This document shows, in pieces, positions 1-64,000 of a stretch of DNA of 64,000 nucleotides. Positions within the stretch are counted from its first letter, which is position 1. Each line of letters begins with the position of its first letter. The stretch covers positions 1 through 64,000 of the forward strand of contig JAEUUY010000019.1 in NCBI GenBank assembly GCA_016787225.1, read 5' to 3'. The translations under genes were made by a program, and so were the position numbers. The notes beneath the pieces were generated by a model. It did not search any database. It saw only the letters and a list, made by a program, of their open reading frames with translations, and was not told the DNA's origin. The stretch comes from Chitinophagales bacterium (GTDB taxonomy: Bacteria > Bacteroidota > Bacteroidia > Chitinophagales > JADJOU01).

Positions 1-33
1 AATTAGAAATTAATCAATTCAAAATTAAAGACT

Positions 34-142
<109 letters not shown>

Positions 143-171
143 ATTTTATTTTGTGGTTTCACAAATTTAAA

Positions 172-202
172 AGCCCTGACAGAAATGTCAGGGCTTTTTT
201 TT
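172..202 (+). terminator. Terminator of the rRNA operon
   Basis: AGCCCTGAC (172-180) and GTCAGGGCT (187-195) form a perfect 9-bp stem with a 6-nt loop, followed by eight T. It lies 30 bp after the 5S gene, as expected for intrinsic termination of the rRNA transcript. Confidence 0.9.
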
Positions 203-295
203 ATGTCTAAAAAGGTAAATTGGAAGATGTGTCGCCTGATGACGAAGCTTCGCTTGTCAGCATACTAACTCCCGATAGTTATCGGGGCGTCAGTA

Positions 296-360
296 GCCAC
301 AATTTATTTTGTGGTTTCACAAATTCAAAAGCCCTGACAGAAATGTCGGGGCTTTTTTAT
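296..360 (+). repeat. Second, slightly diverged copy of the 5S tail and terminator
   Basis: Bases 296-360 repeat 138-202, 158 bp upstream, with only a few changes: the GCCAC of the 5S 3' end, the spacer, and the terminator hairpin. The stem is now GCCCTGAC/GTCGGGGC with a G-T wobble, still followed by six T. A third shorter fragment at 391-410 resembles 131-152. Between the copies lie a near-palindrome at 239-259 and the palindrome CCCGATAGTTATCGGG at 271-286. The rest of the 206-538 gap has no gene. The array looks like decayed tandem duplication at the rRNA operon end, and the second hairpin may act as a back-up terminator. Confidence 0.75.
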
Positions 361-484
361 TTCTATGAAGCGATTGGTTCAGTCCCTACAAGTCGCTGAC
401 ATTTTATTTTCGGTAGTATTCAATAAAGTGTGTAAACTGATTTTTAGTTGAGAGTTATAAAATCAATTTATTTCTTTTGAAGAA

Positions 485-509
485 GAATCATTCCTAAGGA
501 GAATGACTC
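485..509 (-). terminator. Possible terminator of the nuo operon
   Basis: A 9-bp stem (485-493 with 501-509, one G-T wobble, 7-nt loop) lies about 30 bp past the nuoF stop on the minus strand. Only a broken T-rich stretch (TTCTTC) follows, so intrinsic termination is plausible but weak. Confidence 0.4.
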
Positions 510-538
510 ATCTTCGCCATATTTGTTTAGGATTTAAA

Positions 539-1903
539 TTAGTTTGCTGCCTGTGCCACCGCTACAGGTCTCACATCGGCATAGGTATGAATACCAAAAT
601 TTTGGGTTATACACAGCTGTGGATTTTTCACATGCCATTCAAATTCATCTCTAAAATGACGGAGTGCAGCAGCTACAGGCCATGCGGCAGCTTCACCTAG
701 AGGGCATATGGTATTCCCGTCTATTGATTTTTGAATATCCCATAATAAATCTATATCTGACATAGTACCATGACCATACTCTATTTTATGCAGTACTTTT
801 TCTAGCCAGCCTGTTCCTTCTCGGCATGGACTACATTGTCCACAGCTTTCATGGTGATAGAAACGAGAAAAATTCCAAGTATTACGCACGATACACTGGT
901 CTTCATCATAGAGCATAAATCCACCAGAGCCTAGCATAGTTCCTGTTTCAAACCCACCATCATTTAATCCTTCATAAGAAAATAATCGGTCTTCGCCTGT
1001 GGCGGTTTTACAAACTAAATTGGCAGGTAAAATAGGCATAGAACTTCCACCTGGAATACAAGCCTTCATTCGCTTACCTTTAGGGATTCCTCCTAGCCAC
1101 TCATCCGAATAGATAAATTCTTCCATCTTCATCCCTAGCTCTATTTCATAGATACCAGGTTTATTAATATTACCAGATGCAGAAATTAGCTTAGTTCCTG
1201 TACTCTTGCCAATACCTATTTTAGCATATTCTTCTCCGCTCATTTCAATGATAGGAACAACCGCTGCTATTGTTTCTACATTATTGACTACAGTAGGGCA
1301 CTGATAAAGTCCTTTAACCGCTGGAAATGGTGGCTTCATGCGAGGATTACCTCGCTTACCTTCTAATGCCTCTAACAAAGCAGTTTCTTCGCCACATATA
1401 TAAGCACCTGCACCCGGCGTAACATAAAGCTCACAATCAAATCCTGATTTCTGAATATTCTTACCCAACCAACCTGCATTTTTAGCTTCGGCGATAGCTT
1501 TTTCTAAAATGTCAACTATCCACATATATTCTCCACGGATAAAGATATGACCTACATTCGCTCCTAAGGCAAAGCAAGAATTAATCATACCTTCTACCAA
1601 AAGATGTGGCAGCTTCTCCATAATAAACCGATCCTTGAAGGTTCCAGGTTCTGATTCATCAGCATTGCAAACCAAATATCGAGGTACACCTTCTGGTTTG
1701 GCTAGAAAGCTCCATTTCATTCCCGTAGGGAAGCCTGCTCCTCCACGACCGCGAAGTCCAGACTTTTGTACTTCGGTGACGATTTCTTCAGGGGTCATCT
1801 TCAATGCCTTTTCTGTAGAAGCATAGCCTCCATTCTTGCGATAGACTTCATAAGTCTCAATTCCTGAGATGTGCGCGTTTTTAAGTAGTAGTTTGCGTGA
1901 CAT
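539..1903 (-). CDS. nuoF: NADH-quinone oxidoreductase subunit F (NADH/FMN subunit)
   Basis: This is the complex I peripheral-arm subunit that oxidises NADH via FMN and a 4Fe-4S cluster. At 454 aa it has normal length. Visible motifs are the glycine-rich NADH/FMN site at residues 51-61 (RGRGGAGFPTG), the second nucleotide motif GAGAYICGEETAL in the middle, and the N3 cluster ligands CGQCSPC near residues 352-358 with a fourth Cys about 40 residues later (TICPLGE). It starts 5 bp after the DUF4349 lipoprotein gene and is the last gene of the nuo run here. nuoG, which normally follows, is absent; the convergent 5S gene lies downstream instead. Confidence 0.97.
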   Translation of the reverse strand: MSRKLLLKNAHISGIETYEVYRKNGGYASTEKALKMTPEEIVTEVQKSGLRGRGGAGFPTGMKWSFLAKPEGVPRYLVCNADESEPGTFKDRFIMEKLPHLLVEGMINSCFALGANVGHIFIRGEYMWIVDILEKAIAEAKNAGWLGKNIQKSGFDCELYVTPGAGAYICGEETALLEALEGKRGNPRMKPPFPAVKGLYQCPTVVNNVETIAAVVPIIEMSGEEYAKIGIGKSTGTKLISASGNINKPGIYEIELGMKMEEFIYSDEWLGGIPKGKRMKACIPGGSSMPILPANLVCKTATGEDRLFSYEGLNDGGFETGTMLGSGGFMLYDEDQCIVRNTWNFSRFYHHESCGQCSPCREGTGWLEKVLHKIEYGHGTMSDIDLLWDIQKSIDGNTICPLGEAAAWPVAAALRHFRDEFEWHVKNPQLCITQNFGIHTYADVRPVAVAQAAN

Positions 1904-1908
1904 ATTTC

Positions 1909-2745
1909 TTAATCTTTCTTCTTATTAAATAAATTCAAACTGATTTTTTTCTTCTTGATAAGATAGTATATTCCGAAAATTACCAAAATAAACGGCAATA
2001 ATTCTATAAACCATAAGACCAATGTAAACACATTATCCCACCCATCTTTAAACGAATTCTTCAACTTCATAAAATAGTTATTAGACAGTTGGCTATCCTT
2101 ATCTAAAATGGTTATCTCAAACTGACTAAATTGCGTATTATTTTGTAAAAAGCGCTGCCGACCTTCGATACGTTCGATATTGGCTCTTACTTCACTCAGT
2201 TTAGCTTCTATTTCTAGCATATCTTTAATCGTCTTAGCCTGCTTGACCAGTTGTAAATATCGTTGCTCTAGTTCTTTTTGAGCCTTTACTTGCGATTCAT
2301 TGTCTATAAATTCTTCTGTCACATCTTGGCTCGATACATTTTTATCTATGAGTGTACCACCATTTTTTTCTAAGTCAATAAGTACAGCATCAAATTTTTG
2401 AAATGGAACTTTAAAGCTTATTCGATATTCTGTGAGATTATCAAGTTTTGATTGATTGTTAGATATAAGATATCCTTGATTTTTTGTTACCAATTGTGTA
2501 ATCAATCTCACGTTTTCTTCTGGCTTTTCTGATTCAAAAGTGAGCAAGGCATTTTTGATTATCTTTCTATCATAGGTATTGAGATTGACAGCATTGCCAT
2601 TTACTGGTTCAATCGCTGCTTTTGATTCCTCTACTGCCATTGGAGAACTAACTGCTGCATCGGATGCACCTATTGATTCATGGCTCATCTTAGCTTCATT
2701 ACAAGAAACCAAGACTAAACTCAAAAAATAAAAGATCCACTTCAT
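1909..2745 (-). CDS. DUF4349 lipoprotein inside the nuo operon
   Basis: This 278-aa lipoprotein has a signal peptide ending in the lipobox LVSC (Cys at about residue 15), then a low-complexity Ser/Ala/Glu linker. A DUF4349 domain follows, with the typical start RKIIKNALLTFE, the VTEEFIDNESQ segment and a coiled coil around 150-205. One membrane helix lies near residues 240-262 and a basic tail KKKK follows. The family's function is unknown to me. It lies 1 bp after nuoE and 5 bp before nuoF, so it is surely co-transcribed with and embedded in the complex I genes. A role in the envelope or in complex I assembly is speculation. Confidence 0.85.
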   Translation of the reverse strand: MKWIFYFLSLVLVSCNEAKMSHESIGASDAAVSSPMAVEESKAAIEPVNGNAVNLNTYDRKIIKNALLTFESEKPEENVRLITQLVTKNQGYLISNNQSKLDNLTEYRISFKVPFQKFDAVLIDLEKNGGTLIDKNVSSQDVTEEFIDNESQVKAQKELEQRYLQLVKQAKTIKDMLEIEAKLSEVRANIERIEGRQRFLQNNTQFSQFEITILDKDSQLSNNYFMKLKNSFKDGWDNVFTLVLWFIELLPFILVIFGIYYLIKKKKISLNLFNKKKD

Positions 2746-2746
2746 C

Positions 2747-3259
2747 CTATTTACTTTTTAATTCTTCTATCAAGGCATCTATTTTCTCAGGTGTCAAATG
2801 CTCTCGATAACTTTTACCCAACTGTAGCATGGGGGCATATCCACAAGCACCGAGACATTCTACTTCTTTGATTGTAAACATTCCATCAGCAGTAGTCTCG
2901 CCAGATTTTATACCTAGCTTTTTGCAAGTATAGTCAATCAAACTCTCCACACCCGCAGTAGCACACGTAGCCGTATGACAAAACTCTAGCATATATTTGC
3001 CAACAGGTTTTAGATTATACATCGAATAGAAACTTGCTACTTCATATACTTCTATTGGCTTTAGACTCAATACCTCTGCTACATAATTCAGAGTATTGAC
3101 ACTTAACCAGCCGCCAAATTCTGCCTGAGCTATGTGTAATACTCTTAGTAAAGCACTTTTTTGTTTGCCTTCAGGATATTGAGCGATAATCCGCTGCACC
3201 TCTTGCATGGTTTCTGCTTTGAATTGTGGCTTTTCTGGGGCTTCTGTTACTTTTACCAT
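2747..3259 (-). CDS. nuoE: NADH-quinone oxidoreductase subunit E (2Fe-2S)
   Basis: This 24-kDa-type subunit of complex I carries the 2Fe-2S cluster N1a next to NuoF. At 170 aa it matches the family. The thioredoxin-like fold shows the paired cysteine motifs CHTATC (around residue 95) and CLGAC (around 135), and the helical N-terminus contains the usual KQSALLRVLHIAQ-type segment. It lies 7 bp after the small membrane protein gene and 1 bp before the DUF4349 gene. The start is an ATG with no competing upstream start. Confidence 0.96.
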   Translation of the reverse strand: MVKVTEAPEKPQFKAETMQEVQRIIAQYPEGKQKSALLRVLHIAQAEFGGWLSVNTLNYVAEVLSLKPIEVYEVASFYSMYNLKPVGKYMLEFCHTATCATAGVESLIDYTCKKLGIKSGETTADGMFTIKEVECLGACGYAPMLQLGKSYREHLTPEKIDALIEELKSK

Positions 3260-3266
3260 TTTATTT

Positions 3267-3599
3267 CTATTTGATATTCTGTAAATTTAATTCTATAAAA
3301 TACTGCATACCTACATCTTTTATCTTTCTCAATAAAAACGTGAAAAACATGATATATAAAAGATGGTGCAATGTCATTTCTAGGGTGAAACTACTCGTAG
3401 TATTTGATTCTTTGATGTAATATAAAATTGCGAAAACCATGATGCTTACAGCCATATATTCACTATTCCATAAGAGCAAAAATAAAACACCAATAAGTGG
3501 TCGAGAATAACTGACTGTATCTTTTACTACCCAAGGAAGCATCAGCCAAGAAAGACCGAGCCCTATGAGTAAGAAAAGAATACTGATTAATTCTGACAT
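3267..3599 (-). CDS. Small membrane protein of unknown function in the nuo operon
   Basis: I do not recognise this 110-aa protein. It has about three or four hydrophobic segments (roughly residues 4-25, 35-62 and 78-92) and few charged residues. It begins 5 bp after nuoD and ends 7 bp before nuoE, so it is placed as a bona fide operon member. It has none of the signatures of NuoH, J, K, L, M or N. It could be a lineage-specific complex I accessory protein or a passenger gene. That it is translated is inferred from the tight spacing. Confidence 0.65.
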   Translation of the reverse strand: MSELISILFLLIGLGLSWLMLPWVVKDTVSYSRPLIGVLFLLLWNSEYMAVSIMVFAILYYIKESNTTSSFTLEMTLHHLLYIMFFTFLLRKIKDVGMQYFIELNLQNIK

Positions 3600-3604
3600 A
3601 TATT

Positions 3605-4807
3605 TTATGCATCAAGTTCTCCCGCAATCACATTTAGACTACTCATGGTTAAAATAGCATCGCTCAATACTTGCCCTTTAATCATTTCTGGATATGCCTG
3701 ATAATATATAAAACAAGGTCTGCGGAAATGTAAACGATAAGGGCTACGTCCGCCATCGCTCTGAATATAGAATCCCAACTCTCCATTTCCTCCTTCTACC
3801 GGGAAGTATACTTCACCCTTTGGCATAGGGACTTCTCCCATAATTATTTTAAATTGATAAATCAATTGTTCCATTTTGGAATATACATCCTGCTTAGGAG
3901 GTAAGAAAAAATCTGGCACATCGGCATGAGATTTCCCTTCAGGTAAATTTTCATATGCATTCTTCATCAATTGAAAACTCTGACGAATTTCTTCTTGACG
4001 TACGGTGAATCTATCATAAGTATCACCATTAACTCCTACGGGGACCGTAAAATTAAAATCATCATAACTAGAATATGGGTGAGCTACACGCACGTCATAA
4101 TCGACACCTGTAGCACGCAGATTGGGACCTGTAAATCCATAAGCTAGAGCCATTTCTGGAGAAATAGGTCCTGCACCAATACATCTATCCATAAAGATCC
4201 TATTGCGCTCTAGTAGAGAATTAAACTCTTCAAAAGCTGCAGGAAAATCTTTAATAAAATCTTTGATTAATTGATGAAAACGTGGAGAAAAATCTCTGTC
4301 AAATCCTCCAATTCGCCCCATATTGGTAGTCAAGCGAGCACCTGCCACCTCTTCATACATATCGTAAATTTTCTCTCTCCACTGCCAGATATAGGTAAAT
4401 CCTGTCAAGGCTCCTGTATCTACACCTATTACAGAATCACAAATTATATGATCTGCTATACGTGCCATTTCCATGAGGATGATTCGCATGTAATCCACCT
4501 TTTTGGGTACTTTGATCTTGGCTAATTTTTCTACAGCCATCGTATAACCTATGTTATTGATAGGCGATGAGCAATAATTTAGCCTATCCGTCAAGGTTGT
4601 AATTTGATAATAGGCTCTATGCTCCGCTATTTTTTCAAATGCTCTATGGATATATCCCACGGTAGCTTCGGAGCTCAGAATACGTTCGCCATCTACCTTA
4701 AGCACATTTTGAAATATACCATGAGTAGCAGGGTGAGTAGGACCTAGATTGAGGGTAGCTATTTCACCATCAAAATTATCATACATTTCAAAATTAGAAT
4801 TCGCCAT
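3605..4807 (-). CDS. nuoD: NADH-quinone oxidoreductase subunit D
   Basis: This is the 49-kDa-type subunit that helps form the quinone site of complex I. At 400 aa it is a separate NuoD and not the NuoCD fusion found in enterobacteria. It shows the N-terminal NLGPTHPATHG motif (residues 21-31), the GYIHRAFEK segment, and the conserved C-terminal GGRSPYRLHFRRPCF region. It lies 71 bp after nuoC; that gap is AT-rich with no clear promoter. Confidence 0.97.
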   Translation of the reverse strand: MANSNFEMYDNFDGEIATLNLGPTHPATHGIFQNVLKVDGERILSSEATVGYIHRAFEKIAEHRAYYQITTLTDRLNYCSSPINNIGYTMAVEKLAKIKVPKKVDYMRIILMEMARIADHIICDSVIGVDTGALTGFTYIWQWREKIYDMYEEVAGARLTTNMGRIGGFDRDFSPRFHQLIKDFIKDFPAAFEEFNSLLERNRIFMDRCIGAGPISPEMALAYGFTGPNLRATGVDYDVRVAHPYSSYDDFNFTVPVGVNGDTYDRFTVRQEEIRQSFQLMKNAYENLPEGKSHADVPDFFLPPKQDVYSKMEQLIYQFKIIMGEVPMPKGEVYFPVEGGNGELGFYIQSDGGRSPYRLHFRRPCFIYYQAYPEMIKGQVLSDAILTMSSLNVIAGELDA

Positions 4808-4878
4808 GCTTATCTTTATTTTTCTTTAAATATTTCAATTATTCTAAACTTAGTTATAAGATTCGGTTAATCAAAAAA

Positions 4879-5391
4879 CTATCTACCGAAATACTTATCT
4901 TCTTTATCATCTCTTGTCGCATCTTCCAACTTATATTCCTTTCTCATTGGGAAATAGTCCATATCGTCAACATTTAGAATGCGTTTAAGATTAGGATGAC
5001 CCTCAAATTCTATTCCGAAGAAATCATATTCTTGCCGCTCTTGCCAGTTGGCAGATGGGAATAGACTTGTAACCGATTTTATCTTAGGATTTGAAATCGG
5101 AAAATATGCTTTCACACGAAGACTATAGCCCGAGACTAAGTTTTTCACTTGATACATGACTCCTAGCTCTGCGTCTTTCTTTTCTGGAAAATGCAAGCCA
5201 CACATAGTCGTTAAAATATCAAGCTTTGTTGCTGATTCATTTTTTAAATATTGCAATACATCATATGCAGCTTCGCGATTGACCTCGACAATCAAGGTAT
5301 CATAGTCTATTTCTGATTTTAAAACTTTATTTCCAAATTTGGACTGAAGTTCATTCAATACTTCCTCGTTCGTTGGCATATTTCTAATCAA
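4879..5391 (-). CDS. nuoC: NADH-quinone oxidoreductase subunit C
   Basis: This is the 30-kDa-type subunit of the peripheral arm, 170 aa. The family signature is clear near the C-terminus: ERQEYDFFGIEFEGHPNLKR followed by the DYFPMRKEY tail. The annotated ATG overlaps the end of nuoB by 8 bp; a second ATG at residue 5 would remove the overlap. The overlap suggests translational coupling with nuoB. Confidence 0.95.
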   Translation of the reverse strand: MIRNMPTNEEVLNELQSKFGNKVLKSEIDYDTLIVEVNREAAYDVLQYLKNESATKLDILTTMCGLHFPEKKDAELGVMYQVKNLVSGYSLRVKAYFPISNPKIKSVTSLFPSANWQERQEYDFFGIEFEGHPNLKRILNVDDMDYFPMRKEYKLEDATRDDKEDKYFGR

Positions 5392-5932
5392 TATTATAAG
5401 TATCTAGTAATTTTTTATACTCAGGCATATTTCTTCGTCTAATAGATTCCGATTTTGATAATTCCTGAATCTTCATAACTCCTTCTATGATTTGCTCTGG
5501 ACGAGGAGGGCAGCCTGGGACATAGACATCCACAGGTATGACTCTATCGATACCCTGCAGCACAGAATATGTGTCAAAAATACCACCGCTACTGGCACAA
5601 GCACCCACTGCAATAACCCAACGTGGTTCTGCCATTTGTTCATATACCTTACGAAGTATTGGTGCCATTTTTTTAGCGATAGTACCCATAACCATAAGCA
5701 TATCCGCTTGACGAGGCGAGAAACTTAATCGTTCTGACCCAAAACGTGCTAAATCATAATTCGGACCCATAGTACTCATAAACTCAATGCCACAGCATGA
5801 TGTAGCAAAAGGCAGCGGCCAAAGCGAATTAGCTCTAGCTAAACCAATAGCTTCGCTAAATTTTGTAAGCATAAATCCTTCACCTTGGTAGGACTCGATT
5901 TGTTCTGTTTTAATTTTATCTAACTGATTCAT
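5384..5932 (-). CDS. nuoB: NADH-quinone oxidoreductase subunit B
   Basis: This is the PSST-type subunit holding cluster N2, the last iron-sulfur cluster before quinone. At 182 aa it is normal. All four ligand regions are visible: the tandem cysteines in FATSCCGIEFM, GACASSGG, and VPGCPPRPEQII. It sits 34 bp after nuoA and overlaps nuoC by 8 bp. Confidence 0.97.
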   Translation of the reverse strand: MNQLDKIKTEQIESYQGEGFMLTKFSEAIGLARANSLWPLPFATSCCGIEFMSTMGPNYDLARFGSERLSFSPRQADMLMVMGTIAKKMAPILRKVYEQMAEPRWVIAVGACASSGGIFDTYSVLQGIDRVIPVDVYVPGCPPRPEQIIEGVMKIQELSKSESIRRRNMPEYKKLLDTYNID

Positions 5933-5966
5933 ATTTTATATTTCAATAAAACTTACTTTAACACTT

Positions 5967-6323
5967 CTATTTATTCCAATCCAAAACTCCTTTCTTTATT
6001 ACATAGTAAAAGCCACAGAGAAAGAAAGCCACAAAAATGAGAACAGCATAAAAGCCTTGCCAGCCCATATCAAGAAAGTTAACTGCGTATGGGTAAAAGA
6101 ATACTACTTCTACATCGAATAAGACAAAAAGGATAGCAACTAAAAAATATTTTACAGAAATGGGAAATCGGGCATCTCCTTGGCTTTCTATTCCACATTC
6201 AAACGCTTCGTTCTTAGCTTTTGAATGTCGCTTAGGACCTAAAAAATGTGTGCCAACTAGGGTCAAAACAACAAACCCAATAGAAACGATGCTAGCGAGA
6301 AGTATAGGAATATAAGAATTCAT
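5967..6323 (-). CDS. nuoA: NADH-quinone oxidoreductase subunit A
   Basis: This small membrane subunit of complex I has 118 aa and three transmembrane segments (about residues 5-27, 60-80 and 88-108). It carries the conserved loop motif KNEAFECGIESQGDAR and the acidic FDVEVVFFYPYA segment in the second helix. It is the first gene of the operon; a -7 box lies 20 bp upstream. Confidence 0.96.
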   Translation of the reverse strand: MNSYIPILLASIVSIGFVVLTLVGTHFLGPKRHSKAKNEAFECGIESQGDARFPISVKYFLVAILFVLFDVEVVFFYPYAVNFLDMGWQGFYAVLIFVAFFLCGFYYVIKKGVLDWNK

Positions 6324-6343
6324 TCAATTAATTATTGTATCCG

Positions 6344-6351
6344 CAAATCTA
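6344..6351 (-). promoter_or_regulatory. Promoter -7 box of the nuo operon
   Basis: On the minus strand the sequence reads TAGATTTG, matching the Bacteroidota -7 consensus TAnnTTTG, 20 bp before the nuoA ATG. No good -33 TTG is seen at the usual spacing. The following bases CGGATACAATAAT are identical to those after the -7 box of the gene at 30061. Confidence 0.65.
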
Positions 6352-6420
6352 GTAATTCTCAAGAAACTAAAACGATATTTCTGACTTTAATTTTACTGCA
6401 ATTATGAAGCCTTAATCCAA

Positions 6421-6554
6421 ATTCCGCATTATAAAAATGCAGAATCGATTAAGAATTTGTATTTCAATCTCGTACGTACGGGATTGAAACATATTCTAAA
6501 TCGTCCAGAAGGCTTTTCGGGACAACTTAATCATATAGTTCGCCACGCTGTGGC
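6421..6554. repeat. Palindrome-rich intergenic segment
   Basis: The 328-bp gap 6324-6651 holds no recognisable gene beyond the nuoA promoter. It contains three inverted repeats. The first is 6421-6444 (ATTC-n-GCATT ... AATGC-n-GAAT). The second is a 28-bp near-perfect palindrome at 6462-6489 (TTTCAATC-n-CGTACGTACG-n-GATTGAAA), where the n/n pair is T and G. The third is GCCAC-GCT-GTGGC at 6542-6554. No T-run follows any of them, so they do not look like terminators. They could be the remains of a repeat element. Confidence 0.5.
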
Positions 6555-6651
6555 TTCTAATGTTTATTTTGAGTTTAACAAGATTTAAATGGTGAGAAGC
6601 TAAATTCCTTTTTCCTATTTCGTTATCTTTGTTTTAAAATCTCAAACAATA

Positions 6652-6954
6652 TTGACTAACAAATTTATTTTCAAGAATATAGCGATACTAGTAGGTATGA
6701 CAATACTACCTTTGGTTCTGCTCTTTTTGCCAAAGGATTTCTTTGATAATGGACCAACGCTATGTTTATTTACTCTTGTCACAGGGGTCAATTGCCCAGG
6801 GTGCGGTATGACACGTGCATGCATGCGAATGATCCATTTTGATTTTCAAGGAGCTTGGTTGTTTCATAAAGCAAGTTTTGTGGTACTACCTACTCTTATA
6901 TTTTTATATATCCGTTTTTTTGTACTAAAATTAAGACAAATTGTTAAATTCTAG
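6652..6954 (+). CDS. DUF2752 small membrane protein
   Basis: This 100-aa protein shows the DUF2752 signature CPGCGMTRA in the middle (residues 45-53), then a conserved His/Asp-containing segment (RMIHFDFQGAW) and two hydrophobic stretches around residues 7-25 and 70-92. Function is unknown; the two Cys in CPGC are the family hallmark. The start used is TTG; an ATG at 6697 (residue 16) is an alternative that would cut into the first helix. No promoter was identified. Confidence 0.8.
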   Translation: MTNKFIFKNIAILVGMTILPLVLLFLPKDFFDNGPTLCLFTLVTGVNCPGCGMTRACMRMIHFDFQGAWLFHKASFVVLPTLIFLYIRFFVLKLRQIVKF

Positions 6955-6984
6955 CGAAAAGCCAACTAAAAATTGTTTGAAATC

Positions 6985-7014
6985 TTGAATTGTCATTTTT
7001 TTTCACTATATTTG
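6985..7014 (+). promoter_or_regulatory. Promoter of the sorting-tail gene and yihY
   Basis: TTG (-33) at 6985-6987, a 19-bp spacer and TATATTTG (-7) at 7007-7014 match the Bacteroidota housekeeping consensus exactly. The likely start site is near 7021, 8 nt before the ATG at 7029. Confidence 0.8.
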
Positions 7015-7028
7015 CTTCAAGTTTGATT

Positions 7029-7328
7029 ATGACGATGAAAAGGCTTTTAATATTTCTTGGTTTAACTTTTACATTGGTATCCTTTACCCTTGCGGACAAG
7101 GACGGTATCAATAGTCTTAGTATTTATCCGCAGCCTATTGTCAAAAAGGCCAGAGTTCAATGCGAAATTGAACTTAGGAAAGTAGAAGTCTATAATTTAT
7201 TAGGCAATAAAGTAATGGAGCGCGATGGACAAGGAGAATTGGACTTCTCAGATTTGCCAAGCGGTTATTATTTTATCAAAGCTTATTCAGACAAAGGTGA
7301 CATTGTAAAAAGAGTTCAGAAGAACTAA
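7029..7328 (+). CDS. Free-standing T9SS sorting-tail protein
   Basis: This 99-aa secreted protein has an N-terminal signal peptide (LLIFLGLTFTLVSFTLA), after which almost everything left looks like a type A T9SS C-terminal sorting domain. The landmarks are LSIYPQPI (usually YPNP), VEVYNLLGNKV, LDFSDLPSGYYFIKAY and a final VKRVQKN. There is no cargo domain in front. I moved the start from a TTG at 6990, which lies inside the promoter, to ATG 7029; ATG 7035 is also possible. It ends 5 bp before yihY, so the two share a transcript. The class of domain is clear; the function of a tail without cargo is unknown. Confidence 0.75.
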   Translation: MTMKRLLIFLGLTFTLVSFTLADKDGINSLSIYPQPIVKKARVQCEIELRKVEVYNLLGNKVMERDGQGELDFSDLPSGYYFIKAYSDKGDIVKRVQKN

Positions 7329-7333
7329 ATTTC

Positions 7334-8221
7334 ATGTCGGTTTTTAAGCGATTGACTCTTCCAGGATTTGAGAGAGTTCCTATTCATAAGGTCTTAGGTC
7401 TAGTTATTAGAGAGATTCGTTCTCCTATAATGATATTGCGTGCCAAAGCCATTGCATATAGCTTTTTCCTTGCTATTTTCCCTTCGATTGTTTTTTTATT
7501 TAGCTTACTTTCCTATTTACCAAAGAGTAGAGAACTCACAGAAAATATATTGGGGTATCTCAATAAAATGTCTCCGAACCAGCAGATGATCGAGTTATTT
7601 AAACCTATTATACATGAGGTAATGAATGGACCCAAAGGCGGTATTCTATCGATTGGTTTTTTATTGATAATTTTCTTCATGAAAAACGGAGTAGTAACTA
7701 TGATGCAATCTTTCAATGTGCATTTTGAAATTCGCTCGGGCAAATTGTTTATAAAAAATCAACTATTATCTATTGTTATTACAATTGTCGTTCTTGTTTT
7801 ATTCGTTTTGACTATTGTTTTGCTTGTATTAGGTAAATTCATCATGCAAAAACTATTTGACTTTTTCAGTTATGATGGACATGTTTTAGTATTGTTAATA
7901 GATTTGTTACGATATAGTATAAGTATCACTTTAAATTTTCTTGTAATTTCCATATTATATTATCTAGGACCTATCGTGCGACCAGAGAGATTTAAAGTGT
8001 TTACTCCTGGTTCTATTGTTGCTACGACTATGATTGTGTTGGTATCGGTTTTATTTTCTTACTACATCAAAAATTTTGGCAACTACAATAAAATCTATGG
8101 ATCCCTAGGAGTCTTAATTTTTATGCTTATATGGCTATACTGGAACGCACTCGCTATACTTATTGGATATGAAATGAATAGAGGCATAAATATGCTAAAG
8201 TCTAAACGGCGAAAAAAGTAA
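7334..8221 (+). CDS. YihY/BrkB family inner-membrane protein
   Basis: This 295-aa polytopic membrane protein has about six transmembrane helices. It carries the family features: the N-terminal AKAIAYSFFLAIFPSIVFLFSLLSY segment and the C-terminal GSLGVLIFMLIWLYWNALAILIGYEMN. The family was once called ribonuclease BN in error; it is thought to be an envelope protein or transporter of unknown substrate. It lies 5 bp after the sorting-tail gene and converges with the glycosyltransferase gene at 8227, 5 bp away, with no hairpin terminator between them. Confidence 0.88.
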   Translation: MSVFKRLTLPGFERVPIHKVLGLVIREIRSPIMILRAKAIAYSFFLAIFPSIVFLFSLLSYLPKSRELTENILGYLNKMSPNQQMIELFKPIIHEVMNGPKGGILSIGFLLIIFFMKNGVVTMMQSFNVHFEIRSGKLFIKNQLLSIVITIVVLVLFVLTIVLLVLGKFIMQKLFDFFSYDGHVLVLLIDLLRYSISITLNFLVISILYYLGPIVRPERFKVFTPGSIVATTMIVLVSVLFSYYIKNFGNYNKIYGSLGVLIFMLIWLYWNALAILIGYEMNRGINMLKSKRRKK

Positions 8222-8226
8222 AAATA

Positions 8227-9480
8227 TTAGTTTTTAACTTTCAAAAGTTTTTCCGCAACTGCTATTTTGTATATCTCATATAAACAAGACAGAATGACAA
8301 TGAAAAACAACAATGCTATAAACTTACTTCTTAATAAAAGTACATTATAGTTTTGAAAAGATAAACTCTTTAAAACATCCTCCACATTCAATAGATAGGC
8401 TAAACTCGCCAATAAACCGATATGCCATTTACTAGACCTAATGGAATAGATAACTAAAAAGATGATGGCAGCATGTGCATAACGTTCGTGCATTTGAGTG
8501 CAGAAAAAGAAAAAAATAAGCGGTAAAATACCCCAGCTAAGAATAGCTAGATCATGATTTATAGTATTACTTGTTTTACCTAAAATTCTTTTAAGACTCC
8601 AAACAAATAGTGGCCATAATGAAAGAAAGCTAAAAATAAAAAAGAGTGCCAGTCCCCAAGTCTTATAGCTAAATCCATACAAAATCTCAGAATCCTTCAT
8701 CCATCTGGCCTCTCCTCCTATAAATGCGAACCATATATTATAAGCGTTAGCCGAGATATAAGGTTGGCTATCGACCAAGGTAGCTATAACTCTCCAGATA
8801 TCGCCCAATTTACCATGGAGTATGTAAGGTAAGAAGATAATAGTTTGGATAATTACCAAATATATGAAATCAGAAAGAATAGATTTTCGATCTCCATGCC
8901 AGTATATTGGTACCAATAGGAATAGAATAGCTGGAGTAAAAACAATAGCCTGATATTTAAAATTAAGCGCTAATAAAAATGATATCAACCCCATGCGTGT
9001 ATTTTCTTTCAATAGAAAATATAAACTCATAACCATAAAGAAAGAAATGATTTCATCTACCTGTCCCCAAACTAAAGTATTATGTAAAACAGCAATATTC
9101 AAAAGATAAAATATGCCATAATAACTATTAACTAGCGGAGAAAATTTACGCAAAAAATGAAAGACCATATAGCTGGATCCAAGGTGGAAAAGGAAAATAA
9201 CGAGTTTGAAGTATTTAATATTTAGTGTCAACTCATCAATACTATCCTTCCATTGAGAATAAAGATACAATAAATACTGAAAGGCAGGCAAGTATTCTGT
9301 ATCCGTATTGTAGACATTCAGTAGTCCAGAAGTTTTGATATAACTTATCCACCTAAGCCAGCATACTCTATCATCATAGTGGCATCTTTCAGGGACTATA
9401 AAAAGTATGACTAGAAAAAACAAACTGGCAAAAACAAAAAAATGTTTTTGCCAATCCTCTAGTTTAAATTTAATAAACAT
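8227..9480 (-). CDS. Polytopic membrane protein, probable GT-C glycosyltransferase
   Basis: This 417-aa protein has about ten membrane helices. The first large loop contains acidic residues (HYDDRVCWLRWI) where GT-C enzymes hold catalytic Asp. A WGQVDEIISFF motif around residue 140 and a following NFKYQAIVFTPA helix are typical of the mannosyltransferase-like GT-C group that uses lipid-linked sugars. The acceptor is unknown. It lies 10 bp after recA, in the same direction, which suggests read-through from recA. I am sure of the topology and moderately sure of the class. Confidence 0.6.
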   Translation of the reverse strand: MFIKFKLEDWQKHFFVFASLFFLVILFIVPERCHYDDRVCWLRWISYIKTSGLLNVYNTDTEYLPAFQYLLYLYSQWKDSIDELTLNIKYFKLVIFLFHLGSSYMVFHFLRKFSPLVNSYYGIFYLLNIAVLHNTLVWGQVDEIISFFMVMSLYFLLKENTRMGLISFLLALNFKYQAIVFTPAILFLLVPIYWHGDRKSILSDFIYLVIIQTIIFLPYILHGKLGDIWRVIATLVDSQPYISANAYNIWFAFIGGEARWMKDSEILYGFSYKTWGLALFFIFSFLSLWPLFVWSLKRILGKTSNTINHDLAILSWGILPLIFFFFCTQMHERYAHAAIIFLVIYSIRSSKWHIGLLASLAYLLNVEDVLKSLSFQNYNVLLLRSKFIALLFFIVILSCLYEIYKIAVAEKLLKVKN

Positions 9481-9490
9481 GAAAGTATTC

Positions 9491-10537
9491 CTACTTTGAC
9501 TTTTCGGTCTTCGATTCTGTCTGCTCTTCTACGATAGGTGAGGAACCTCCTACTTTTAGCTTTATCTTATTTTCAATTTCTTTGGCTACCTCTGGATTAT
9601 CCGCTAAAAACTGCAGCACGGCATCTCTTCCTTGCCCTATTTTCGTGCCTTCATAGCTATACCATGAACCGCTTTTTTCTAGGATATCGAGTTCTGTACC
9701 GAAGTCAACAATTTCACCTACTTTCGAAATACCTACTCCATACATGATATCAAATTCACACACTTTGAACGGAGGGGCTACCTTATTTTTCACGACTTTG
9801 ACCTTGGTTCTATTCCCAATAATCTCTCCCTCTTTATCTTTTATTTGGGCAATTCTTCGTATATCTAATCTCACAGAGGCATAATATTTCAAAGCATTAC
9901 CTCCAGTAGTGGTCTCAGGATTACCAAACATAACTCCGATTTTTTCTCTTAATTGATTGATAAAAATGCAGCAGCTATTCGTTCTATTGATAGAACCAGT
10001 TAGCTTTCTCAGAGCCTGGGACATCAAACGCGCATGAAGCCCCATTTTACTATCACCCATCTCTCCTTCTAGCTCACTTTTCGGCACTAATGCTGCTACA
10101 GAGTCAATAACACAGACATCAATAGCTCCACTTCGTATTAAATGGTCTGCTATTTCTAATGCCTGTTCACCATTATCTGGCTGTGATATAAATAAATTAT
10201 TTGTATCTACACCTAAAGCCTCGGCATAGGTTCTATCAAATGCATGCTCGGCATCAATTATGGCACAAATACCTCCTTTGCGCTGTGCTTCGGCTATAGC
10301 ATGTATAGCCAATGTCGTCTTACCTGATGATTCTGGTCCATAGATCTCTACGATACGTCCCTTTGGATATCCTCCTATACCTAGAGATAAGTCTAGACCA
10401 ATTGACCCAGATGGCACGGTATCGACGGATATCACTTTTGCATCACCCAGACGCATTATGGTTCCTTTTCCATAAGACTTCTCCAGTACACCTATCGTGC
10501 TTTCTAATGCTTTTAGCTTTTGTGTTAAATCTGACAT
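9491..10537 (-). CDS. recA: Recombinase A
   Basis: RecA forms filaments on single-stranded DNA, drives strand exchange and triggers LexA cleavage. The 348-aa protein has the Walker A motif GPESSGKT (about residues 66-73), a Walker B region ([10 protein letters not shown]), the [16 protein letters not shown] loop L1 and the [19 protein letters not shown] loop L2. The acidic C-terminal tail is short. A -7 box lies 44 bp upstream. No recX follows; a glycosyltransferase gene does. Confidence 0.98.
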
Positions 10538-10580
10538 AAATAGTTGTTTTTAATTTTATGAATTGCTTTACTGAGTCTGA

Positions 10581-10588
10581 CAAAATTA
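10581..10588 (-). promoter_or_regulatory. Likely recA promoter -7 box
   Basis: On the minus strand the sequence is TAATTTTG, a match to TAnnTTTG, 44 bp before the recA start. There is no convincing -33 TTG at 17-23 bp. I saw no LexA-like palindrome nearby. The rest of the 302-bp gap 10538-10839 holds no gene I can support. Confidence 0.55.
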
Positions 10589-10839
10589 ATCAATTTCTAT
10601 TGGAAGTAAATTAATATTTTTGCTAAAATCAACGATGCAAATGTAAAAAAGTGAAGTGACAAAAAGTGGCGCTTAAATGAATTAAAGTGGAAAATGATCA
10701 GATAATGAGTGAATGCTTTATGAAGTTAGTCACGTTTTGATAGAAAAATGTCGAAGACATCGTATTGTAATAACAAACCATGAGCAGCTTTCTCACAGAA
10801 TGATATCGATTTTAATTTGAGATAAATTAACCCTATTAC

Positions 10840-11697
10840 GTGCAAGTATTCCATAAAGTTGAAGATATTCAACACCATATCCAAGAAATAAAAAGAAATA
10901 GTAAAATTATCGGCTTTGTGCCGACTATGGGTGCGCTTCATGAAGGTCATTTATCCCTCATTCTACGATCCAAAATGGAGTGTGATATAACGGTAGCTAG
11001 TATTTTTGTCAATCCTACTCAGTTTAATAATCAGAATGATTATGATAAATATCCGCGCATGCAAGAGGTCGATAGCTACATGCTTGAAAATTCTGGCTGC
11101 GATATTTTGTTTCTGCCTGATATTGAGGAAATGTACCAAAATTCGATATTAGAAGTCCTACCTTTTGACATTGGTTATCTTGACACGATTCTTGAAGGTG
11201 CTAAACGACCAGGGCATTATCAAGGAGTAGCCACAATTGTGGAAAAACTCTTTCTATCGGTGTCTCCCGATAAGGTATTTATGGGCTTGAAAGATTTTCA
11301 ACAAGTAAAAGTCATAGAAAAACTAGTGAGAGATAGAAAAATGCCCATAAATATCATAGGTTGTCCTACTCTACGTGAAGCCAATGGCTTGGCTATGAGT
11401 AGTCGAAACATGCGACTATCAGAAGAGGGAAAAATGCGTGCTGGAGACATTTATCTTGCGCTTCGTTCTATCATTGAGAATAAAAATACAAAGAGCCCAC
11501 TCGAGGTTTTAGATAGTGCAGCTATGGAATACTTAGCCCAAGAATTCTGGGACATCGAATACCTTGTGCTACGAAATGCCCATGATTTATCCGAAGTGAA
11601 TATGATCAAATGGGAAGATGACATCAATTATATTGTTCTCTTTGCAGGGTGGTTAGAAGGGGTGAGATTAATAGATAATATGAGTTTTATCTCCTAG
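10840..11697 (+). CDS. panC: Pantoate-beta-alanine ligase (pantothenate synthetase)
   Basis: PanC joins pantoate and beta-alanine with ATP, the last step of vitamin B5 synthesis. At 285 aa it is full length. It has the nucleotide-binding HIGH-type motif in VPTMGALHEGHLSL (residues 28-41), the FVNPTQF motif, GHYQGVATIVEKLF, and KDFQQ for pantoate binding. The start is GTG with no ATG available upstream of the conserved region. It stands alone: no panB or panD in this window. Confidence 0.97.
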   Translation: MQVFHKVEDIQHHIQEIKRNSKIIGFVPTMGALHEGHLSLILRSKMECDITVASIFVNPTQFNNQNDYDKYPRMQEVDSYMLENSGCDILFLPDIEEMYQNSILEVLPFDIGYLDTILEGAKRPGHYQGVATIVEKLFLSVSPDKVFMGLKDFQQVKVIEKLVRDRKMPINIIGCPTLREANGLAMSSRNMRLSEEGKMRAGDIYLALRSIIENKNTKSPLEVLDSAAMEYLAQEFWDIEYLVLRNAHDLSEVNMIKWEDDINYIVLFAGWLEGVRLIDNMSFIS

Positions 11698-11795
11698 CGG
11701 AGTTCCACAATAAGGACTTCTTGCAAATATGTAAGCGAGGTCTTGTCTCTTTCAAGTATTGATTTCTGTGCAAAAATAGTTGAGATAGGAAATTA

Positions 11796-13718
11796 CTACT
11801 CCATAAACTCCCATGCACTTTTATAAGCATTATGGGAATGGCAGTAGTCCAGCCATTGATTGTAGAAATCATCTTGAGAGAGGGTAGCACTATCGCCAAA
11901 GACGATTAGCATTTTTTTTGCACGGGTAAGTGCTACATTGATACGTCGGTAGTCTTTGAGAAATCCTATACTCCCTTCGTCATTCGAGCGTACGAGACTG
12001 ATGCAGATGATATCGCGCTCCTGTCCTTGGAAAGAGTCTATTGTGGAGATATCGATATTGTAGTTTAGTTTGAGTTGGGAAAATTCCCGGTCAAAGTTTT
12101 TCATATACTCCACCTGACCTCGGTAGGGTGCTATGACACCTATGCTCAAGTGATCGTATTGGTATTTGAGTTCGAGGAGAAGCTTGCTTAGATAGTCAAA
12201 TAATAATTTACATTCTTCAGGATTGAAAAGGCTATCCGAGTTGTCTTGTTTTTTTTCATCGAAGCCACAGCCAGCCGTATCTATAAATTGTAGGGTGGGG
12301 TAGAGCATCTCACGAATCTGAAAATAATGTACTCTTGTATTGGGTGCGGCTTTCAGTTTGTTTTCATAAAATACGAGATTGCTAAATCCCATGATTTCTT
12401 CTTTCATCCGATACTGTGTGTCGAGAAGAAATACTCTATTCTTCACGTGAAATCCTATGTCCATAAGGGTTGTAGATAGTCCTTGTTTTTCTGCTTCATG
12501 GCTCTTAATAGTAGGGGGCAGCTGAAATGGGTCTCCTGCGAGGATGACCTTTGCCGACTTTAAAATAGGAATCCACGTGGCAGGTTCAAGGGCTTGAGAG
12601 ACTTCATCTATAACTACTGTATGAAATTTCATATCCTTGAGATAGTTCTGCTGACTGCCGACTAAGGTAGTACAGATTACTTGTGATTCTTCTAAGATTT
12701 TTTTGACAAGATAATCTTCAATCCATCGAATGTGTTTATGGATTTCTTTCACTTCTTGTAATAGCAATTTTCGTTGCTCCCTTTCCTCTGGTCCGAATTG
12801 GCGTCTATACTTATTCGCCATCTTTCGAAATTCATCAGCTTTTTTTCGCAGTTTTTTAATTTCTAAAATTTCAGGAGATGAATCGATTTTAGCATCTAAT
12901 GTTTGAGATAATACCGCTTCATTGACACGAGAAATATTTCCTATCCGTAGTGTTTTTAGACCAATAGAAGATAATTTCTCCACTAACAAATCGGTCGCAC
13001 TATTACTAGGCGAACAAACGAGAATTTGGCTTTCTTTTTTGCTGAGTTGGTAGATAGCTTCAATGAGTGTCGTTGTTTTTCCAGTGCCTGGTGGTCCATG
13101 AATGATGAGAAAATCTTCCATTCCCAAAATATGCTCAATGGCATGGATTTGGCTTGCGTTGAGGGAAGAATTACGAGGTGTAAATGGTGTAGCTTGTATA
13201 GGTGAAGTCGCTCGCAGTCTATAAAATTTATCTCTCAACTGCGCTAATGTCGTGGAATCTCCTGCTTTCTCGACTTCAGCTAGTGCCAAACGCATTTCTT
13301 TAAATGATTTTTCATCAAAATCTGATGCGATACCTATTTTACCATCTTGGTACCAGTCTGGGAAATCATCTTCTTCTAATATGATTTTAATCTGGTTACT
13401 TGAGATATAATAGACATTGCCGCGCACAGAGTGAGTGTGAATATTGCCATCGTTATTTTGGAAAAAACGTATCATGGAGCCACTTTTAAACTGGTGGGAC
13501 ACCAATTTATCTTCAGCTATTTCTAGGGTGAGATACGGGTATTCTCCTACAGTAAATCCTGTTTCATTGATTTTGAGAGGATACCATGCGAGTCCTTTCT
13601 CGACTAATTCTTTGATAGATAGTTTTCTTAAGGTTTCTTCATAAATGATTTTCTCGTGCTGAAATTCTATATCTAAAGCCTTATTTAGCTTTTCTAGTCT
13701 CTCTATTCTCTGGCTCAT
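11796..13718 (-). CDS. Superfamily 1 helicase, Upf1/IGHMBP2-like
   Basis: This 640-aa protein has an N-terminal beta-rich domain (about residues 1-180). The SF1B helicase core follows: Walker A GPPGTGKTT near residue 210, a coiled-coil insertion around 275-335, motif II DEVSQALEP near 375, QYRMKEEI, SFQGQERDIICISLVRSN and the C-terminal RRINVALTRAKK. These are AAA_11/AAA_12 domains as in Upf1 and IGHMBP2. Substrate (DNA or RNA) cannot be told. It is transcribed alone. Confidence 0.9.
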   Translation of the reverse strand: MSQRIERLEKLNKALDIEFQHEKIIYEETLRKLSIKELVEKGLAWYPLKINETGFTVGEYPYLTLEIAEDKLVSHQFKSGSMIRFFQNNDGNIHTHSVRGNVYYISSNQIKIILEEDDFPDWYQDGKIGIASDFDEKSFKEMRLALAEVEKAGDSTTLAQLRDKFYRLRATSPIQATPFTPRNSSLNASQIHAIEHILGMEDFLIIHGPPGTGKTTTLIEAIYQLSKKESQILVCSPSNSATDLLVEKLSSIGLKTLRIGNISRVNEAVLSQTLDAKIDSSPEILEIKKLRKKADEFRKMANKYRRQFGPEEREQRKLLLQEVKEIHKHIRWIEDYLVKKILEESQVICTTLVGSQQNYLKDMKFHTVVIDEVSQALEPATWIPILKSAKVILAGDPFQLPPTIKSHEAEKQGLSTTLMDIGFHVKNRVFLLDTQYRMKEEIMGFSNLVFYENKLKAAPNTRVHYFQIREMLYPTLQFIDTAGCGFDEKKQDNSDSLFNPEECKLLFDYLSKLLLELKYQYDHLSIGVIAPYRGQVEYMKNFDREFSQLKLNYNIDISTIDSFQGQERDIICISLVRSNDEGSIGFLKDYRRINVALTRAKKMLIVFGDSATLSQDDFYNQWLDYCHSHNAYKSAWEFME

Positions 13719-13821
13719 ACTTGAGGTAAAAATATATTCTTTACATCAAAATGGATTCTTTTATTCAGTTGTTTTAGAGAATGGAAAGTAGTTACAACGA
13801 AAGAATAACATTTATTTATTT

Positions 13822-13849
13822 TTGAGAAAGGTTCTTCTGACTATTTTTG
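13822..13849 (+). promoter_or_regulatory. Promoter of the RnfD-like gene
   Basis: TTG at 13822-13824, a 17-bp spacer and TATTTTTG at 13842-13849 match the Bacteroidota promoter. The ATG follows 19 bp later. Confidence 0.7.
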
Positions 13850-13868
13850 TAGATATTTTATAATAATT

Positions 13869-14696
13869 ATGCGATTAGATAATCGTTTGTTAATGATTTT
13901 ACTATTAATGTTTGTCTATATCTATGGATCACAGATATTAGGCTGGCAGTTTGATTATAATAAATTATTAGCTATTTTTTTATTTGGGTTGCTTACTCAG
14001 ACTCTCTTTTGCTTGGCTTTTAAAATTCCTGTGAATGCTTCTATTAGTACCATAATAACCACCATGTTGCTTGGATTACTCATACGCACAGAATTTATTT
14101 TTATTTGTGGAATGCTTTCCTTTTTTGCAGTATCCTCGAAATATATTTTTCAGTATGAAGGGAAACACCTCTTCAATCCAGCGAATTTTGGATTAGTTTT
14201 TATGATGTTATTCACTAAGCAGGCATTTATTACCACGCTCCGATTAGACGTTTTTTTATTGGTGGTCGTAGTCTTAGGAATTCTTCTCATTCTCTATAGA
14301 AGCAATGTTAAAAAAGTCGATATTCTATTGTTTTACTTTGTCATACATTATATCTTAACCTTTATTTTTTCATTATTTGACATCGTTATAAATAATGTAG
14401 ATTGGAAAGATTTGTGGTTTGTCATCTACGCACTTATACTCTTAGCGGATCCCCTCTCAAGCCCTAATAGCAGAATAGGCAGATTATTATGGGTATTTAC
14501 AATTGTATTATGCACATTTGTCTTGAGCTCTTTGTTTATGGTTACCTATGCGTCGTTTTTTGCTTTAGCCATTGCAGGGATTTTGATGCCTCTTGTAGAT
14601 AAAATCTTTAAAAAGGAAACAAGATTTTCTTGGGATTCTGTCTATAAAAGACCTCTACATTCAAATGATACTAATTATCAGGCATCTTTGCATTGA
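13869..14696 (+). CDS. Orphan RnfD/NqrB-like membrane protein
   Basis: This 275-aa protein has about nine or ten membrane helices. Two conserved sites of the RnfD/NqrB family are visible: the GKHLFNPANFGLV motif near residue 100 and ADPLSSPNSRIGR near 197, which corresponds to the T/ADP.(S/T)SP motif. I do not see the SGAT motif that carries covalent FMN in true RnfD/NqrB. No other rnf or nqr gene is near. It may be a membrane flavoprotein relative with a different task, such as electron transfer or transport. Its last 26 bp overlap the convergent gene at 14671. Confidence 0.65.
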   Translation: MRLDNRLLMILLLMFVYIYGSQILGWQFDYNKLLAIFLFGLLTQTLFCLAFKIPVNASISTIITTMLLGLLIRTEFIFICGMLSFFAVSSKYIFQYEGKHLFNPANFGLVFMMLFTKQAFITTLRLDVFLLVVVVLGILLILYRSNVKKVDILLFYFVIHYILTFIFSLFDIVINNVDWKDLWFVIYALILLADPLSSPNSRIGRLLWVFTIVLCTFVLSSLFMVTYASFFALAIAGILMPLVDKIFKKETRFSWDSVYKRPLHSNDTNYQASLH

Positions 14697-16107
14697 GTTT
14701 AGCTAAATATTTTTCTAACCAAATTTTTAAAAGATTGCTTGATTTGGTCCAGACGCGGCTTTCTAAAATATCTCTATGTATTTTGTTAAACTTTACCTTA
14801 CTAATCTTCTCTTTGAGCTGAAAAGATAGAAGTTTACAAATAAAGTTTATTATATCGGACTCATCTTTTGCTAATTCTGAATTGAAATGTTGCATTCGCT
14901 TTGAATTTTCGCATTCTCTATAAGCTGACTCTAAATCATTTGTATCTATTAAGTATATAATGATTAGTGCCCTTACATATAGCATTTGGTCTTCTTTAAA
15001 AAGGTGGGGTTGTAGTTCTGATAAAGTCGTGTATATGTCATCGTATTGGTTATTTAGTATTTGAAGATATTTCTCACGAATCAAAAATTGAGTTTTCTTA
15101 GCCATAGGTACATGTTCCATATTACCCATGACGCGCTGTTGATATGCGAGGGCTTTTTCAAATTGTCCTTTTTTGAGCAACAAGGAAGAATAGTTGAAAT
15201 AAAAGACAGTTTCGTTTGCTACTGCATGTTTTATGAGTTCATTTTTCTCAATGAATAGAAATATTTCTTCTGCTTTATCTAATTCTTCCTCATATATTAA
15301 CATGATGGCGTAATTAAAAATACTTTGCCCTAGCTTAAACTTGATGGAAGGACGATATTTCGATTTTTCATTTATAAGAAGGGTGAATATTTCTAGAACT
15401 ATACCCCATTTTACTTGCGGTTTTTTTTCTTCAATGAGTTGAATAGCTTTATCTATAGGATTGCTAAAACTCGATATGGTTTCTTCTTTTAGTAGCTCAA
15501 ACGTTTGCATAGATAAAACCTCATCGATTCCATAAATTTCTTTGAAGTAGTTAAAATTTAATGCAGTATAACTCAGATTCGCTGATTCTTCTAAATAAGC
15601 CATTTGATTATACTTGTAAGATGTTTTCAGACATTCTATAGCTTCTTGATACATTTTAGGATTCCGAATTGTTTGACTATATTTTACAAAGTATAATTTG
15701 CTTAGGCCGAAATAATATAAACTAGAGCTAAACTGATTAAAATAATAATTCCATTCTTTTTCGAATAGATCATTTGCTTGTCTTAACCCTAGAGTATTAA
15801 GATAGTTGATGCATTTATTGAGTTCTACGTTTTCAGTTCCTTGCAGCCATAAATCACCTATATAGCCTCTAACCAAATGAAACAACTCTGTTAAGAGATT
15901 TTTTAATTGCTTTTCAGAACTTTCATTCATAGGTTTGCCTAATACTTTTCTAAAGAGCTTCCCTTTGTTTTCTTGAAATTCGCTCTCACTTATTGAATGT
16001 ATTTCCTCCCATAATAAAGACAGTTGTTTATTGACAGAAAAAAAAGTCCTTTTGAGTGCTTTTTTATCTTCAGGAGTTAGACTATTTAGTAATTCAAAAA
16101 TTTTCAT
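14671..16107 (-). CDS. Hypothetical 478-aa helical protein
   Basis: I do not recognise a family. The protein is soluble, Leu/Glu/Lys-rich and almost wholly helical by composition. There is a short N-terminal domain (MKIFELLNSLTPEDKKALKRTF) and a long C-terminal part with repeated Tyr/Ala/Leu pairs resembling degenerate TPR repeats (for example KAEEIFLFIEKNEL and KALAYQQRVMGN). No signal peptide or membrane helix is seen. It is monocistronic; an inverted repeat lies 57-91 bp upstream of its start. It overlaps the convergent RnfD-like gene by 26 bp. Confidence 0.7.
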   Translation of the reverse strand: MKIFELLNSLTPEDKKALKRTFFSVNKQLSLLWEEIHSISESEFQENKGKLFRKVLGKPMNESSEKQLKNLLTELFHLVRGYIGDLWLQGTENVELNKCINYLNTLGLRQANDLFEKEWNYYFNQFSSSLYYFGLSKLYFVKYSQTIRNPKMYQEAIECLKTSYKYNQMAYLEESANLSYTALNFNYFKEIYGIDEVLSMQTFELLKEETISSFSNPIDKAIQLIEEKKPQVKWGIVLEIFTLLINEKSKYRPSIKFKLGQSIFNYAIMLIYEEELDKAEEIFLFIEKNELIKHAVANETVFYFNYSSLLLKKGQFEKALAYQQRVMGNMEHVPMAKKTQFLIREKYLQILNNQYDDIYTTLSELQPHLFKEDQMLYVRALIIIYLIDTNDLESAYRECENSKRMQHFNSELAKDESDIINFICKLLSFQLKEKISKVKFNKIHRDILESRVWTKSSNLLKIWLEKYLAKLNAKMPDN

Positions 16108-16163
16108 TTTAAATCGACTTAAGTGTTTGTAAGTTAATTACATGAGTGCATTTTTCAACTGTA

Positions 16164-16198
16164 ATTTTATGACTTTTGTCGTTCAAATGTCATAAAAT
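16164..16198. promoter_or_regulatory. Inverted repeat upstream of the 478-aa gene
   Basis: ATTTTATGAC (16164-16173) and GTCATAAAAT (16189-16198) are perfect 10-bp arms separated by 15 bp. The position, 57-91 bp upstream of the minus-strand gene at 16107, would suit an operator. This is inference from symmetry only. Confidence 0.4.
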
Positions 16199-16259
16199 AA
16201 ATATCTATTCTCCTCATTTTTGTACTCGATGACAGTTTCTATTTCCTCAAGAGCTGTTT

Positions 16260-16308
16260 GGCGTGTACTTTTGGGGTTTAGCATGGTGCACGCCTTTATT
16301 TATTTTTT
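16260..16308 (+). terminator. Plus-strand terminator hairpin with no upstream gene; possible end of a small RNA
   Basis: GGCGTGTAC (16260-16268) pairs with GTGCACGCC (16286-16294) with one G-U wobble, followed by TTTATTTATTTTTT. This is a good intrinsic terminator on the plus strand, but the only plus-strand gene upstream is the RnfD-like gene, 1.5 kb away beyond a convergent gene. A short non-coding transcript from about 16215-16230 to 16305 would explain it. I found only a weak -7-like sequence (CATTTTTG, 16215-16222). Bases 16108-16381 contain no supported protein gene. Confidence 0.4.
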
Positions 16309-16338
16309 ACGATATAGGCAATCTATATCCATTATTAA

Positions 16339-16380
16339 GGGGTCATTTCTTTACCATAAGGGGGTAGTTGAAATGACCTC
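16339..16380 (-). terminator. Hairpin after the BadF-type kinase gene
   Basis: GGGGTCATTTC (16339-16349) and GAAATGACCTC (16370-16380) form an 11-bp stem with one wobble. It lies immediately next to the stop codon of the minus-strand gene at 16382. No strong T-run follows on the minus strand, so it may block degradation rather than end transcription. Confidence 0.5.
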
Positions 16381-16381
16381 T

Positions 16382-17218
16382 TTATTTTGTGTAATACTGA
16401 ATCAAGGCATCGATAGGATTGGCATCTACATTCGTAATATTTAAATCATATTTTTGCATGGCTAATGTCAGTTCCTCCTTGAAAACTAAAGCTATTGAAC
16501 CGACAAAACTTATGGGTAATTTTTTAGATTCTGGATAGCAGATTATATGGTAACGTATAAATTCATCAAATCCTCGGAGAATAATTTCCTGAATAAATGG
16601 GTGAGTTTTAAAATGGCTGGCAATAGGAGCAAAGCTAGCTAGGAATCGATTCGGCAGGTCTTTTTTATAGACAGCGTCAAATATATCTTCTTTGTCTATT
16701 TCGTATTTTTCCAAGATATAATCATGGATTTCTTTAGGGAGAGTTTTATAGATATAATTCTTAAGAATTTCCTTGCCTATATATGCGCCCGATGCCTCGT
16801 CTCCCATAACATAGCCTAGTGCTGGCACATTATGGGTGATTTCTCCATTTTCATAAACGCAACTATTGGACCCAGTGCCTATGATGCAAGCTATACCATC
16901 GCCTTTTCCGAAAAGGGCTATGCACGAAGCTAGTAAATCATGATCAACTAAAATATCATTCGCATTTTTAAAATAAGATTTAAAGATTCCTTTCAGGAAA
17001 TTATTGCGCCCCTCATGTGAGCACCCAGCACCATAAAACACGATACGAGTAATATCATTTTGAAAATTGGCTAGTTCTGAATTTTTCAATTCATTTATGA
17101 CAAATTCTTCTGTGACAAAGAATGGATTAATTCCTTTGGTTTCAGCTGCTTTGATTTTTTCACCTGATATAAGCCGCCATTGCGTTTTAGAACTTCCACT
17201 TTCTGCTAATAAAAACAT
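16382..17218 (-). CDS. BadF/BadG-type ATPase, N-acetylglucosamine kinase-like
   Basis: This 278-aa protein belongs to the ASKHA sugar-kinase/hydrolase fold. The N-terminal phosphate loop is LLAESGSSKTQWRL, a second is IACIIGTGSNSCVYENG, and GYVMGDEASGAYIGKEIL follows; these are typical of GlcNAc kinase-like members. It probably phosphorylates an amino sugar for cell-wall recycling, but substrate is not provable here. It is monocistronic, with a hairpin at its 3' end. Confidence 0.8.
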   Translation of the reverse strand: MFLLAESGSSKTQWRLISGEKIKAAETKGINPFFVTEEFVINELKNSELANFQNDITRIVFYGAGCSHEGRNNFLKGIFKSYFKNANDILVDHDLLASCIALFGKGDGIACIIGTGSNSCVYENGEITHNVPALGYVMGDEASGAYIGKEILKNYIYKTLPKEIHDYILEKYEIDKEDIFDAVYKKDLPNRFLASFAPIASHFKTHPFIQEIILRGFDEFIRYHIICYPESKKLPISFVGSIALVFKEELTLAMQKYDLNITNVDANPIDALIQYYTK

Positions 17219-17311
17219 AAAGTATAAATATTTAAAAATGTGGGTTTAGTTTATAATGCGAAAAGTACTAGATTTTGATGAAATGATTGGAACTAATTTG
17301 AAAATCTATTC

Positions 17312-17319
17312 TAATTTTG
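17312..17319 (+). promoter_or_regulatory. -7 box immediately before the gene at 17324
   Basis: TAATTTTG (17312-17319) matches TAnnTTTG, with a TTG at 17287-17289 (22-bp spacer). Only 4 bp separate it from the ATG, so transcription would begin at or very near the start codon and the mRNA would be leaderless. Confidence 0.6.
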
Positions 17320-17323
17320 TCTC

Positions 17324-17806
17324 ATGATAAAACAGATTTTAAGAGAAATAGTGATATGGTCAGTAACCATTTTAATCGCTTGGCTTATATGGTTCCCGAT
17401 TCATAACGTTATTCCATATCGTTTTTTACCATTAGGGTTGATATCATTTACCCTTTTAATGCAATTTGCAAGGTGGTTTGTATTCTATGATGCAGTAGTT
17501 TTGTTTAAAAACCCATATTGGCGGGTAGCTTTTGCTTGTGGTTTGTTTTTTGTAGGATTTGTCATTTGGTCTGAAGGTCAAAAAATAGTGGCACTCGCTG
17601 AGAATATGGAGCTGCGAGACATTATGCCTGATCAGGCTACACCAGTTTTTCTCAAATATGAACAGATGTATAACTTGTTCATGTATTTGAGAAATCTACT
17701 CGTTATTAGCAACTATGGAACACCAGGGGTAGCAGTAATGTTATTGCTTAAAATTATTTATAAATCATTAGGAATGGGCCAAAAAAAAGTTAGTGGCTCA
17801 ATCTAA
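17324..17806 (+). CDS. Hypothetical four-helix membrane protein
   Basis: I do not recognise this 160-aa protein. It has about four hydrophobic segments (residues 8-26, 35-52, 62-82 and 132-148) and a polar loop between the third and fourth. The upstream promoter box and clean reading frame support it as a real gene. It converges with the polyprenyl synthase gene 32 bp away. Confidence 0.65.
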   Translation: MIKQILREIVIWSVTILIAWLIWFPIHNVIPYRFLPLGLISFTLLMQFARWFVFYDAVVLFKNPYWRVAFACGLFFVGFVIWSEGQKIVALAENMELRDIMPDQATPVFLKYEQMYNLFMYLRNLLVISNYGTPGVAVMLLLKIIYKSLGMGQKKVSGSI

Positions 17807-17838
17807 ATGAAAAAAAAACTTGAGAAACCTATAGCTAA

Positions 17839-18807
17839 CTATTTTCTTCGTTGCACAGTGAAGTCTATTAAAGCTTCAAAAGCTTTTCGATAGATATTGT
17901 CATCAAAGTTTAGTAATAATTCTTTTGCCTTGTCAGCATACTCATTCATGCGTTTTTCTGCATATATCAACCCACCGTTATTCTCTATAGTAGATATTAT
18001 TTTTTGAATGGTGTCTGGATTTTTACGCTTAAAACGTATTGCGGTCATTAGTTTTGTTTTTATCCACCAGCTTGATTTTTGTAAGGTATGTATAAGTGGT
18101 AAAGTCATTTTCTGATCCTTTATATCTATAGCCAATGGCTTTCCTATTTCATCTTTTCCTAAATCGAGCAAGTCATCTTTTATCTGAAATGCCATTCCTA
18201 TGTTGTATCCAATTTCACCTAGTAAGCGATTCTTTTCATTATCCGTGCTCACAGAATGACTACCTACAAGGCAAGCTGTTTTAATTAAAGAAGCGGTTTT
18301 CTTGGATATAATATTATAATATACATCTTCCGTTATATCTAGTTTCATAGCCTTCTCTATTTGTAATAGCTCCCCTTCGCTCATTTCCTTTACCGCACTC
18401 GATATTATTTGTAGCAGATTATATTCACCATTATCTAATGCTAGTAGTAAGCCTCTAGAAAGCATATAATCACCAAGTAAGACTGCTGCTTTGTTTTTCC
18501 ATTTTGCATTTATAGATAGAAATCCTCTCCGAGTTTCAGCCTCATCTACTACATCATCGTGAACCAAGGTAGCCGTATGAAGGAGTTCTATCATAACAGC
18601 GGATAATATGGTTGAGTGATTAGTCGGTGCTTGAATCTTTGCTGACAGAAAAACCAAGATGGGTCTTATCTGTTTGCCTTTCATTTTTAATAGGTAATCT
18701 GTAATTAGATTTAAAAGCGGAATTTCACTCTTTAACTCCGACTTCATCATGGTATTTAAGGAATTTAAATCTTCCTGAATCAGCTCATTAATTTGCTCGA
18801 AATTCAT
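17839..18807 (-). CDS. Polyprenyl diphosphate synthase
   Basis: This trans-prenyltransferase extends allylic diphosphates with isopentenyl diphosphate, probably to make the menaquinone side chain. The 322-aa protein shows the first aspartate-rich motif in LVHDDVVDEAETRRG (residues about 82-96), the second in FQIKDDLLDLGKDE, and the conserved GKQIRP near the start. Product length cannot be read by eye. Its start overlaps the PAP2 gene stop by 4 bp, suggesting translational coupling. Confidence 0.92.
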   Translation of the reverse strand: MNFEQINELIQEDLNSLNTMMKSELKSEIPLLNLITDYLLKMKGKQIRPILVFLSAKIQAPTNHSTILSAVMIELLHTATLVHDDVVDEAETRRGFLSINAKWKNKAAVLLGDYMLSRGLLLALDNGEYNLLQIISSAVKEMSEGELLQIEKAMKLDITEDVYYNIISKKTASLIKTACLVGSHSVSTDNEKNRLLGEIGYNIGMAFQIKDDLLDLGKDEIGKPLAIDIKDQKMTLPLIHTLQKSSWWIKTKLMTAIRFKRKNPDTIQKIISTIENNGGLIYAEKRMNEYADKAKELLLNFDDNIYRKAFEALIDFTVQRRK

Positions 18808-19406
18808 ACCTTTTTCAACCCTTTTTCGTAAATTATAACGGATAAAATTCCTGCAATGATACCTAAAATACTACCAATAAATACATCTTCTTTAAAATGA
18901 CACATAAGATACATTCTTGATATTCCTACCATTATGGCTATTGTGAAAAAAAGTACCTGAAAGGACCGATTGAGATTAAAAAAGAAAATAAGAAATGACA
19001 TACAAAAAAATGCTGTAAAGGTATGTCCTGATGGCATACTATGGTTATATAAAGGCTGAAAATCCGGAATTGGATTTATTTCTCCTTGCTTAAAATACAA
19101 GAGGGGTCTAGGAAAGTCTAGAGTTTTCTTAAGATAAACTAAAAATAAATCTATTGGGATGAAGGCCATTAAAGCACTTAGTAGAGCTCTTCTATTTTTC
19201 AGCAATAGGTATAAGGCAATTCCTGCTAGACCAACCCATTCTCCTAGATATGTAGCTGTTTTAAAGAATTCCGTCAAAAAAGTTTTCCTATTATAACAGA
19301 AGTAAAGTATTTCCCATCCTTTGTTGGTAAGTAGAATAAAGCTCTGCATAATTATAGCATATAGCGCAACGAGAACTAGAAAAAATCTTCTATTTTGGGT
19401 TAACAT
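18804..19406 (-). CDS. PAP2-family lipid phosphatase
   Basis: This 200-aa membrane protein has about five helices and the three-part phosphatase signature: KKTLDFPRP, the central PSGHTF, and SRMYLMCHFKED. These enzymes dephosphorylate lipid phosphates such as undecaprenyl diphosphate or phosphatidylglycerophosphate. It sits between an LptF/G-type permease (17-bp overlap) and a polyprenyl synthase (4-bp overlap), so a role in isoprenoid-lipid or envelope metabolism is likely. Confidence 0.9.
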   Translation of the reverse strand: MLTQNRRFFLVLVALYAIIMQSFILLTNKGWEILYFCYNRKTFLTEFFKTATYLGEWVGLAGIALYLLLKNRRALLSALMAFIPIDLFLVYLKKTLDFPRPLLYFKQGEINPIPDFQPLYNHSMPSGHTFTAFFCMSFLIFFFNLNRSFQVLFFTIAIMVGISRMYLMCHFKEDVFIGSILGIIAGILSVIIYEKGLKKV

Positions 19407-20835
19407 ATTTCTTAGAAAATTTCTCTGTTACCCAGTTAGCAAAGCCTTCAATATTCATCAACTGGCTATCATTCATAGCTTTATATGTTAGAAAAATACC
19501 TAAAGGAAGAAATAAAATAGTACTAAACCACATGCCTAAGAACGGAGTTACTTTCTCTTGTTGGGCCAATTCTCCCGCAATTTTTGTTAACATGTAGTAG
19601 GTGATAAACAAAATAATAGAGATAAACATAGGTAGGCCAATTCCTCCTTTCTTTATAATAGCTCCTAATGGTGCTCCTACAAAAAATAGTACAAGACAAG
19701 ATATGGCCAGAGTAAATTTTCTATGCCATTCCACCTTGAGTAGCTGGTTATTGCTACGAATATATCCGAAGTCTGAATTGTATGTAAATAGATGGTTCTT
19801 TATACTTCGGAGTCTATTGCTGGTAATGGTTTTAAATCTACTAGTATCTTCTGGTATTAGCTTGGCTATACTATCACTCAATTTAACAAGGAAAGTTGGC
19901 TTGGAAAGAATGACAAAACTGGGATTCAATTTTAAAAACTGTGAATCAAATTTGGCATTCATGGTTTTCATTTCTTTTTTAAATGAATCCATATTGGTAT
20001 TGAGCTGAGTCATATTCATGGAAAACCTGGCATCATCTGGATTTTTGCTCATATTTTCCGCTAACTTAAACTGAGTTAGATCAAATCGTTTGTCATAGTT
20101 TGAAAATCTCCATTCATAGTGCGGATATTTAACGTCATCGTAAGAATTACTGGCGACCTCTTTATACATAACCCCGGTATCCATCCGAAAAATGAGTACC
20201 TTGCCATCATCACTTTGCAACATACGAGCGGATCGAGCAATTAATAGACTTTGATTGCCAGTCCCCTTAGTATGGTCATAAATCTTGAGTCCATATAATG
20301 TGCCAGTTTTTTCATCCTTTCCATCAACCAATATACTCATACCGCTGATACCATTATAAAACTGCTTAGGTTTAATAAGTAAGGTAGGCTTTAAATTTCG
20401 AATATCGCTCAACATAGTGATCGCTACAGCCTTGGTTTTAGTGAAAATATAATTAGAATAATAAAAGGCAAAGAGTGAAACAAAAATAGAGAATATAATG
20501 GTGCTTTTAAAAAAGCGAAATAAAGAAATTCCACTTGCCTTGGCGGAGGTAAGCTCGGAATTTTCACCAAACTTTCCCATGGTCATAATACTACTCAATA
20601 GTATAGCTAAAGGCAGGGCGCTAGGGATTAGGGTAGACGAGGTGTACCATATAAACTTAAATAAGTTTTCGTTGTCTATACCTTTACCAATAAGATCATC
20701 GATATATACCCACAGAAATTGCATGATAAGGACAAACCATGCTAATAGAAAGGTAATAATAAAAGGCCCAACGTACTGCTTGACCACATACCAATCTAGT
20801 TTTTTAAAAGTAAAGAAATCGAGGAGCTTTTTCAA
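19390..20835 (-). CDS. LptF/LptG family permease
   Basis: This 481-aa protein has the YjgP/YjgQ architecture: three membrane helices in the N-terminal 130 residues, a large periplasmic domain (about 135-370), and three more helices at the C-terminus. LptF and LptG form the membrane part of the ABC exporter that moves lipopolysaccharide. Which of the two this represents is not clear. It heads a three-gene overlapping operon with PAP2 and the polyprenyl synthase. Confidence 0.9.
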   Translation of the reverse strand: MKKLLDFFTFKKLDWYVVKQYVGPFIITFLLAWFVLIMQFLWVYIDDLIGKGIDNENLFKFIWYTSSTLIPSALPLAILLSSIMTMGKFGENSELTSAKASGISLFRFFKSTIIFSIFVSLFAFYYSNYIFTKTKAVAITMLSDIRNLKPTLLIKPKQFYNGISGMSILVDGKDEKTGTLYGLKIYDHTKGTGNQSLLIARSARMLQSDDGKVLIFRMDTGVMYKEVASNSYDDVKYPHYEWRFSNYDKRFDLTQFKLAENMSKNPDDARFSMNMTQLNTNMDSFKKEMKTMNAKFDSQFLKLNPSFVILSKPTFLVKLSDSIAKLIPEDTSRFKTITSNRLRSIKNHLFTYNSDFGYIRSNNQLLKVEWHRKFTLAISCLVLFFVGAPLGAIIKKGGIGLPMFISIILFITYYMLTKIAGELAQQEKVTPFLGMWFSTILFLPLGIFLTYKAMNDSQLMNIEGFANWVTEKFSKKYVNPK

Positions 20836-20946
20836 GATCGGTTGGTTTTGCTACAAAAACGCAAAGGAACTAAGATAACAAGATTTTAATTTTGTAATGT
20901 TCTCACCTGATAATAAAGTGCTTTTATATCATGTGATGGATATACC

Positions 20947-22188
20947 CTACACTAACATACTTACAGGACTCTCCAAATACTTCTTCACATCAGCTAGGAA
21001 AGCAGAACCTACAGCTCCATCTACGACACGATGGTCACAGCTGAGCGTCATTTTCATGACAGAAGTCGGTACTATTTGACCATTTTTCACACCAGCGATA
21101 TCTTTCATAGCGCCTACAGCCAATATACATGCATCGGGTGGATTGATTATAGCTGTAAATTCCTCGATGCCCATCATACCTAGATTAGAAATAGAAAAAG
21201 TATTTCCTTTCATATCGTCGGGAAGTATTTGTTTGTTTTTAGCTTTTTCGGCAAAGGATTTACTACTAGCTGCTAGTTGGCTCAGACTGAGCATATCGGC
21301 ACTTCGGATTACAGGTACTACCAACCCATCAGGCACAGCCACAGCCATACCAATATTGACATGATGATTGATTCTAATTTTATCTCCTAGCCAGGAAGCA
21401 TTTACATAAGGATGTTTTTTCAATGCTAAGGCACAAGCCTTAATGACCATATCGTTAAATGAAATTTTCACAGGAGATATAGCATTCATTTGTTCACGAG
21501 CCAACTTAGCATTGTCCATATTGACCTCTATTGTCAGGTAGAAATGCGGGGCAGTGTACATAGATTCGGCCAATCTCTTAGCTATGACTTTGCGCATTTG
21601 TGAAAGTGGAATTTCCTCAAATGACTCCTGACCTATAGGTAGATTTTTCAATATATTTCCGCTACTATTTGCCGAACTAGAGCCACCTTGATAGGTCTCA
21701 ACATCTTTTTTCACTATTCTTCCATCTTCGCCAGTTCCCACTAGGTTAGTAAGATCTATTCCTTTCTCTTTGGCTATACTTTTAGCCAATGGACTAGCCT
21801 TGATGCGTTGGTCCGCAGAGCTTACTGGTTCGGCAGTCGGAGCAGAAGAGATTGTTTGAACAACAGAAGCCCCCGCTTCTACCTTGGACTCTTCTTTAGC
21901 CGGAGGAGTAGTAGGTGCAGTATCACTTAGCAAGGATTGAAAATCTTCACCTTTTTTACCTAATATGGCCAATAATCCATTGACAGGCACAGAATCGCCA
22001 GATTTTGCTGCAACATAAAGTACCTCACCAGATTGGAAACTTTCAAAATCCATAGTAGCTTTATCAGTCTCTACCTCTGCTACTACTGTACCAGCTTTGA
22101 TGACATCGCCTACTTTAATGAGCATATTCGCTATGACACCTTCTTCCATAGTGTCGCTCATTCTTGGTAAATTTAATCTTTCTGCCAT
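20947..22188 (-). CDS. pdhC: Pyruvate dehydrogenase E2, dihydrolipoamide acetyltransferase
   Basis: This E2 core of the pyruvate dehydrogenase complex has 413 aa. Domains in order: one lipoyl domain with the lipoyl-lysine motif VETDKATMDFES (about residues 38-49); a Pro/Ala/Ser linker; an E1/E3-binding domain (KASPLAKSIAKEKGIDL..GTGEDGRI, about 129-165); and the catalytic domain with the active-site end SCDHRVVDGAVG near 390. A branched-chain or oxoglutarate E2 is less likely, given the single lipoyl domain and motif set. E1 and E3 genes are not in the window. Confidence 0.88.
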   Translation of the reverse strand: MAERLNLPRMSDTMEEGVIANMLIKVGDVIKAGTVVAEVETDKATMDFESFQSGEVLYVAAKSGDSVPVNGLLAILGKKGEDFQSLLSDTAPTTPPAKEESKVEAGASVVQTISSAPTAEPVSSADQRIKASPLAKSIAKEKGIDLTNLVGTGEDGRIVKKDVETYQGGSSSANSSGNILKNLPIGQESFEEIPLSQMRKVIAKRLAESMYTAPHFYLTIEVNMDNAKLAREQMNAISPVKISFNDMVIKACALALKKHPYVNASWLGDKIRINHHVNIGMAVAVPDGLVVPVIRSADMLSLSQLAASSKSFAEKAKNKQILPDDMKGNTFSISNLGMMGIEEFTAIINPPDACILAVGAMKDIAGVKNGQIVPTSVMKMTLSCDHRVVDGAVGSAFLADVKKYLESPVSMLV

Positions 22189-22390
22189 ATATTTAGTTTA
22201 TTCAGTTAAAAGTTTGTTCAGTTATCAGTTTATTTAATGGTCAGTCGTCGGTGAATAGATAACAGTTAGAATAATTGAAATTAAATAAATCATATCAACC
22301 TCGTATCTTCTCATTCACAAATCATCATTTCAATCTTTTTTTCAAATTATTACATCATCACATCTCCATATCATCACGTCATCCAATCAA
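22189..22390. repeat. Degenerate low-complexity spacer
   Basis: This 202-bp gap between ffh and pdhC has no gene. It consists of loosely repeated short words: CAGTT-type words at 22200-22260 (TTCAGTT, TTCAGTT, ATCAGTT), then ATCATC/CATCAC-type words at 22310-22390. No clear hairpin terminator or promoter is visible. Confidence 0.5.
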
Positions 22391-23695
22391 TTACCTTCTT
22401 CCTGGGGTGAAATTTTGCATTTGCTTCATCATCTTCTTCATTTGCTCGAATTGTTTGATAAATGCATTGACCTTTTCAATACTATTTCCGCTACCTTTAG
22501 CGATACGCATTTTTCGTTTCATATCCAATATATCTGGATTTGCCCTCTCTTTCGGAGTCATAGATTGAATAATGGCCTCAATTTTTACAAATTGTTTTTC
22601 GTCCACATCAATATCTTTCATAGCATTACCTACACCAGGTATCATCTTCATCAAATCTTTCATATTACCCATCTTTCGTATTTGCCCCAATTGGTCTAGG
22701 AAATCATCGAAATCAAACTGGCTTTTAGCTATTTTCTTGGATAACTCCCTTGCTTTTTTCTCGTCATAAACCTCTTGAGCTTTCTCCACGAGCGATACAA
22801 TATCACCCATGCCGAGGATTCTATTCGCCATCCTATCTGGGTGAAATATATCGAGCGAATCTTCTTTTTCTCCTTGTGATATGAATTTGATAGGTTTATC
22901 CACGACGTAGCGAATAGATAAGGCTGCACCACCTCGGGTATCGCCATCCATTTTTGTAAGTACCACGCCATCAAAGTTTATGGTATCGTTAAATGCCTTA
23001 GCAGTATTCACCGCATCTTGCCCTGTCATGGAATCTACTACGAATAAGGTCTCCGAAGGTTTTAGTTCATTTTTCAATTGAGATATTTCCCTCATCATAG
23101 CCTCATCCACCGCCAATCTACCTGCTGTATCGACTATAATCAGGTTGCAATTATTTTCCTTGGCATATTTGATAGCATTTTCAGCTATCTGTAGTGGGTT
23201 TTTATTCTCCATTTCTACATATACCGGCACACTAATCTTCTCACCTAGTGCCTTCAATTGTTCCATAGCTGCTGGTCTATAGACGTCAGCTGCCACCATA
23301 AGAGGCTTAAATTTTTTCTTATTTTTAAGGTAGAATGCGAGTTTGTGTGTAAAAGTCGTCTTACCAGAACCCTGTAAACCAGCTATTAAAATGATCGGCG
23401 GAGTACCTGTAATATTGATATCTTGTTGACTGCCACCCATCAATTCGGTGAGGGCGTCATTCATGATTTTAATGAACATTTGACTAGGAGAAACAGAAGT
23501 CAAAATTCCTTTTCCTATGGCCTCATCTTTTACTTTGTCAGTAAAATCTTTTGCTACTTTATAACTCACATCGGCATCAACTAATGCACGACGAACCTCC
23601 TTGGCAGTAGCTGCCACATTTATATCGGTTATTTTACCCTGCCCTTTCAGCGTTTTGAGCGAGGCTTCTATACTTTCCTGTAACTTTTCAAACAT
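22391..23695 (-). CDS. ffh: Signal recognition particle GTPase
   Basis: Ffh binds signal sequences and SRP RNA and targets ribosomes to FtsY. The 434-aa protein has the N domain (1-90), the G domain with G1 GLQGSGKTT near residue 107, DTAGR, TKMDGDTRGG, and the C-terminal Met-rich M domain (FEQMKKMMKQM ending in FTPGRR). Everything needed is intact. Confidence 0.97.
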   Translation of the reverse strand: MFEKLQESIEASLKTLKGQGKITDINVAATAKEVRRALVDADVSYKVAKDFTDKVKDEAIGKGILTSVSPSQMFIKIMNDALTELMGGSQQDINITGTPPIILIAGLQGSGKTTFTHKLAFYLKNKKKFKPLMVAADVYRPAAMEQLKALGEKISVPVYVEMENKNPLQIAENAIKYAKENNCNLIIVDTAGRLAVDEAMMREISQLKNELKPSETLFVVDSMTGQDAVNTAKAFNDTINFDGVVLTKMDGDTRGGAALSIRYVVDKPIKFISQGEKEDSLDIFHPDRMANRILGMGDIVSLVEKAQEVYDEKKARELSKKIAKSQFDFDDFLDQLGQIRKMGNMKDLMKMIPGVGNAMKDIDVDEKQFVKIEAIIQSMTPKERANPDILDMKRKMRIAKGSGNSIEKVNAFIKQFEQMKKMMKQMQNFTPGRR

Positions 23696-23757
23696 CCTAT
23701 ATCCTAACGGTATAAGCTACAAATTTAAAAGAAAATATCTGATAATGATTGAAAAAA

Positions 23758-23886
23758 TCAAAAAAAGGACCCTAACGCTATATTCGTTTTAGGCAATATG
23801 ACAAAGGTGTAAAAAGTCAATCCTAAGGAAAGAATACAGAGGAGGATTATTATCCAAAAAAACAACTTTTCTTTCTGTACGGTCAT
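23758..23886 (-). CDS. 42-aa single-helix membrane micro-protein
   Basis: A short open frame encodes a 42-aa protein: a short charged N-terminus (MTVQKEK), one strong membrane helix (about residues 8-30) and a short tail. Its ATG overlaps the TGA of the upstream 581-aa membrane protein gene as ATGA, the classic sign of translational coupling. I do not recognise a family. It may be a partner or stabiliser of that membrane protein. Support comes from the overlap and composition only. Confidence 0.5.
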   Translation of the reverse strand: MTVQKEKLFFWIIILLCILSLGLTFYTFVILPKTNIALGSFF

Positions 23887-25628
23887 AGTTTATAGAGATA
23901 AATTTTCCAAAAATCTTTTTTACTGCCTACGGTCTGGATGAGATGAAGCCCCAGTGCAGTGGCATTTTTTACTTCGCAGGCGGAGAATATATACCGTCCT
24001 CCGAGCTTTTTTATCTGTTCTGTATTGATTTCCAGATTATAGATTTTTTTACTGTCATGGGCACTTTGACAGTTTTGAACATTTTCTACTCCTAATTCAT
24101 CGGAATAGAGATAGCAACGATTGCCCCAGGTGTCAAATTTTTCCCGTATGAGCGGATTTTTTAGCAGTTCCTTTTCCATGATTTTTCTGAACTCTTTTTT
24201 ATAGGCAAGGTTATATACAGAGAACAATCCATCCAAGGTAGCATAATCATGATACTGGGCTATAGTAGGGCTTAGTCCTAGAGAAATGACTTTATTGTCT
24301 TCTGTATTGGGTATAACTTTTTTAATTTTCTTGAATTGGTTCAAAGCTAAGTATTCACGATAACTAGGAAAGGTATCTTCAAATCCCCAGAGTTTTTTAT
24401 AGTTATGCTGGGTTTCATCATTTGCAAGAAATAATATGAGAAACTGTGTGCCTAGAATGAGTGGAATAGTCTTGCTCAGAAGGCGGAAACGAGCAATAGT
24501 GTCTAGAGATATGAGTAAAATCAAAAACCAGAGAAAAGGAAGTAGGAAACCAAATCGGTTGAAACGAAAGGATTTTATAAACACGATACTTTGCGTAAAA
24601 TATTCAATATAGTTGTAAAAAGCTTGCCAGAGAACGATAAATACAATAGCTAAAAAAATTCTTTTTGACCATGGATTCTTTTTAATGCCATAGTAGCTAA
24701 GAATAAACACTCCAAAAATAAGCGTGGAGACAAAAATAGAAACGTGATAATGTGTGCTGAAGAAAAAAGAGAAAAACTCCGTGAGACTAGCCTCTATGTT
24801 AGGAACATCATTAAACTGATAGTATGCAACTCTATGCGATCGAAATCCTTCTTTTAAAAATAACATACCATAGATAAATTGCAAATTGGCTAGAACTGTT
24901 CCTAGAATAAAAGAAGCCCAAGCTGCTATCCATTTTTTAAGGTGATCATGTTTGATAAAAAATAAGTATATCAGATAGACATTGAAAAGGAAAATGATTT
25001 CAATCCCAGACCATACAAAAGAAGAACAGAAAGGGAAGATGAAAAAAATGAAAGCTGTAATGCCGAAATCTTCCTGATAGTATAATCTAGCGAAACCATA
25101 AGCCAGTAGTGGCATGCCCATTATAGAAATACCGAATGGTGTAAAAAATTGAATGGAAGTTAAGAGTAAGCAGACAAAAACGATACCTGACTCATAAATA
25201 TAGTTTAAGGTCATATAACGCTTTATAAACAGATAGAATGAGATAAAACCGATAGTCTTGAATAAATAATGCGCTATGATATAACCGTAGAAAATATCAA
25301 AAGCATTGCATAAGTTGGCGATAATAGTATAGCCTGATGGAAGTACATTGCGCGGCAGACCATCCATGATCGAGGTGAGTTTGATATCATTGGACAGGCT
25401 ATACATATAGCCAGAGTGTTTTAAAATATGCAACCATACGAGCTCACCTTCTAGCGTATCATGTATACGTATATATGAGTCATAGCCTAAAATAATATAA
25501 GGCATGAAAAAACTTATCGTCCAGATTCCAAGTCCTATGTAAAATTCTTTAGAGAATCGACGATTGATTTTTTGTAATATTGGTATAATAGAATTCAATT
25601 TTTTGTTAAAAACAAATTTACAATACAT
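23883..25628 (-). CDS. Polytopic membrane protein, DUF6044-like
   Basis: This 581-aa protein has about eleven membrane helices in its first 420 residues and a soluble C-terminal domain of about 150 residues. The N-terminal loop GYDSYIRIHDTLEGELVWLHIL resembles the HDNLDS-type motif I associate with DUF6044, a group possibly related to GT-C glycosyltransferases. It is followed with a 4-bp overlap by the 42-aa membrane micro-protein gene. Family assignment is from memory and moderate; membrane topology is clear. Confidence 0.6.
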   Translation of the reverse strand: MYCKFVFNKKLNSIIPILQKINRRFSKEFYIGLGIWTISFFMPYIILGYDSYIRIHDTLEGELVWLHILKHSGYMYSLSNDIKLTSIMDGLPRNVLPSGYTIIANLCNAFDIFYGYIIAHYLFKTIGFISFYLFIKRYMTLNYIYESGIVFVCLLLTSIQFFTPFGISIMGMPLLAYGFARLYYQEDFGITAFIFFIFPFCSSFVWSGIEIIFLFNVYLIYLFFIKHDHLKKWIAAWASFILGTVLANLQFIYGMLFLKEGFRSHRVAYYQFNDVPNIEASLTEFFSFFFSTHYHVSIFVSTLIFGVFILSYYGIKKNPWSKRIFLAIVFIVLWQAFYNYIEYFTQSIVFIKSFRFNRFGFLLPFLWFLILLISLDTIARFRLLSKTIPLILGTQFLILFLANDETQHNYKKLWGFEDTFPSYREYLALNQFKKIKKVIPNTEDNKVISLGLSPTIAQYHDYATLDGLFSVYNLAYKKEFRKIMEKELLKNPLIREKFDTWGNRCYLYSDELGVENVQNCQSAHDSKKIYNLEINTEQIKKLGGRYIFSACEVKNATALGLHLIQTVGSKKDFWKIYLYKL

Positions 25629-25717
25629 TTTTATTTATCATAAAATTAATGTAATTCTAAAAATTAATATAAAATGCTATTTTTCTAGTTACCTTGCATT
25701 TTATTTTTCTGTGTAAA

Positions 25718-26986
25718 GTGTCTAAAAAACGAATAGCGATTATTGGAGGTGGGGCAGCAGGTATATTTTGTGCCATTCAACTACAAGAAAGACTTGATTG
25801 CTTCGTGACCATTTACGAGAAATCAAACGAACTGCTTAAAAAAGTTCGTATTAGTGGTGGAGGTAGGTGCAATGTAACTCATCACTATCATTCCCAGGCT
25901 CAATTTTCCAAAAACTACCCAAGAGGTTCAAAAATTATCAAAAAGAACTTAGATGTATTTTCTCCAAAAGATATGTATAAATGGCTTGAATCGAAGGGTG
26001 TGAAACTCAAGACAGAGGAGGATGGTAGAGTGTTCCCCGTAACTGATAATTCACAGACAATTATCAACTGTTTTACTAGTCAATTATCGAAACATAATGT
26101 CAAAGTCTTGTTTGATCATGAACTTACAAGCATAATTAAGGGAGAAGATGGTTTCTTATTGCATTTTTATCAGAAAAAAATTCAGGCTGATTTTTTAATC
26201 ATAGCTACAGGTGGAGCACAAAAGCCAAGAGAATTAGAGTTGTATAAAAATTTGAAGATCGAAACGATAGATCCTGTACCCTCTTTGTTTACATTTAAAA
26301 TTAATGAAAGCGATTTAACCTCACTTATGGGGCTCAGTGTACCGAATGTTTCTGTGAGGATAATGGGCTCAGATTTAAGAGAGCAAGGTCCTGTTTTGGT
26401 AACACATTGGGGACTCAGCGGCCCTGGTATTTTAAAATTGTCTGCATGGGGTGCGTTCGTCCTTAACGAATTGAATTATAAATTTCAGGTTGCCATAAAT
26501 TGGACAGGAGAAAAATCGGAATTAGATGTTAGGAGAGATATCGAAGCAGTCATAGAAAAAAATAGTCAGGCAAAAGTTTCCAATCGGAGGCTAGAAAAGT
26601 ATCCTCAGCGATTTTGGGAATATTTACTTGTAAAAGCAGAAATAGAATCGGATAAAAAATGGTCTGAACTTTCGAAGAAAAATGTCAATAAGTTGATTCA
26701 GATACTTATAAATACAGTTTATGAGGTCAATGGTAAGACTACATTTAAAGAAGAGTTTGTCACAGCAGGTGGTATAGATATAGAACACTTACATAGTCAT
26801 TCTATGGAATCGAAGTTAGTCCCTAACATGTATTTTATCGGAGAGATTACTAATATTGATGGTATCACTGGTGGTTTTAATTTTCAAAATGCCTGGACAA
26901 GTTCTGTAGTTTGTGCAATAGATATTACCAATAAAGTCAAAAAAAGCCTCTCAAAGGAGAGGCTAAATGTTGATTTTAAAGATTAA
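25718..26986 (+). CDS. HI0933/YhiN-like FAD-dependent oxidoreductase
   Basis: This is a flavoprotein of unknown substrate. The FAD-binding beta-alpha-beta motif IAIIGGGAAGIFCA is at the very N-terminus, then KVRISGGGRCNVTH, an IIATGGAQKP strand and the C-terminal FIGEITNIDGITGGFNFQNAWTSS; these are family hallmarks. I prefer GTG 25718 (about 422 aa), three codons before the conserved strand, over the TTG at 25694, which adds eight hydrophobic residues. The 3' end of the gene contains a terminator for the opposite strand and overlaps the DUF2795 gene by 4 bp. Confidence 0.88.
   Translation: MSKKRIAIIGGGAAGIFCAIQLQERLDCFVTIYEKSNELLKKVRISGGGRCNVTHHYHSQAQFSKNYPRGSKIIKKNLDVFSPKDMYKWLESKGVKLKTEEDGRVFPVTDNSQTIINCFTSQLSKHNVKVLFDHELTSIIKGEDGFLLHFYQKKIQADFLIIATGGAQKPRELELYKNLKIETIDPVPSLFTFKINESDLTSLMGLSVPNVSVRIMGSDLREQGPVLVTHWGLSGPGILKLSAWGAFVLNELNYKFQVAINWTGEKSELDVRRDIEAVIEKNSQAKVSNRRLEKYPQRFWEYLLVKAEIESDKKWSELSKKNVNKLIQILINTVYEVNGKTTFKEEFVTAGGIDIEHLHSHSMESKLVPNMYFIGEITNIDGITGGFNFQNAWTSSVVCAIDITNKVKKSLSKERLNVDFKD
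26938..26964 (-). terminator. Minus-strand terminator inside the coding end of the flavoprotein gene
   Basis: AGCCTCTC (26945-26952) and GAGAGGCT (26957-26964) make a perfect 8-bp stem with a 4-nt loop. The plus-strand A-run 26939-26945 becomes a seven-T run after the hairpin on the minus strand. It would stop the cobalamin adenosyltransferase-DUF2795 operon 19 bp after its last stop codon. Confidence 0.8.
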
Positions 26987-27207
26987 TATTCATCTTCGTT
27001 AAAATAAAAGTCATCCTGTGTAGGGTAGTCTGGCCATATATCTTCTACGCCTTCATATTGTTCTTCTCCGGCATCTTCTAGTTGTTGTAGATTTTCGATA
27101 ACTGCTACAGGTGCTCCAGAGCGTATAGCATAGTCGATAAGTTCATCTCTAGTAGCTGGCCATGGGGCATCTTCTAAATAGGAAGCTAATTCAAGTGTCC
27201 AATACAT
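26983..27207 (-). CDS. DUF2795 protein
   Basis: This 74-aa acidic protein has an N-terminal DUF2795-type helix-turn domain (YLEDAPWPATRDELIDYAIRSGAPVAVIENLQQLED) and a very acidic, Tyr/Asp-rich C-terminal tail. Function is unknown. It follows the cobalamin adenosyltransferase gene by 43 bp and is probably the end of that operon; a terminator lies just beyond. Confidence 0.8.
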   Translation of the reverse strand: MYWTLELASYLEDAPWPATRDELIDYAIRSGAPVAVIENLQQLEDAGEEQYEGVEDIWPDYPTQDDFYFNEDEY

Positions 27208-27250
27208 ATTTGTTTAATTTTTTATTTTGATAATTTTTTATTTTAATGGT

Positions 27251-27814
27251 TTAAAGTGTGACTTCTTTTTTCCAAATAACTTCATTTTTCCCGTTTAATT
27301 GTGCTAATTTTCTGGATAATATAAAAAAATAATCACTCAATCTGTTTAAGAACTGTAGGGCTGTGTATAGGGACGGATGGCAAGTTTCGATATCCAATAA
27401 CGCTACGAGACTTCTTTCAGCCCTGCGACATACCGTTCTACAAATATGCGCTCTAGCTATCGATTCATGTCCACCTGGCAATATGAAATTAGTCATAGGC
27501 GCTAATTCAGATTCCATTTTATCCATTTGCATTTCTAGGCTGGTGATATCTTCACCCAATAGCTGTGGCAATTTGGCTATAAACTTTTCATCTACCGTGG
27601 CAACAACGGAGCCTATATTAAATAGAATATGTTGAATTTTTTCCAAATACAATCTCAAATCGTTTTTCTCTATACTTTCAATCAATGCACCTAGAAATGA
27701 GTTAAGTTCATCAATATTGCCATAGGCCTCTACTCTAATGTAACTTTTTTTTACTCTCTCACCACCAAATAGAGCGGTAGTTCCGTCGTCACCGGTTTTG
27801 GTATAAATTTTCAT
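27251..27814 (-). CDS. Cob(I)alamin adenosyltransferase, PduO type
   Basis: This enzyme transfers the 5'-deoxyadenosyl group of ATP to cobalamin, making adenosylcobalamin. The 187-aa helical-bundle protein shows the N-terminal ATP motif KIYTKTGDDGTTALFGG, the VEAYGNIDELNSFLG segment and the HICRTVCRRAER motif near 130. It is the MMAB/PduO type and not CobA/BtuR. It lies 12 bp after a 50-aa membrane protein gene. Confidence 0.94.
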   Translation of the reverse strand: MKIYTKTGDDGTTALFGGERVKKSYIRVEAYGNIDELNSFLGALIESIEKNDLRLYLEKIQHILFNIGSVVATVDEKFIAKLPQLLGEDITSLEMQMDKMESELAPMTNFILPGGHESIARAHICRTVCRRAERSLVALLDIETCHPSLYTALQFLNRLSDYFFILSRKLAQLNGKNEVIWKKEVTL

Positions 27815-27826
27815 TCGATTTGTTAC

Positions 27827-27979
27827 CTAGATAGCATCAAATCCCATAGTCAAACCTGTGAGTGCAAATGGCAATGGTATCCACACCCACTGTGGTACTA
27901 ATACTAGTGCAGCTAAACATGCTATAGTGCCAAGACCAAACATGAGCCAAGCTTTACCTCTTCCGTTTTCTTTATTCAT
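27827..27979 (-). CDS. 50-aa two-helix membrane micro-protein
   Basis: An ATG-initiated frame of 50 codons encodes a short polar start (MNKENGRGK) and two hydrophobic stretches (about residues 11-28 and 31-48) separated by PQ. It ends 12 bp before the adenosyltransferase ATG, and a TACATTTG -7 box lies about 35 bp upstream, so it is the first gene of that operon. I do not recognise a family. Confidence 0.55.
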   Translation of the reverse strand: MNKENGRGKAWLMFGLGTIACLAALVLVPQWVWIPLPFALTGLTMGFDAI

Positions 27980-28013
27980 ATATTAACGTTTTTAGTTTTT
28001 TCTAAATTTTCGG

Positions 28014-28021
28014 CAAATGTA
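28014..28021 (-). promoter_or_regulatory. -7 box of the adenosyltransferase operon
   Basis: On the minus strand TACATTTG matches TAnnTTTG and is followed by C, as is common. It lies 34 bp before the ATG of the 50-aa gene, right after the rpsT terminator. Confidence 0.65.
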
Positions 28022-28029
28022 ATTTTTTT

Positions 28030-28065
28030 TTTAAAAAAAAAGCAAGTTCATTTTGAACTTGCTTT
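28030..28065 (-). terminator. Terminator of rpsT
   Basis: AAAGCAAGTTCA (28039-28050) pairs with TGAACTTGCTTT (28054-28065), 12 bp with a 3-nt loop. On the minus strand the T-run follows, about 30 bp past the rpsT stop. This is a strong intrinsic terminator. Confidence 0.9.
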
Positions 28066-28095
28066 ATATGTTAAGATTGGGTGAATAAATCTTGG

Positions 28096-28350
28096 TTATG
28101 CAGCCTTGAGAACTTTTCGCATCAACTTAGATTTAATATTAGACGCTTTATTCTTATGAATAATATTCCTTTTTGCTAATTTATCTACTAGAGAAATGAC
28201 GCTAGATAATTTATCTTTTTGAGCATTATTGTCTTTTTCGTTCAATATTGCTCTAACTGCATTACGAGTAGTTTTAGCATAATATCGATTGTATAATCTT
28301 CTTTTGACAGCTTTTCTTGCCGCTTTTTTTGCATTTTTTGTGTTTGCCAT
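28096..28350 (-). CDS. rpsT: Ribosomal protein S20
   Basis: This 84-aa, very basic small-subunit protein starts MANTKNAKKAARKAVKRR and has the typical helical hairpin with LAKRNIIHKNKASNIKSKLMRKV near the end. It binds 16S rRNA early in 30S assembly. It is monocistronic, with its own promoter box and terminator. Confidence 0.97.
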   Translation of the reverse strand: MANTKNAKKAARKAVKRRLYNRYYAKTTRNAVRAILNEKDNNAQKDKLSSVISLVDKLAKRNIIHKNKASNIKSKLMRKVLKAA

Positions 28351-28378
28351 ATCTCTGAATCTTCAAATTTTGGGAGTG

Positions 28379-28386
28379 CAAATATA
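28379..28386 (-). promoter_or_regulatory. -7 box of rpsT
   Basis: The minus strand reads TATATTTG followed by C, an exact TAnnTTTG match 28 bp before the rpsT ATG. No clear -33 element is seen. Confidence 0.65.
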
Positions 28387-28397
28387 AAGAATAAATT

Positions 28398-28739
28398 TTA
28401 AATGAGAATCTTTTTCTTTCGATCAAAGTAGTCATTGATAAGAAATATCAAGATAACTACAGTGGATGAGGAGTATAATAAAAAGTTATATATCAATTCT
28501 TTAGGAACGAAAATGCTTATCTTATATTTTTCACTATATCCGAAAAAATAAATTAATAATATGCAAAATATCAAGGTGAAAAACAAAATAATATTGTCTT
28601 TTTTCTCAGCAAAAGATACTCGAAAACTTTTTTTAGGGGTATCTATAGACTTCATGACCCTATCCCTCATATTCTCATGGAATTGAATGGGGATAATTTG
28701 GTCTATATCTTGCTCAATAATTTTCTTAAAATTACTCAT
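28398..28739 (-). CDS. Small membrane protein coupled to the ECF sigma factor, possible anti-sigma factor
   Basis: This 113-aa protein has a soluble N-terminal region of about 45 residues and two membrane helices (about residues 50-68 and 82-102). I chose ATG 28739, which overlaps the sigma factor stop by 8 bp; a longer frame from 28775 is possible but would overlap more. Position and topology suggest an anti-sigma factor, but there is no zinc-binding HxxxCxxC motif, so this is inference. Confidence 0.6.
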   Translation of the reverse strand: MSNFKKIIEQDIDQIIPIQFHENMRDRVMKSIDTPKKSFRVSFAEKKDNIILFFTLIFCILLIYFFGYSEKYKISIFVPKELIYNFLLYSSSTVVILIFLINDYFDRKKKILI

Positions 28740-29268
28740 TGTGTGCAAATTTAATTGATTTCTGAACATACTCATTCATTTTTTTACGAGCTCTATGCAG
28801 CATCACTTTTACATTCACTTCGGTAGCTTGGGTAATTTGACTTATTTCCTTTATACTTTGATCTTGAAAGTAAAATAAATCGATGATCAACCGCTCTTTG
28901 TCTTGAAGTATTTGCAGTGCTTGCGCCACCAATTGCTCATTATTGGTATCTATCTCTTCGTTATAATCTTCCAGATTTTGCCCTATGTCACTAATTTCAT
29001 CAAAATATTTCTGATTATTCTTCACAGCCAAGGCTTTATTCACTACAATACGATATAACCAGGTTGAAAACTTAGATTCTCCCTTGAAATTTTTTAAGTT
29101 ATCATAAGCAGCTATAAATGATTCCTGCACAATATCTTGACAATCATCGCTATTTTTGACTATTCTATAGGCTACTGCAAAACTCATTTTGGCATATCTA
29201 TCCACTATATGCTTATACAGAGATGGCTCTCCTTTAAGGATTAAGGAAATAAGTTGGTGGTCTGTCAT
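28732..29268 (-). CDS. ECF-type RNA polymerase sigma factor
   Basis: This 178-aa protein has sigma region 2 (RYAKMSFAVAYRIVKNSDDCQDIVQESFIAAYDNLKNF, about residues 24-60, then FSTWLYRIVVNKA) and region 4 (LQDKERLIIDLFYFQDQSIKEISQITQATEVNVKVMLHRARKKM, about 117-162). It lies 22 bp after a membrane protein gene and overlaps the putative anti-sigma gene. Target promoters are unknown. Confidence 0.93.
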   Translation of the reverse strand: MTDHQLISLILKGEPSLYKHIVDRYAKMSFAVAYRIVKNSDDCQDIVQESFIAAYDNLKNFKGESKFSTWLYRIVVNKALAVKNNQKYFDEISDIGQNLEDYNEEIDTNNEQLVAQALQILQDKERLIIDLFYFQDQSIKEISQITQATEVNVKVMLHRARKKMNEYVQKSIKFAHNE

Positions 29269-29290
29269 GCTCTAGTCAGGCGGCCTTAGA

Positions 29291-29914
29291 TTACTTTATT
29301 TTTTCATTGTAATACCAAAATCCTGTTCCTAAAAGGATAAAAAGCATACCTATAAAATATCCAAATCCATCCATGACAGTTCCTATCAAAATAGAAATAC
29401 CCAAAGACCCAAAAACAATCGCATATTTTAATGTCTTTCGTTTATCATAGCTTGCTAATTCATCGGTACCAGATTCAATTTTGAACTTCCTTTCATTTTC
29501 AGAACGATTTATTTCTTCTAGGCTAAATCCTTTATTTAGAAGCGCCTCCCTCCATTTTCTTTTCTGATAGCTTCGAAAGGCTAAGTACCCAAACACCGAT
29601 AATATGGCTATAATTGGGATGAAAACTCCAATCTTATCTGTAAATCCTTCGGTTTTTATTTTTTCTAATTCTACTTGACTTTCAAAATATTCTTGCTTAG
29701 AATCATTTTTAAATTCTGCAGCTACATTCTCCATTTCTTCGTTTACTTCTTTGCTAATTTCGTCTAAAGTTTTGTTAATACTGTCATTTTCAGTAACTAT
29801 ACTTATCTGATAAGACTTTTTACCATTGGAAGTTGCAGTATCTAGGGTAATAGATGCTTGGTTTCCAATTTGTATTTTTGCAGTTGGTACTGAGAGCATT
29901 ATATTATTTTTCAT
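29291..29914 (-). CDS. Hypothetical membrane protein upstream of the ECF sigma gene
   Basis: This 207-aa protein has no clear signal peptide. A soluble N-terminal part (about 1-95) with a short coiled coil is followed by one membrane helix (96-113), a basic cytosolic stretch, and two closely spaced helices near 165-200. I do not recognise a family. Being the first gene of the sigma factor operon it may help sense the signal, but this is only context. Confidence 0.55.
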   Translation of the reverse strand: MKNNIMLSVPTAKIQIGNQASITLDTATSNGKKSYQISIVTENDSINKTLDEISKEVNEEMENVAAEFKNDSKQEYFESQVELEKIKTEGFTDKIGVFIPIIAILSVFGYLAFRSYQKRKWREALLNKGFSLEEINRSENERKFKIESGTDELASYDKRKTLKYAIVFGSLGISILIGTVMDGFGYFIGMLFILLGTGFWYYNEKIK

Positions 29915-30001
29915 GTGTTGGATTTTTAAATTAATAATCGTTGATATGATTATGGAAATCGAAGAAGGTTACAAACTAAGTTTAATTTTAGAATAAAACC
30001 C

Positions 30002-30030
30002 TTGTGAGTTTACATTTTTTTATATCTTTG
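30002..30030 (+). promoter_or_regulatory. Promoter of the Ig-like secreted protein gene
   Basis: TTG at 30002-30004, an 18-bp spacer and TATCTTTG at 30023-30030 match the Bacteroidota consensus. The -7 core and next bases (TTTGCGGATACAATAAT) are identical to those of the nuoA promoter. Confidence 0.75.
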
Positions 30031-30060
30031 CGGATACAATAATAAAAATTCTAATCCAAG

Positions 30061-32376
30061 ATGAGTAAATCTATACTTGAACTTAATTTTTTCAAGAAAT
30101 CTTTATCAATTCTATTCTTATCTATTATAACTTTAGTAGCTCAGTCTGCCATCAACATTATTACTCCTTTGCCTACTAATGTGACAAAGTGTGAAGGAGA
30201 TTCTCTTTCATTCAATATCTCTCTGACAAGTGATAATCCAGTAGATTATACTTGGAAGCGAAATGGAGGCGTTATCGGTAATAATAGCTCTAGTTTGTTA
30301 ATACCTATTCTAGCGATTACAGATACTGGTACTTATACTTGTGAAATAAAAGAACAAGTAACGGGTGTTACCAATATTCAAACATGTATAGTCGCTATAA
30401 ACAGAAAGCCTGTAATCGTGACACATCCAAATGGAACGACTTCTCCCATGTGTTTTGGTGCCAATTTAAGTTTAAACGCGAATGTTCAAAATGCGACAAT
30501 GGTATGGCGCAGAAATGGAGTAGTTCTATCTTCAGGTCCTGCTACTTATACCAAAATGGGCGTTACACTTTCAGATACTGGATTATATACGGTGCTAGCC
30601 AAGGCTCAAATTGGTTGTAAAGACACTGTAACCAACGGTTACCATATTGCAATTAAACAGCGAGCATTTATTATCGATACCCCAAAAGGTGCAAAATTAA
30701 GAGATAAGTCTCTTATCCTATCTGGTCCTGGTATGTCTCATGTTATGAAAATAAAAGTAGGAGGAGATGGCCCATTCGCTTATCAATGGTATAAAGATGG
30801 TGTAGCTATCCCTGGCGCAAATGCCGACAGTTTAAAGATTCATGAATTCATATCTATTCAGGATTCTGGATCCTATAGAGTTATAGTTAATACAACCTTA
30901 CCATGTCTAGATACACTTAGGAGTAAATTGGTTTTAGTGGAGCCTACTCTATGTCCCTTATTGCTAAAGCAGACGGATACCCTTTTAAACGCCTGTATGG
31001 GTGGACCTGCGATAATGGAGGTGAATGCATTAGGAGTGCATAGATATCAGTGGTTTAAAGTAAATAATAGTGGTACCCAAGATTCGTTAGAAGGAGCTAT
31101 TTATAATCGATTCATGATAGCTAACGCAGATTCTACTTCACCTGGTTTTTATAATTTAGTGATGTATAAGGACCCGAGTATAACTGGAGACTGTCAAGAA
31201 AAGGATTTATTCAAGAGAATTAAAGTCGTGCTCAATCCACGTCAAACAGTGACTGTTCACCCCATGCCTAATGCTAGTTGCAACGCCACATCGCATACGC
31301 TGATGGTACGTGGTAAAAATGCTACCATGTATCAGTGGTACAAAAATGGGGTAGCCATTCCTGGTGCTACCGACAGCAACTATACTGTAAGTCCAGTAAC
31401 TTTATCACCAGATGAGTATAAGGCTCATGTGAGAAATCCTTACTGTACAGATGAACCGTCAAATGCTGTGTTAGTTAGACAATTAAATCCAAATAATGCG
31501 GTTCGTTTAGCTATTAGTGATAAATTAAATTTACTAGAACAGTGCACAGATAATGGAGGATGGACATATTATGCTCATGAGGGCAATAGACAAGAATTAC
31601 TTTTAGCGATTAAAAAGAATGGAAATAATATCCTATTTTCTCCAGATGTGAGATTTACTGGTGGATTTATCAAAGAATTAGAGCCAGAAGCTACGCAAAA
31701 TAAAGTAATCTTAATGGGTCTGAGAATGTTTACAATAAAACTTCAAAATCCATTGATGGATACAGTAAAAAATCCATATTCAGTAAGATTTTTCTACAAC
31801 GAAGGTCCTTCAGAAAAAGGTCTATTTATAAGCACTATTCAAGCTAGAAGAAATGCCTTAGTTCCCACAAATCAGTTTTCAACTGATTTACCATTAAATG
31901 AACTCTCATTTGTCACTTCGACACAAAACGAAATGACAAGTGCATTGATTTTAGGTGAAACTAAATCTCCAATTAAATTCCCTTATCAAATCGTTGTAGA
32001 TAAAACTATGGGATACCAAAATGGTATAGCCTACGTTGATGTCAATAATATGGTTACTTCGAAAGGAGGTGGTACTTTTTATTTCCATTATCAAAGAAAG
32101 GCATCTAGTGGAATTGAGTCTCAAGTAAAATCTAACTTTGATATTTATCCAATTCCATCCAATGGTAATTTCTCAATTAAGTTAAATGAAATGTTAAAAA
32201 ATGAGGTTCAAGTAAGAGTCCTCGATTTATTAGGTAAAGAGGTCAAAACATTTACAATAGAAAAATTTGAAACTATAAAAAATATAGACTGCACAAATCT
32301 TCCTGCTGGGAATTATTTTCTCAACATAGACAATGGTACAGAGCAGTTTAACAAGAAAATAACTATCGCTAGGTAG
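30061..32376 (+). CDS. Secreted Ig-like repeat protein with T9SS sorting tail
   Basis: This 771-aa protein has an N-terminal hydrophobic signal region, then several Ig-like modules. The modules begin with TKCEGDSLSFNI and end in DTGTYTCEI-like strands; two carry the closely related segment YQWYK(D/N)GVAIPGA near residues 241 and 424. A less repetitive region follows (about 480-680). The C-terminal about 80 residues form a type A T9SS sorting domain (FDIYPIPSNGNF, VRVLDLLGKEV, LPAGNYFLNI). It is expected on the cell surface or outside; an adhesin-like role is inferred. It has its own promoter and terminator. Confidence 0.85.
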   Translation: MSKSILELNFFKKSLSILFLSIITLVAQSAINIITPLPTNVTKCEGDSLSFNISLTSDNPVDYTWKRNGGVIGNNSSSLLIPILAITDTGTYTCEIKEQVTGVTNIQTCIVAINRKPVIVTHPNGTTSPMCFGANLSLNANVQNATMVWRRNGVVLSSGPATYTKMGVTLSDTGLYTVLAKAQIGCKDTVTNGYHIAIKQRAFIIDTPKGAKLRDKSLILSGPGMSHVMKIKVGGDGPFAYQWYKDGVAIPGANADSLKIHEFISIQDSGSYRVIVNTTLPCLDTLRSKLVLVEPTLCPLLLKQTDTLLNACMGGPAIMEVNALGVHRYQWFKVNNSGTQDSLEGAIYNRFMIANADSTSPGFYNLVMYKDPSITGDCQEKDLFKRIKVVLNPRQTVTVHPMPNASCNATSHTLMVRGKNATMYQWYKNGVAIPGATDSNYTVSPVTLSPDEYKAHVRNPYCTDEPSNAVLVRQLNPNNAVRLAISDKLNLLEQCTDNGGWTYYAHEGNRQELLLAIKKNGNNILFSPDVRFTGGFIKELEPEATQNKVILMGLRMFTIKLQNPLMDTVKNPYSVRFFYNEGPSEKGLFISTIQARRNALVPTNQFSTDLPLNELSFVTSTQNEMTSALILGETKSPIKFPYQIVVDKTMGYQNGIAYVDVNNMVTSKGGGTFYFHYQRKASSGIESQVKSNFDIYPIPSNGNFSIKLNEMLKNEVQVRVLDLLGKEVKTFTIEKFETIKNIDCTNLPAGNYFLNIDNGTEQFNKKITIAR

Positions 32377-32406
32377 TTGTTTTAATACTAATTTATGTTT
32401 AAGTGG

Positions 32407-32440
32407 AGGGATAGACGCAAGTCTATCCCTTTTCTTTTTA
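32407..32440 (+). terminator. Terminator of the Ig-like protein gene
   Basis: AGGGATAGAC (32407-32416) pairs perfectly with GTCTATCCCT (32421-32430), loop GCAA, followed by TTTCTTTTTA. It lies 30 bp past the stop. Confidence 0.88.
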
Positions 32441-32448
32441 TGTTGTTT

Positions 32449-32578
32449 TAATACCGTAAGCGTATTAGTAATAGTCCAATGTCGCATGGCTCATTGCACT
32501 AAACGAATACAGCTACGGCATTTACCATAGCAAGGTTTTAAAATGGGTTGGGCCATTTTAAAACCGCTATTGGTATTA
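32449..32578. repeat. About 130-bp palindromic element
   Basis: The ends TAATACC (32449-32455) and GGTATTA (32572-32578) are inverted copies, with GCG (32460-32462) and CGC (32565-32567) inside. A perfect 13-bp hairpin (32534-32546 with 32553-32565, 6-nt loop) sits near the right end. No gene or T-run is present. It has the shape of a small mobile or REP/MITE-like palindrome, or of a structured RNA. Confidence 0.5.
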
Positions 32579-32652
32579 CAATTTATATTTTTTGGTTAGA
32601 ATCTTTTTGCAATACCATGACTATCAATTGTTTTTGCTTTTTTCAGCAAACC

Positions 32653-33747
32653 CTAATTTAGTTTTGCAATCTCAAGCGCAGTTATAGGACTTAAAGAAAC
32701 CCCCATTCCATTGCAGTTCATCGCATAGATCGTATTTTGACCTAATTGTAATATTTTGGGCAATTTGTTTTCAGTAAAAGCCATAATTCCAGACCACTGT
32801 TGTTCAATTTCCAATCTTTTATTTGGGGAGATAATAGTGTGAAGCTTGTTAATCAAGTCCTCTTGAATCTTTTGATTTAATTCAAACTCTGTAGTAGACT
32901 CTTTTTCAAAATCTAAATGCCGTCCTCCGCCAAATAATATTCTATTCCCTACATTTCTGAAATAGTAATACCCCTCATGAAAATGAAAACAGCCTTTCCA
33001 TGGCAAATCTAAGACTGGTTCTGTAATAAGCACTTGTCCGCGTCCAGGTTTTATAAGCAAACTCTGATCTGGCAAAAAGGCATTGGTACAGAAAATTAAT
33101 TTGTTAGTATTTACCTTCGTTTTACCATTCACTTCAAGAGTTACCTCTTCGCCAGAATTATAGTCTGTAATTTCAGAATTTGAGAAAAAACTTATATTTC
33201 TAGAACGTATCCGTCGATGCAGGGCCAATATCAATTTCCCACTATGCAGCTGGCCTTCAAGTGAATTATATAAAAGCTGTTTTACTTCGTTACCAAATCC
33301 AAAATCACATAACCTATTCTTAACCAATTGGAAAACGACCTGTCCAAATATTGGATAAAGGAAATCATTCACTTCGTCTATAATCTTCGAATCAATTTTG
33401 TCATCAAACAATAACTCGTAACCACCATAATTGTGGTAATCTATTTCGTCACCAATTAGTGACTGTATCGCCTGAATTCCAAGCCAACGATTTTTAATAA
33501 TTTCTAAAGTTTTTTTATCTCCCCATTGTTTTCTATCTGTTAATATCTCTGTAAGGCTGCCAAAGCAGGCAAAGCCAGCATTGCGGCTAGTAGCACCCGA
33601 AGCGTATAACTCTCTTTCATAGATAGCGATTTTAGCATTTGGATATTTCAATGACAATTCATAGGCTGTCCATAACCCTAGTATGCCACCGCCTATTATG
33701 GAGATGTCATTTTGAAGTAGGGAGTCTGTTTCCCAAAAACTTGGCAT
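32653..33747 (-). CDS. FAD-dependent oxidoreductase, DAO family
   Basis: This 364-aa protein belongs to the glycine/D-amino-acid oxidase fold. The FAD motif ISIIGGGILGLWTAYEL is at residues about 16-32, ASGATSRNAGFACFG follows as in sarcosine or glycine oxidases, and GRGQVLITEPV and the C-terminal NCNGMGVSLSP close the FAD site. The substrate is probably an amine or amino acid. It begins 3 bp after the GT2 gene and is the last gene of a seven-gene run. Confidence 0.82.
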   Translation of the reverse strand: MPSFWETDSLLQNDISIIGGGILGLWTAYELSLKYPNAKIAIYERELYASGATSRNAGFACFGSLTEILTDRKQWGDKKTLEIIKNRWLGIQAIQSLIGDEIDYHNYGGYELLFDDKIDSKIIDEVNDFLYPIFGQVVFQLVKNRLCDFGFGNEVKQLLYNSLEGQLHSGKLILALHRRIRSRNISFFSNSEITDYNSGEEVTLEVNGKTKVNTNKLIFCTNAFLPDQSLLIKPGRGQVLITEPVLDLPWKGCFHFHEGYYYFRNVGNRILFGGGRHLDFEKESTTEFELNQKIQEDLINKLHTIISPNKRLEIEQQWSGIMAFTENKLPKILQLGQNTIYAMNCNGMGVSLSPITALEIAKLN

Positions 33748-33750
33748 AAT

Positions 33751-34479
33751 TTATCTTTGATAGGAATCAAAAATAGAATTCCATTTTAACTTGAGAACAC
33801 CAAGTATGGCTTCTTGAATAATATTCCCCGACATTTTCGAAACTCCTTCTTCACGGTCTTTGAACCAAATAGGTACCTCGACTATTTTATAACCTAGTAA
33901 ATAGGCAGCGTATTTCATTTGAATCTGAAATGCATAACCCTTAAAGGTAATTTTATCAAAATTCAAATTTTCGAGAAACTTCTTTTTATAGCATACAAAG
34001 CCAGCAGTAGTATCGTTTACTGGCAGAAAAGTAATCATTCGCGCATATATGGATGCTCCTCGAGACAAAAATATTCTTCTTTTAGGCCAATTATAAACAC
34101 CCCCACCATCAATATACCGAGACCCGACAGCAACATCTGCTCCATCCAAAATAGCTTGGCGAAGTCGCGGTAAATCTTCAGGATTATGAGAAAAATCACA
34201 ATCCATCTCGCAAACCATTTCATAGCCACGCTCTAGTGCCCACTTAAATCCTGTAATGTAGGCTGTACCCAATCCTAGCTTGCCTTCCCGCTGTATTAAG
34301 TGTAGTTGATCAGGAAATTTTTGTTGCATTTCTTTGACCAAATCAGCCGTACCATCAGGAGAATTATCATCTATAATTAACAAATCGAAACCCGCATTAA
34401 GAGAAAATACTTTCTCTATCATTTGTATTACATTATCCTGCTCATTATAAGTAGGAATTATTACTAAGCAATCATTCAC
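33751..34479 (-). CDS. GT2 glycosyltransferase, polyprenol-phosphate mannose synthase-like
   Basis: This 242-aa GT-A enzyme probably transfers a hexose from a nucleotide sugar to polyprenyl phosphate. It shows IIPTYNEQDN at residues 7-16, the first Asp site LLIIDDNSPDGTADLV, the DxD motif MDCDFSHNPEDLP, and the GSRYIDGGGVYNWPKRRIFLS segment typical of Dpm1-like enzymes. There is no C-terminal membrane domain, so it is of the short soluble type. It lies 39 bp after the exonuclease gene. The lipid-linked sugar could feed GT-C enzymes such as those at 8227 or 23883. Confidence 0.88.
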   Translation of the reverse strand: MNDCLVIIPTYNEQDNVIQMIEKVFSLNAGFDLLIIDDNSPDGTADLVKEMQQKFPDQLHLIQREGKLGLGTAYITGFKWALERGYEMVCEMDCDFSHNPEDLPRLRQAILDGADVAVGSRYIDGGGVYNWPKRRIFLSRGASIYARMITFLPVNDTTAGFVCYKKKFLENLNFDKITFKGYAFQIQMKYAAYLLGYKIVEVPIWFKDREEGVSKMSGNIIQEAILGVLKLKWNSIFDSYQR

Positions 34480-34518
34480 AATACAAATATAAAAGATAAT
34501 ATAACTATAGACATATAA

Positions 34519-35292
34519 TTATGATAATGGAATTCCTAGCTCGTTGCAAACTTGTTTTAATTTAGCCTTGGTATGTAATCCGAAATCTGCTTGGTACATC
34601 CATCTAAAATAGCCTCTATCTTTTTCATAAATATCTTGAAATCGCATATCTTTATATTTGCCAAAGCAGAGATAGTATTGATTGTCTTTTTTGAGAATAC
34701 GTTTGGCATTATCCAAATGACCACTAGCGGTATGTGAAAATGTTTTAGAGATATAGGCGATATCATTTATAATATCAGGGTAGCGCTCAAGCTGAGCTTT
34801 GAATATTTCGTAGGTAGCTTCTACATCGGCCTCTGCAGTGTGTGCATTGATGAGTTCTTTCTCACAGTAAAATTGATATGCAGCAGATAGATCTCGCTTC
34901 TCTTTGGCGTGAAAAATGGATTGCACATCAATATTATTCTTTTCTTCAATAAATAAATCAATACCGCATCGCAACATTTCTTCTTGTAGCATAGGTATGT
35001 CGAATCTATTCGAATTATAACCTGCTAAATCAGCATCTTTGAGAAATTCTTCAATTTCCTTAGCTATTTCAGAAAACTTAGGAGCATCTTGCACGCGTTC
35101 GTTCGTAATGCCGTGTATAGCTGCTACCTCAGTAGGTATAGGTATTGTAGGATTTACTAGATAGTAAAGTGTTTTTCTACCTTGGTCGGGCAATATTTTA
35201 AGAATTGAGATTTCTACAATTCTATCTTTGGTTATATCAAGACCTGTAGTTTCTAGGTCGAAAAAAGCGAGAGGTCGAGAGAGATTGAGCAT
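34519..35292 (-). CDS. DnaQ-like 3'-5' exonuclease
   Basis: This 257-aa protein has a DEDDh exonuclease domain: FFDLETTGLD (exo I), a central GYNSRFDIPML (exo II) and HTAEADVEATYEI (exo III with catalytic His). After about residue 195 it has a small C-terminal domain (YLCFGKYKDMRFQDIYEKDRGYFRWM) like that of ExoX. Probable roles are DNA repair or proofreading in trans. Its start shares one base with the stop of the DinB-like gene. Confidence 0.88.
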   Translation of the reverse strand: MLNLSRPLAFFDLETTGLDITKDRIVEISILKILPDQGRKTLYYLVNPTIPIPTEVAAIHGITNERVQDAPKFSEIAKEIEEFLKDADLAGYNSNRFDIPMLQEEMLRCGIDLFIEEKNNIDVQSIFHAKEKRDLSAAYQFYCEKELINAHTAEADVEATYEIFKAQLERYPDIINDIAYISKTFSHTASGHLDNAKRILKKDNQYYLCFGKYKDMRFQDIYEKDRGYFRWMYQADFGLHTKAKLKQVCNELGIPLS

Positions 35293-35810
35293 TATATGTT
35301 ATTTAAATATTTATCTTGAATGACATTTCTATGGTGCATTTCGTGCGCTAAAATTGCGAATCCCATAGCTGCTACCTGAGTGTCATACCCGTTAGCATTT
35401 CCAACCTTAGCGAGATCTATGGGAGAAAATTGTGAAAATATATGATGAGTATATTTCACCTGTATATCTATAGATTTTAAGAGCTTCTCCTTCGATAAAT
35501 CAGCTTCACGAATACACGCAGCATACTCGTCGGGTTCCCAGCCCATAAGGGGCTTCTCCTCACCTCGCACAGTGCTGAGTGCTCGATAGCAGAATATTAA
35601 TTCCGCATCTAACCAGTGCTGGACTATTTTCTGAATACTCCATTTATCTTGAGCGTAGCTATAGCTCCATAGCGCTTCAGGTATGTTTTTATAAAATTCT
35701 AATATCATGGGTCGCTGCTCTAGCATGCGAAGCAGGGGAATATCCTGCGCTAGTTTTTTATACGCCTCTGCATAGTATGGTGCATAAAATTGTAAATCGG
35801 TGACCAGCAT
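35292..35810 (-). CDS. DinB-like protein
   Basis: This 172-aa four-helix-bundle protein of the DinB/YfiT superfamily has conserved His at WLDAELIF-preceding VQHW and the C-terminal HEMHHRNVIQD. The His triad would bind a metal. Members are thiol-dependent transferases or of unknown function. One base overlaps with each neighbour (purM and the exonuclease gene), so translation is coupled. Confidence 0.82.
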   Translation of the reverse strand: MLVTDLQFYAPYYAEAYKKLAQDIPLLRMLEQRPMILEFYKNIPEALWSYSYAQDKWSIQKIVQHWLDAELIFCYRALSTVRGEEKPLMGWEPDEYAACIREADLSKEKLLKSIDIQVKYTHHIFSQFSPIDLAKVGNANGYDTQVAAMGFAILAHEMHHRNVIQDKYLNNI

Positions 35811-36979
35811 TATTTTATATAAATATACTCTGAATCATTGTGTTCAACTACTACCTCAGCTATTTTAGATTCTTCCACTCGTCCCATTATCTGCGCTTCC
35901 ACACCAAAAGATTTAGAAATAGCAATAATCTCCTGAGCTATAGTTTCATTTTCTAAATAAATTTCAAGGCGTGTTCCCATATTAAACACTTGAAACATTT
36001 CTTTCCAGTCTGTCTGACTTTGTTCTTGAATATAATTAAATAAAAATGGGATAGTTAAATAATTGTCTTTGACAATTCTAAGCTTGTCTACAAAATGTAA
36101 AACCTTGGAAGCTCCACCACCTGTGCAGTGAACTATCGAAGCTAGCTTTTCTCTTCCTATTTCATTAAAAACTCTCTTTAAAATAGGTGTGTAACTCATC
36201 GTTGGTGATAAAATTAACTTACCTAGAGTTAAATCATTAAAAACGACATCAGTGAGTTTGTTTTTCCCAATATATTGAACTGAAGGGTCTACGAGCGTTT
36301 CTATGGATTCAGAATATTTTTTATAATCAGAAGATAGTAAATCATGTCTAGCAGAGGTCAATCCATTGCTGCCCATGCCAGCATTATAACCATTTTCATA
36401 AATACAATTTCCATAGCTGGCAAGACCTACTATAATCTGACCTGGTTTGATATTACCGGTTTGAATAATATCTGATTTTTTCATGCGAGCCACCATACTC
36501 GCATCTACTGATACTGTTCTCACCACATCCCCTACATCCGCTGTTTCTCCGCCTGTATAAACTATTTCAACTCCATAGTCATTGAGTTTATCTATGTATT
36601 CCTGAGTGCCCTCAATGATTTCTTTGATGATTTCACCGGGAATTCTGTTTTTATTTCTATTGATAATAGATGTAAATAGAAATTTATCTATAGCACCTAC
36701 GCAAGCCATATCATCGAGATTCATGACGAGGGCGTCTTGTCCTATTCCACGAAATACAGAGGCGTCACCTGTCTCTAGCCAATAGAGATATGCAATAACT
36801 GATTTAGTGCCACTTCCATCGCTACTCATTAGGTTCACATAATCATCACTGCCACCAAGGGTATCAGGAAATACTTTGCAAAACAGGTTAGCATAAACAC
36901 CTTGTTGCAGATTGGCTATAGCTTTGTGTACATCTTCTTTTTTAGCAGAGACACCGCGTTTCAGATATAATTCACTCAT
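35810..36979 (-). CDS. purM: Phosphoribosylformylglycinamidine cyclo-ligase (AIR synthetase)
   Basis: PurM closes the imidazole ring in purine synthesis using ATP. At 389 aa it is a little longer than the E. coli enzyme, as in Bacteroidota. Visible: SSDGSGTKSVIAY, MNLDDMACVGA, YTGGETADVGDVVR, and the late HCTGGGASKVLHF glycine-rich loop. It lies 1 bp after pyrE. Confidence 0.93.
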   Translation of the reverse strand: MSELYLKRGVSAKKEDVHKAIANLQQGVYANLFCKVFPDTLGGSDDYVNLMSSDGSGTKSVIAYLYWLETGDASVFRGIGQDALVMNLDDMACVGAIDKFLFTSIINRNKNRIPGEIIKEIIEGTQEYIDKLNDYGVEIVYTGGETADVGDVVRTVSVDASMVARMKKSDIIQTGNIKPGQIIVGLASYGNCIYENGYNAGMGSNGLTSARHDLLSSDYKKYSESIETLVDPSVQYIGKNKLTDVVFNDLTLGKLILSPTMSYTPILKRVFNEIGREKLASIVHCTGGGASKVLHFVDKLRIVKDNYLTIPFLFNYIQEQSQTDWKEMFQVFNMGTRLEIYLENETIAQEIIAISKSFGVEAQIMGRVEESKIAEVVVEHNDSEYIYIK

Positions 36980-36980
36980 G

Positions 36981-37586
36981 TTATATTCCTTTTTGATACC
37001 AATTTTTCATATACTCCATATCTGCTGCACTGTAATTGGTGTCTTTTTCTAGTAGCGTTATCAATTCTTTAAATCCAGTCAAGGTATCCATTTTACAATT
37101 TGCAGCATCAAATGCTTCACGCGCTTTTTGAAAATTATAGGTAAAGATAGCCAATAAGCCCATAACATCACTGCCATAATTTCGAAGGGCTTCTACTGCC
37201 TTGAGACTGCTGCCACCAGTGGATATTAAATCTTCTATAATGACTACTTTGGCATTTGGTTCTAAATATCCTTCCACCGTGTTTTCTCTTCCATGTGCCT
37301 TGGGCTTATCACGCACATAGACAAAAGGTAAACCCAATCTATCGGCTACTAGCATGCCATGCGCTATGCCTCCGGTGGCTACTCCAGCAATGGTCTCGGC
37401 GTCAGGATATTGTTCTTTGATTTTCGCTACAAATCCATCGCAAATCGCAGATCGTACCTCAGGAAATGAAAGTGTAATGCGGTTATCACAATAAATAGGA
37501 GATTCTGCTCCGCTCGCCCATATAAATGGCTTTGCAGGAGAGAGTTTGACGGCTTGGATTTTTAGTAGTTGTTGGGCGATGGACAT
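36981..37586 (-). CDS. pyrE: Orotate phosphoribosyltransferase
   Basis: PyrE makes orotidine monophosphate from orotate and PRPP in pyrimidine synthesis. The 201-aa protein carries the PRPP-binding motif VVIIEDLISTGGSS (about residues 114-127), the substrate segment WASGAESPIYCDNR and VRDKPKAHGRENTVEG. It is coupled to purM, giving one operon for both nucleotide pathways. Confidence 0.95.
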   Translation of the reverse strand: MSIAQQLLKIQAVKLSPAKPFIWASGAESPIYCDNRITLSFPEVRSAICDGFVAKIKEQYPDAETIAGVATGGIAHGMLVADRLGLPFVYVRDKPKAHGRENTVEGYLEPNAKVVIIEDLISTGGSSLKAVEALRNYGSDVMGLLAIFTYNFQKAREAFDAANCKMDTLTGFKELITLLEKDTNYSAADMEYMKNWYQKGI

Positions 37587-37600
37587 AAAATTTTTGTGTT

Positions 37601-38194
37601 TTATGAGTTTAATATTTGATTTATATAATCTAAAATTTCATCTTTTCCCCTGCCTTCTTCCGACGAGGTTACAAAACTTTTGGGCAATGCATCCCATGAT
37701 TCGAGTAGCTTTTCCTCAAAATTCTTCATATTGATTTTGCATTGCTTGAGTTCACGTGTATCTGCTTTAGTGTATACGAGAGCAAATGGAATCCCTCTCT
37801 CGCCCAACCAGCTAATCATATCGAGGTCACTTTTCATAGGTTTAATTCGACTATCTATGAGTAGAAATATATTGGTAAGTGTTTCTCGAGATTCGAAATA
37901 AGCATACATAGTATCTTCCCAACTCGATCGAAGTTTCTTGCTTCGCTTGGCATAGCCATAACCCGGTAAATCCACGAGATGCCATTCATTATTTATAAGA
38001 AAATAATTCAATGACTGGGTTTTACCTGGGGTTGAAGATACCTTAGCTAAGTCTTTTTTCCCTGTGATATAATTTATCAAAGATGATTTCCCTACATTGG
38101 ATCTACCAATAAAGCAAAATTCAGGGATTTCACTTATTGGTAATTCCTTGAGCGTATTGAATGATCCAACAAAATGTCTCGCACGAATATTCAC
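37601..38194 (-). CDS. engB: Ribosome biogenesis GTPase EngB/YsxC
   Basis: EngB helps assemble the 50S subunit. The 197-aa GTPase has G1 GRSNVGKSSLIN (about residues 30-41), the switch G2 TPGKTQ, G3 DLPGYGYA, and G4 YTKAD. It starts with GTG; the first residues fit the family. It heads the run engB-pyrE-purM-DinB-exonuclease-GT2-FAD oxidase. Confidence 0.95.
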   Translation of the reverse strand: MNIRARHFVGSFNTLKELPISEIPEFCFIGRSNVGKSSLINYITGKKDLAKVSSTPGKTQSLNYFLINNEWHLVDLPGYGYAKRSKKLRSSWEDTMYAYFESRETLTNIFLLIDSRIKPMKSDLDMISWLGERGIPFALVYTKADTRELKQCKINMKNFEEKLLESWDALPKSFVTSSEEGRGKDEILDYINQILNS

Positions 38195-38231
38195 AGCACA
38201 AAATTAAGGGGATTAATTAAGAGTTTAGGAT

Positions 38232-38239
38232 TAGTTTTG
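38232..38239 (+). promoter_or_regulatory. -7 box of the menG/ubiE-porT operon
   Basis: TAGTTTTG matches TAnnTTTG. It lies 18 bp before the GTG at 38258, which supports that start over the upstream ATG at 38174. Confidence 0.6.
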
Positions 38240-38257
38240 TACCATCAATCTATCCAT

Positions 38258-38992
38258 GTGGAAATCGAAGTAGAAAAAGTAGTTCCCTATAATCAGGAGA
38301 AAGAAAAGAGGGTGCAAATAGAGTCGATGTTTGACAATATAGCACATAAGTATGATTTTTTGAATCACCTTTTGAGTTTGGGTATAGATATTACATGGAG
38401 AAAACGCGCTATTCGTGAAGTTTCTGTTGTTCAGCCTAGATTAATACTCGATATGGCTTCTGGTACAGGAGATTTTGCATTCGAGGCCTTAAGTATTTCA
38501 CCTGAAAAAATCGTAGCTCTAGATCTATCACAAAATATGCTCGACATAGGGAGGTCTAAGGCAAGTACTAAAGATACTCAAACTATTATCGATTGGGTCA
38601 AAGGCGATAGTGAGCAGATATTATATTCAGACGGTCATTTTGATGCTATCACCGTAGGCTTTGGTGTGCGAAATTTCCAAAATCTTGAAAAAGGTCTTTC
38701 CGAATTGCATAGAGTTCTACGACCGGGAGGCATGATAGCTATTTTGGAACCTTCTTTTCCTACGAATCCATTTTTAAAAATTTTATTTAACATACATTTT
38801 CGATATATTACCCCTTTGGTAGGGAAATTATTTTCAAAGGATGCCAGAGCTTATACTTATTTACCAGATTCGGTTAGTGTATTTCCGCAAGGAGATTCGT
38901 TCTGCAAAATATTGGAAAATGTTGGATTTAAGGATACTAAACATATCGCTTTGACGTTTGGTATGTGTGCGCTATACCTTGCCAGAAAGTAA
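38258..38992 (+). CDS. ubiE: Demethylmenaquinone/ubiquinone methyltransferase
   Basis: This SAM-dependent methyltransferase makes menaquinone from demethylmenaquinone (MenG role). The protein shows MFDNIAHKYDFLNHLLSLGID, the SAM motif ILDMASGTGDFAF, DAITVGFGVRNFQN and LHRVLRPGGMIAILE. I start at GTG 38258 (244 aa), which lies 18 bp after the -7 box and fits family length. The longer ATG at 38174 would overlap engB by 21 bp. porT starts 1 bp after its stop. Confidence 0.92.
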   Translation: MEIEVEKVVPYNQEKEKRVQIESMFDNIAHKYDFLNHLLSLGIDITWRKRAIREVSVVQPRLILDMASGTGDFAFEALSISPEKIVALDLSQNMLDIGRSKASTKDTQTIIDWVKGDSEQILYSDGHFDAITVGFGVRNFQNLEKGLSELHRVLRPGGMIAILEPSFPTNPFLKILFNIHFRYITPLVGKLFSKDARAYTYLPDSVSVFPQGDSFCKILENVGFKDTKHIALTFGMCALYLARK

Positions 38993-38993
38993 C

Positions 38994-39671
38994 ATGAAAC
39001 ATTATATTATTTTTTCTTTTGTCATATTAAATTTGTCTGGATTACATGGGCAACTAAATTTTTACGAAAAAGGAAACAAGGCGCTCTATTGGGGGATTTC
39101 ATTAGGATTAAATATCTCTAACTTTAGAATTGATAGGCAACCACATTCCGAAGCGAATGATTCAATTTTAAGTATTGAGGATAAATCTCAACCAGGATTT
39201 AATCTGGGCCTTATTGGTAATTGGCAATTTAACCGCTATTTTGATCTGCGATTTATCCCTAATATGACATTTGGTGAAAAATTGATTCAATACAATACCA
39301 TCAATGGGACAGTCGATAATCGAATTAAAACTACCTACATATCCTTACCTGTTCATATTCGGTATAAGTCTGAACCTGTAAACGATTGGAGAATTTTTGT
39401 AGTAGCAGGGTTAAAATATGATTTAAATATAGACCCTCAAGTTAGAACTACCAGTGAGCCAAATAAAATATCACTTCGAAAATCAGGTCTATCCATGGAA
39501 TATGGTATCGGTCTCCAATATTTTTTCCCATATTTTATTTTCTCTCCAGAGTTAAAATATTCCCATAGTCTCAATAGTGTACTGGATCCTAATCAGAGTG
39601 ATTTGAATAGGTCAGCTATAAGAGGCTTATATCCCCGAACTTTGATATTTACCTTAAACTTTGAGGGTTAG
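38994..39671 (+). CDS. porT: T9SS component PorT (SprT) outer-membrane protein
   Basis: This 225-aa outer-membrane beta-barrel protein has a signal peptide (MKHYIIFSFVILNLSGLHGQ), repeated amphipathic strands (WGISLGLNISNF, GFNLGLIGNWQFNRYFDLRFIPNMTFGE, YGIGLQYFFPYFIFSPELKYSHSL) and an aromatic last strand (TLIFTLNFEG). Placement directly after ubiE is a conserved arrangement of porT in Bacteroidota and supports the name. PorT is required for type IX secretion, which the several sorting-tail proteins in this window need. I chose ATG 38994 over the upstream in-frame start inside ubiE. Confidence 0.85.
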   Translation: MKHYIIFSFVILNLSGLHGQLNFYEKGNKALYWGISLGLNISNFRIDRQPHSEANDSILSIEDKSQPGFNLGLIGNWQFNRYFDLRFIPNMTFGEKLIQYNTINGTVDNRIKTTYISLPVHIRYKSEPVNDWRIFVVAGLKYDLNIDPQVRTTSEPNKISLRKSGLSMEYGIGLQYFFPYFIFSPELKYSHSLNSVLDPNQSDLNRSAIRGLYPRTLIFTLNFEG

Positions 39672-39674
39672 TTT

Positions 39675-40298
39675 ATGCCTATAATTTTTGAGCAAAATAA
39701 AAACGATTTTCATATTGTCGTATATGAAATATCGCAGGGGGAAGATTACTACAAAGCTGGAATTGATTTTACTCCTTTTGATATTTCTGAGTTTTCCAAA
39801 ATAGTAAACCCTCTTAAACGCATGCAGTGGTTGGCTTCGAGATATTGGGTAAAGAAAATGTCAAAGCAACAACAACAATTATTGTTAGAAAAAACAGAAC
39901 TCGGGAAACCACTAATTGTAAACTATCCGATTCATTTTTCAATTTCTCATTCTCGAAATTTCGTTGCTGTTATTTGTTCAATGACTAAGAATGTAGCCAT
40001 AGACATAGAGAAAATTCAATCCAAAATTTTAAAAATTAAACACAAGTTTCTACACCCATTTGATTTTGAACAAGGCGATTCTCTTGAGAAATTGACTATG
40101 ATTTGGAGTGCTAAGGAGACGATATATAAGCACTATCATACTAAAGAACTGTATTCATTTAAAGAACAAATCTCTATAGATAGCTTTTCGGAAGATAAAA
40201 TGAATTACAGCCTATCTAATTTTCAAAACCAAATGAATAAGGAGATTTTTTATAAGAAAATAGAGGATACTATTTTGACTTGGATTATTGATAACTGA
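39675..40298 (+). CDS. 4'-phosphopantetheinyl transferase, Sfp type
   Basis: It moves the phosphopantetheine arm of CoA to carrier proteins. The 207-aa protein shows GKPLIVNYPIHFSISHSRNFVAVI (CoA and His region), NVAIDIEKIQ (Mg-binding D-x-E) and IWSAKETIYKHY (the W-x-x-KE-x-x-x-K motif). Target carrier is not identified. It is 3 bp after porT; its 3' end overlaps the convergent GNAT gene by 14 bp. Confidence 0.9.
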   Translation: MPIIFEQNKNDFHIVVYEISQGEDYYKAGIDFTPFDISEFSKIVNPLKRMQWLASRYWVKKMSKQQQQLLLEKTELGKPLIVNYPIHFSISHSRNFVAVICSMTKNVAIDIEKIQSKILKIKHKFLHPFDFEQGDSLEKLTMIWSAKETIYKHYHTKELYSFKEQISIDSFSEDKMNYSLSNFQNQMNKEIFYKKIEDTILTWIIDN

Positions 40299-41118
40299 TT
40301 TCATAATCCTCAAACATGGGTTCATAGCCAATTTGCTTATAAATTTTATTGGATGTAGGATTGGATTTGTCGGTAAACAGACAAATCGTTTTTTGTCCCC
40401 TATCCTGAATCATCTTGGTCAAAGTCCATACACAAGATAGGGCATATCCTCTATTCCTTTGCTCTACAGGCGTATATACCAAACTAATTTTCGAAAAATA
40501 GTCATTGGAAACTAATTCAGTACAGATAGAAACAGGAGTATTATTGACCACCCACTTGAATAGTCTGCCATTTTCTATCAGTGACATAGCCATTTTTTTT
40601 ATGGCCTCACCTATTGGTCTATGGGGCATTTGGCATTCTTTTCCGAATTTTTCAAGCCAAATAGTTGCCAATTCTATATCAAGTTCGTCACATGTTTCCA
40701 TGCAACCTTCGCTTAAATCAATAGGTTTTAATTTTGCTAGTTTATGACCAATCAGAGTTTTATCAACTTTAAATTCTGGATTGTAAATTTTTGAAAATTG
40801 CTTAGCTAGATTTTTATCACCAATACATCCATTGAGTCGGATTTGTTGCATTTTAAAATATTCAGATAAATTCTGTAAATGCGCTATGGTATAATTCTCA
40901 CCATATAAGATAACATTGGGTCTATTTTTAAATGCAGTCATTATGAATTGGTCATTGTCAAATAGAGCCAGTAGTGACGTATTTGTTAATATTTTATCTC
41001 TATCTTTGGTACTAACAAGTTGCCCTAAAACGATATTATACTTAACTGGATTTGTGAGCAGAAAATGACCTACATCCATCCAGTATTCATTGACAGTATT
41101 ATAGGTCCTGATATGCAT
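40285..41118 (-). CDS. GNAT-fold acetyltransferase
   Basis: This protein has a C-terminal GNAT domain: the SKISLVYTPVEQRNRGYALSCVWTLTKMI strand-helix with the acetyl-CoA pyrophosphate loop (QRNRGYA), and NPTSNKIYKQIGYEP at the end. The N-terminal half is the partner lobe often seen in this two-lobed group. I use ATG 41118 (277 aa); a TTG at 41139 overlapping the symporter stop would add seven residues. Substrate unknown. Confidence 0.8.
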   Translation of the reverse strand: MHIRTYNTVNEYWMDVGHFLLTNPVKYNIVLGQLVSTKDRDKILTNTSLLALFDNDQFIMTAFKNRPNVILYGENYTIAHLQNLSEYFKMQQIRLNGCIGDKNLAKQFSKIYNPEFKVDKTLIGHKLAKLKPIDLSEGCMETCDELDIELATIWLEKFGKECQMPHRPIGEAIKKMAMSLIENGRLFKWVVNNTPVSICTELVSNDYFSKISLVYTPVEQRNRGYALSCVWTLTKMIQDRGQKTICLFTDKSNPTSNKIYKQIGYEPMFEDYEISYQ

Positions 41119-41135
41119 ATCTAAGAATTTTAAAT

Positions 41136-42359
41136 TCAACTATCACGTAACTCCCCTTCACTCTTGGCTATGACGCATGTTGCCAGACTATTGCCTATTA
41201 CATTCGTCGAAGTTCGTGCCATATCCATGAGTTCATCTACACCGAAGATAAGATAAATAGGAGCTAATGGTAAATGCAAATCGGTAGCGGTAGCTATGAG
41301 TATCACTAGTGAAGCACGAGGGACAGCCGCTACACCTTTGCTCGTAAGCATGAGAATAAAGAGCATCGATAATTGTTGTGCCAATGTTAATTCTATACCC
41401 GAGGCTTGTGCCACAAATACAGTCGCTAAGGAGAGGTAGAGCGTGGTGCCATCTAAGTTGAAACTATAGCCCATAGGAAGTACAAAAGATACGATTTTTC
41501 TACTACACCCAAAATCTTCTAAGGCTTTGAATAATTTAGGCAGGGCAGCATCTGAACTCGTAGTAGCGAAGGCAATTGAAACAGGTTCTTTGATATGATG
41601 CCAAAGTTTTTTTAAATTGATTTTGAAATAGAGCCCGATAGGTATCAGCACAAATAAAATAAGCACAGCCAAAGCACCATACAAAGTACCTACTAATTTC
41701 AATAAAGGAATCAATACAGAAAAACCCATATGCCCCACAGCATAAGCCATAGCAGCACCAACAGCTAATGGTGCGAAGTACATAATGATATTGGTAACCT
41801 TGAACATAGTTTCTGCCAATCCATCGCAGAAATGTATCATGGTATTCTTAGCTGCAGCTGGAGCCATGGATACACCCAGACCAAAGAGAATACTGAAAAT
41901 AACAATTTGTAATACCTTGCCATCGAAAACAGCTTTCGAAATATTCTCAGGAAAAATATCTAAAACATATTCTTCAAAAGTTTTTGGTTTGATTTGTTTG
42001 GTCTCATCTACTTTTTCTATGGACTTGGCTTCGGCCTGCATGTGTATGCCTTTACCTGCCTGTGTGAGATTGATAGCACCTAGACCAATGAATAATGCTA
42101 GTGTCGTTACTACTTCGAAATATATGATGGATTTTAGCCCTAATTTCCCTAAGTCTTTCAGTTTTCCATGATGAGCTATTCCTAAAACTAAGGTTGCAAA
42201 AATCAGGGGAGCTACTATCATTTTTATAAGACGAAGAAATATCTTGGATATGAGTTGGAGTTTCTGAGAAAACTCAGGAAATACTACACCTACTATGATG
42301 CCTATTATCATACAGATAAAAATCCAGTGGGTGAGCGAGATTTTCTTAGTTAGAAGCAT
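41136..42359 (-). CDS. Dicarboxylate/amino acid:cation symporter (DAACS family)
   Basis: This 407-aa secondary transporter has the GltPh-like fold. The N-terminal helices include LRLIKMIVAPLIFATLVLGIA. HP1 contains the serine-rich AFATTSSDAALPKL, TM7 the Na+ motif YSFNLDGTTLYLS (NxDGT), and HP2 the segment LTSKGVAAVPRASLVIL. TM8 has MDMARTSTNVIGNSLA. Substrates are probably glutamate/aspartate or C4-dicarboxylates. Confidence 0.94.
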   Translation of the reverse strand: MLLTKKISLTHWIFICMIIGIIVGVVFPEFSQKLQLISKIFLRLIKMIVAPLIFATLVLGIAHHGKLKDLGKLGLKSIIYFEVVTTLALFIGLGAINLTQAGKGIHMQAEAKSIEKVDETKQIKPKTFEEYVLDIFPENISKAVFDGKVLQIVIFSILFGLGVSMAPAAAKNTMIHFCDGLAETMFKVTNIIMYFAPLAVGAAMAYAVGHMGFSVLIPLLKLVGTLYGALAVLILFVLIPIGLYFKINLKKLWHHIKEPVSIAFATTSSDAALPKLFKALEDFGCSRKIVSFVLPMGYSFNLDGTTLYLSLATVFVAQASGIELTLAQQLSMLFILMLTSKGVAAVPRASLVILIATATDLHLPLAPIYLIFGVDELMDMARTSTNVIGNSLATCVIAKSEGELRDS

Positions 42360-42443
42360 ATTTATTTGGAATAATGTTTGTAAATGTAGTTTTTTTTGAG
42401 TATGAATTGTATATTTTCTAGATATTAGCAGTAAATTCAGATA

Positions 42444-45400
42444 ATGAAGCTTTTTATTTTTATTTTGTCATTAGTTACTTGCAATTTTTTCTTTGCTCAA
42501 AACTTCCAATCTCCCACTAATCCCTATTTCTGGAAAAATAAAATAGGCTTAAAAAGTGAATATTGGCAGCAAGATGTAGATTATATCATCAATGCTAGCC
42601 TGGATGAGAAAGAAGAAATTATTTCAGGTAAAGTAGAAATTATTTATACCAATAATTCTCCGCATGTATTGAATGAATTGTTTTTCAATCTTTATCAAAA
42701 TGCCTTTATCAAAGAATCGTATCTCTCCAATTTACAAGAGGCGAATGGAAACAAAGTGCGTTTTGGTAAATGGGAAGCCGAAGGTAAGGGGAATGAAATT
42801 CTATCATTGAAAGTAGATGGTGAAGTAGTAAAAACAGAAATTGATGGTTCTATCATGAAGGCATGGCTCAAAAATCCTATGCAGCCCAATACGAACATAA
42901 AAATTGAGATTGATTTTAAGACCTATTACAGTAAAGGTGGTGACACGAGAAGAAGAATGAAATCATACACCTATCAAGGCGTAAAGCATTTCAATGGGGC
43001 TCACTGGTATCCTAGGCTGGCGGTTTATGATAGAAAATTTGGCTGGTGTACCGATCAGCACTTAAATCGTGAGTTTTATGGTGATTTTGGAAATTATCGC
43101 GTTCATTTAGATTTTCCTGCGAATTATGTGGTGGAGGCTACAGGTGTCTTGCAAAATAGAACCGAAGTGCTTCCGGATACCTTGCGAAAAAAATTGGATA
43201 TTTCCAATTATTGGAGTCATCCTTGGGATACAGTCGTAACTTATAAAATTCCAATGAAAAAAGGTGAACGCAAAGTTTGGAAGTATTTTGCAGAGAACGT
43301 GCATGATTTCGCATGGGTTGCGGGACCTCATTATCGCTTGGATGAGAAGAACTACAAAGGGTTTAGCACGGTAGCATTGGTGTTAGAACCACATTGTAGT
43401 GGTTGGAAAAATGCTTGTGATTTTTCTGCCAAAGTTATCGACGTCTATAGTAGAGATTTCGGACAATATGCCTACCCGAAAATGGTCGTAGCAGATTGTC
43501 AAGATGGGATGGAATATCCTATGCTCACTATGGATGGTGGTTCAGACCCTGGCTATAGAGGATTATTGGCTCATGAGATAGGACATAATTGGTTTTATGG
43601 TATGGTCAATAATAATGAGACTTACAGAGCTCTGCTAGACGAAGGATTTACCCAGTTCTTGACCGTATGGGCACTAGAAGCTATCGATGGTAAGAATATG
43701 TTTACAACTGGTAAGCAACCAAAACATTTTATGCCAACCGCAGTCAGAAATGCACGCTGCTATGATAGTTATATGCTAGATGCTATGAGCCATGAGCGCA
43801 CTGAGATCAATGTGCATAGCGATGGATTTAATGGTGCCTTAGGCCAAGGCGGAGGCTATCGAAATGTCTATAACAAAACAGCTACTATGCTTTACAATCT
43901 GCAATACGTGCTAGGAGATAGTCTATTTCAGCGGGCTATGAAGCACTATTTCAATCAATGGTCATTTCGTCATCCTTATGTGGAGGATTTTAGAAATTCT
44001 ATTATAGAATATACCAAGGTAGATTTGAATTGGTTTTTTGACCAATGGATAGAGACATCCAAAGTGCTTGATTATAAAATTTTTCCTCTGAAAAAATTAG
44101 ATAGTGGACAGTATCAATTGAAGTTAAAACGAATGGAAGATATGCAGTCGCCTCTGGACATAACCGTATTTGGAAAAAGTGGCAAACGATATAATTTTTA
44201 CATTCCGAATACCTGGTTTGAAAAAGAGACTGAAGCTACTAAACTGCCACGCTGGATAGGCTGGGATAACAAATTAAAGACGACTTATACTGTGAAAATT
44301 TCATTACCGGAAGAACCGAAATATGCAAGAATTGATACCTCGAGAAGACTAGCAGATATCAATGAAATGAATAATACGACTGAGTGCAATTGGAAATTAT
44401 ATTTCGATCGAAATCAATCGTTGCCTCGAGATAGAGAGCATTACACCGTACTATGGCGTCCTGATTTTTGGTATAATAATTTTGATGGTGTCAAGGCAGG
44501 TGTTCATTTTGAGGGTAGTTTAAATAAAAATTTTCATCAAACTGAGTTAGATATATGGCTCAATACTCGAATAGGAAAGTGGAGCGTTCGCGATGTAGCA
44601 AATCAAAATGAAAGAAATGCCATCAATGATTTGATTTCTTTCCGATTTACCTATAGTTCTCCTACGCACAAGTTTATTAAAAATAGCGATGTTCGATTTG
44701 AAGCGAGGCATATCGATGGTATAGCCTTGACCTCTTTGCAATGGAGAAAAGCATTTGAAAATTCTAATTATATCACTTTAGGAGGTAAGTCTATGGTTCG
44801 CTATCGCAGGGATCAGGATTATTATAATTATATGACTTCTATACAATGGAATACTTTCCTCATGGCAAATACCAGTGCATGGATAGAGTGGATAAATAAC
44901 AAAAGTCTAGATAGGAATTTGGAACAAATGACGCGAGTTAAGCTTAGGTCTTCTGTAATGTCTGTTGCTAATTTTAGCTATCTCGAAGCGGAGCATAAAG
45001 AAAATATAAAATTGGATAAATTGCTTTTCAAATTCAGAATTTTTGGAAGACTGGGAACGCATAATCGTGGGTTAGTTCCTACCGAAGTACTATTAAATGC
45101 TGGAGGAGCAAGCGGAGAAGAAATGTTGGAAAATAAATTTATGCGCAGTGTTTCCGCTTTTCCAGATTTATTTATGAAAGGAAGTCAGTTTGTAAATTCT
45201 CCGTATTTTTCACATCTTCACTATGGTGGGGGAATCAATCTAAGAGGCTATGCATTTCGAAATATTGTAGCTTCAGATGGCATAGGTTATTTTATCAATA
45301 ATCAAAATAGCGGTTTTTCAATCAATACACAACTAAACTTCGAGAATTTATCACCATTGAGATTTGGAAAATTAGCACGCTCATTAGGAATGAACATTTA

Positions 45401-45644
45401 TTTGTTTGGAGATTTAGGAAGTTTGTCTAACTTTAACTTAGGTCGCTTTAGCATAGAACAGGCTCCAATACTAGCAGACGCGGGATTAGGTACTGCTTTG
45501 ACTTGGAAAAAGGGAATAAAATATCTAGGACTAGGACCTATGACCTTTCGCTTCGATATGCCATTCTATTTATCGCATCCTGCCGCAGGTGAGTTGGAGA
45601 AGTTTCAGATTAGATGGCTAGTGGGAGTTGAGCAGGCTTTTTAG
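42444..45644 (+). CDS. M1-family metallopeptidase with a C-terminal Omp85-like barrel
   Basis: This 1066-aa protein has a signal peptide (MKLFIFILSLVTCNFFFAQ), then an M1 aminopeptidase core with the zinc motif HEIGH at residues 377-381 and the third ligand Glu400 (HExxH-x18-E). After about residue 660 it changes to alternating aromatic strands. It contains LRGY at 933-936 in a glycine-rich context (GGGINLRGY), matching the conserved loop motif of Omp85/surface-antigen barrels. It ends in an amphipathic strand with a terminal Phe (RWLVGVEQAF), the outer-membrane insertion signal. This suggests a peptidase tethered to or displayed by its own barrel. It overlaps the convergent aminotransferase gene by 4 bp. 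Confidence 0.85.
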   Translation: MKLFIFILSLVTCNFFFAQNFQSPTNPYFWKNKIGLKSEYWQQDVDYIINASLDEKEEIISGKVEIIYTNNSPHVLNELFFNLYQNAFIKESYLSNLQEANGNKVRFGKWEAEGKGNEILSLKVDGEVVKTEIDGSIMKAWLKNPMQPNTNIKIEIDFKTYYSKGGDTRRRMKSYTYQGVKHFNGAHWYPRLAVYDRKFGWCTDQHLNREFYGDFGNYRVHLDFPANYVVEATGVLQNRTEVLPDTLRKKLDISNYWSHPWDTVVTYKIPMKKGERKVWKYFAENVHDFAWVAGPHYRLDEKNYKGFSTVALVLEPHCSGWKNACDFSAKVIDVYSRDFGQYAYPKMVVADCQDGMEYPMLTMDGGSDPGYRGLLAHEIGHNWFYGMVNNNETYRALLDEGFTQFLTVWALEAIDGKNMFTTGKQPKHFMPTAVRNARCYDSYMLDAMSHERTEINVHSDGFNGALGQGGGYRNVYNKTATMLYNLQYVLGDSLFQRAMKHYFNQWSFRHPYVEDFRNSIIEYTKVDLNWFFDQWIETSKVLDYKIFPLKKLDSGQYQLKLKRMEDMQSPLDITVFGKSGKRYNFYIPNTWFEKETEATKLPRWIGWDNKLKTTYTVKISLPEEPKYARIDTSRRLADINEMNNTTECNWKLYFDRNQSLPRDREHYTVLWRPDFWYNNFDGVKAGVHFEGSLNKNFHQTELDIWLNTRIGKWSVRDVANQNERNAINDLISFRFTYSSPTHKFIKNSDVRFEARHIDGIALTSLQWRKAFENSNYITLGGKSMVRYRRDQDYYNYMTSIQWNTFLMANTSAWIEWINNKSLDRNLEQMTRVKLRSSVMSVANFSYLEAEHKENIKLDKLLFKFRIFGRLGTHNRGLVPTEVLLNAGGASGEEMLENKFMRSVSAFPDLFMKGSQFVNSPYFSHLHYGGGINLRGYAFRNIVASDGIGYFINNQNSGFSINTQLNFENLSPLRFGKLARSLGMNIYLFGDLGSLSNFNLGRFSIEQAPILADAGLGTALTWKKGIKYLGLGPMTFRFDMPFYLSHPAAGELEKFQIRWLVGVEQAF

Positions 45645-46840
45645 GTTTTACTTCTTATTTCTAGCAGACATTCACCTAAATATTCATACTCTTCCAACGA
45701 ATTGTATAACTGCGAAGAGACTCGCACATATTGCGGAGGAGCTTGTGGGAATAGAACGCAAGGCACTTCTATTTTGTATTGATCGTAAAGCAAATTTTTA
45801 ACTTCTGTATAATAGTTAAAAAATTTATCAGGAATTTTATCGTCCCATAAAGGAATATTGACGATAGACCCTAGCATTGATTCAGGCACAGGTAGAGCCA
45901 CTTCTAACTTTTGAGCTATTAATTTCGCACCTGCTATTGCCAAATTTCTATTCCTCTCTTTGATTTCTGACCAACCTCCTTGTACAAGATTTGGCATATA
46001 ATCCAATGCATCCTTTATACATAAATATGCACTATAATCCTTGGTGCCTTCCCAGATAAATTGATTAGACCAATGTGCTGCCTCGTCCGTGTTCCAGTCA
46101 TTGTAAAAACTATAAAATACAGGTTTATACTCTTTTTGATGTTTCGGGTTTACATAGACAAACGCAGAGCCTTTGGGTGAGCATATCCATTTATGGCAGT
46201 TGGCTACGAAATAGTCTGCATCCAATTCATCTAAATTAAAATCTACCATCCCGGGCGCATGCGCAGCATCGACGATGACTTTGACACCCTTGCTATGCAG
46301 GAGGTTAATGATTTTTTTAATCGGAAAAATAATAGCCGAGGCAGACGTGATATAGTCTATCAAAGCTAAGGAGGTCTTCGCACTTATATTGTTTTCAATT
46401 TGTTCTAAAATTTCATCTTCCGATTTCAGAGGAAAAGGAATTTGTACTTTAATAATTTCATTGCCTTTCGCTTCTCCAATTTTATGGAATGCATGAATAC
46501 AAGCACCATAGGCATGATTGGTGGTAAGCCATTGTCTGTTTGATTCTTTTTGATTGTGGAGAATATGATTGATACCTATGGTAGTATTGGGAACTAGATA
46601 TAAATTATGTTCGTCTGTGCCAACAAATTCAGCCAATGCTTTTTTATTTTCATGATAAATAGGATACCATTTTCTTACTGAGAATTCAACAGGCTCTGAT
46701 TCCAATTGATCAATACAATGTTTTTGTATATCTAAAATATATTTAGGAGTACCTCCAAAAGAGCCATGATTAAGGTGAACTATATTCGGATTTAACTGCC
46801 AGTGACTAAAAAGGGGAGAGGGTTTTGGAAGGCTAAGCAT
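45641..46840 (-). CDS. Class V aminotransferase, isopenicillin N epimerase-like
   Basis: This 399-aa PLP enzyme starts with HLNHGSFGGTP and has the catalytic Lys in ADYFVANCHKWICSPKGSAFVY and the PLP Asp/His in VKVIVDAAHAPGM. That combination is typical of the isopenicillin N epimerase/cysteine desulfurase-like group. The natural substrate is unknown. It lies 5 bp after the GT4 gene. Confidence 0.86.
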   Translation of the reverse strand: MLSLPKPSPLFSHWQLNPNIVHLNHGSFGGTPKYILDIQKHCIDQLESEPVEFSVRKWYPIYHENKKALAEFVGTDEHNLYLVPNTTIGINHILHNQKESNRQWLTTNHAYGACIHAFHKIGEAKGNEIIKVQIPFPLKSEDEILEQIENNISAKTSLALIDYITSASAIIFPIKKIINLLHSKGVKVIVDAAHAPGMVDFNLDELDADYFVANCHKWICSPKGSAFVYVNPKHQKEYKPVFYSFYNDWNTDEAAHWSNQFIWEGTKDYSAYLCIKDALDYMPNLVQGGWSEIKERNRNLAIAGAKLIAQKLEVALPVPESMLGSIVNIPLWDDKIPDKFFNYYTEVKNLLYDQYKIEVPCVLFPQAPPQYVRVSSQLYNSLEEYEYLGECLLEIRSKT

Positions 46841-46845
46841 GGATA

Positions 46846-47976
46846 TTATTTCGTTTCTGCGAGTTCTAAAATAGCTTTGGTCATCACATTCCAGCTATAC
46901 TTTTTCTTTTCCACTTTCAAGTTTTCTTTAAATTCTTTTTCTTTATTTTGATCGAAATAGGAATTTATTTTTTCTGCCACTGACTCAGCATTTGGTTCAG
47001 CTATCAATCCTACTTTTCCATTAGGTACCATACCCGTCAATCCGCCGACATTGGTTACTATCATTGGTATTTCGAAATGATATGCTAGAGGAGTGACGCC
47101 ACTTTGCGTTGCAGATTTATATGGTTGGATAACGACAGCACTCGCACAGAAATAATATTTTACTTCACTATCAGTTATAAAATTCGTTTTGAGTATTATC
47201 TTGTCTTGAATATTAAACTGCTCAATTAAGTCTAGGTAAGGATTGGAATCTTCATAAAATTCTCCAGCTATAATCAACTTCAGGTTGGGATTTGTAATTT
47301 TTGATAAAGCTTCTAATAATAAATCCAACCCTTTATATTTTCTAATAAATCCGAAGAAAAGCATATAATTATTATCTTTTTGAAGGTTTAACTTTTCGAT
47401 GGCTTCTTCTCTAGAAATTATTTCTCCGAAATTATCATAAAGCGGATGAGGTATAAATTTTTTCTTTTTTTCATGAGTGGCAAATAAATCTAAATCTGAT
47501 AAAACTTTCTCACTCATGGTGACAAAGGCATCTATTGGCTTGATAAAATATCGAGTGAATAAATTGTCACCAGGTCTCTTTTCATGAGGAATGATATTGT
47601 CCGCTATGCAGACTATTTTGGTGTGTTTATTTTTTTTCACCAGTCGAAGAATAGTGCCAAGACAAGGACCTATAAATGGCAACCAATAGCGCACAACAAT
47701 GATATCAGGCTTTTTATTTTTTAACTCTAATCCTATTTGTATCCAATTAAAAGGATTAATGGAGTTTATTTTTACAAGTATTTTTAGTTTTTCAGGTGGC
47801 GCTTCATCGCTATACTGCGAAGTGCCAGGAAATAGAAAACTAGGATATTGCAGACTGAAAGTGTATATACAGGCATTATGATTTTCCTCTGTAAATGCCT
47901 TGCATAATCGTTCATTATACGTAGCTAAGCCACCACGAAGGGGGAAGGCAGGACCAATAATAACTATCTTTTTCAA
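46846..47976 (-). CDS. GT4 family glycosyltransferase
   Basis: This 376-aa GT-B enzyme has the N-terminal glycine-rich loop IIGPAFPLRGGLATYNERL, and in the second domain NYMLFFGFIRKYKGLDLLLEAL, LIIAGEFYED and VQPYKSATQSGVTPLAYHFEIPMIVTNVGGL with the conserved E-x7-E-like region. It is likely involved in surface polysaccharide or glycolipid synthesis. It heads a two-gene operon with the class V aminotransferase. Confidence 0.9.
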   Translation of the reverse strand: MKKIVIIGPAFPLRGGLATYNERLCKAFTEENHNACIYTFSLQYPSFLFPGTSQYSDEAPPEKLKILVKINSINPFNWIQIGLELKNKKPDIIVVRYWLPFIGPCLGTILRLVKKNKHTKIVCIADNIIPHEKRPGDNLFTRYFIKPIDAFVTMSEKVLSDLDLFATHEKKKKFIPHPLYDNFGEIISREEAIEKLNLQKDNNYMLFFGFIRKYKGLDLLLEALSKITNPNLKLIIAGEFYEDSNPYLDLIEQFNIQDKIILKTNFITDSEVKYYFCASAVVIQPYKSATQSGVTPLAYHFEIPMIVTNVGGLTGMVPNGKVGLIAEPNAESVAEKINSYFDQNKEKEFKENLKVEKKKYSWNVMTKAILELAETK

Positions 47977-48015
47977 TGCTTCTTTTTAAAAAAGTCCAAA
48001 ATACTAGATTTTGAA

Positions 48016-48023
48016 TACATTTG
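48016..48023 (+). promoter_or_regulatory. -7 box of the DUF3078 gene
   Basis: TACATTTG followed by CGG matches TAnnTTTG, 23 bp before the ATG at 48047. Confidence 0.65.
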
Positions 48024-48046
48024 CGGCTTTAAAAATCTTATAAAAT

Positions 48047-49084
48047 ATGAAAAAACTAATTTTAAGTATTGGAATTTTGTTAGTTGCTTCACTCCATGCA
48101 CAAGAGAGTCCAGAAGTAATTAAAACAAAAATTGATGATTTAAACAAACAAAAAGCGGTATTAGAATCACAGATAGCTGATTTAAACAAACAACTTCCTG
48201 CTCCAGTTGTAAAGCCTTGGACTTACAAAGGAAATGCTTCTATAAATTTGGGTCAAAACTTACTTGGTTCTGATTGGACTGCATCCTATGGTGGTAATAG
48301 TACTTTGAATATAGGTGGGCAAGCCCATTTGGAAGCTAATTATAAGAATGGTCGTCATTCATGGAACAATAGTTTTGATGGAACGTTGGGATTTTTCAAA
48401 AATATAAATGTGGAAAATGGTGTAAATGATAATATCAATAAGAATGTAGACGTTTTACAACTATCAACAAAGTATTTATTTGATTTACAAAAAGCTAATT
48501 TAAAAGTAGGAGTTGGAGCTAATTTTCTTTCACAATTTATAAAGACCTACGATTTGGCAAATCCTAATTTCTTGCTTTCAGATTTTTTGGCGCCAGGTAT
48601 TTTAGATTTATCTCCAGGCATCGAATGGACTCCCCAACCATATTTAAAAGTATTTTTAGCACCTGCATCTGGTAGATTTACATTTGTGACTAATGACACT
48701 ATTATTTTAAGAACAGATGCCAAAGCTAATAGATTTGGAAACGAGGTAGACCAGCGTGTAAGAACGGAACTTGGAGCTCGATTAGACATAGTTTTTGAAA
48801 AAGAGCTAGTTAAAAATTTAAATATCCGCAGTCGAGCTCAGTTGTTTAATAATTTTTCTAGACCTCAAGCACAGATAGATGCGATTAATAGCAGCCGAGC
48901 GAATATCGATATCAATTGGCAGACAGATGTTTTCTATAAGCTAACAAAGCATATTGCATTAAACTTTGGATTTCAATTGTTGAGAGATGATGATGTGCGT
49001 ATTACAGACAAATCAACTGGCTCTAAAATAACACCTTGGAACTGGAGAAATAACATAGGCATAGGATTTGTAGCAGGCTTCTAA
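48047..49084 (+). CDS. DUF3078 outer-membrane protein
   Basis: This 345-aa protein has a signal peptide (MKKLILSIGILLVASLHAQ), a short coiled coil (about residues 25-50: TKIDDLNKQKAVLESQIADLNKQL) and then the DUF3078 beta-barrel-like domain (WTYKGNASINLGQNLLGSDWTASYGGNSTLNIGG). It ends in WRNNIGIGFVAGF, a typical outer-membrane last strand with terminal Phe. Function unknown. Confidence 0.85.
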   Translation: MKKLILSIGILLVASLHAQESPEVIKTKIDDLNKQKAVLESQIADLNKQLPAPVVKPWTYKGNASINLGQNLLGSDWTASYGGNSTLNIGGQAHLEANYKNGRHSWNNSFDGTLGFFKNINVENGVNDNINKNVDVLQLSTKYLFDLQKANLKVGVGANFLSQFIKTYDLANPNFLLSDFLAPGILDLSPGIEWTPQPYLKVFLAPASGRFTFVTNDTIILRTDAKANRFGNEVDQRVRTELGARLDIVFEKELVKNLNIRSRAQLFNNFSRPQAQIDAINSSRANIDINWQTDVFYKLTKHIALNFGFQLLRDDDVRITDKSTGSKITPWNWRNNIGIGFVAGF

Positions 49085-49137
49085 CGATAGTTTAGGATAA
49101 TACAGATTTTCTTTACATTATTTTGTACTAATTTAGT

Positions 49138-49165
49138 GCTCAGGTTAATGTCCTGAGCATTTTTT
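49138..49165 (+). terminator. Terminator directly against the next start codon
   Basis: GCTCAGG (49138-49144) and CCTGAGC (49152-49158) form a 7-bp stem followed by A and six T. The T-run ends at the base before the ATG of the next gene (49166). It ends the DUF3078 transcript and could also attenuate the next gene. Confidence 0.75.
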
Positions 49166-49909
49166 ATGATACGCAATCTTCTTTTATTTTTAAGTTTATT
49201 TTTTGTTGAGATTGTTTATGCACAAGTACTTACAATCAAGGGACAAGTGATTAATAAACAAACCAATAATTATTTGGTAGGATGTTCGGTTTTTAACGTG
49301 TCTAAGCAAATTGGTACCGTAACAAACGAGGAAGGTAGATTTAATATTTCTGTAGAGAAAGGTGATTTGATTCAATTTACCTATGTGGGTATGGGGGTAA
49401 TAGAACAATATGTCATAGAAGATTCAGAATGGACTATTGAGATGACTTACCAGAGTCGTAAAATTAAAGCGGTCACCATCAAGGCAGAAGTTGCGGCAAA
49501 AAAATCTGTATTGTATAATCCGAAATTTGAAGAAAAGAAACAAACTTTTCGAGAGCCTATCCGACGAACTCCTGAAGAATATTTAAAGCAAAGTTCTCCT
49601 TTAACTTCTCCGATTTCTTTTTTTTATTATTCTAATAAGCGAGTTCAACGAAGATTAAATGCTATATTGGATATAGAAAAACTAGACGCCAGTAATCTCA
49701 AATATTCACTTGATTTTATATCCTTAGTGACCAAGGTAGATGATATTGATGAGCTGAAAGACATTAAAGCGCATTGCTATTTCCCGCATGACGAGGTTCT
49801 TAACTCTAGTTATTATGAATTAGGATTGAAACTTCAAGATTGTTATATAGAATATCTCGAAGAGAGAAAACAACGGCAGTCTACAGACTCTATCCCTAGG
49901 GATAACTAA
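49166..49909 (+). CDS. Secreted CarboxypepD_reg-like protein
   Basis: This 247-aa protein has a signal peptide (LLLFLSLFFVEIVYAQ) and a carboxypeptidase-regulatory-like beta sandwich (TIKGQVINKQTNNYLVGCSVFNVSKQIGTVTNEEGRFNISVEKGDLIQFTYVGM, about residues 22-75). A charged C-terminal domain follows, without a barrel. Such proteins occur widely in the Bacteroidota periplasm. It begins immediately after the terminator hairpin of the gene before it. Confidence 0.75.
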   Translation: MIRNLLLFLSLFFVEIVYAQVLTIKGQVINKQTNNYLVGCSVFNVSKQIGTVTNEEGRFNISVEKGDLIQFTYVGMGVIEQYVIEDSEWTIEMTYQSRKIKAVTIKAEVAAKKSVLYNPKFEEKKQTFREPIRRTPEEYLKQSSPLTSPISFFYYSNKRVQRRLNAILDIEKLDASNLKYSLDFISLVTKVDDIDELKDIKAHCYFPHDEVLNSSYYELGLKLQDCYIEYLEERKQRQSTDSIPRDN

Positions 49910-49930
49910 TGCCAAGTGCTAACAAATAAT

Positions 49931-49962
49931 AAAGGTCTTATGAAAACATAAGACCTCTTTGA
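49931..49962. terminator. Bidirectional terminator
   Basis: AGGTCTTATG (49933-49942) pairs perfectly with CATAAGACCT (49947-49956), loop AAAA. It lies between convergent genes and has short T-rich flanks on both sides. Confidence 0.8.
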
Positions 49963-49982
49963 ATTTTCGTTAAGAATTGATA

Positions 49983-50849
49983 TCAATTTGTATTATCTAC
50001 AATAGTCAAATTCCCTACATAAAAATAGTTGACTTTGCTTTCATTCGAGCCAGAAGTACTTGCACAGAGATAGAAAGCATTTCTAAAGGTAGGATCAAAA
50101 CCATTACTCATATCAATTTTTTTCTCTCCATTGACGTACATTTGAATCCTTTTTCCATTCACAATAAAACAAACCTTCAATATTTCATCTGTAGGCATAT
50201 CGCAAGGTACAGATTCAAAACCAGCAGTCGTATTAACCCCTTGACGACCATATTTCAATCCTTCACCATGACCTGTATTGGAGGTATGAAATGAAAACTC
50301 AATACCTTCTCTATTTGCTGGCGCTAATAAATAATCCACTACTCTTGGTTTAGGTCCAAAGCCCATGCTTGACATACGCTGTGGAGCGTCGCTAGGCATT
50401 ATGAGATCAAAGGTAATACTAAAATTTTCTGGAAGTTTTTTGATTTTAGGATTTATGACAGATCGTGGTGTTACTTTTAGAAACTTTCCCATACCTTTCA
50501 GCTTCTTTATCTCGCCACCTGAAGTTGAAACCCAGTTTTGTGGAAAATCTCCAGGATTTGTATTTTCGAAATTATCCGAGAAAATCATATTCCCATTAGC
50601 ATTGCAGTTACCATTTCCACTCGGAGAATCTTCTTCTTCTAGTCCTGATTTTTTGGTCGTGCCATTCGTGTTAGATGAGCTATTGCTCGATGATGAGTTT
50701 TTCGATTTACCATTCAATACTCTATCAGCTGATTTGTCTATACTTTCTTCGACTTTTTTATTGAGCTTGTCTTCAAGCCGTTTAAAAATTTGACTATGGA
50801 TTTGTGAGCTGCTAATACTAAGAATGAGAAAAATTATTACTTTGTTCAT
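49983..50849 (-). CDS. Secreted protein with a lectin/glucanase-like domain
   Basis: This 288-aa protein has a signal peptide and a charged helix with a Ser/Asn-rich linker (SSSSNSSSNTNG). Then comes a beta-sandwich domain (about residues 88-285), read from NMIFSDNFENTNPGDFPQNW, KLPENFSITFDLIMP, and KVCFIVNGKRIQMYVNGEKKID, a pattern seen in concanavalin-A-like domains that bind or cut polysaccharide. No clear catalytic Glu pair is visible. It is the last gene of the four-gene surface operon. Confidence 0.7.
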   Translation of the reverse strand: MNKVIIFLILSISSSQIHSQIFKRLEDKLNKKVEESIDKSADRVLNGKSKNSSSSNSSSNTNGTTKKSGLEEEDSPSGNGNCNANGNMIFSDNFENTNPGDFPQNWVSTSGGEIKKLKGMGKFLKVTPRSVINPKIKKLPENFSITFDLIMPSDAPQRMSSMGFGPKPRVVDYLLAPANREGIEFSFHTSNTGHGEGLKYGRQGVNTTAGFESVPCDMPTDEILKVCFIVNGKRIQMYVNGEKKIDMSNGFDPTFRNAFYLCASTSGSNESKVNYFYVGNLTIVDNTN

Positions 50850-50855
50850 GATGAA

Positions 50856-51338
50856 TTATTTTATGAGTTTAAAAGATTGGGTTTGAATTTGAGTGTTCTC
50901 AAATTGAAGCAAGTATAGTCCAGATGGTACTTCGTCAAGCAGGAGCTGATAAATGTCATTTGTGTATTTTAGTTGAGTGATCGTCACTTTCTGACCTGCT
51001 ATATTGAATAGCCTTATACTTTCTGGTATTATTTCCGTTTTGCTATGAATAAAAATTTGGGTAATGAAAGGATTGGGATAAACCTCAATATTGTTTGTCG
51101 GCCTATAATTTTGAATTTGCGATACCGATTTAGGTAGTTTCTGTTGAAAACCTAAAAAGACTTTAACTCCCGGTGTTTCTGCATAGGTAGAAAAGGGCTG
51201 CCCAAAACTTGAGTTTATACTAATACTGCCAGCTGTGGCATTATACCCTCCACTATTAAGGGATGCACGCTGCACGGATTGACTTTGACATATTTGAAAT
51301 ATCAGGATGAATGCGATTATTGGAATTGAATTTTTCAT
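50856..51338 (-). CDS. Small T9SS-tailed secreted protein
   Basis: This 160-aa protein has a signal peptide, a short Gly/Ser-rich segment (LNSGGYNATAGSISINSSFGQPFST) typical of a conserved Bacteroidota module, and a type A T9SS sorting domain (IEVYPNPFITQIFI, IRLFNIAGQKV, VPSGLYLLQFENTQ, QSFKLIK). It lies 6 bp before the lectin-like gene and 26 bp after the first fibre-like gene. It is probably anchored on the surface by T9SS. Confidence 0.8.
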   Translation of the reverse strand: MKNSIPIIAFILIFQICQSQSVQRASLNSGGYNATAGSISINSSFGQPFSTYAETPGVKVFLGFQQKLPKSVSQIQNYRPTNNIEVYPNPFITQIFIHSKTEIIPESIRLFNIAGQKVTITQLKYTNDIYQLLLDEVPSGLYLLQFENTQIQTQSFKLIK

Positions 51339-51364
51339 GGGATTACTTTTTATTATTACAAAAA

Positions 51365-52669
51365 TTATTGACGAATAACCATGACATTGAAACTAGTGCC
51401 TATCGGGAAATTACTCGCTGTAGTATTGATAATGTACCAAATAGCATTGCTAGGAACATCAGGGTCGACTCCGTATGCAACTCTTCCGCTTGGCATAGAT
51501 AAAGTTGTCGATGTATTTAATCCTGTATTAGGAGTGATAAGAATAATATCGCTAGGTTTGGGATTACTATATGCCAGTGTAATTGAAGCTACTGCACTGG
51601 TAGTAGCAGGAGTTGTAAAGGCGCAACGAGAATTCGCACTACCATGCACTTTAAATTGCCCAGACATAGAAATAGCAGGGCTATCAGCTGAATGAGCTTT
51701 CACTATGAGTCCTTTGGTTCCCGATATATCTGCACCTGTAGTATTGATGCCGATGTTCTGTACCAGAAGACCTCGAGATTGATCACCATAGTTAATTATT
51801 TGCATTCCTAGTGAAGAATCTCCATTATTAGCTACAACTATACCAGCGTTGCTATTAGCCCCTGTAGTTATATTGCACCCTGTCCCATTAGATATTACAT
51901 TAAGACCTATTCCTTTGTTTGCCTGCGCTCTCACTGCAGTGCCACTTTCACTCGATCCAAAAAGTCCGATTCCATTTGCTCTATTTTTTCCCACGATGGT
52001 AGCACGATCACTTCCTCCAAATGTGCTTGCGTGGATTAAGCTCGCAAACCCTTCAATTTGTGCAGTGAGATTAAGGTCTTTATTTACAACTAGATAGTCA
52101 TTTGTACTCGGATTAGCAGGGTTTCCTTCTCGAATACCTTTAATGGCTGGGTGAAATACTGAATAATCGCCAGTAGAAGCAGTCGTGATTAGTGGAGATT
52201 TTGTAGCCATCCATTTTGATCCATCATGCGATAACATGTCAAATCCTGTTCCTGTAATGCCGATATTTTTGGCATTGTCTGCATACTTAGCATGCGGCGT
52301 CGATAAGATTCGTGTTGTTCCCATATCGACATAGGCCCCTGTTAGGTCCACTTCTGTTTTGAGAAATTTTACAAATGACCAATTGACTAAGGAATAATCT
52401 CCTACTTTATCCGTACCATTGCCTATCTCTAGATTGAGAATTCCATTGGCGTTATTCATTACTTTAGTGTGGACTTCTTGATAAACCTGTGGTCCAGCTG
52501 CAGTATTATCAAGGATACTAACCCTTACTTTCACAGTACTGCCTGAGGCAGGAGGATTATTTGATCCATCCACGACAGCTATTTGATACGAGAAGAAGTC
52601 TGTGGCAGTTTGTGCCTGATGTTGCCATACTATGAAAAGTAATAGCATTGTTGAAATTAATTTTTTCAT
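51365..52669 (-). CDS. Secreted fibre-like protein, paralogue 1
   Basis: This 434-aa protein has a signal peptide (LISTMLLLFIVWQHQAQ) and an N-terminal domain of about 110 aa (FSYQIAVVDGSNNPPASGSTVKVRVSILD ... LNLEIGNGT ... MGTTRILSTPHAKYA). That domain recurs in Bacteroidota tail-fibre-like proteins. A Gly/Asn/Ser-rich repetitive middle follows, then a C-terminal cap ending in FNVMVIRQ. The next gene upstream shares the N-terminal domain and the cap. It has no T9SS tail. The product is likely an extracellular fibre or adhesin; this is inference. Confidence 0.7.
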   Translation of the reverse strand: MKKLISTMLLLFIVWQHQAQTATDFFSYQIAVVDGSNNPPASGSTVKVRVSILDNTAAGPQVYQEVHTKVMNNANGILNLEIGNGTDKVGDYSLVNWSFVKFLKTEVDLTGAYVDMGTTRILSTPHAKYADNAKNIGITGTGFDMLSHDGSKWMATKSPLITTASTGDYSVFHPAIKGIREGNPANPSTNDYLVVNKDLNLTAQIEGFASLIHASTFGGSDRATIVGKNRANGIGLFGSSESGTAVRAQANKGIGLNVISNGTGCNITTGANSNAGIVVANNGDSSLGMQIINYGDQSRGLLVQNIGINTTGADISGTKGLIVKAHSADSPAISMSGQFKVHGSANSRCAFTTPATTSAVASITLAYSNPKPSDIILITPNTGLNTSTTLSMPSGRVAYGVDPDVPSNAIWYIINTTASNFPIGTSFNVMVIRQ

Positions 52670-52698
52670 GATGGGTTATTTTAAAGTTTGAAAATTGA

Positions 52699-54114
52699 TT
52701 ATTGACGAATTATGAGTACATTTAATCGAGTACCAGCATTAAATAAAGCATTTCCTTCTACAGTCCACCAATTGTTACCAGTGTCCCATGTCAGTCTGTG
52801 AGATGGAATAGAAGCTCCATTAGACACTACATTGTATATGACAATATCGCTTTGTTTTTGATTAGGATAGGTTAGTGGAATAAATGCATTGGCTGTAGAA
52901 ATAGCAATTGTTTGAAAAGCCGTTCTTCGCTCAGGGCTTGATGCTGCCACTTTTATAAATCCATCTATTTCTATAGCAGTAGTATCATTGGTTGTCATAT
53001 CTCCAATAGAAGTACCTGCAACTGCTCTTATACCTGCTTGTTTGCCAAAAAATGCTCCCCCATAGAATCCTCCACCATAGCCTAGTACGCCTGTGACACC
53101 ATGACCATATACTCCATAACCTAATGAGGCTTGACCTTCTAATCCATGTGAGTTATTGGCATTGGATACTCCTTTGATAGCTACCCCATGGCTGCTAGTT
53201 CCCATGATACCAATGCCTCCAGCGGCAAGAGCTTCGCCATATACCCCAACACCTGCACCACCCGCTTCACCATAAACCCCATATCCTGTGCTGGCTACTT
53301 TGCCATAGACTCCACGACCAAGTGCTCCTAAAGCTTCGCCTCTTACGCCAGATCCGGTACTTTCATGAATACCATGAATAGCATACCCAAAACCGTTTGT
53401 TGCTTTATTTCTAGCATAGATTGCTGCTTTGTGTTGTGTTGGGTTCTCTTTCATCAATGATGCTGCTATGCCATTGTTTTCAAATTGAGATCCAGCCCAA
53501 TGTATTTCCAAAGCACCTTGCGCATCGCCATCAAAAGAATCTCCTATGGAAGCACTCGATCCGTTGGGATGTCTTAGGCTAAGATTATACTCGCCAGCAT
53601 ATCTTTTCCAATATCCTTCAGGAAGTGCTACAGCGTTTCCATCACTAATTTTTATCGTATCCAAATTCCAACCAGAGTACTGATATGGGACATAGGATAA
53701 TGTTTGCTTCTCTATTACTTTTTTAGCTGTATTCGCGAATGGTACTCCTAATATTTGAGTTGCCCCCATGTCTATATAATTCGATCCTCCTGTGATATCG
53801 ACTTCAGTTTTTATAAACCGAGGAGTTGTCCAGACAATGTTGGAAATATTTCCTTCTTTGGATGAGCCATTACCTATTTGTAGATTCACAATTCCAGAAT
53901 TATTATTGAGTGCCTGTGTATGAAGCTCTCTATAAAGTTGTGCTCCTGCTGCAGATCCATCGAGTATGGAAATTCGGATAGAAATATTGCTACCCTGTGC
54001 AGGAGGATTTCCATCGGCACCTCTTATTGCCATTTGGTAAGAAAATACATCTGCTTGCGCTAAAACGCGGAGCTGAAATAAGAGAATTACGAGAAATAAT
54101 TTGACGCGTACCAT
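52699..54114 (-). CDS. Secreted fibre-like protein, paralogue 2 (first gene of operon)
   Basis: This 471-aa protein has a signal peptide, the same N-terminal domain as its neighbour (FSYQMAIRGADGNPPAQGSNISIRISILD), and a middle full of GVYG/GIMG/GVAIKG-type repeats (for example GRGVYGKVASTGYGVYGEA). These look like a beta-roll or triple beta-helix. The shared C-terminal cap ends in NVLIIRQ. It is the first gene of the operon that continues to 49983. Its promoter carries the CTACAT-N4-ATGTAG palindrome. Confidence 0.72.
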   Translation of the reverse strand: MVRVKLFLVILLFQLRVLAQADVFSYQMAIRGADGNPPAQGSNISIRISILDGSAAGAQLYRELHTQALNNNSGIVNLQIGNGSSKEGNISNIVWTTPRFIKTEVDITGGSNYIDMGATQILGVPFANTAKKVIEKQTLSYVPYQYSGWNLDTIKISDGNAVALPEGYWKRYAGEYNLSLRHPNGSSASIGDSFDGDAQGALEIHWAGSQFENNGIAASLMKENPTQHKAAIYARNKATNGFGYAIHGIHESTGSGVRGEALGALGRGVYGKVASTGYGVYGEAGGAGVGVYGEALAAGGIGIMGTSSHGVAIKGVSNANNSHGLEGQASLGYGVYGHGVTGVLGYGGGFYGGAFFGKQAGIRAVAGTSIGDMTTNDTTAIEIDGFIKVAASSPERRTAFQTIAISTANAFIPLTYPNQKQSDIVIYNVVSNGASIPSHRLTWDTGNNWWTVEGNALFNAGTRLNVLIIRQ

Positions 54115-54131
54115 AGGTTATAAATTTTAGT

Positions 54132-54179
54132 GCAAAGTTCTAAAACCTATGGTAGAAGCACAACTACATATAGATGTAG
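54132..54179 (-). promoter_or_regulatory. Promoter and palindromic operator of the surface-protein operon
   Basis: On the minus strand the palindrome CTACAT-N4-ATGTAG (54164-54179) lies 27 bp upstream of a TTTGC core (54132-54136, 8-mer GAACTTTG, one mismatch to TAnnTTTG); the ATG is 17 bp further on. A TTG at 54161-54163 would be the -33 box, abutting the palindrome. The position is that of an activator next to RNA polymerase. The same palindrome at the same 27-bp distance occurs before the response regulator gene. Confidence 0.6.
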
Positions 54180-54191
54180 GCTTATGGAATC

Positions 54192-56855
54192 TTATGATTT
54201 GGCAATAGTATCACGAATGAGTTCTATTGTTTTTTGAAGAGAACGAAAGGAGGCCGCGTTTTCTTTTTTAGTTTTAAATATATTTTCAAGTTGTTTGATT
54301 GTTTGACCAAATTCATCTAACTCTAGATAATACAACCCTGTCTGCAAATCGTGCAATGAGGTGTGAATATTGGCAGTCATTTTTTGCGCTATACTTTTTT
54401 GAATAGACTGTACGCTATTCTGAATAGACACAATTATGTCTTTCTCCATTTTTAGTGCTTTAGATTCATCTCCAAAGCAAAATTCTAAAAGTCTATTATG
54501 CTGAATAGTAGCTTTCGCTTTAGTTTTATTAGATTTGGAGATTACCTTAGATATAGTGGTTACTAAATCTTGAATCAAAAAAGGTTTAGGCAATACTTCT
54601 TTGACTCCTATTTTATGCCAATCTTTGACTTCATGTTTGAGTACAGAGGCTGTAAAAGCTATGATAGGAATCTTATTAATTTTATCATTCTTGTTTTTCC
54701 GAATTTCTTGTGAAGCTGTCATGCCATCCATTATTGGCATTTGGCTATCCATGAGAATGACATTGGGTTGTTGCAATTTTAGAAACTCCAATGCTTCCAG
54801 TCCATTTTTACAAATGGAAATTTTAACTAGAGGATTGAGATTTACGAGTGTTTGCGAGGTTATTGTATTATTTATATCATTATCATCGACGATAAGGACA
54901 TGTAAATGACTCAATACGGCTCTATCGAAAAATGCCTTGCTTCGTTCGATTTCTTCGTATCGAGCTTGGTTACCTCTTTTAAATGGTATATGAAATGAAA
55001 TAGTAGTACCAATATCTACTTGACTTTTGACAGTTATTTTACCTTTAAACAATTCTATCAATTGTTTGGATATAGATAATCCAAGCCCTGTGCCTCCATA
55101 TAATCTATTAGTACTCAGATTATCTTGTTCAAATTCTGAAAAAATCTTCTCAATATTTTCTTTTTTGATACCAATTCCCGTGTCTGCTATCTCAAACTTG
55201 AGTTCATGAATTTGTTTCGTTTTTCTAACTTCTTTGACAGAAACTTTTACTTCTCCTTTATGCGTAAACTTGATCGCATTACCTACTAAGTTATTTAGAA
55301 TCTGTAATAGCCTTGTCTTGTCACCTAAAATTACTTCGTTTGATTTTTCATCCATGTGGAAACTAAATCGAATGTTCTTTTCAGCGCATTTAAATTGTCC
55401 AATTTCGATGACTTGATCAAGCACATCCTCCAGCTTAAAATCAATATTTTCTAATTCTACTTTTCCTTTTTCTATTTTACTAAAGTCTAGGATATCATTT
55501 AGAATCTCCAAGAGACTTTCGGATGAATTGCGGATGGTATCGAGATATTGAATTTGGCTTTTCTTAGGCTCTTTGAGTAATAGAAGATTCGTCATTCCCA
55601 TGATGGCATTGATAGGTGTGCGGATTTCATGGCTCATATTCGCTAAGAACTTACTTTTAAGCTGTGCAGCCTCTTCCATAGCCTGTTTATCCTTTTTTAC
55701 CAATTCCATTTCATGGCTTAAAGCCTTGTCTTGAATTTCTTTGTTTTTACTTTCTTCGAGTATTTGTTTATCTAAATTGTGAAATTTTTCGTGATAGTCT
55801 AGTGCTTTATCATATTGCTTTATAGCTTTGTAGGATTCAAATAAAATATGATACAATTCCGCTGTCTGGGCTATGTCGTATTGGTATCCAAGTTGCCAAA
55901 TTTCTTCGATTTTTTCAATCGTTTCTTTATATTTACTTTGATTGAATAAGAGTTCAGCTTCAAGCTTAAAAGTGCTTTGATAAAATACTTTATTTTCAAT
56001 ATGCTCGGCTATTTCTCTTGCTTGTAAAATAATTTTTTTTGCTTCGATATATTTTTTATCATCCAATAGAAGAGAGGAAAGATTCATCAAAGGATAGATT
56101 TGTTTCTGAGGAGCTTTATTGTATATGGCAGCTTTGATGGATTTTTCGAAATAGGGTTTGGCTTCTTGATTGCGTTTCATCTTATAGAGTACATCTCCTA
56201 TATTGTTCAAATTTCCCGGTTCTCCCTGCTTATATCCTATACCTATAAATGCATTATTTGCTTTCAAATTATATTCTAGTGCCCGATCAAGCTCCTGAAT
56301 GTTTCCATAAACTGCTGCTAGTAGAGAGTAACTATTCGCCAATAGAAATCCATTATGAGCCTGCTCTGCATTTTCTATAGCAGCATAAAAACTTTGGATG
56401 GACTCTTTGGGTTTTCTTTTATAGAAGTATAGAAATCCTAACCGAAAATAGAGATGAGATTTTAAATCGGGATCAAAACTGTCTTCATCCTTTAGAGAAT
56501 TGTAAATGATGTCATACGCCTCATCAATTCTCTGAGTAAACCCCAATGCGGTAGCTAAACAATAGCTTATAAATACATAGATTTCGGAAGAATTATTTTT
56601 TTTGAACGTTTTTAATAATTGTCTAGCTACTACAATGCCTTCTTGATACTTCATAGCCTTGTTTAGCAAATAGATTTCTATCGATTTTAGTATCTGGCTA
56701 TATGGGTGATTTATGGAATTGGTGTTAGCTCCTTGCATTTGTTTTAATTTAGCAAGTGATTTTTCAAATTTTAAATCTATGTCTTTGACAAGGATATCCA
56801 ATCCATTTTTTTGCTCTTTGGTTAATTCACTATGTTTTGTATATAAGAATTTCAT
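54192..56855 (-). CDS. Soluble TPR hybrid histidine kinase
   Basis: This 887-aa protein has no membrane helix. TPR-like repeats cover about residues 1-370 (for example ALEYNLKANNAFIGIGYKQGEPGNLNNIGDVLYKM). A coiled coil leads to the HisKA domain with the phospho-His H409 in MSHEIRTPIN, then a HATPase domain (NAIKFTHKG, DTGIGI, GGTGLGLSI). A receiver domain follows with D703 (VILMDSQMP) and the Lys of LPKPF. The C-terminal about 120 aa look like a degenerate Hpt domain around H835. It lies 7 bp after the response regulator gene; the input signal is intracellular or unknown. Confidence 0.88.
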   Translation of the reverse strand: MKFLYTKHSELTKEQKNGLDILVKDIDLKFEKSLAKLKQMQGANTNSINHPYSQILKSIEIYLLNKAMKYQEGIVVARQLLKTFKKNNSSEIYVFISYCLATALGFTQRIDEAYDIIYNSLKDEDSFDPDLKSHLYFRLGFLYFYKRKPKESIQSFYAAIENAEQAHNGFLLANSYSLLAAVYGNIQELDRALEYNLKANNAFIGIGYKQGEPGNLNNIGDVLYKMKRNQEAKPYFEKSIKAAIYNKAPQKQIYPLMNLSSLLLDDKKYIEAKKIILQAREIAEHIENKVFYQSTFKLEAELLFNQSKYKETIEKIEEIWQLGYQYDIAQTAELYHILFESYKAIKQYDKALDYHEKFHNLDKQILEESKNKEIQDKALSHEMELVKKDKQAMEEAAQLKSKFLANMSHEIRTPINAIMGMTNLLLLKEPKKSQIQYLDTIRNSSESLLEILNDILDFSKIEKGKVELENIDFKLEDVLDQVIEIGQFKCAEKNIRFSFHMDEKSNEVILGDKTRLLQILNNLVGNAIKFTHKGEVKVSVKEVRKTKQIHELKFEIADTGIGIKKENIEKIFSEFEQDNLSTNRLYGGTGLGLSISKQLIELFKGKITVKSQVDIGTTISFHIPFKRGNQARYEEIERSKAFFDRAVLSHLHVLIVDDNDINNTITSQTLVNLNPLVKISICKNGLEALEFLKLQQPNVILMDSQMPIMDGMTASQEIRKNKNDKINKIPIIAFTASVLKHEVKDWHKIGVKEVLPKPFLIQDLVTTISKVISKSNKTKAKATIQHNRLLEFCFGDESKALKMEKDIIVSIQNSVQSIQKSIAQKMTANIHTSLHDLQTGLYYLELDEFGQTIKQLENIFKTKKENAASFRSLQKTIELIRDTIAKS

Positions 56856-56862
56856 GAGCAGC

Positions 56863-57516
56863 TTATACTATTTTGTGCAGAATTGCTTTACTGACAGCTT
56901 CGGATTGGGAATGAACATGTAGTTTTTTATAGATATTTTTAAAGTGAAATCGCACGGTATCGATGCTGATATTGATGTCTGCGGCTATCATTTTTTGTGA
57001 GTAGCCCTTTACTAATAATCCTAGTATGCTTTTTTCTTTTTCCGTAAGCGCATAGTTCTCATCTATATTTATTTTCTCATTCTGTATGTTGCGAAATAGG
57101 CTCAATACCTTAGTTGCAATTTGTGGGTTCATAGGTGCACCGCCTTTATACACAGATTCTATGGCATCTATGAGTTCAGCTGGTCTTGTTTTTTTCAAGA
57201 TATATCCAGAAGCTCCCGCACATAATGCATCAAATACTGTATCATCTGCTTCATGAACGGTTTGAATAAGAATAGGCAAGTCAGGATAAATCTTTCGTAT
57301 CTGTTTGATAGCTTCTATGCCATTCATTTCTGGCATTTCGATATCCATGAGAATTACATCAGGCTGATAGGACTCGATATGCTTCAAAACATCCACTGGG
57401 TTTTCAAATGCTGCTGCACATTTCACGCCTTCGGTTCCGTTTATCAGCTGAAAAAGTCCATCCCTCAAGTAGGAAATGTCCTCATACAGTAGGGTGACTA
57501 TTGTTCGTGACTCCAT
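56863..57516 (-). CDS. LuxR/NarL-type response regulator
   Basis: This 217-aa protein has a receiver domain (acidic pair E12/D13, phospho-Asp D58 in VILMDIEMP, Thr/Lys region QTVHEA and LKKTRP) and a C-terminal LuxR-type HTH. The HTH spans about residues 152-215 and reads LTEKEKSILGLLVKGYSQKMIAADINISIDTVRFHFKNIYKKL. It is the first gene of a two-gene operon with the hybrid kinase. A palindrome in its own promoter is repeated before the surface-protein operon, suggesting autoregulation. Confidence 0.92.
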   Translation of the reverse strand: MESRTIVTLLYEDISYLRDGLFQLINGTEGVKCAAAFENPVDVLKHIESYQPDVILMDIEMPEMNGIEAIKQIRKIYPDLPILIQTVHEADDTVFDALCAGASGYILKKTRPAELIDAIESVYKGGAPMNPQIATKVLSLFRNIQNEKINIDENYALTEKEKSILGLLVKGYSQKMIAADINISIDTVRFHFKNIYKKLHVHSQSEAVSKAILHKIV

Positions 57517-57529
57517 ATTTCAATTTATT

Positions 57530-57582
57530 GCAAAATTGAACAAATATTTTTTTTTGATAGACTACATGATGATGTAGTCTAT
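57530..57582 (-). promoter_or_regulatory. Promoter and palindromic operator of the response regulator operon
   Basis: On the minus strand a palindrome with core CTACAT-N4-ATGTAG (57562-57577, extended arms 57557-57582) lies 27 bp upstream of TTTGC (57530-57534, 8-mer CAATTTTG, one mismatch to TAnnTTTG). The ATG follows 13 bp later. It could double as a weak parE terminator, but on the parE strand the bases after the hairpin are A-rich, not T-rich. Confidence 0.6.
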
Positions 57583-57585
57583 TTT

Positions 57586-59454
57586 TCATGCAGCGAATTC
57601 CTCCTCTACCTCATCAATCTCATAAATCAAATTGTCGAGGATAAAGCGTTGGCGTTCCTTATCATTACCTCCCATGTAGTATTTAAGGAGTTCTTGAATT
57701 TTCACCTTATCGTCAAGAATGATGGGCATGAGGCGCATATCTTTTCCTATGAATAACTTGAATTCATCAGGCGATATTTCTCCTAAACCTTTGAAGCGCG
57801 TGATTTCAGGCTTTCCACCGAGTTTTTTAATGGCAGCTTTCTTTTCTTGATCAGAATAGCAGTAAATAGTTTCTTTCTTATTTCTCACTCTAAAGATGGG
57901 TGTTTCTAGAACTTTCACATGTCCATTGATGACCAATTCTGGGAAAAACTGCAGGAAGAAGGTAAGAAGAAGTAACCGAATATGCATACCATCATGGTCG
58001 GCATCGGTTGCTATGATGACATTGTTATATCGTAGATTTTCGATACCTTCTTCGATATCTAAAGCATGCTGAAGAAGATTGAGTTCTTCATTTTCATAGA
58101 CGATTTTCTTTTTCATACCAAAGCAGTTCTGAGGCTTTCCTTTGAGGGAAAATACAGCCTGAGTCTCCGCATTTCTAGACTTGGTCATAGAACCTGAGGC
58201 GGAGTCCCCTTCGGTTATGAATATGGTCGTTTCTTTATTATGATCATACTTTTCATCGGTATAGTGATAGCGACAGTCACGTAGTTTTTTGTTGTGAATA
58301 TTCGCTTTTTTAGCTCGCTCTTTTGCTATTTTTCTTACTCCCTCCATATCCTTTCGCTCACGTTCGCTGTTTTGTATTTTTTTCAAAATAGCCTCCGCTA
58401 CCAGTGGATTTTTATGAAGATAGTTGTCCAGATATTGTTTTACAAAATCGTTGACAAAGGCTTTCATAGACCGACCATCGTTCTCTAGTGTGACAGTTCC
58501 TAGTTTTGTCTTGGTCTGACTTTCGAACATAGGTTCTTGAATTCGCACACAAATAGCCCCCACTATAGACATACGAATATCCGAAGCGTCAAAGTCTTTT
58601 TTATAAAAATCTCGAATGGTTTTGACGATAGCCTCTTTGAATGCACCTAAATGCGTGCCTCCTTGGGTCGTATATTGCCCATTGACAAAGGTATAGTATT
58701 CTTCTCCATATTTAGAGGAATGAGTGAATGCCATTTCTATTTCATCATTTTTGAGATGAATAATAGGATATTGCTGCGATTCTTCATCTATTTTTTTACT
58801 TACCAAGTCTTTTAATCCATCTTTAGAGCTAAACTCCTGACCATTGAAGATAAGTTTGAGTCCGGCATTGAGATAGGCATAATTCCATAGCTGCTCCTGC
58901 ACATAGTCGGGGATAAATCGATAATTATGAAAAATGGCATTGTCTGGTCTGAACCATATGGTAGTGCCATTGACATCTTTAGAAGCTTGTATTTTAGTTT
59001 CCATTTTTAATTTTCCGCCTTCAAACTCAGCTATTTTTTCCTTACCTTCTCTTACGGATTTTACTTTGAAATAGGAAGACAAGGCATTGACAGCTTTAGA
59101 TCCTACACCATTCATCCCTACAGACTTTTTGAAAGCCTTAGAGTCAAATTTTCCTGAGGTATTCATTTTTGAGATAGAGTCAACCACTTTTTCCAAGGGA
59201 ATACCTCTGCCGTAGTCTCGAATCATAACTTCTGCACTATCGAGGTTTATATCTACTTTTTTGCCATGACCCATAATAAATTCATCGATTGCATTATCCA
59301 TGATTTCCTTGAGTAGAATATATATACCATCATCTTGAGATGTGCCATCCCCCGTTTTCCCGATATACATTCCCGGTCTCAAGCGCATATGCTCCAGCCA
59401 ATCCAGGGTTTTTATGTCATCCTTGGAGTATTCTAATTCTAAATCACTCTTCAT
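57586..59454 (-). CDS. parE: DNA topoisomerase IV subunit B
   Basis: This ATPase subunit of type IIA topoisomerase has 622 aa. It has [13 protein letters not shown], the Bergerat ATP site ([30 protein letters not shown]), the transducer domain, and the TOPRIM motifs EGDSASG and [14 protein letters not shown]. Length and motifs fit the Bacteroidota ParE type rather than full-length GyrB. parC is not in the window downstream. Confidence 0.92.
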
Positions 59455-59592
59455 TTTTCCGAATAAATTATATGCAAATTTGTATGAAAATAAATGAAAT
59501 CTAGAATTCTAGTATTAACATAGTTTTTTTTACATTTTATTTCAAAGATGTAGCAAATAAATATTATGGTTATAAATTGCTGATTTATTGTG

Positions 59593-59600
59593 TAATTTTG
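59593..59600 (+). promoter_or_regulatory. -7 box of the CHU_C repeat protein gene
   Basis: TAATTTTG matches TAnnTTTG. Only 7 bp separate it from the ATG at 59608, so the transcript is probably leaderless or nearly so. Confidence 0.6.
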
Positions 59601-59607
59601 TTTCATC

Positions 59608-62373
59608 ATGACAAAACTTAGGTTGTTTTTTGCCACGTTCCTATTAGTTTGGGGTAATCTAATCTCTCAAAATAATTGTGCAGATTATATACAGGTGTGT
59701 GGCAATCAAGCCATAAGCCTCAATGTATCTGGAGGTGGAGTGCAAGAAATAGGTTTTAATACGTGGTGTTTCTTTCAGGAACACAATTCCTTATGGCTGC
59801 GGTTTACTATCCAGACAGGTGGTACTTTGGGTTTTAACCTCATTCCTGCAAGCACGAGTATTGTTGAGGACTATGACTTTATGATTTTTGGACCTAATGT
59901 AACTTGCATCAATAAAGGGACTCCTATTCGCTGCAGTTCTACCAATCCGCAAGCTGCCGGTTCACCAAACAATCACACGGGTATGCGTGCATCTAGCACT
60001 GATGTGTCAGAAGGACCAGGAAATCTTGGAGATAATTGGGTGCAATGGTTGACAGTCAATGCTGGAGAATCCTATTTTTTACTTATTGATAGACCACTTG
60101 GAAATTCTGCATTTACTCTAAATTGGACAGGAACAGCAGTACTAAAAAAAACAGACGCAGGTCCTGATTTGACAGTATGTAAAGGTAAAACAATTACTAT
60201 GGCAGCTACAGAAACAGGGACGTGGATTCAGCATAGTACCAACCCTTCAACTGTGAGCTTTTCTTCTATAACTAATCCTAAATCTTCAGTTTCTGGTTTT
60301 AATACTGCTGGAATCTATAAGTTTACTTGGAGTTCATTGGGTTGTGCAGATACCATGCAAATTCAAGTCTTGAATACTTCTAGCTCCAATGAAGCGAAAA
60401 CAATTTGCCAAGGTCAAACCTATAGAGGTCATAGTGCTACAGGAGTTTACAAAGATACCCTTAAAAATATAGCTGGATGTGATAGTATTATCACCTTGAC
60501 CCTAACTGTAAATCCAAACTCAGGTTCTACAATTTATAAAACCATATGCCAAGGGGAGAGTTTTCTGGGTAGAACTACATCGGGAACATATACTGATAAA
60601 TTGGTGAGTGCAAATGGTTGTGATAGCATGCGCACTTTGATTTTGACTGTGAATCCAAGTCATAACCCTGTGATCAATAAAAGTATTTGTGATGGTGAAA
60701 GTTTTATGGGTAAAACGGTAACTGGGACCTATACATTCAGTTATAAGAATACCTTTGGTTGTGATAGTATTGTGACTTTAAATCTAAGAGTCAATAATTA
60801 TTCGAATGTAGTTATCAATGCCGCTATTTGTCAAGGACAATCCTATAATGGCAAAACGGTTGCTGGTACCTATAAAGATAGCTTTAAAAGTATCGAAGGA
60901 TGTGATAGTATCCGTACATTAAACCTTACCGTCAATCAGCATAGCACATCGACCATCAGGGATACTATCTGTGATGGCAAGTCGCACGGAGGTCATACGA
61001 AGACAGGAACCTATGTTGACGTTTTAAAAAATGTAGTGAATTGCGATAGCACACGCACCTTACATTTGGTAGTGAAACCTAATTCATTTTTTACTGTCAA
61101 TAAAAAAATATGTCAGGGAGAGAGTTTTCTAGGTCGCTCTTCTACGGGTAATTATTCCGATATATTTCTAAGTGCCAATGGATGCGATAGTACCCGTTTT
61201 TTAAATTTGTGGGTGACACCCAAAGTGACTATCCCCTTAAATAGAAAAATATGTGAAGGCGAAGTATTTATGGGTCATACCACTTCAGGATTTTATATAG
61301 ACACGTTGCGAAATGATATTGGATGTGATAGCATTATTACTCATTTAACGCTCAGGGTAATACCGAAAGATTCACTTCTGCGAAAAACAATCTGCGAAGG
61401 CGAGAGTTTTCTAGGTTATGATTCTACTGGAGTTTATTTCGACAATATTATTGATGAAAATAATTGTCCTCGATTGAGAAGACTTGAACTTACTGTAAAT
61501 CCGACTACTTATGGCAGTGAGACAAAAATCATTTGTTTCGGTGAAACTTATAAAGGGAAAAATAAAACGGGGAAGTATTCCATAAAATACAAAAACGTCA
61601 ATGGTTGTGATAGTTTCTTTAGTTTGGATTTGACTGTAAAGCCAGACTTTCTTACTAAGACTCTAAGGGATACCAATACCTGTAGAGGAAATCCCATTAC
61701 ACTGGGAGTAAAAGAAGGATATAAAGCCTATGAGTGGAATGATGGCGAAAATACTGCAGTTCGGAACGTAAATATATCGGATAACTATGTAGTTACAGTT
61801 ACTAACCATGATGACTGCCTGTCTACAGACAAAGCCAAGGTTTTTTTCTACCCGCTGCCAAAAGTAGAAATAGGAGAGGATACGATTATTTATGATGGGG
61901 AAATACTACGATTAGAACCGAAGATATCTGGAATTTTGAATTACCAAGGTTTAAGGTGGTCGCCTAAACAACTTTTTAAGTGTGATTCTTGCCTCAATCA
62001 ATGGCTTGAAACTGGACAGAGCACCTATGTCAAATTAGCTTATAACGATAAATACACTTGTTACGGACAAGACTCTTTTGATATCAGAGTTTTACCTGTT
62101 CAGAATGTCGGACTACCGACTGCCTTCTCTCCCAATGGAGACGGAGAGAATGACTATTTTGAACTCAATGGAGGTCCTGTGCGTAGTCTTAGTATTTCTA
62201 TTTTTAATCGCTGGGGAGAAAAAGTATATGAATATACTGGCAAGACTCCTGCGTGGGATGGTAAATATAAAGGTGAGCCATCCCCTACTGGGGTTTATAC
62301 CTATTTTGTCCGCTTCAATTTATACAAAGGTGGCATTCAGGAAAAGATGGGAACATTTACGATAATACGATAA
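59608..62373 (+). CDS. Large repeat-rich surface protein with CHU_C (T9SS type B) C-terminus
   Basis: This 921-aa protein has a signal peptide and an N-terminal beta-sandwich (about 25-180). Nine tandem repeats of about 47 aa follow (about residues 266-690), each with ICxGE/ICxGQ, a G.Y segment and GCDS. Then comes an Ig-like module, and the gliding-motility C-terminal domain with AFSPNGDGENDYF, IFNRWGEKVYE and WDGKYKGEPSPTGVYTYF. Such domains route proteins through T9SS. The regular Cys pair in each repeat suggests disulfide-stabilised modules. It is likely a long surface adhesin. Its -7 box is 7 bp before the ATG. Confidence 0.88.
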   Translation: MTKLRLFFATFLLVWGNLISQNNCADYIQVCGNQAISLNVSGGGVQEIGFNTWCFFQEHNSLWLRFTIQTGGTLGFNLIPASTSIVEDYDFMIFGPNVTCINKGTPIRCSSTNPQAAGSPNNHTGMRASSTDVSEGPGNLGDNWVQWLTVNAGESYFLLIDRPLGNSAFTLNWTGTAVLKKTDAGPDLTVCKGKTITMAATETGTWIQHSTNPSTVSFSSITNPKSSVSGFNTAGIYKFTWSSLGCADTMQIQVLNTSSSNEAKTICQGQTYRGHSATGVYKDTLKNIAGCDSIITLTLTVNPNSGSTIYKTICQGESFLGRTTSGTYTDKLVSANGCDSMRTLILTVNPSHNPVINKSICDGESFMGKTVTGTYTFSYKNTFGCDSIVTLNLRVNNYSNVVINAAICQGQSYNGKTVAGTYKDSFKSIEGCDSIRTLNLTVNQHSTSTIRDTICDGKSHGGHTKTGTYVDVLKNVVNCDSTRTLHLVVKPNSFFTVNKKICQGESFLGRSSTGNYSDIFLSANGCDSTRFLNLWVTPKVTIPLNRKICEGEVFMGHTTSGFYIDTLRNDIGCDSIITHLTLRVIPKDSLLRKTICEGESFLGYDSTGVYFDNIIDENNCPRLRRLELTVNPTTYGSETKIICFGETYKGKNKTGKYSIKYKNVNGCDSFFSLDLTVKPDFLTKTLRDTNTCRGNPITLGVKEGYKAYEWNDGENTAVRNVNISDNYVVTVTNHDDCLSTDKAKVFFYPLPKVEIGEDTIIYDGEILRLEPKISGILNYQGLRWSPKQLFKCDSCLNQWLETGQSTYVKLAYNDKYTCYGQDSFDIRVLPVQNVGLPTAFSPNGDGENDYFELNGGPVRSLSISIFNRWGEKVYEYTGKTPAWDGKYKGEPSPTGVYTYFVRFNLYKGGIQEKMGTFTIIR

Positions 62374-62611
62374 TGTTACGCCATTTTGTCTTGCTCTTTA
62401 AACAAAAAGCCACGTCATTTCGTCTCATAAACGTCTAAAAGACATAGATTAGTATGATCAACTAATTTTATTATGACACCTTGTCTCTTATTCTTTGAAT
62501 GTATTAAATTTGAATGAATATTCTAGAATGAATTGAGTTCGCAATATCTTATTTTAAAATATGAGGAAGAGCCTATTCAACATTTAAAATTCAAAATTAA
62601 ACATTAACTCA

Positions 62612-64000
62612 GTGGATATTAAAAAACTTACTATCAAATCGCAAGAGCTCCTTCAAAAAGCTCAAAACAAAGCTGTTGAGGCTTCACATCAGGCTATAGA
62701 GAATGCGCATATCGCAATGGCAATCTTGGAAGATGCCGAGAATTTAGTCCCTCAAATTGTGAAGAAATTGGGAATTCAGCCTACACCAATAGTCAACAAA
62801 TTGGAGGAATCTATTCAAAAAATACCGCGAGTTTCAGGTACAGATTCTGGTCAATACCTCAGTAGAAATGCCCAGACAGTCATGGTGAAAGCGGAATCAT
62901 TGCTCAAAGACGTTGGTGATAGTTATGTGAGCCCTGAATTGGTCATGTTATCTATGCTTATGCAAAGTGATGATACTGCCAAATTACTCAAAGAGTTCGG
63001 TTTAAAAGAATCTGAATTTCGCAAAGCACTCAAGGAAATACGAGGTAATCAAAAAGTAGATTCGAATACGACAGAAATGACCTACGATTCTCTCGGAAAA
63101 TATGCTATTAATTTAAACGAACAAGCTGAAAAAGGCAAGCTCGATCCTGTAATTGGACGTGATGAAGAGATAAGACGGGTTCTACATATTCTTTCACGAA
63201 AGACAAAAAACAACCCAATGCTTATAGGTGAACCTGGAGTAGGTAAAACTGCCATAGCTGAAGGTATAGCCAAGCGAATCGTCAATGGGGATGTACCAGA
63301 AAACTTATTAGATTTAAAAGTGTTTGCACTAGACATGGGTGCACTTCTAGCGGGTGCCAAGTACAAAGGAGAATTTGAAGAGCGACTCAAGGCCGTGGTT
63401 AAAGAAGTGGTAGAGAGTGATGGCAAAATTGTATTGTTTATTGATGAAATTCATACCCTCATAGGTGCAGGAAAGTCTGACGGAGCTATGGATGCAGCGA
63501 ATATTCTCAAACCATCTTTAGCACGGGGGGAATTGCGTTCTATCGGAGCTACTACTCTAGATGAATATCAAAAGTATTTTGAAAAGGACAAAGCTATGGA
63601 GCGAAGATTTCAAAAAGTGATGATCGAAGAGCCTGATGAAGAAGCGGCCATATCTATCTTGCGAGGTCTGAAAGAGCGCTACGAACGTTACCACAATGTA
63701 GAGATAAAAGATGAGGCCATTATTTCAGCAGTTACCCTTTCACAGCGATACATAACGGATCGTTTCTTGCCCGATAAAGCTATAGACCTCATCGACGAAG
63801 CTGCGGCAAAACTGAGACTTGAAATTAATTCAGTTCCGGAAGAGCTAGATGAACTCAATCGAAAAATAATGCAGCTCGAGATAGAGCGAGAAGCCATCCG
63901 TCGTGAAAATGATGAGACGAAACTGAAAAGTATCGAAGAACAATTAGCGAAATGGAATTTGAGTCGAGAAGAATTTAAATCCAAATGGGAAAAGGAAAAA
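62612..64000 (+). CDS. clpB: ATP-dependent chaperone ClpB (3' end beyond window)
   Basis: ClpB dissolves protein aggregates with DnaK. Here 463 codons are visible: the N-terminal domain ([36 protein letters not shown], with repeats to about 140), then NBD1 with Walker [14 protein letters not shown] near residue 207 and Walker [11 protein letters not shown], the arginine-finger region MERRFQK, and the start of the coiled-coil M domain. The M domain ([11 protein letters not shown]...) marks ClpB rather than ClpC or ClpA. The start is GTG 62612. The gap 62374-62611 before it shows no gene or clear promoter. Confidence 0.93.

Follow-up and report, generated by a model that had tools for sequence, protein, structure and literature searches.

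Omp85 proteins are known mainly for insertion and translocation. The gene studied here raises the question of whether a barrel of this superfamily can form the C-terminal part of a zinc peptidase and, if so, on which side of the outer membrane the enzyme would be held. It lies in the window, that is, the whole stretch of 64,000 nucleotides analysed from a Chitinophagales genome, and its open reading frame runs from ATG to stop and encodes 1066 amino acids (Table 1). Conservation was counted over 28 aligned members, the window protein plus 27 loci, with identities to the window protein of 41-87% over the whole length and 27-80% over the barrel. Residues H377, E378, H381, E400, Y476, and R934 were invariant (28/28), G935 was kept in 27 and Y936 in 26 of the 28, and the C-terminal Phe was present in all 27 alignment rows that reach the protein end. 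The original prediction had located HEIGH at 377-381, Glu400, LRGY at 933-936, and a final Phe; each was found at its place, invariant or nearly so. Judged by the alignment, the zinc site, the LRGY motif, and the terminal Phe are real and under selection, not products of chance. At the N-terminus, predicted cleavage after residue 18 of the putative signal peptide would make Gln19 the new N-terminus, which fits the Q-rule of Bacteroidota. Relatives close to the window protein have GAQT, IAQS, or FAQS at the end of the signal peptide, and the N-terminal Gln after the putative signal peptide (42444-42500) is the same in several of them.

Table 1: Features of the M1-Omp85 fusion gene, with positions in the window.
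Feature	Residues	Position	Strand	Basis
Whole gene, M1 aminopeptidase - Omp85 barrel fusion	1-1066	42444..45644	+	1066 aa; open reading frame and whole-length relatives
Putative signal peptide, ...FFFA	1-18	42444..42497	+	Read directly from sequence
M1 peptidase region	38-640	42555..44363	+	PF01433; VIA; soluble relatives
DGMEYP, GxMEN counterpart	354-359	43503..43520	+	D354-Y358 invariant, 28/28
HEIGH zinc site	377-381	43572..43586	+	H, E, H invariant, 28/28
Glu400, third zinc ligand	400	43641..43643	+	Invariant, 28/28
Tyr476, presumed catalytic Tyr	476	43869..43871	+	Invariant, 28/28
Linker	641-666	44364..44441	+	Ordered in model; POTRA absent
16-strand Omp85-type barrel	667-1066	44442..45641	+	AlphaFold2 models; Foldseek; VIA; hhalign
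RPDFWYNNFDGVKAG, barrel-family strand 1 signature	672-686	44457..44501	+	Common to standalone barrels (PDLWYNDVDGIRVG)
Long loop, strands 11-12, L6 position	874-955	45063..45308	+	Secondary structure of both models
LRGY, Omp85 L6 motif	933-936	45240..45251	+	Conserved; hhalign register
C-terminal Phe, ends last strand, outer-membrane-protein type	1066	45639..45641	+	Sequence, alignment

The Peptidase_M1 profile (PF01433) matched residues 374-535 of the window protein with an E value of 1e-16 and 61.7 bits, the curated cut-off being 27.7 bits, and it matched 28 of 28 members. The region is composed of an N-terminal sheet domain, a catalytic domain, and a C-terminal beta-sandwich. An AlphaFold2 model of the whole protein was obtained with moderate confidence (mean pLDDT 78.7) and compared with solved M1 enzymes, which it matched from residue 41 to about 640 with VIA Z of 25-28 over approximately 384-485 residues; the structures were tricorn F3, IRAP, LTA4H, and the two-domain Deinococcus M1. 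The distance from HEIGH to Glu400 follows the M1 pattern HEXXH-18-E, and Tyr476 is presumably the catalytic Tyr of the M1 family. In the GxMEN exopeptidase motif, which here reads D-G-M-E-Y-P, the Glu is invariant and the Asn is replaced by Tyr; given this GMEY form, an exopeptidase specificity is presumptive. The zinc site, which had been described as intact, proved to be so, since its four residues are invariant and the model has the M1 fold. On both grounds this part of the protein is a predicted M1 zinc aminopeptidase whose active site is intact.

The C-terminal third is less easily assigned by standard profiles. The Omp85 profile PF01103 gave no Pfam match in any of the 28 members, searches of this third of the window protein against Pfam, NCBIfam, and PDB sequences gave nothing useful, and the NCBIfam BamA profile TIGR03303 matched one member only (3.5e-4). 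Considering that the Pfam Omp85 match was absent, the barrel was tested by profile-profile comparison and by structure. A first hhalign comparison of a narrow barrel profile with Omp85 gave E values of 0.0004-0.0024, which are only suggestive; here the LRGY motif, FxDxG strand, and next GxG strand lined up in register with Bacteroidota Omp85. After distant relatives were added, chosen by the barrel profile and not by likeness to Omp85, the E values fell to 6.2e-8 and 2.3e-6 for two sets of Omp85 proteins gathered from Bacteroidota, while TonB receptors, FadL proteins, and reversed profiles, used as controls, gave 0.029 or more. Kinship with the Omp85 families, expected in the original prediction from a profile search of this part, is supported by this comparison. 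The missed PF01103 match reflects the reach of the profile more than any biological trait that would define the superfamily.

The barrel was also modelled alone (residues 667-1066, mean pLDDT 73.1, moderate confidence), because M1 matches fill the structure-search list of the whole model. Sixteen strands were present both in this model and in that of the whole protein, the number that had been proposed. All 50 of the solved-structure matches listed for the barrel-only model were Omp85 proteins, with VIA Z of 17.8-20.4 over about 270-318 residues, and Foldseek E values against solved Omp85 went down to 1.7e-9. They include BamA, TamA, Sam50, and FhaC, and among them the BamA of Flavobacterium, Porphyromonas, and Bacteroides. 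In the models LRGY is situated within an 82-residue loop between strand 11 (860-873) and strand 12 (956-966), so that its reading as the inward-loop motif of Omp85 agrees with its L6 position and with its conservation in the members. No POTRA domain was matched by Pfam in the window protein or in the other members. Residues 541 to about 645 fall within M1, just as they do in soluble relatives; since the stretch between catalytic domain and barrel is the M1 beta-sandwich, found in those relatives too, no POTRA is present. A classical autotransporter (type Va) does not fit either, given that no Pfam autotransporter domain was matched and that there are 16 strands versus 12. Profile comparison, strand number, and the all-Omp85 list of structures agree on a peptidase fused to a barrel of the Omp85 superfamily, as had been claimed, and on the strength of sequence profiles and models the C-terminal domain is an Omp85-superfamily barrel without POTRA domains.

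Far from being a one-off, the fusion occurs widely in Bacteroidota. A search of species genomes gave 32 loci, belonging to Bacteroidota wherever the group is named. A whole-length match was present in 30 of 60 near genomes and in pieces or at contig ends in 8 more, and all five other genomes of the window genome's own family carry the fusion. Frames of about 1000-1100 aa holding M1 relatives were common among 296 sampled genomes of the phylum, and soluble M1 relatives of about 630 aa were found to stop at the equivalent of residues ~631-650. The barrel profile also detected, in the phylum sample, standalone barrels of 400-470 aa; those read have the strand-1 motif and RGY in common with the fused barrel, and taken alone they reached no better than 4.5e-4 in hhalign against BamA-type proteins and gave no hhalign match with the TamA-type. 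In one family (f24) a standalone barrel and a soluble M1 of ~630 aa occur together in 35 of the 35 genomes having an M1 match. A simple "Rosetta stone" fission was considered for this family and rejected, as its standalone barrels stand near the window's branch and its soluble M1 among other fused proteins. In quick, unrooted trees from a thin sample, the soluble proteins formed one group amid the fused ones in the M1 tree, and the standalone barrels formed one group adjoining the window's branch in the barrel tree. Because these placements differ, the barrel and the soluble M1 look like the outcome of two separate events; the simplest reading, with rooting and sampling both weak, is that the fusion is old and that each half was lost or set free from it on one occasion. 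Another M1 subfamily, also widespread and ~1010-1090 aa long (L172-L177), was checked because the barrel match was missing from it. Its C-terminal domain is related to the barrel (hhalign E 5e-11), shows no clear Omp85 match, and is mostly without RGY. Longer fused relatives were also seen, one of 1169 aa with insertions in the barrel (L179) and another with a long N-terminal extension, in an open frame of 1602 aa (L181, in genome G179).

The standalone barrels have neighbours of their own. At one locus (L158) a standalone barrel (5629-6927) and a lipoprotein-like protein of ~577 aa (6940-8691) lie in a conserved neighbourhood, and the same pairing was found at another (L155), at 5901-6985(-) and 2955-4684(-), where the lipoprotein-like protein has a match to the caspase domain (PF00656, E 6e-7). 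Next to these pairs lie genes whose products look like acetate kinase, EamA permease, and phosphotransacetylase.

A key aspect is the side of the membrane on which the peptidase would be located. In the barrel-only model the loops after odd strands have 3, 23, 2, 21, 6, 82, 14, and 14 residues, and the turns after even strands have 4, 7, 3, 2, 2, 14, and 11. In outer-membrane barrels the short-turn side is the periplasmic one. Because strand 1 starts on the short-turn side, the barrel ends, and hence the M1 attachment, would be periplasmic. The linker is predicted to be ordered (mean pLDDT ~79-89 per 10-residue block in the whole model). There is also the precedent of PlpD, the most thoroughly studied fusion of an enzyme to an Omp85 barrel, whose enzyme domain was expected outside and proved periplasmic (PMC11116518). 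Taking into account the attachment on the short-turn side, the short ordered linker, and this precedent, a periplasm-facing aminopeptidase anchored in the outer membrane is favoured. We consider it reasonably likely that the fusion is an outer-membrane enzyme, made of an M1 zinc aminopeptidase and a C-terminal, POTRA-less, 16-strand Omp85 barrel, that faces the periplasm; in this arrangement the enzyme is probably kept on the inner side of the outer membrane, as the model and the PlpD analogy suggest.

Other readings of the same architecture were weighed. The M1 domain might be passed through or alongside the barrel, in the manner of an autotransporter, and act on extracellular peptides. Such an enzyme would suit peptide-eating Bacteroidota, surface aminopeptidase autotransporters exist (Pseudomonas aeruginosa, PMC3426542), and PlpD itself was long regarded as an autotransporter of its enzyme to the surface. 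However, M1 is a folded enzyme of ~70 kDa, unlike beta-helical passengers, the L6 loop is expected to occupy the barrel lumen, and the periplasmic attachment, the linker, and the outcome for PlpD all go against surface display, which we regard as unlikely. The "self-displayed" protease of the original prediction is likewise not supported; the parts of that interpretation that stand are a peptidase-Omp85 fusion of non-textbook M1 type, the 16 strands, and an LRGY in L6. An M1 enzyme with a soluble beta-rich C-terminal domain, only superficially similar to a barrel, could be invoked from the lack of Pfam Omp85 matches (0/28). It is contradicted already by the 16 strands, by solved matches that among those listed are all Omp85 with Z 18-20, by the hhalign E of 6e-8 against controls of at least 0.03, by LRGY in the right loop, and by the final Phe; we rejected it as extremely improbable.

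The barrel could also be a working Omp85 machine that inserts or moves proteins or lipids, with the peptidase processing the passing material. It is BamA/TamA-like and carries the L6 motif, and standalone barrels of the same family adjoin the caspase-like lipoprotein, so that the barrel has two pairings with something peptidase-like. Against this, POTRA, the substrate-capturing domain of most Omp85 machines, is absent; another M1 branch has divergent barrel relatives mostly without RGY, and some M1 branches are without a barrel, so M1 and barrel can part. A working machine is thus judged improbable. Somewhat more doubtful is a broader version, in which unrecognised outer-membrane machines throughout Bacteroidota would combine an Omp85 barrel with peptidases, M1 by fusion and the caspase-like lipoprotein as a neighbour, and couple passage to processing. 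If true, they might supply the N-terminal proteolytic pressure that the pyroglutamate of the Q-rule counters.

For the periplasm-facing enzyme we propose the following course. The fusion protein would be exported by Sec, signal cleavage would expose the N-terminal Gln, BAM would insert the barrel in the outer membrane, and beneath its periplasmic mouth the peptidase domain would be docked. In that position the enzyme may shorten peptides at the outer membrane from their N-terminal ends, the likely substrates being free N-termini of imported peptides or of fragments released from exported proteins. The barrel would be an anchor, possibly placing the enzyme next to other outer-membrane machines. 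The Q-rule refers to the N-terminal pyroglutamate of exported proteins in Bacteroidota, thought to protect them against aminopeptidases (PMC10653852). We infer a link between this rule and the M1 fusion, the enzyme itself seemingly following it by means of Gln19. The gene offers a definite candidate for an aminopeptidase bound to the outer membrane, in a phylum whose exports pyroglutamate presumably guards against such enzymes.

By comparison with known systems, the closest layout is that of PlpD (type Vd), which also has a signal peptide, an N-terminal enzyme, and a C-terminal 16-strand Omp85 barrel; it differs in its patatin-like lipase domain in place of M1 and in having a POTRA domain, and PlpD itself is known to form a homodimer. 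PlpD showed that the Omp85 scaffold can carry an enzyme, and the window gene adds a zinc aminopeptidase. BamA, TamA/TamL, and Sam50 share the 16-strand barrel and the L6 RGY/RGF motif, but they have POTRA and no enzyme, and the window barrel is unrecognised by the Pfam Omp85 model. Soluble M1 enzymes such as LTA4H, tricorn F3, and the M1 of Deinococcus radiodurans share the M1 fold, HEXXH-18-E, and the Tyr; they have no barrel, and the window protein has GMEY versus GxMEN and the additional outer-membrane domain. The remark that this is not a textbook M1 architecture is justified. Because the standard Pfam model misses the barrel, profile annotation shows only an M1 peptidase. Heinz and Lithgow (2014) defined ten Omp85/TpsB subfamilies, "Metallo" and "noNterm" included (PMC4104836); in the portion of that paper drawn on here, none of the ten is described with M1, subfamilies lacking POTRA are already published, the "noNterm" layout resembles that of our standalone barrels, and "Metallo" carries PF00149, not M1. 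Section 10 of that paper terms "Metallo" a metalloprotease, though PF00149 is a metallophosphoesterase domain. A search of open-access papers turned up no account of an M1-Omp85 fusion. The pairing is common and apparently undescribed, and extends the enzyme-Omp85 fusions of which PlpD is the founding example.

The neighbouring genes include a dicarboxylate symporter (-), a class V aminotransferase (-), and a glycosyltransferase (-), among others. Because genes on either side are on the opposite strand, the gene forms a unit of its own and points to no partner. Gene order around the fusion is kept only in the closest relatives (L006-L008), and the idea of an operon or partner was discarded, as this limited synteny names neither a partner nor a substrate. 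Other M1 matches in the genome are of other types, and PF01103 has one match elsewhere on the contig. Two outer-membrane-type proteins are encoded nearby, one at 38958-39671(+) with OMP_b-brl_2 (E 5e-17) and the other at 48047-49084(+) with DUF3078 (E 4e-12).
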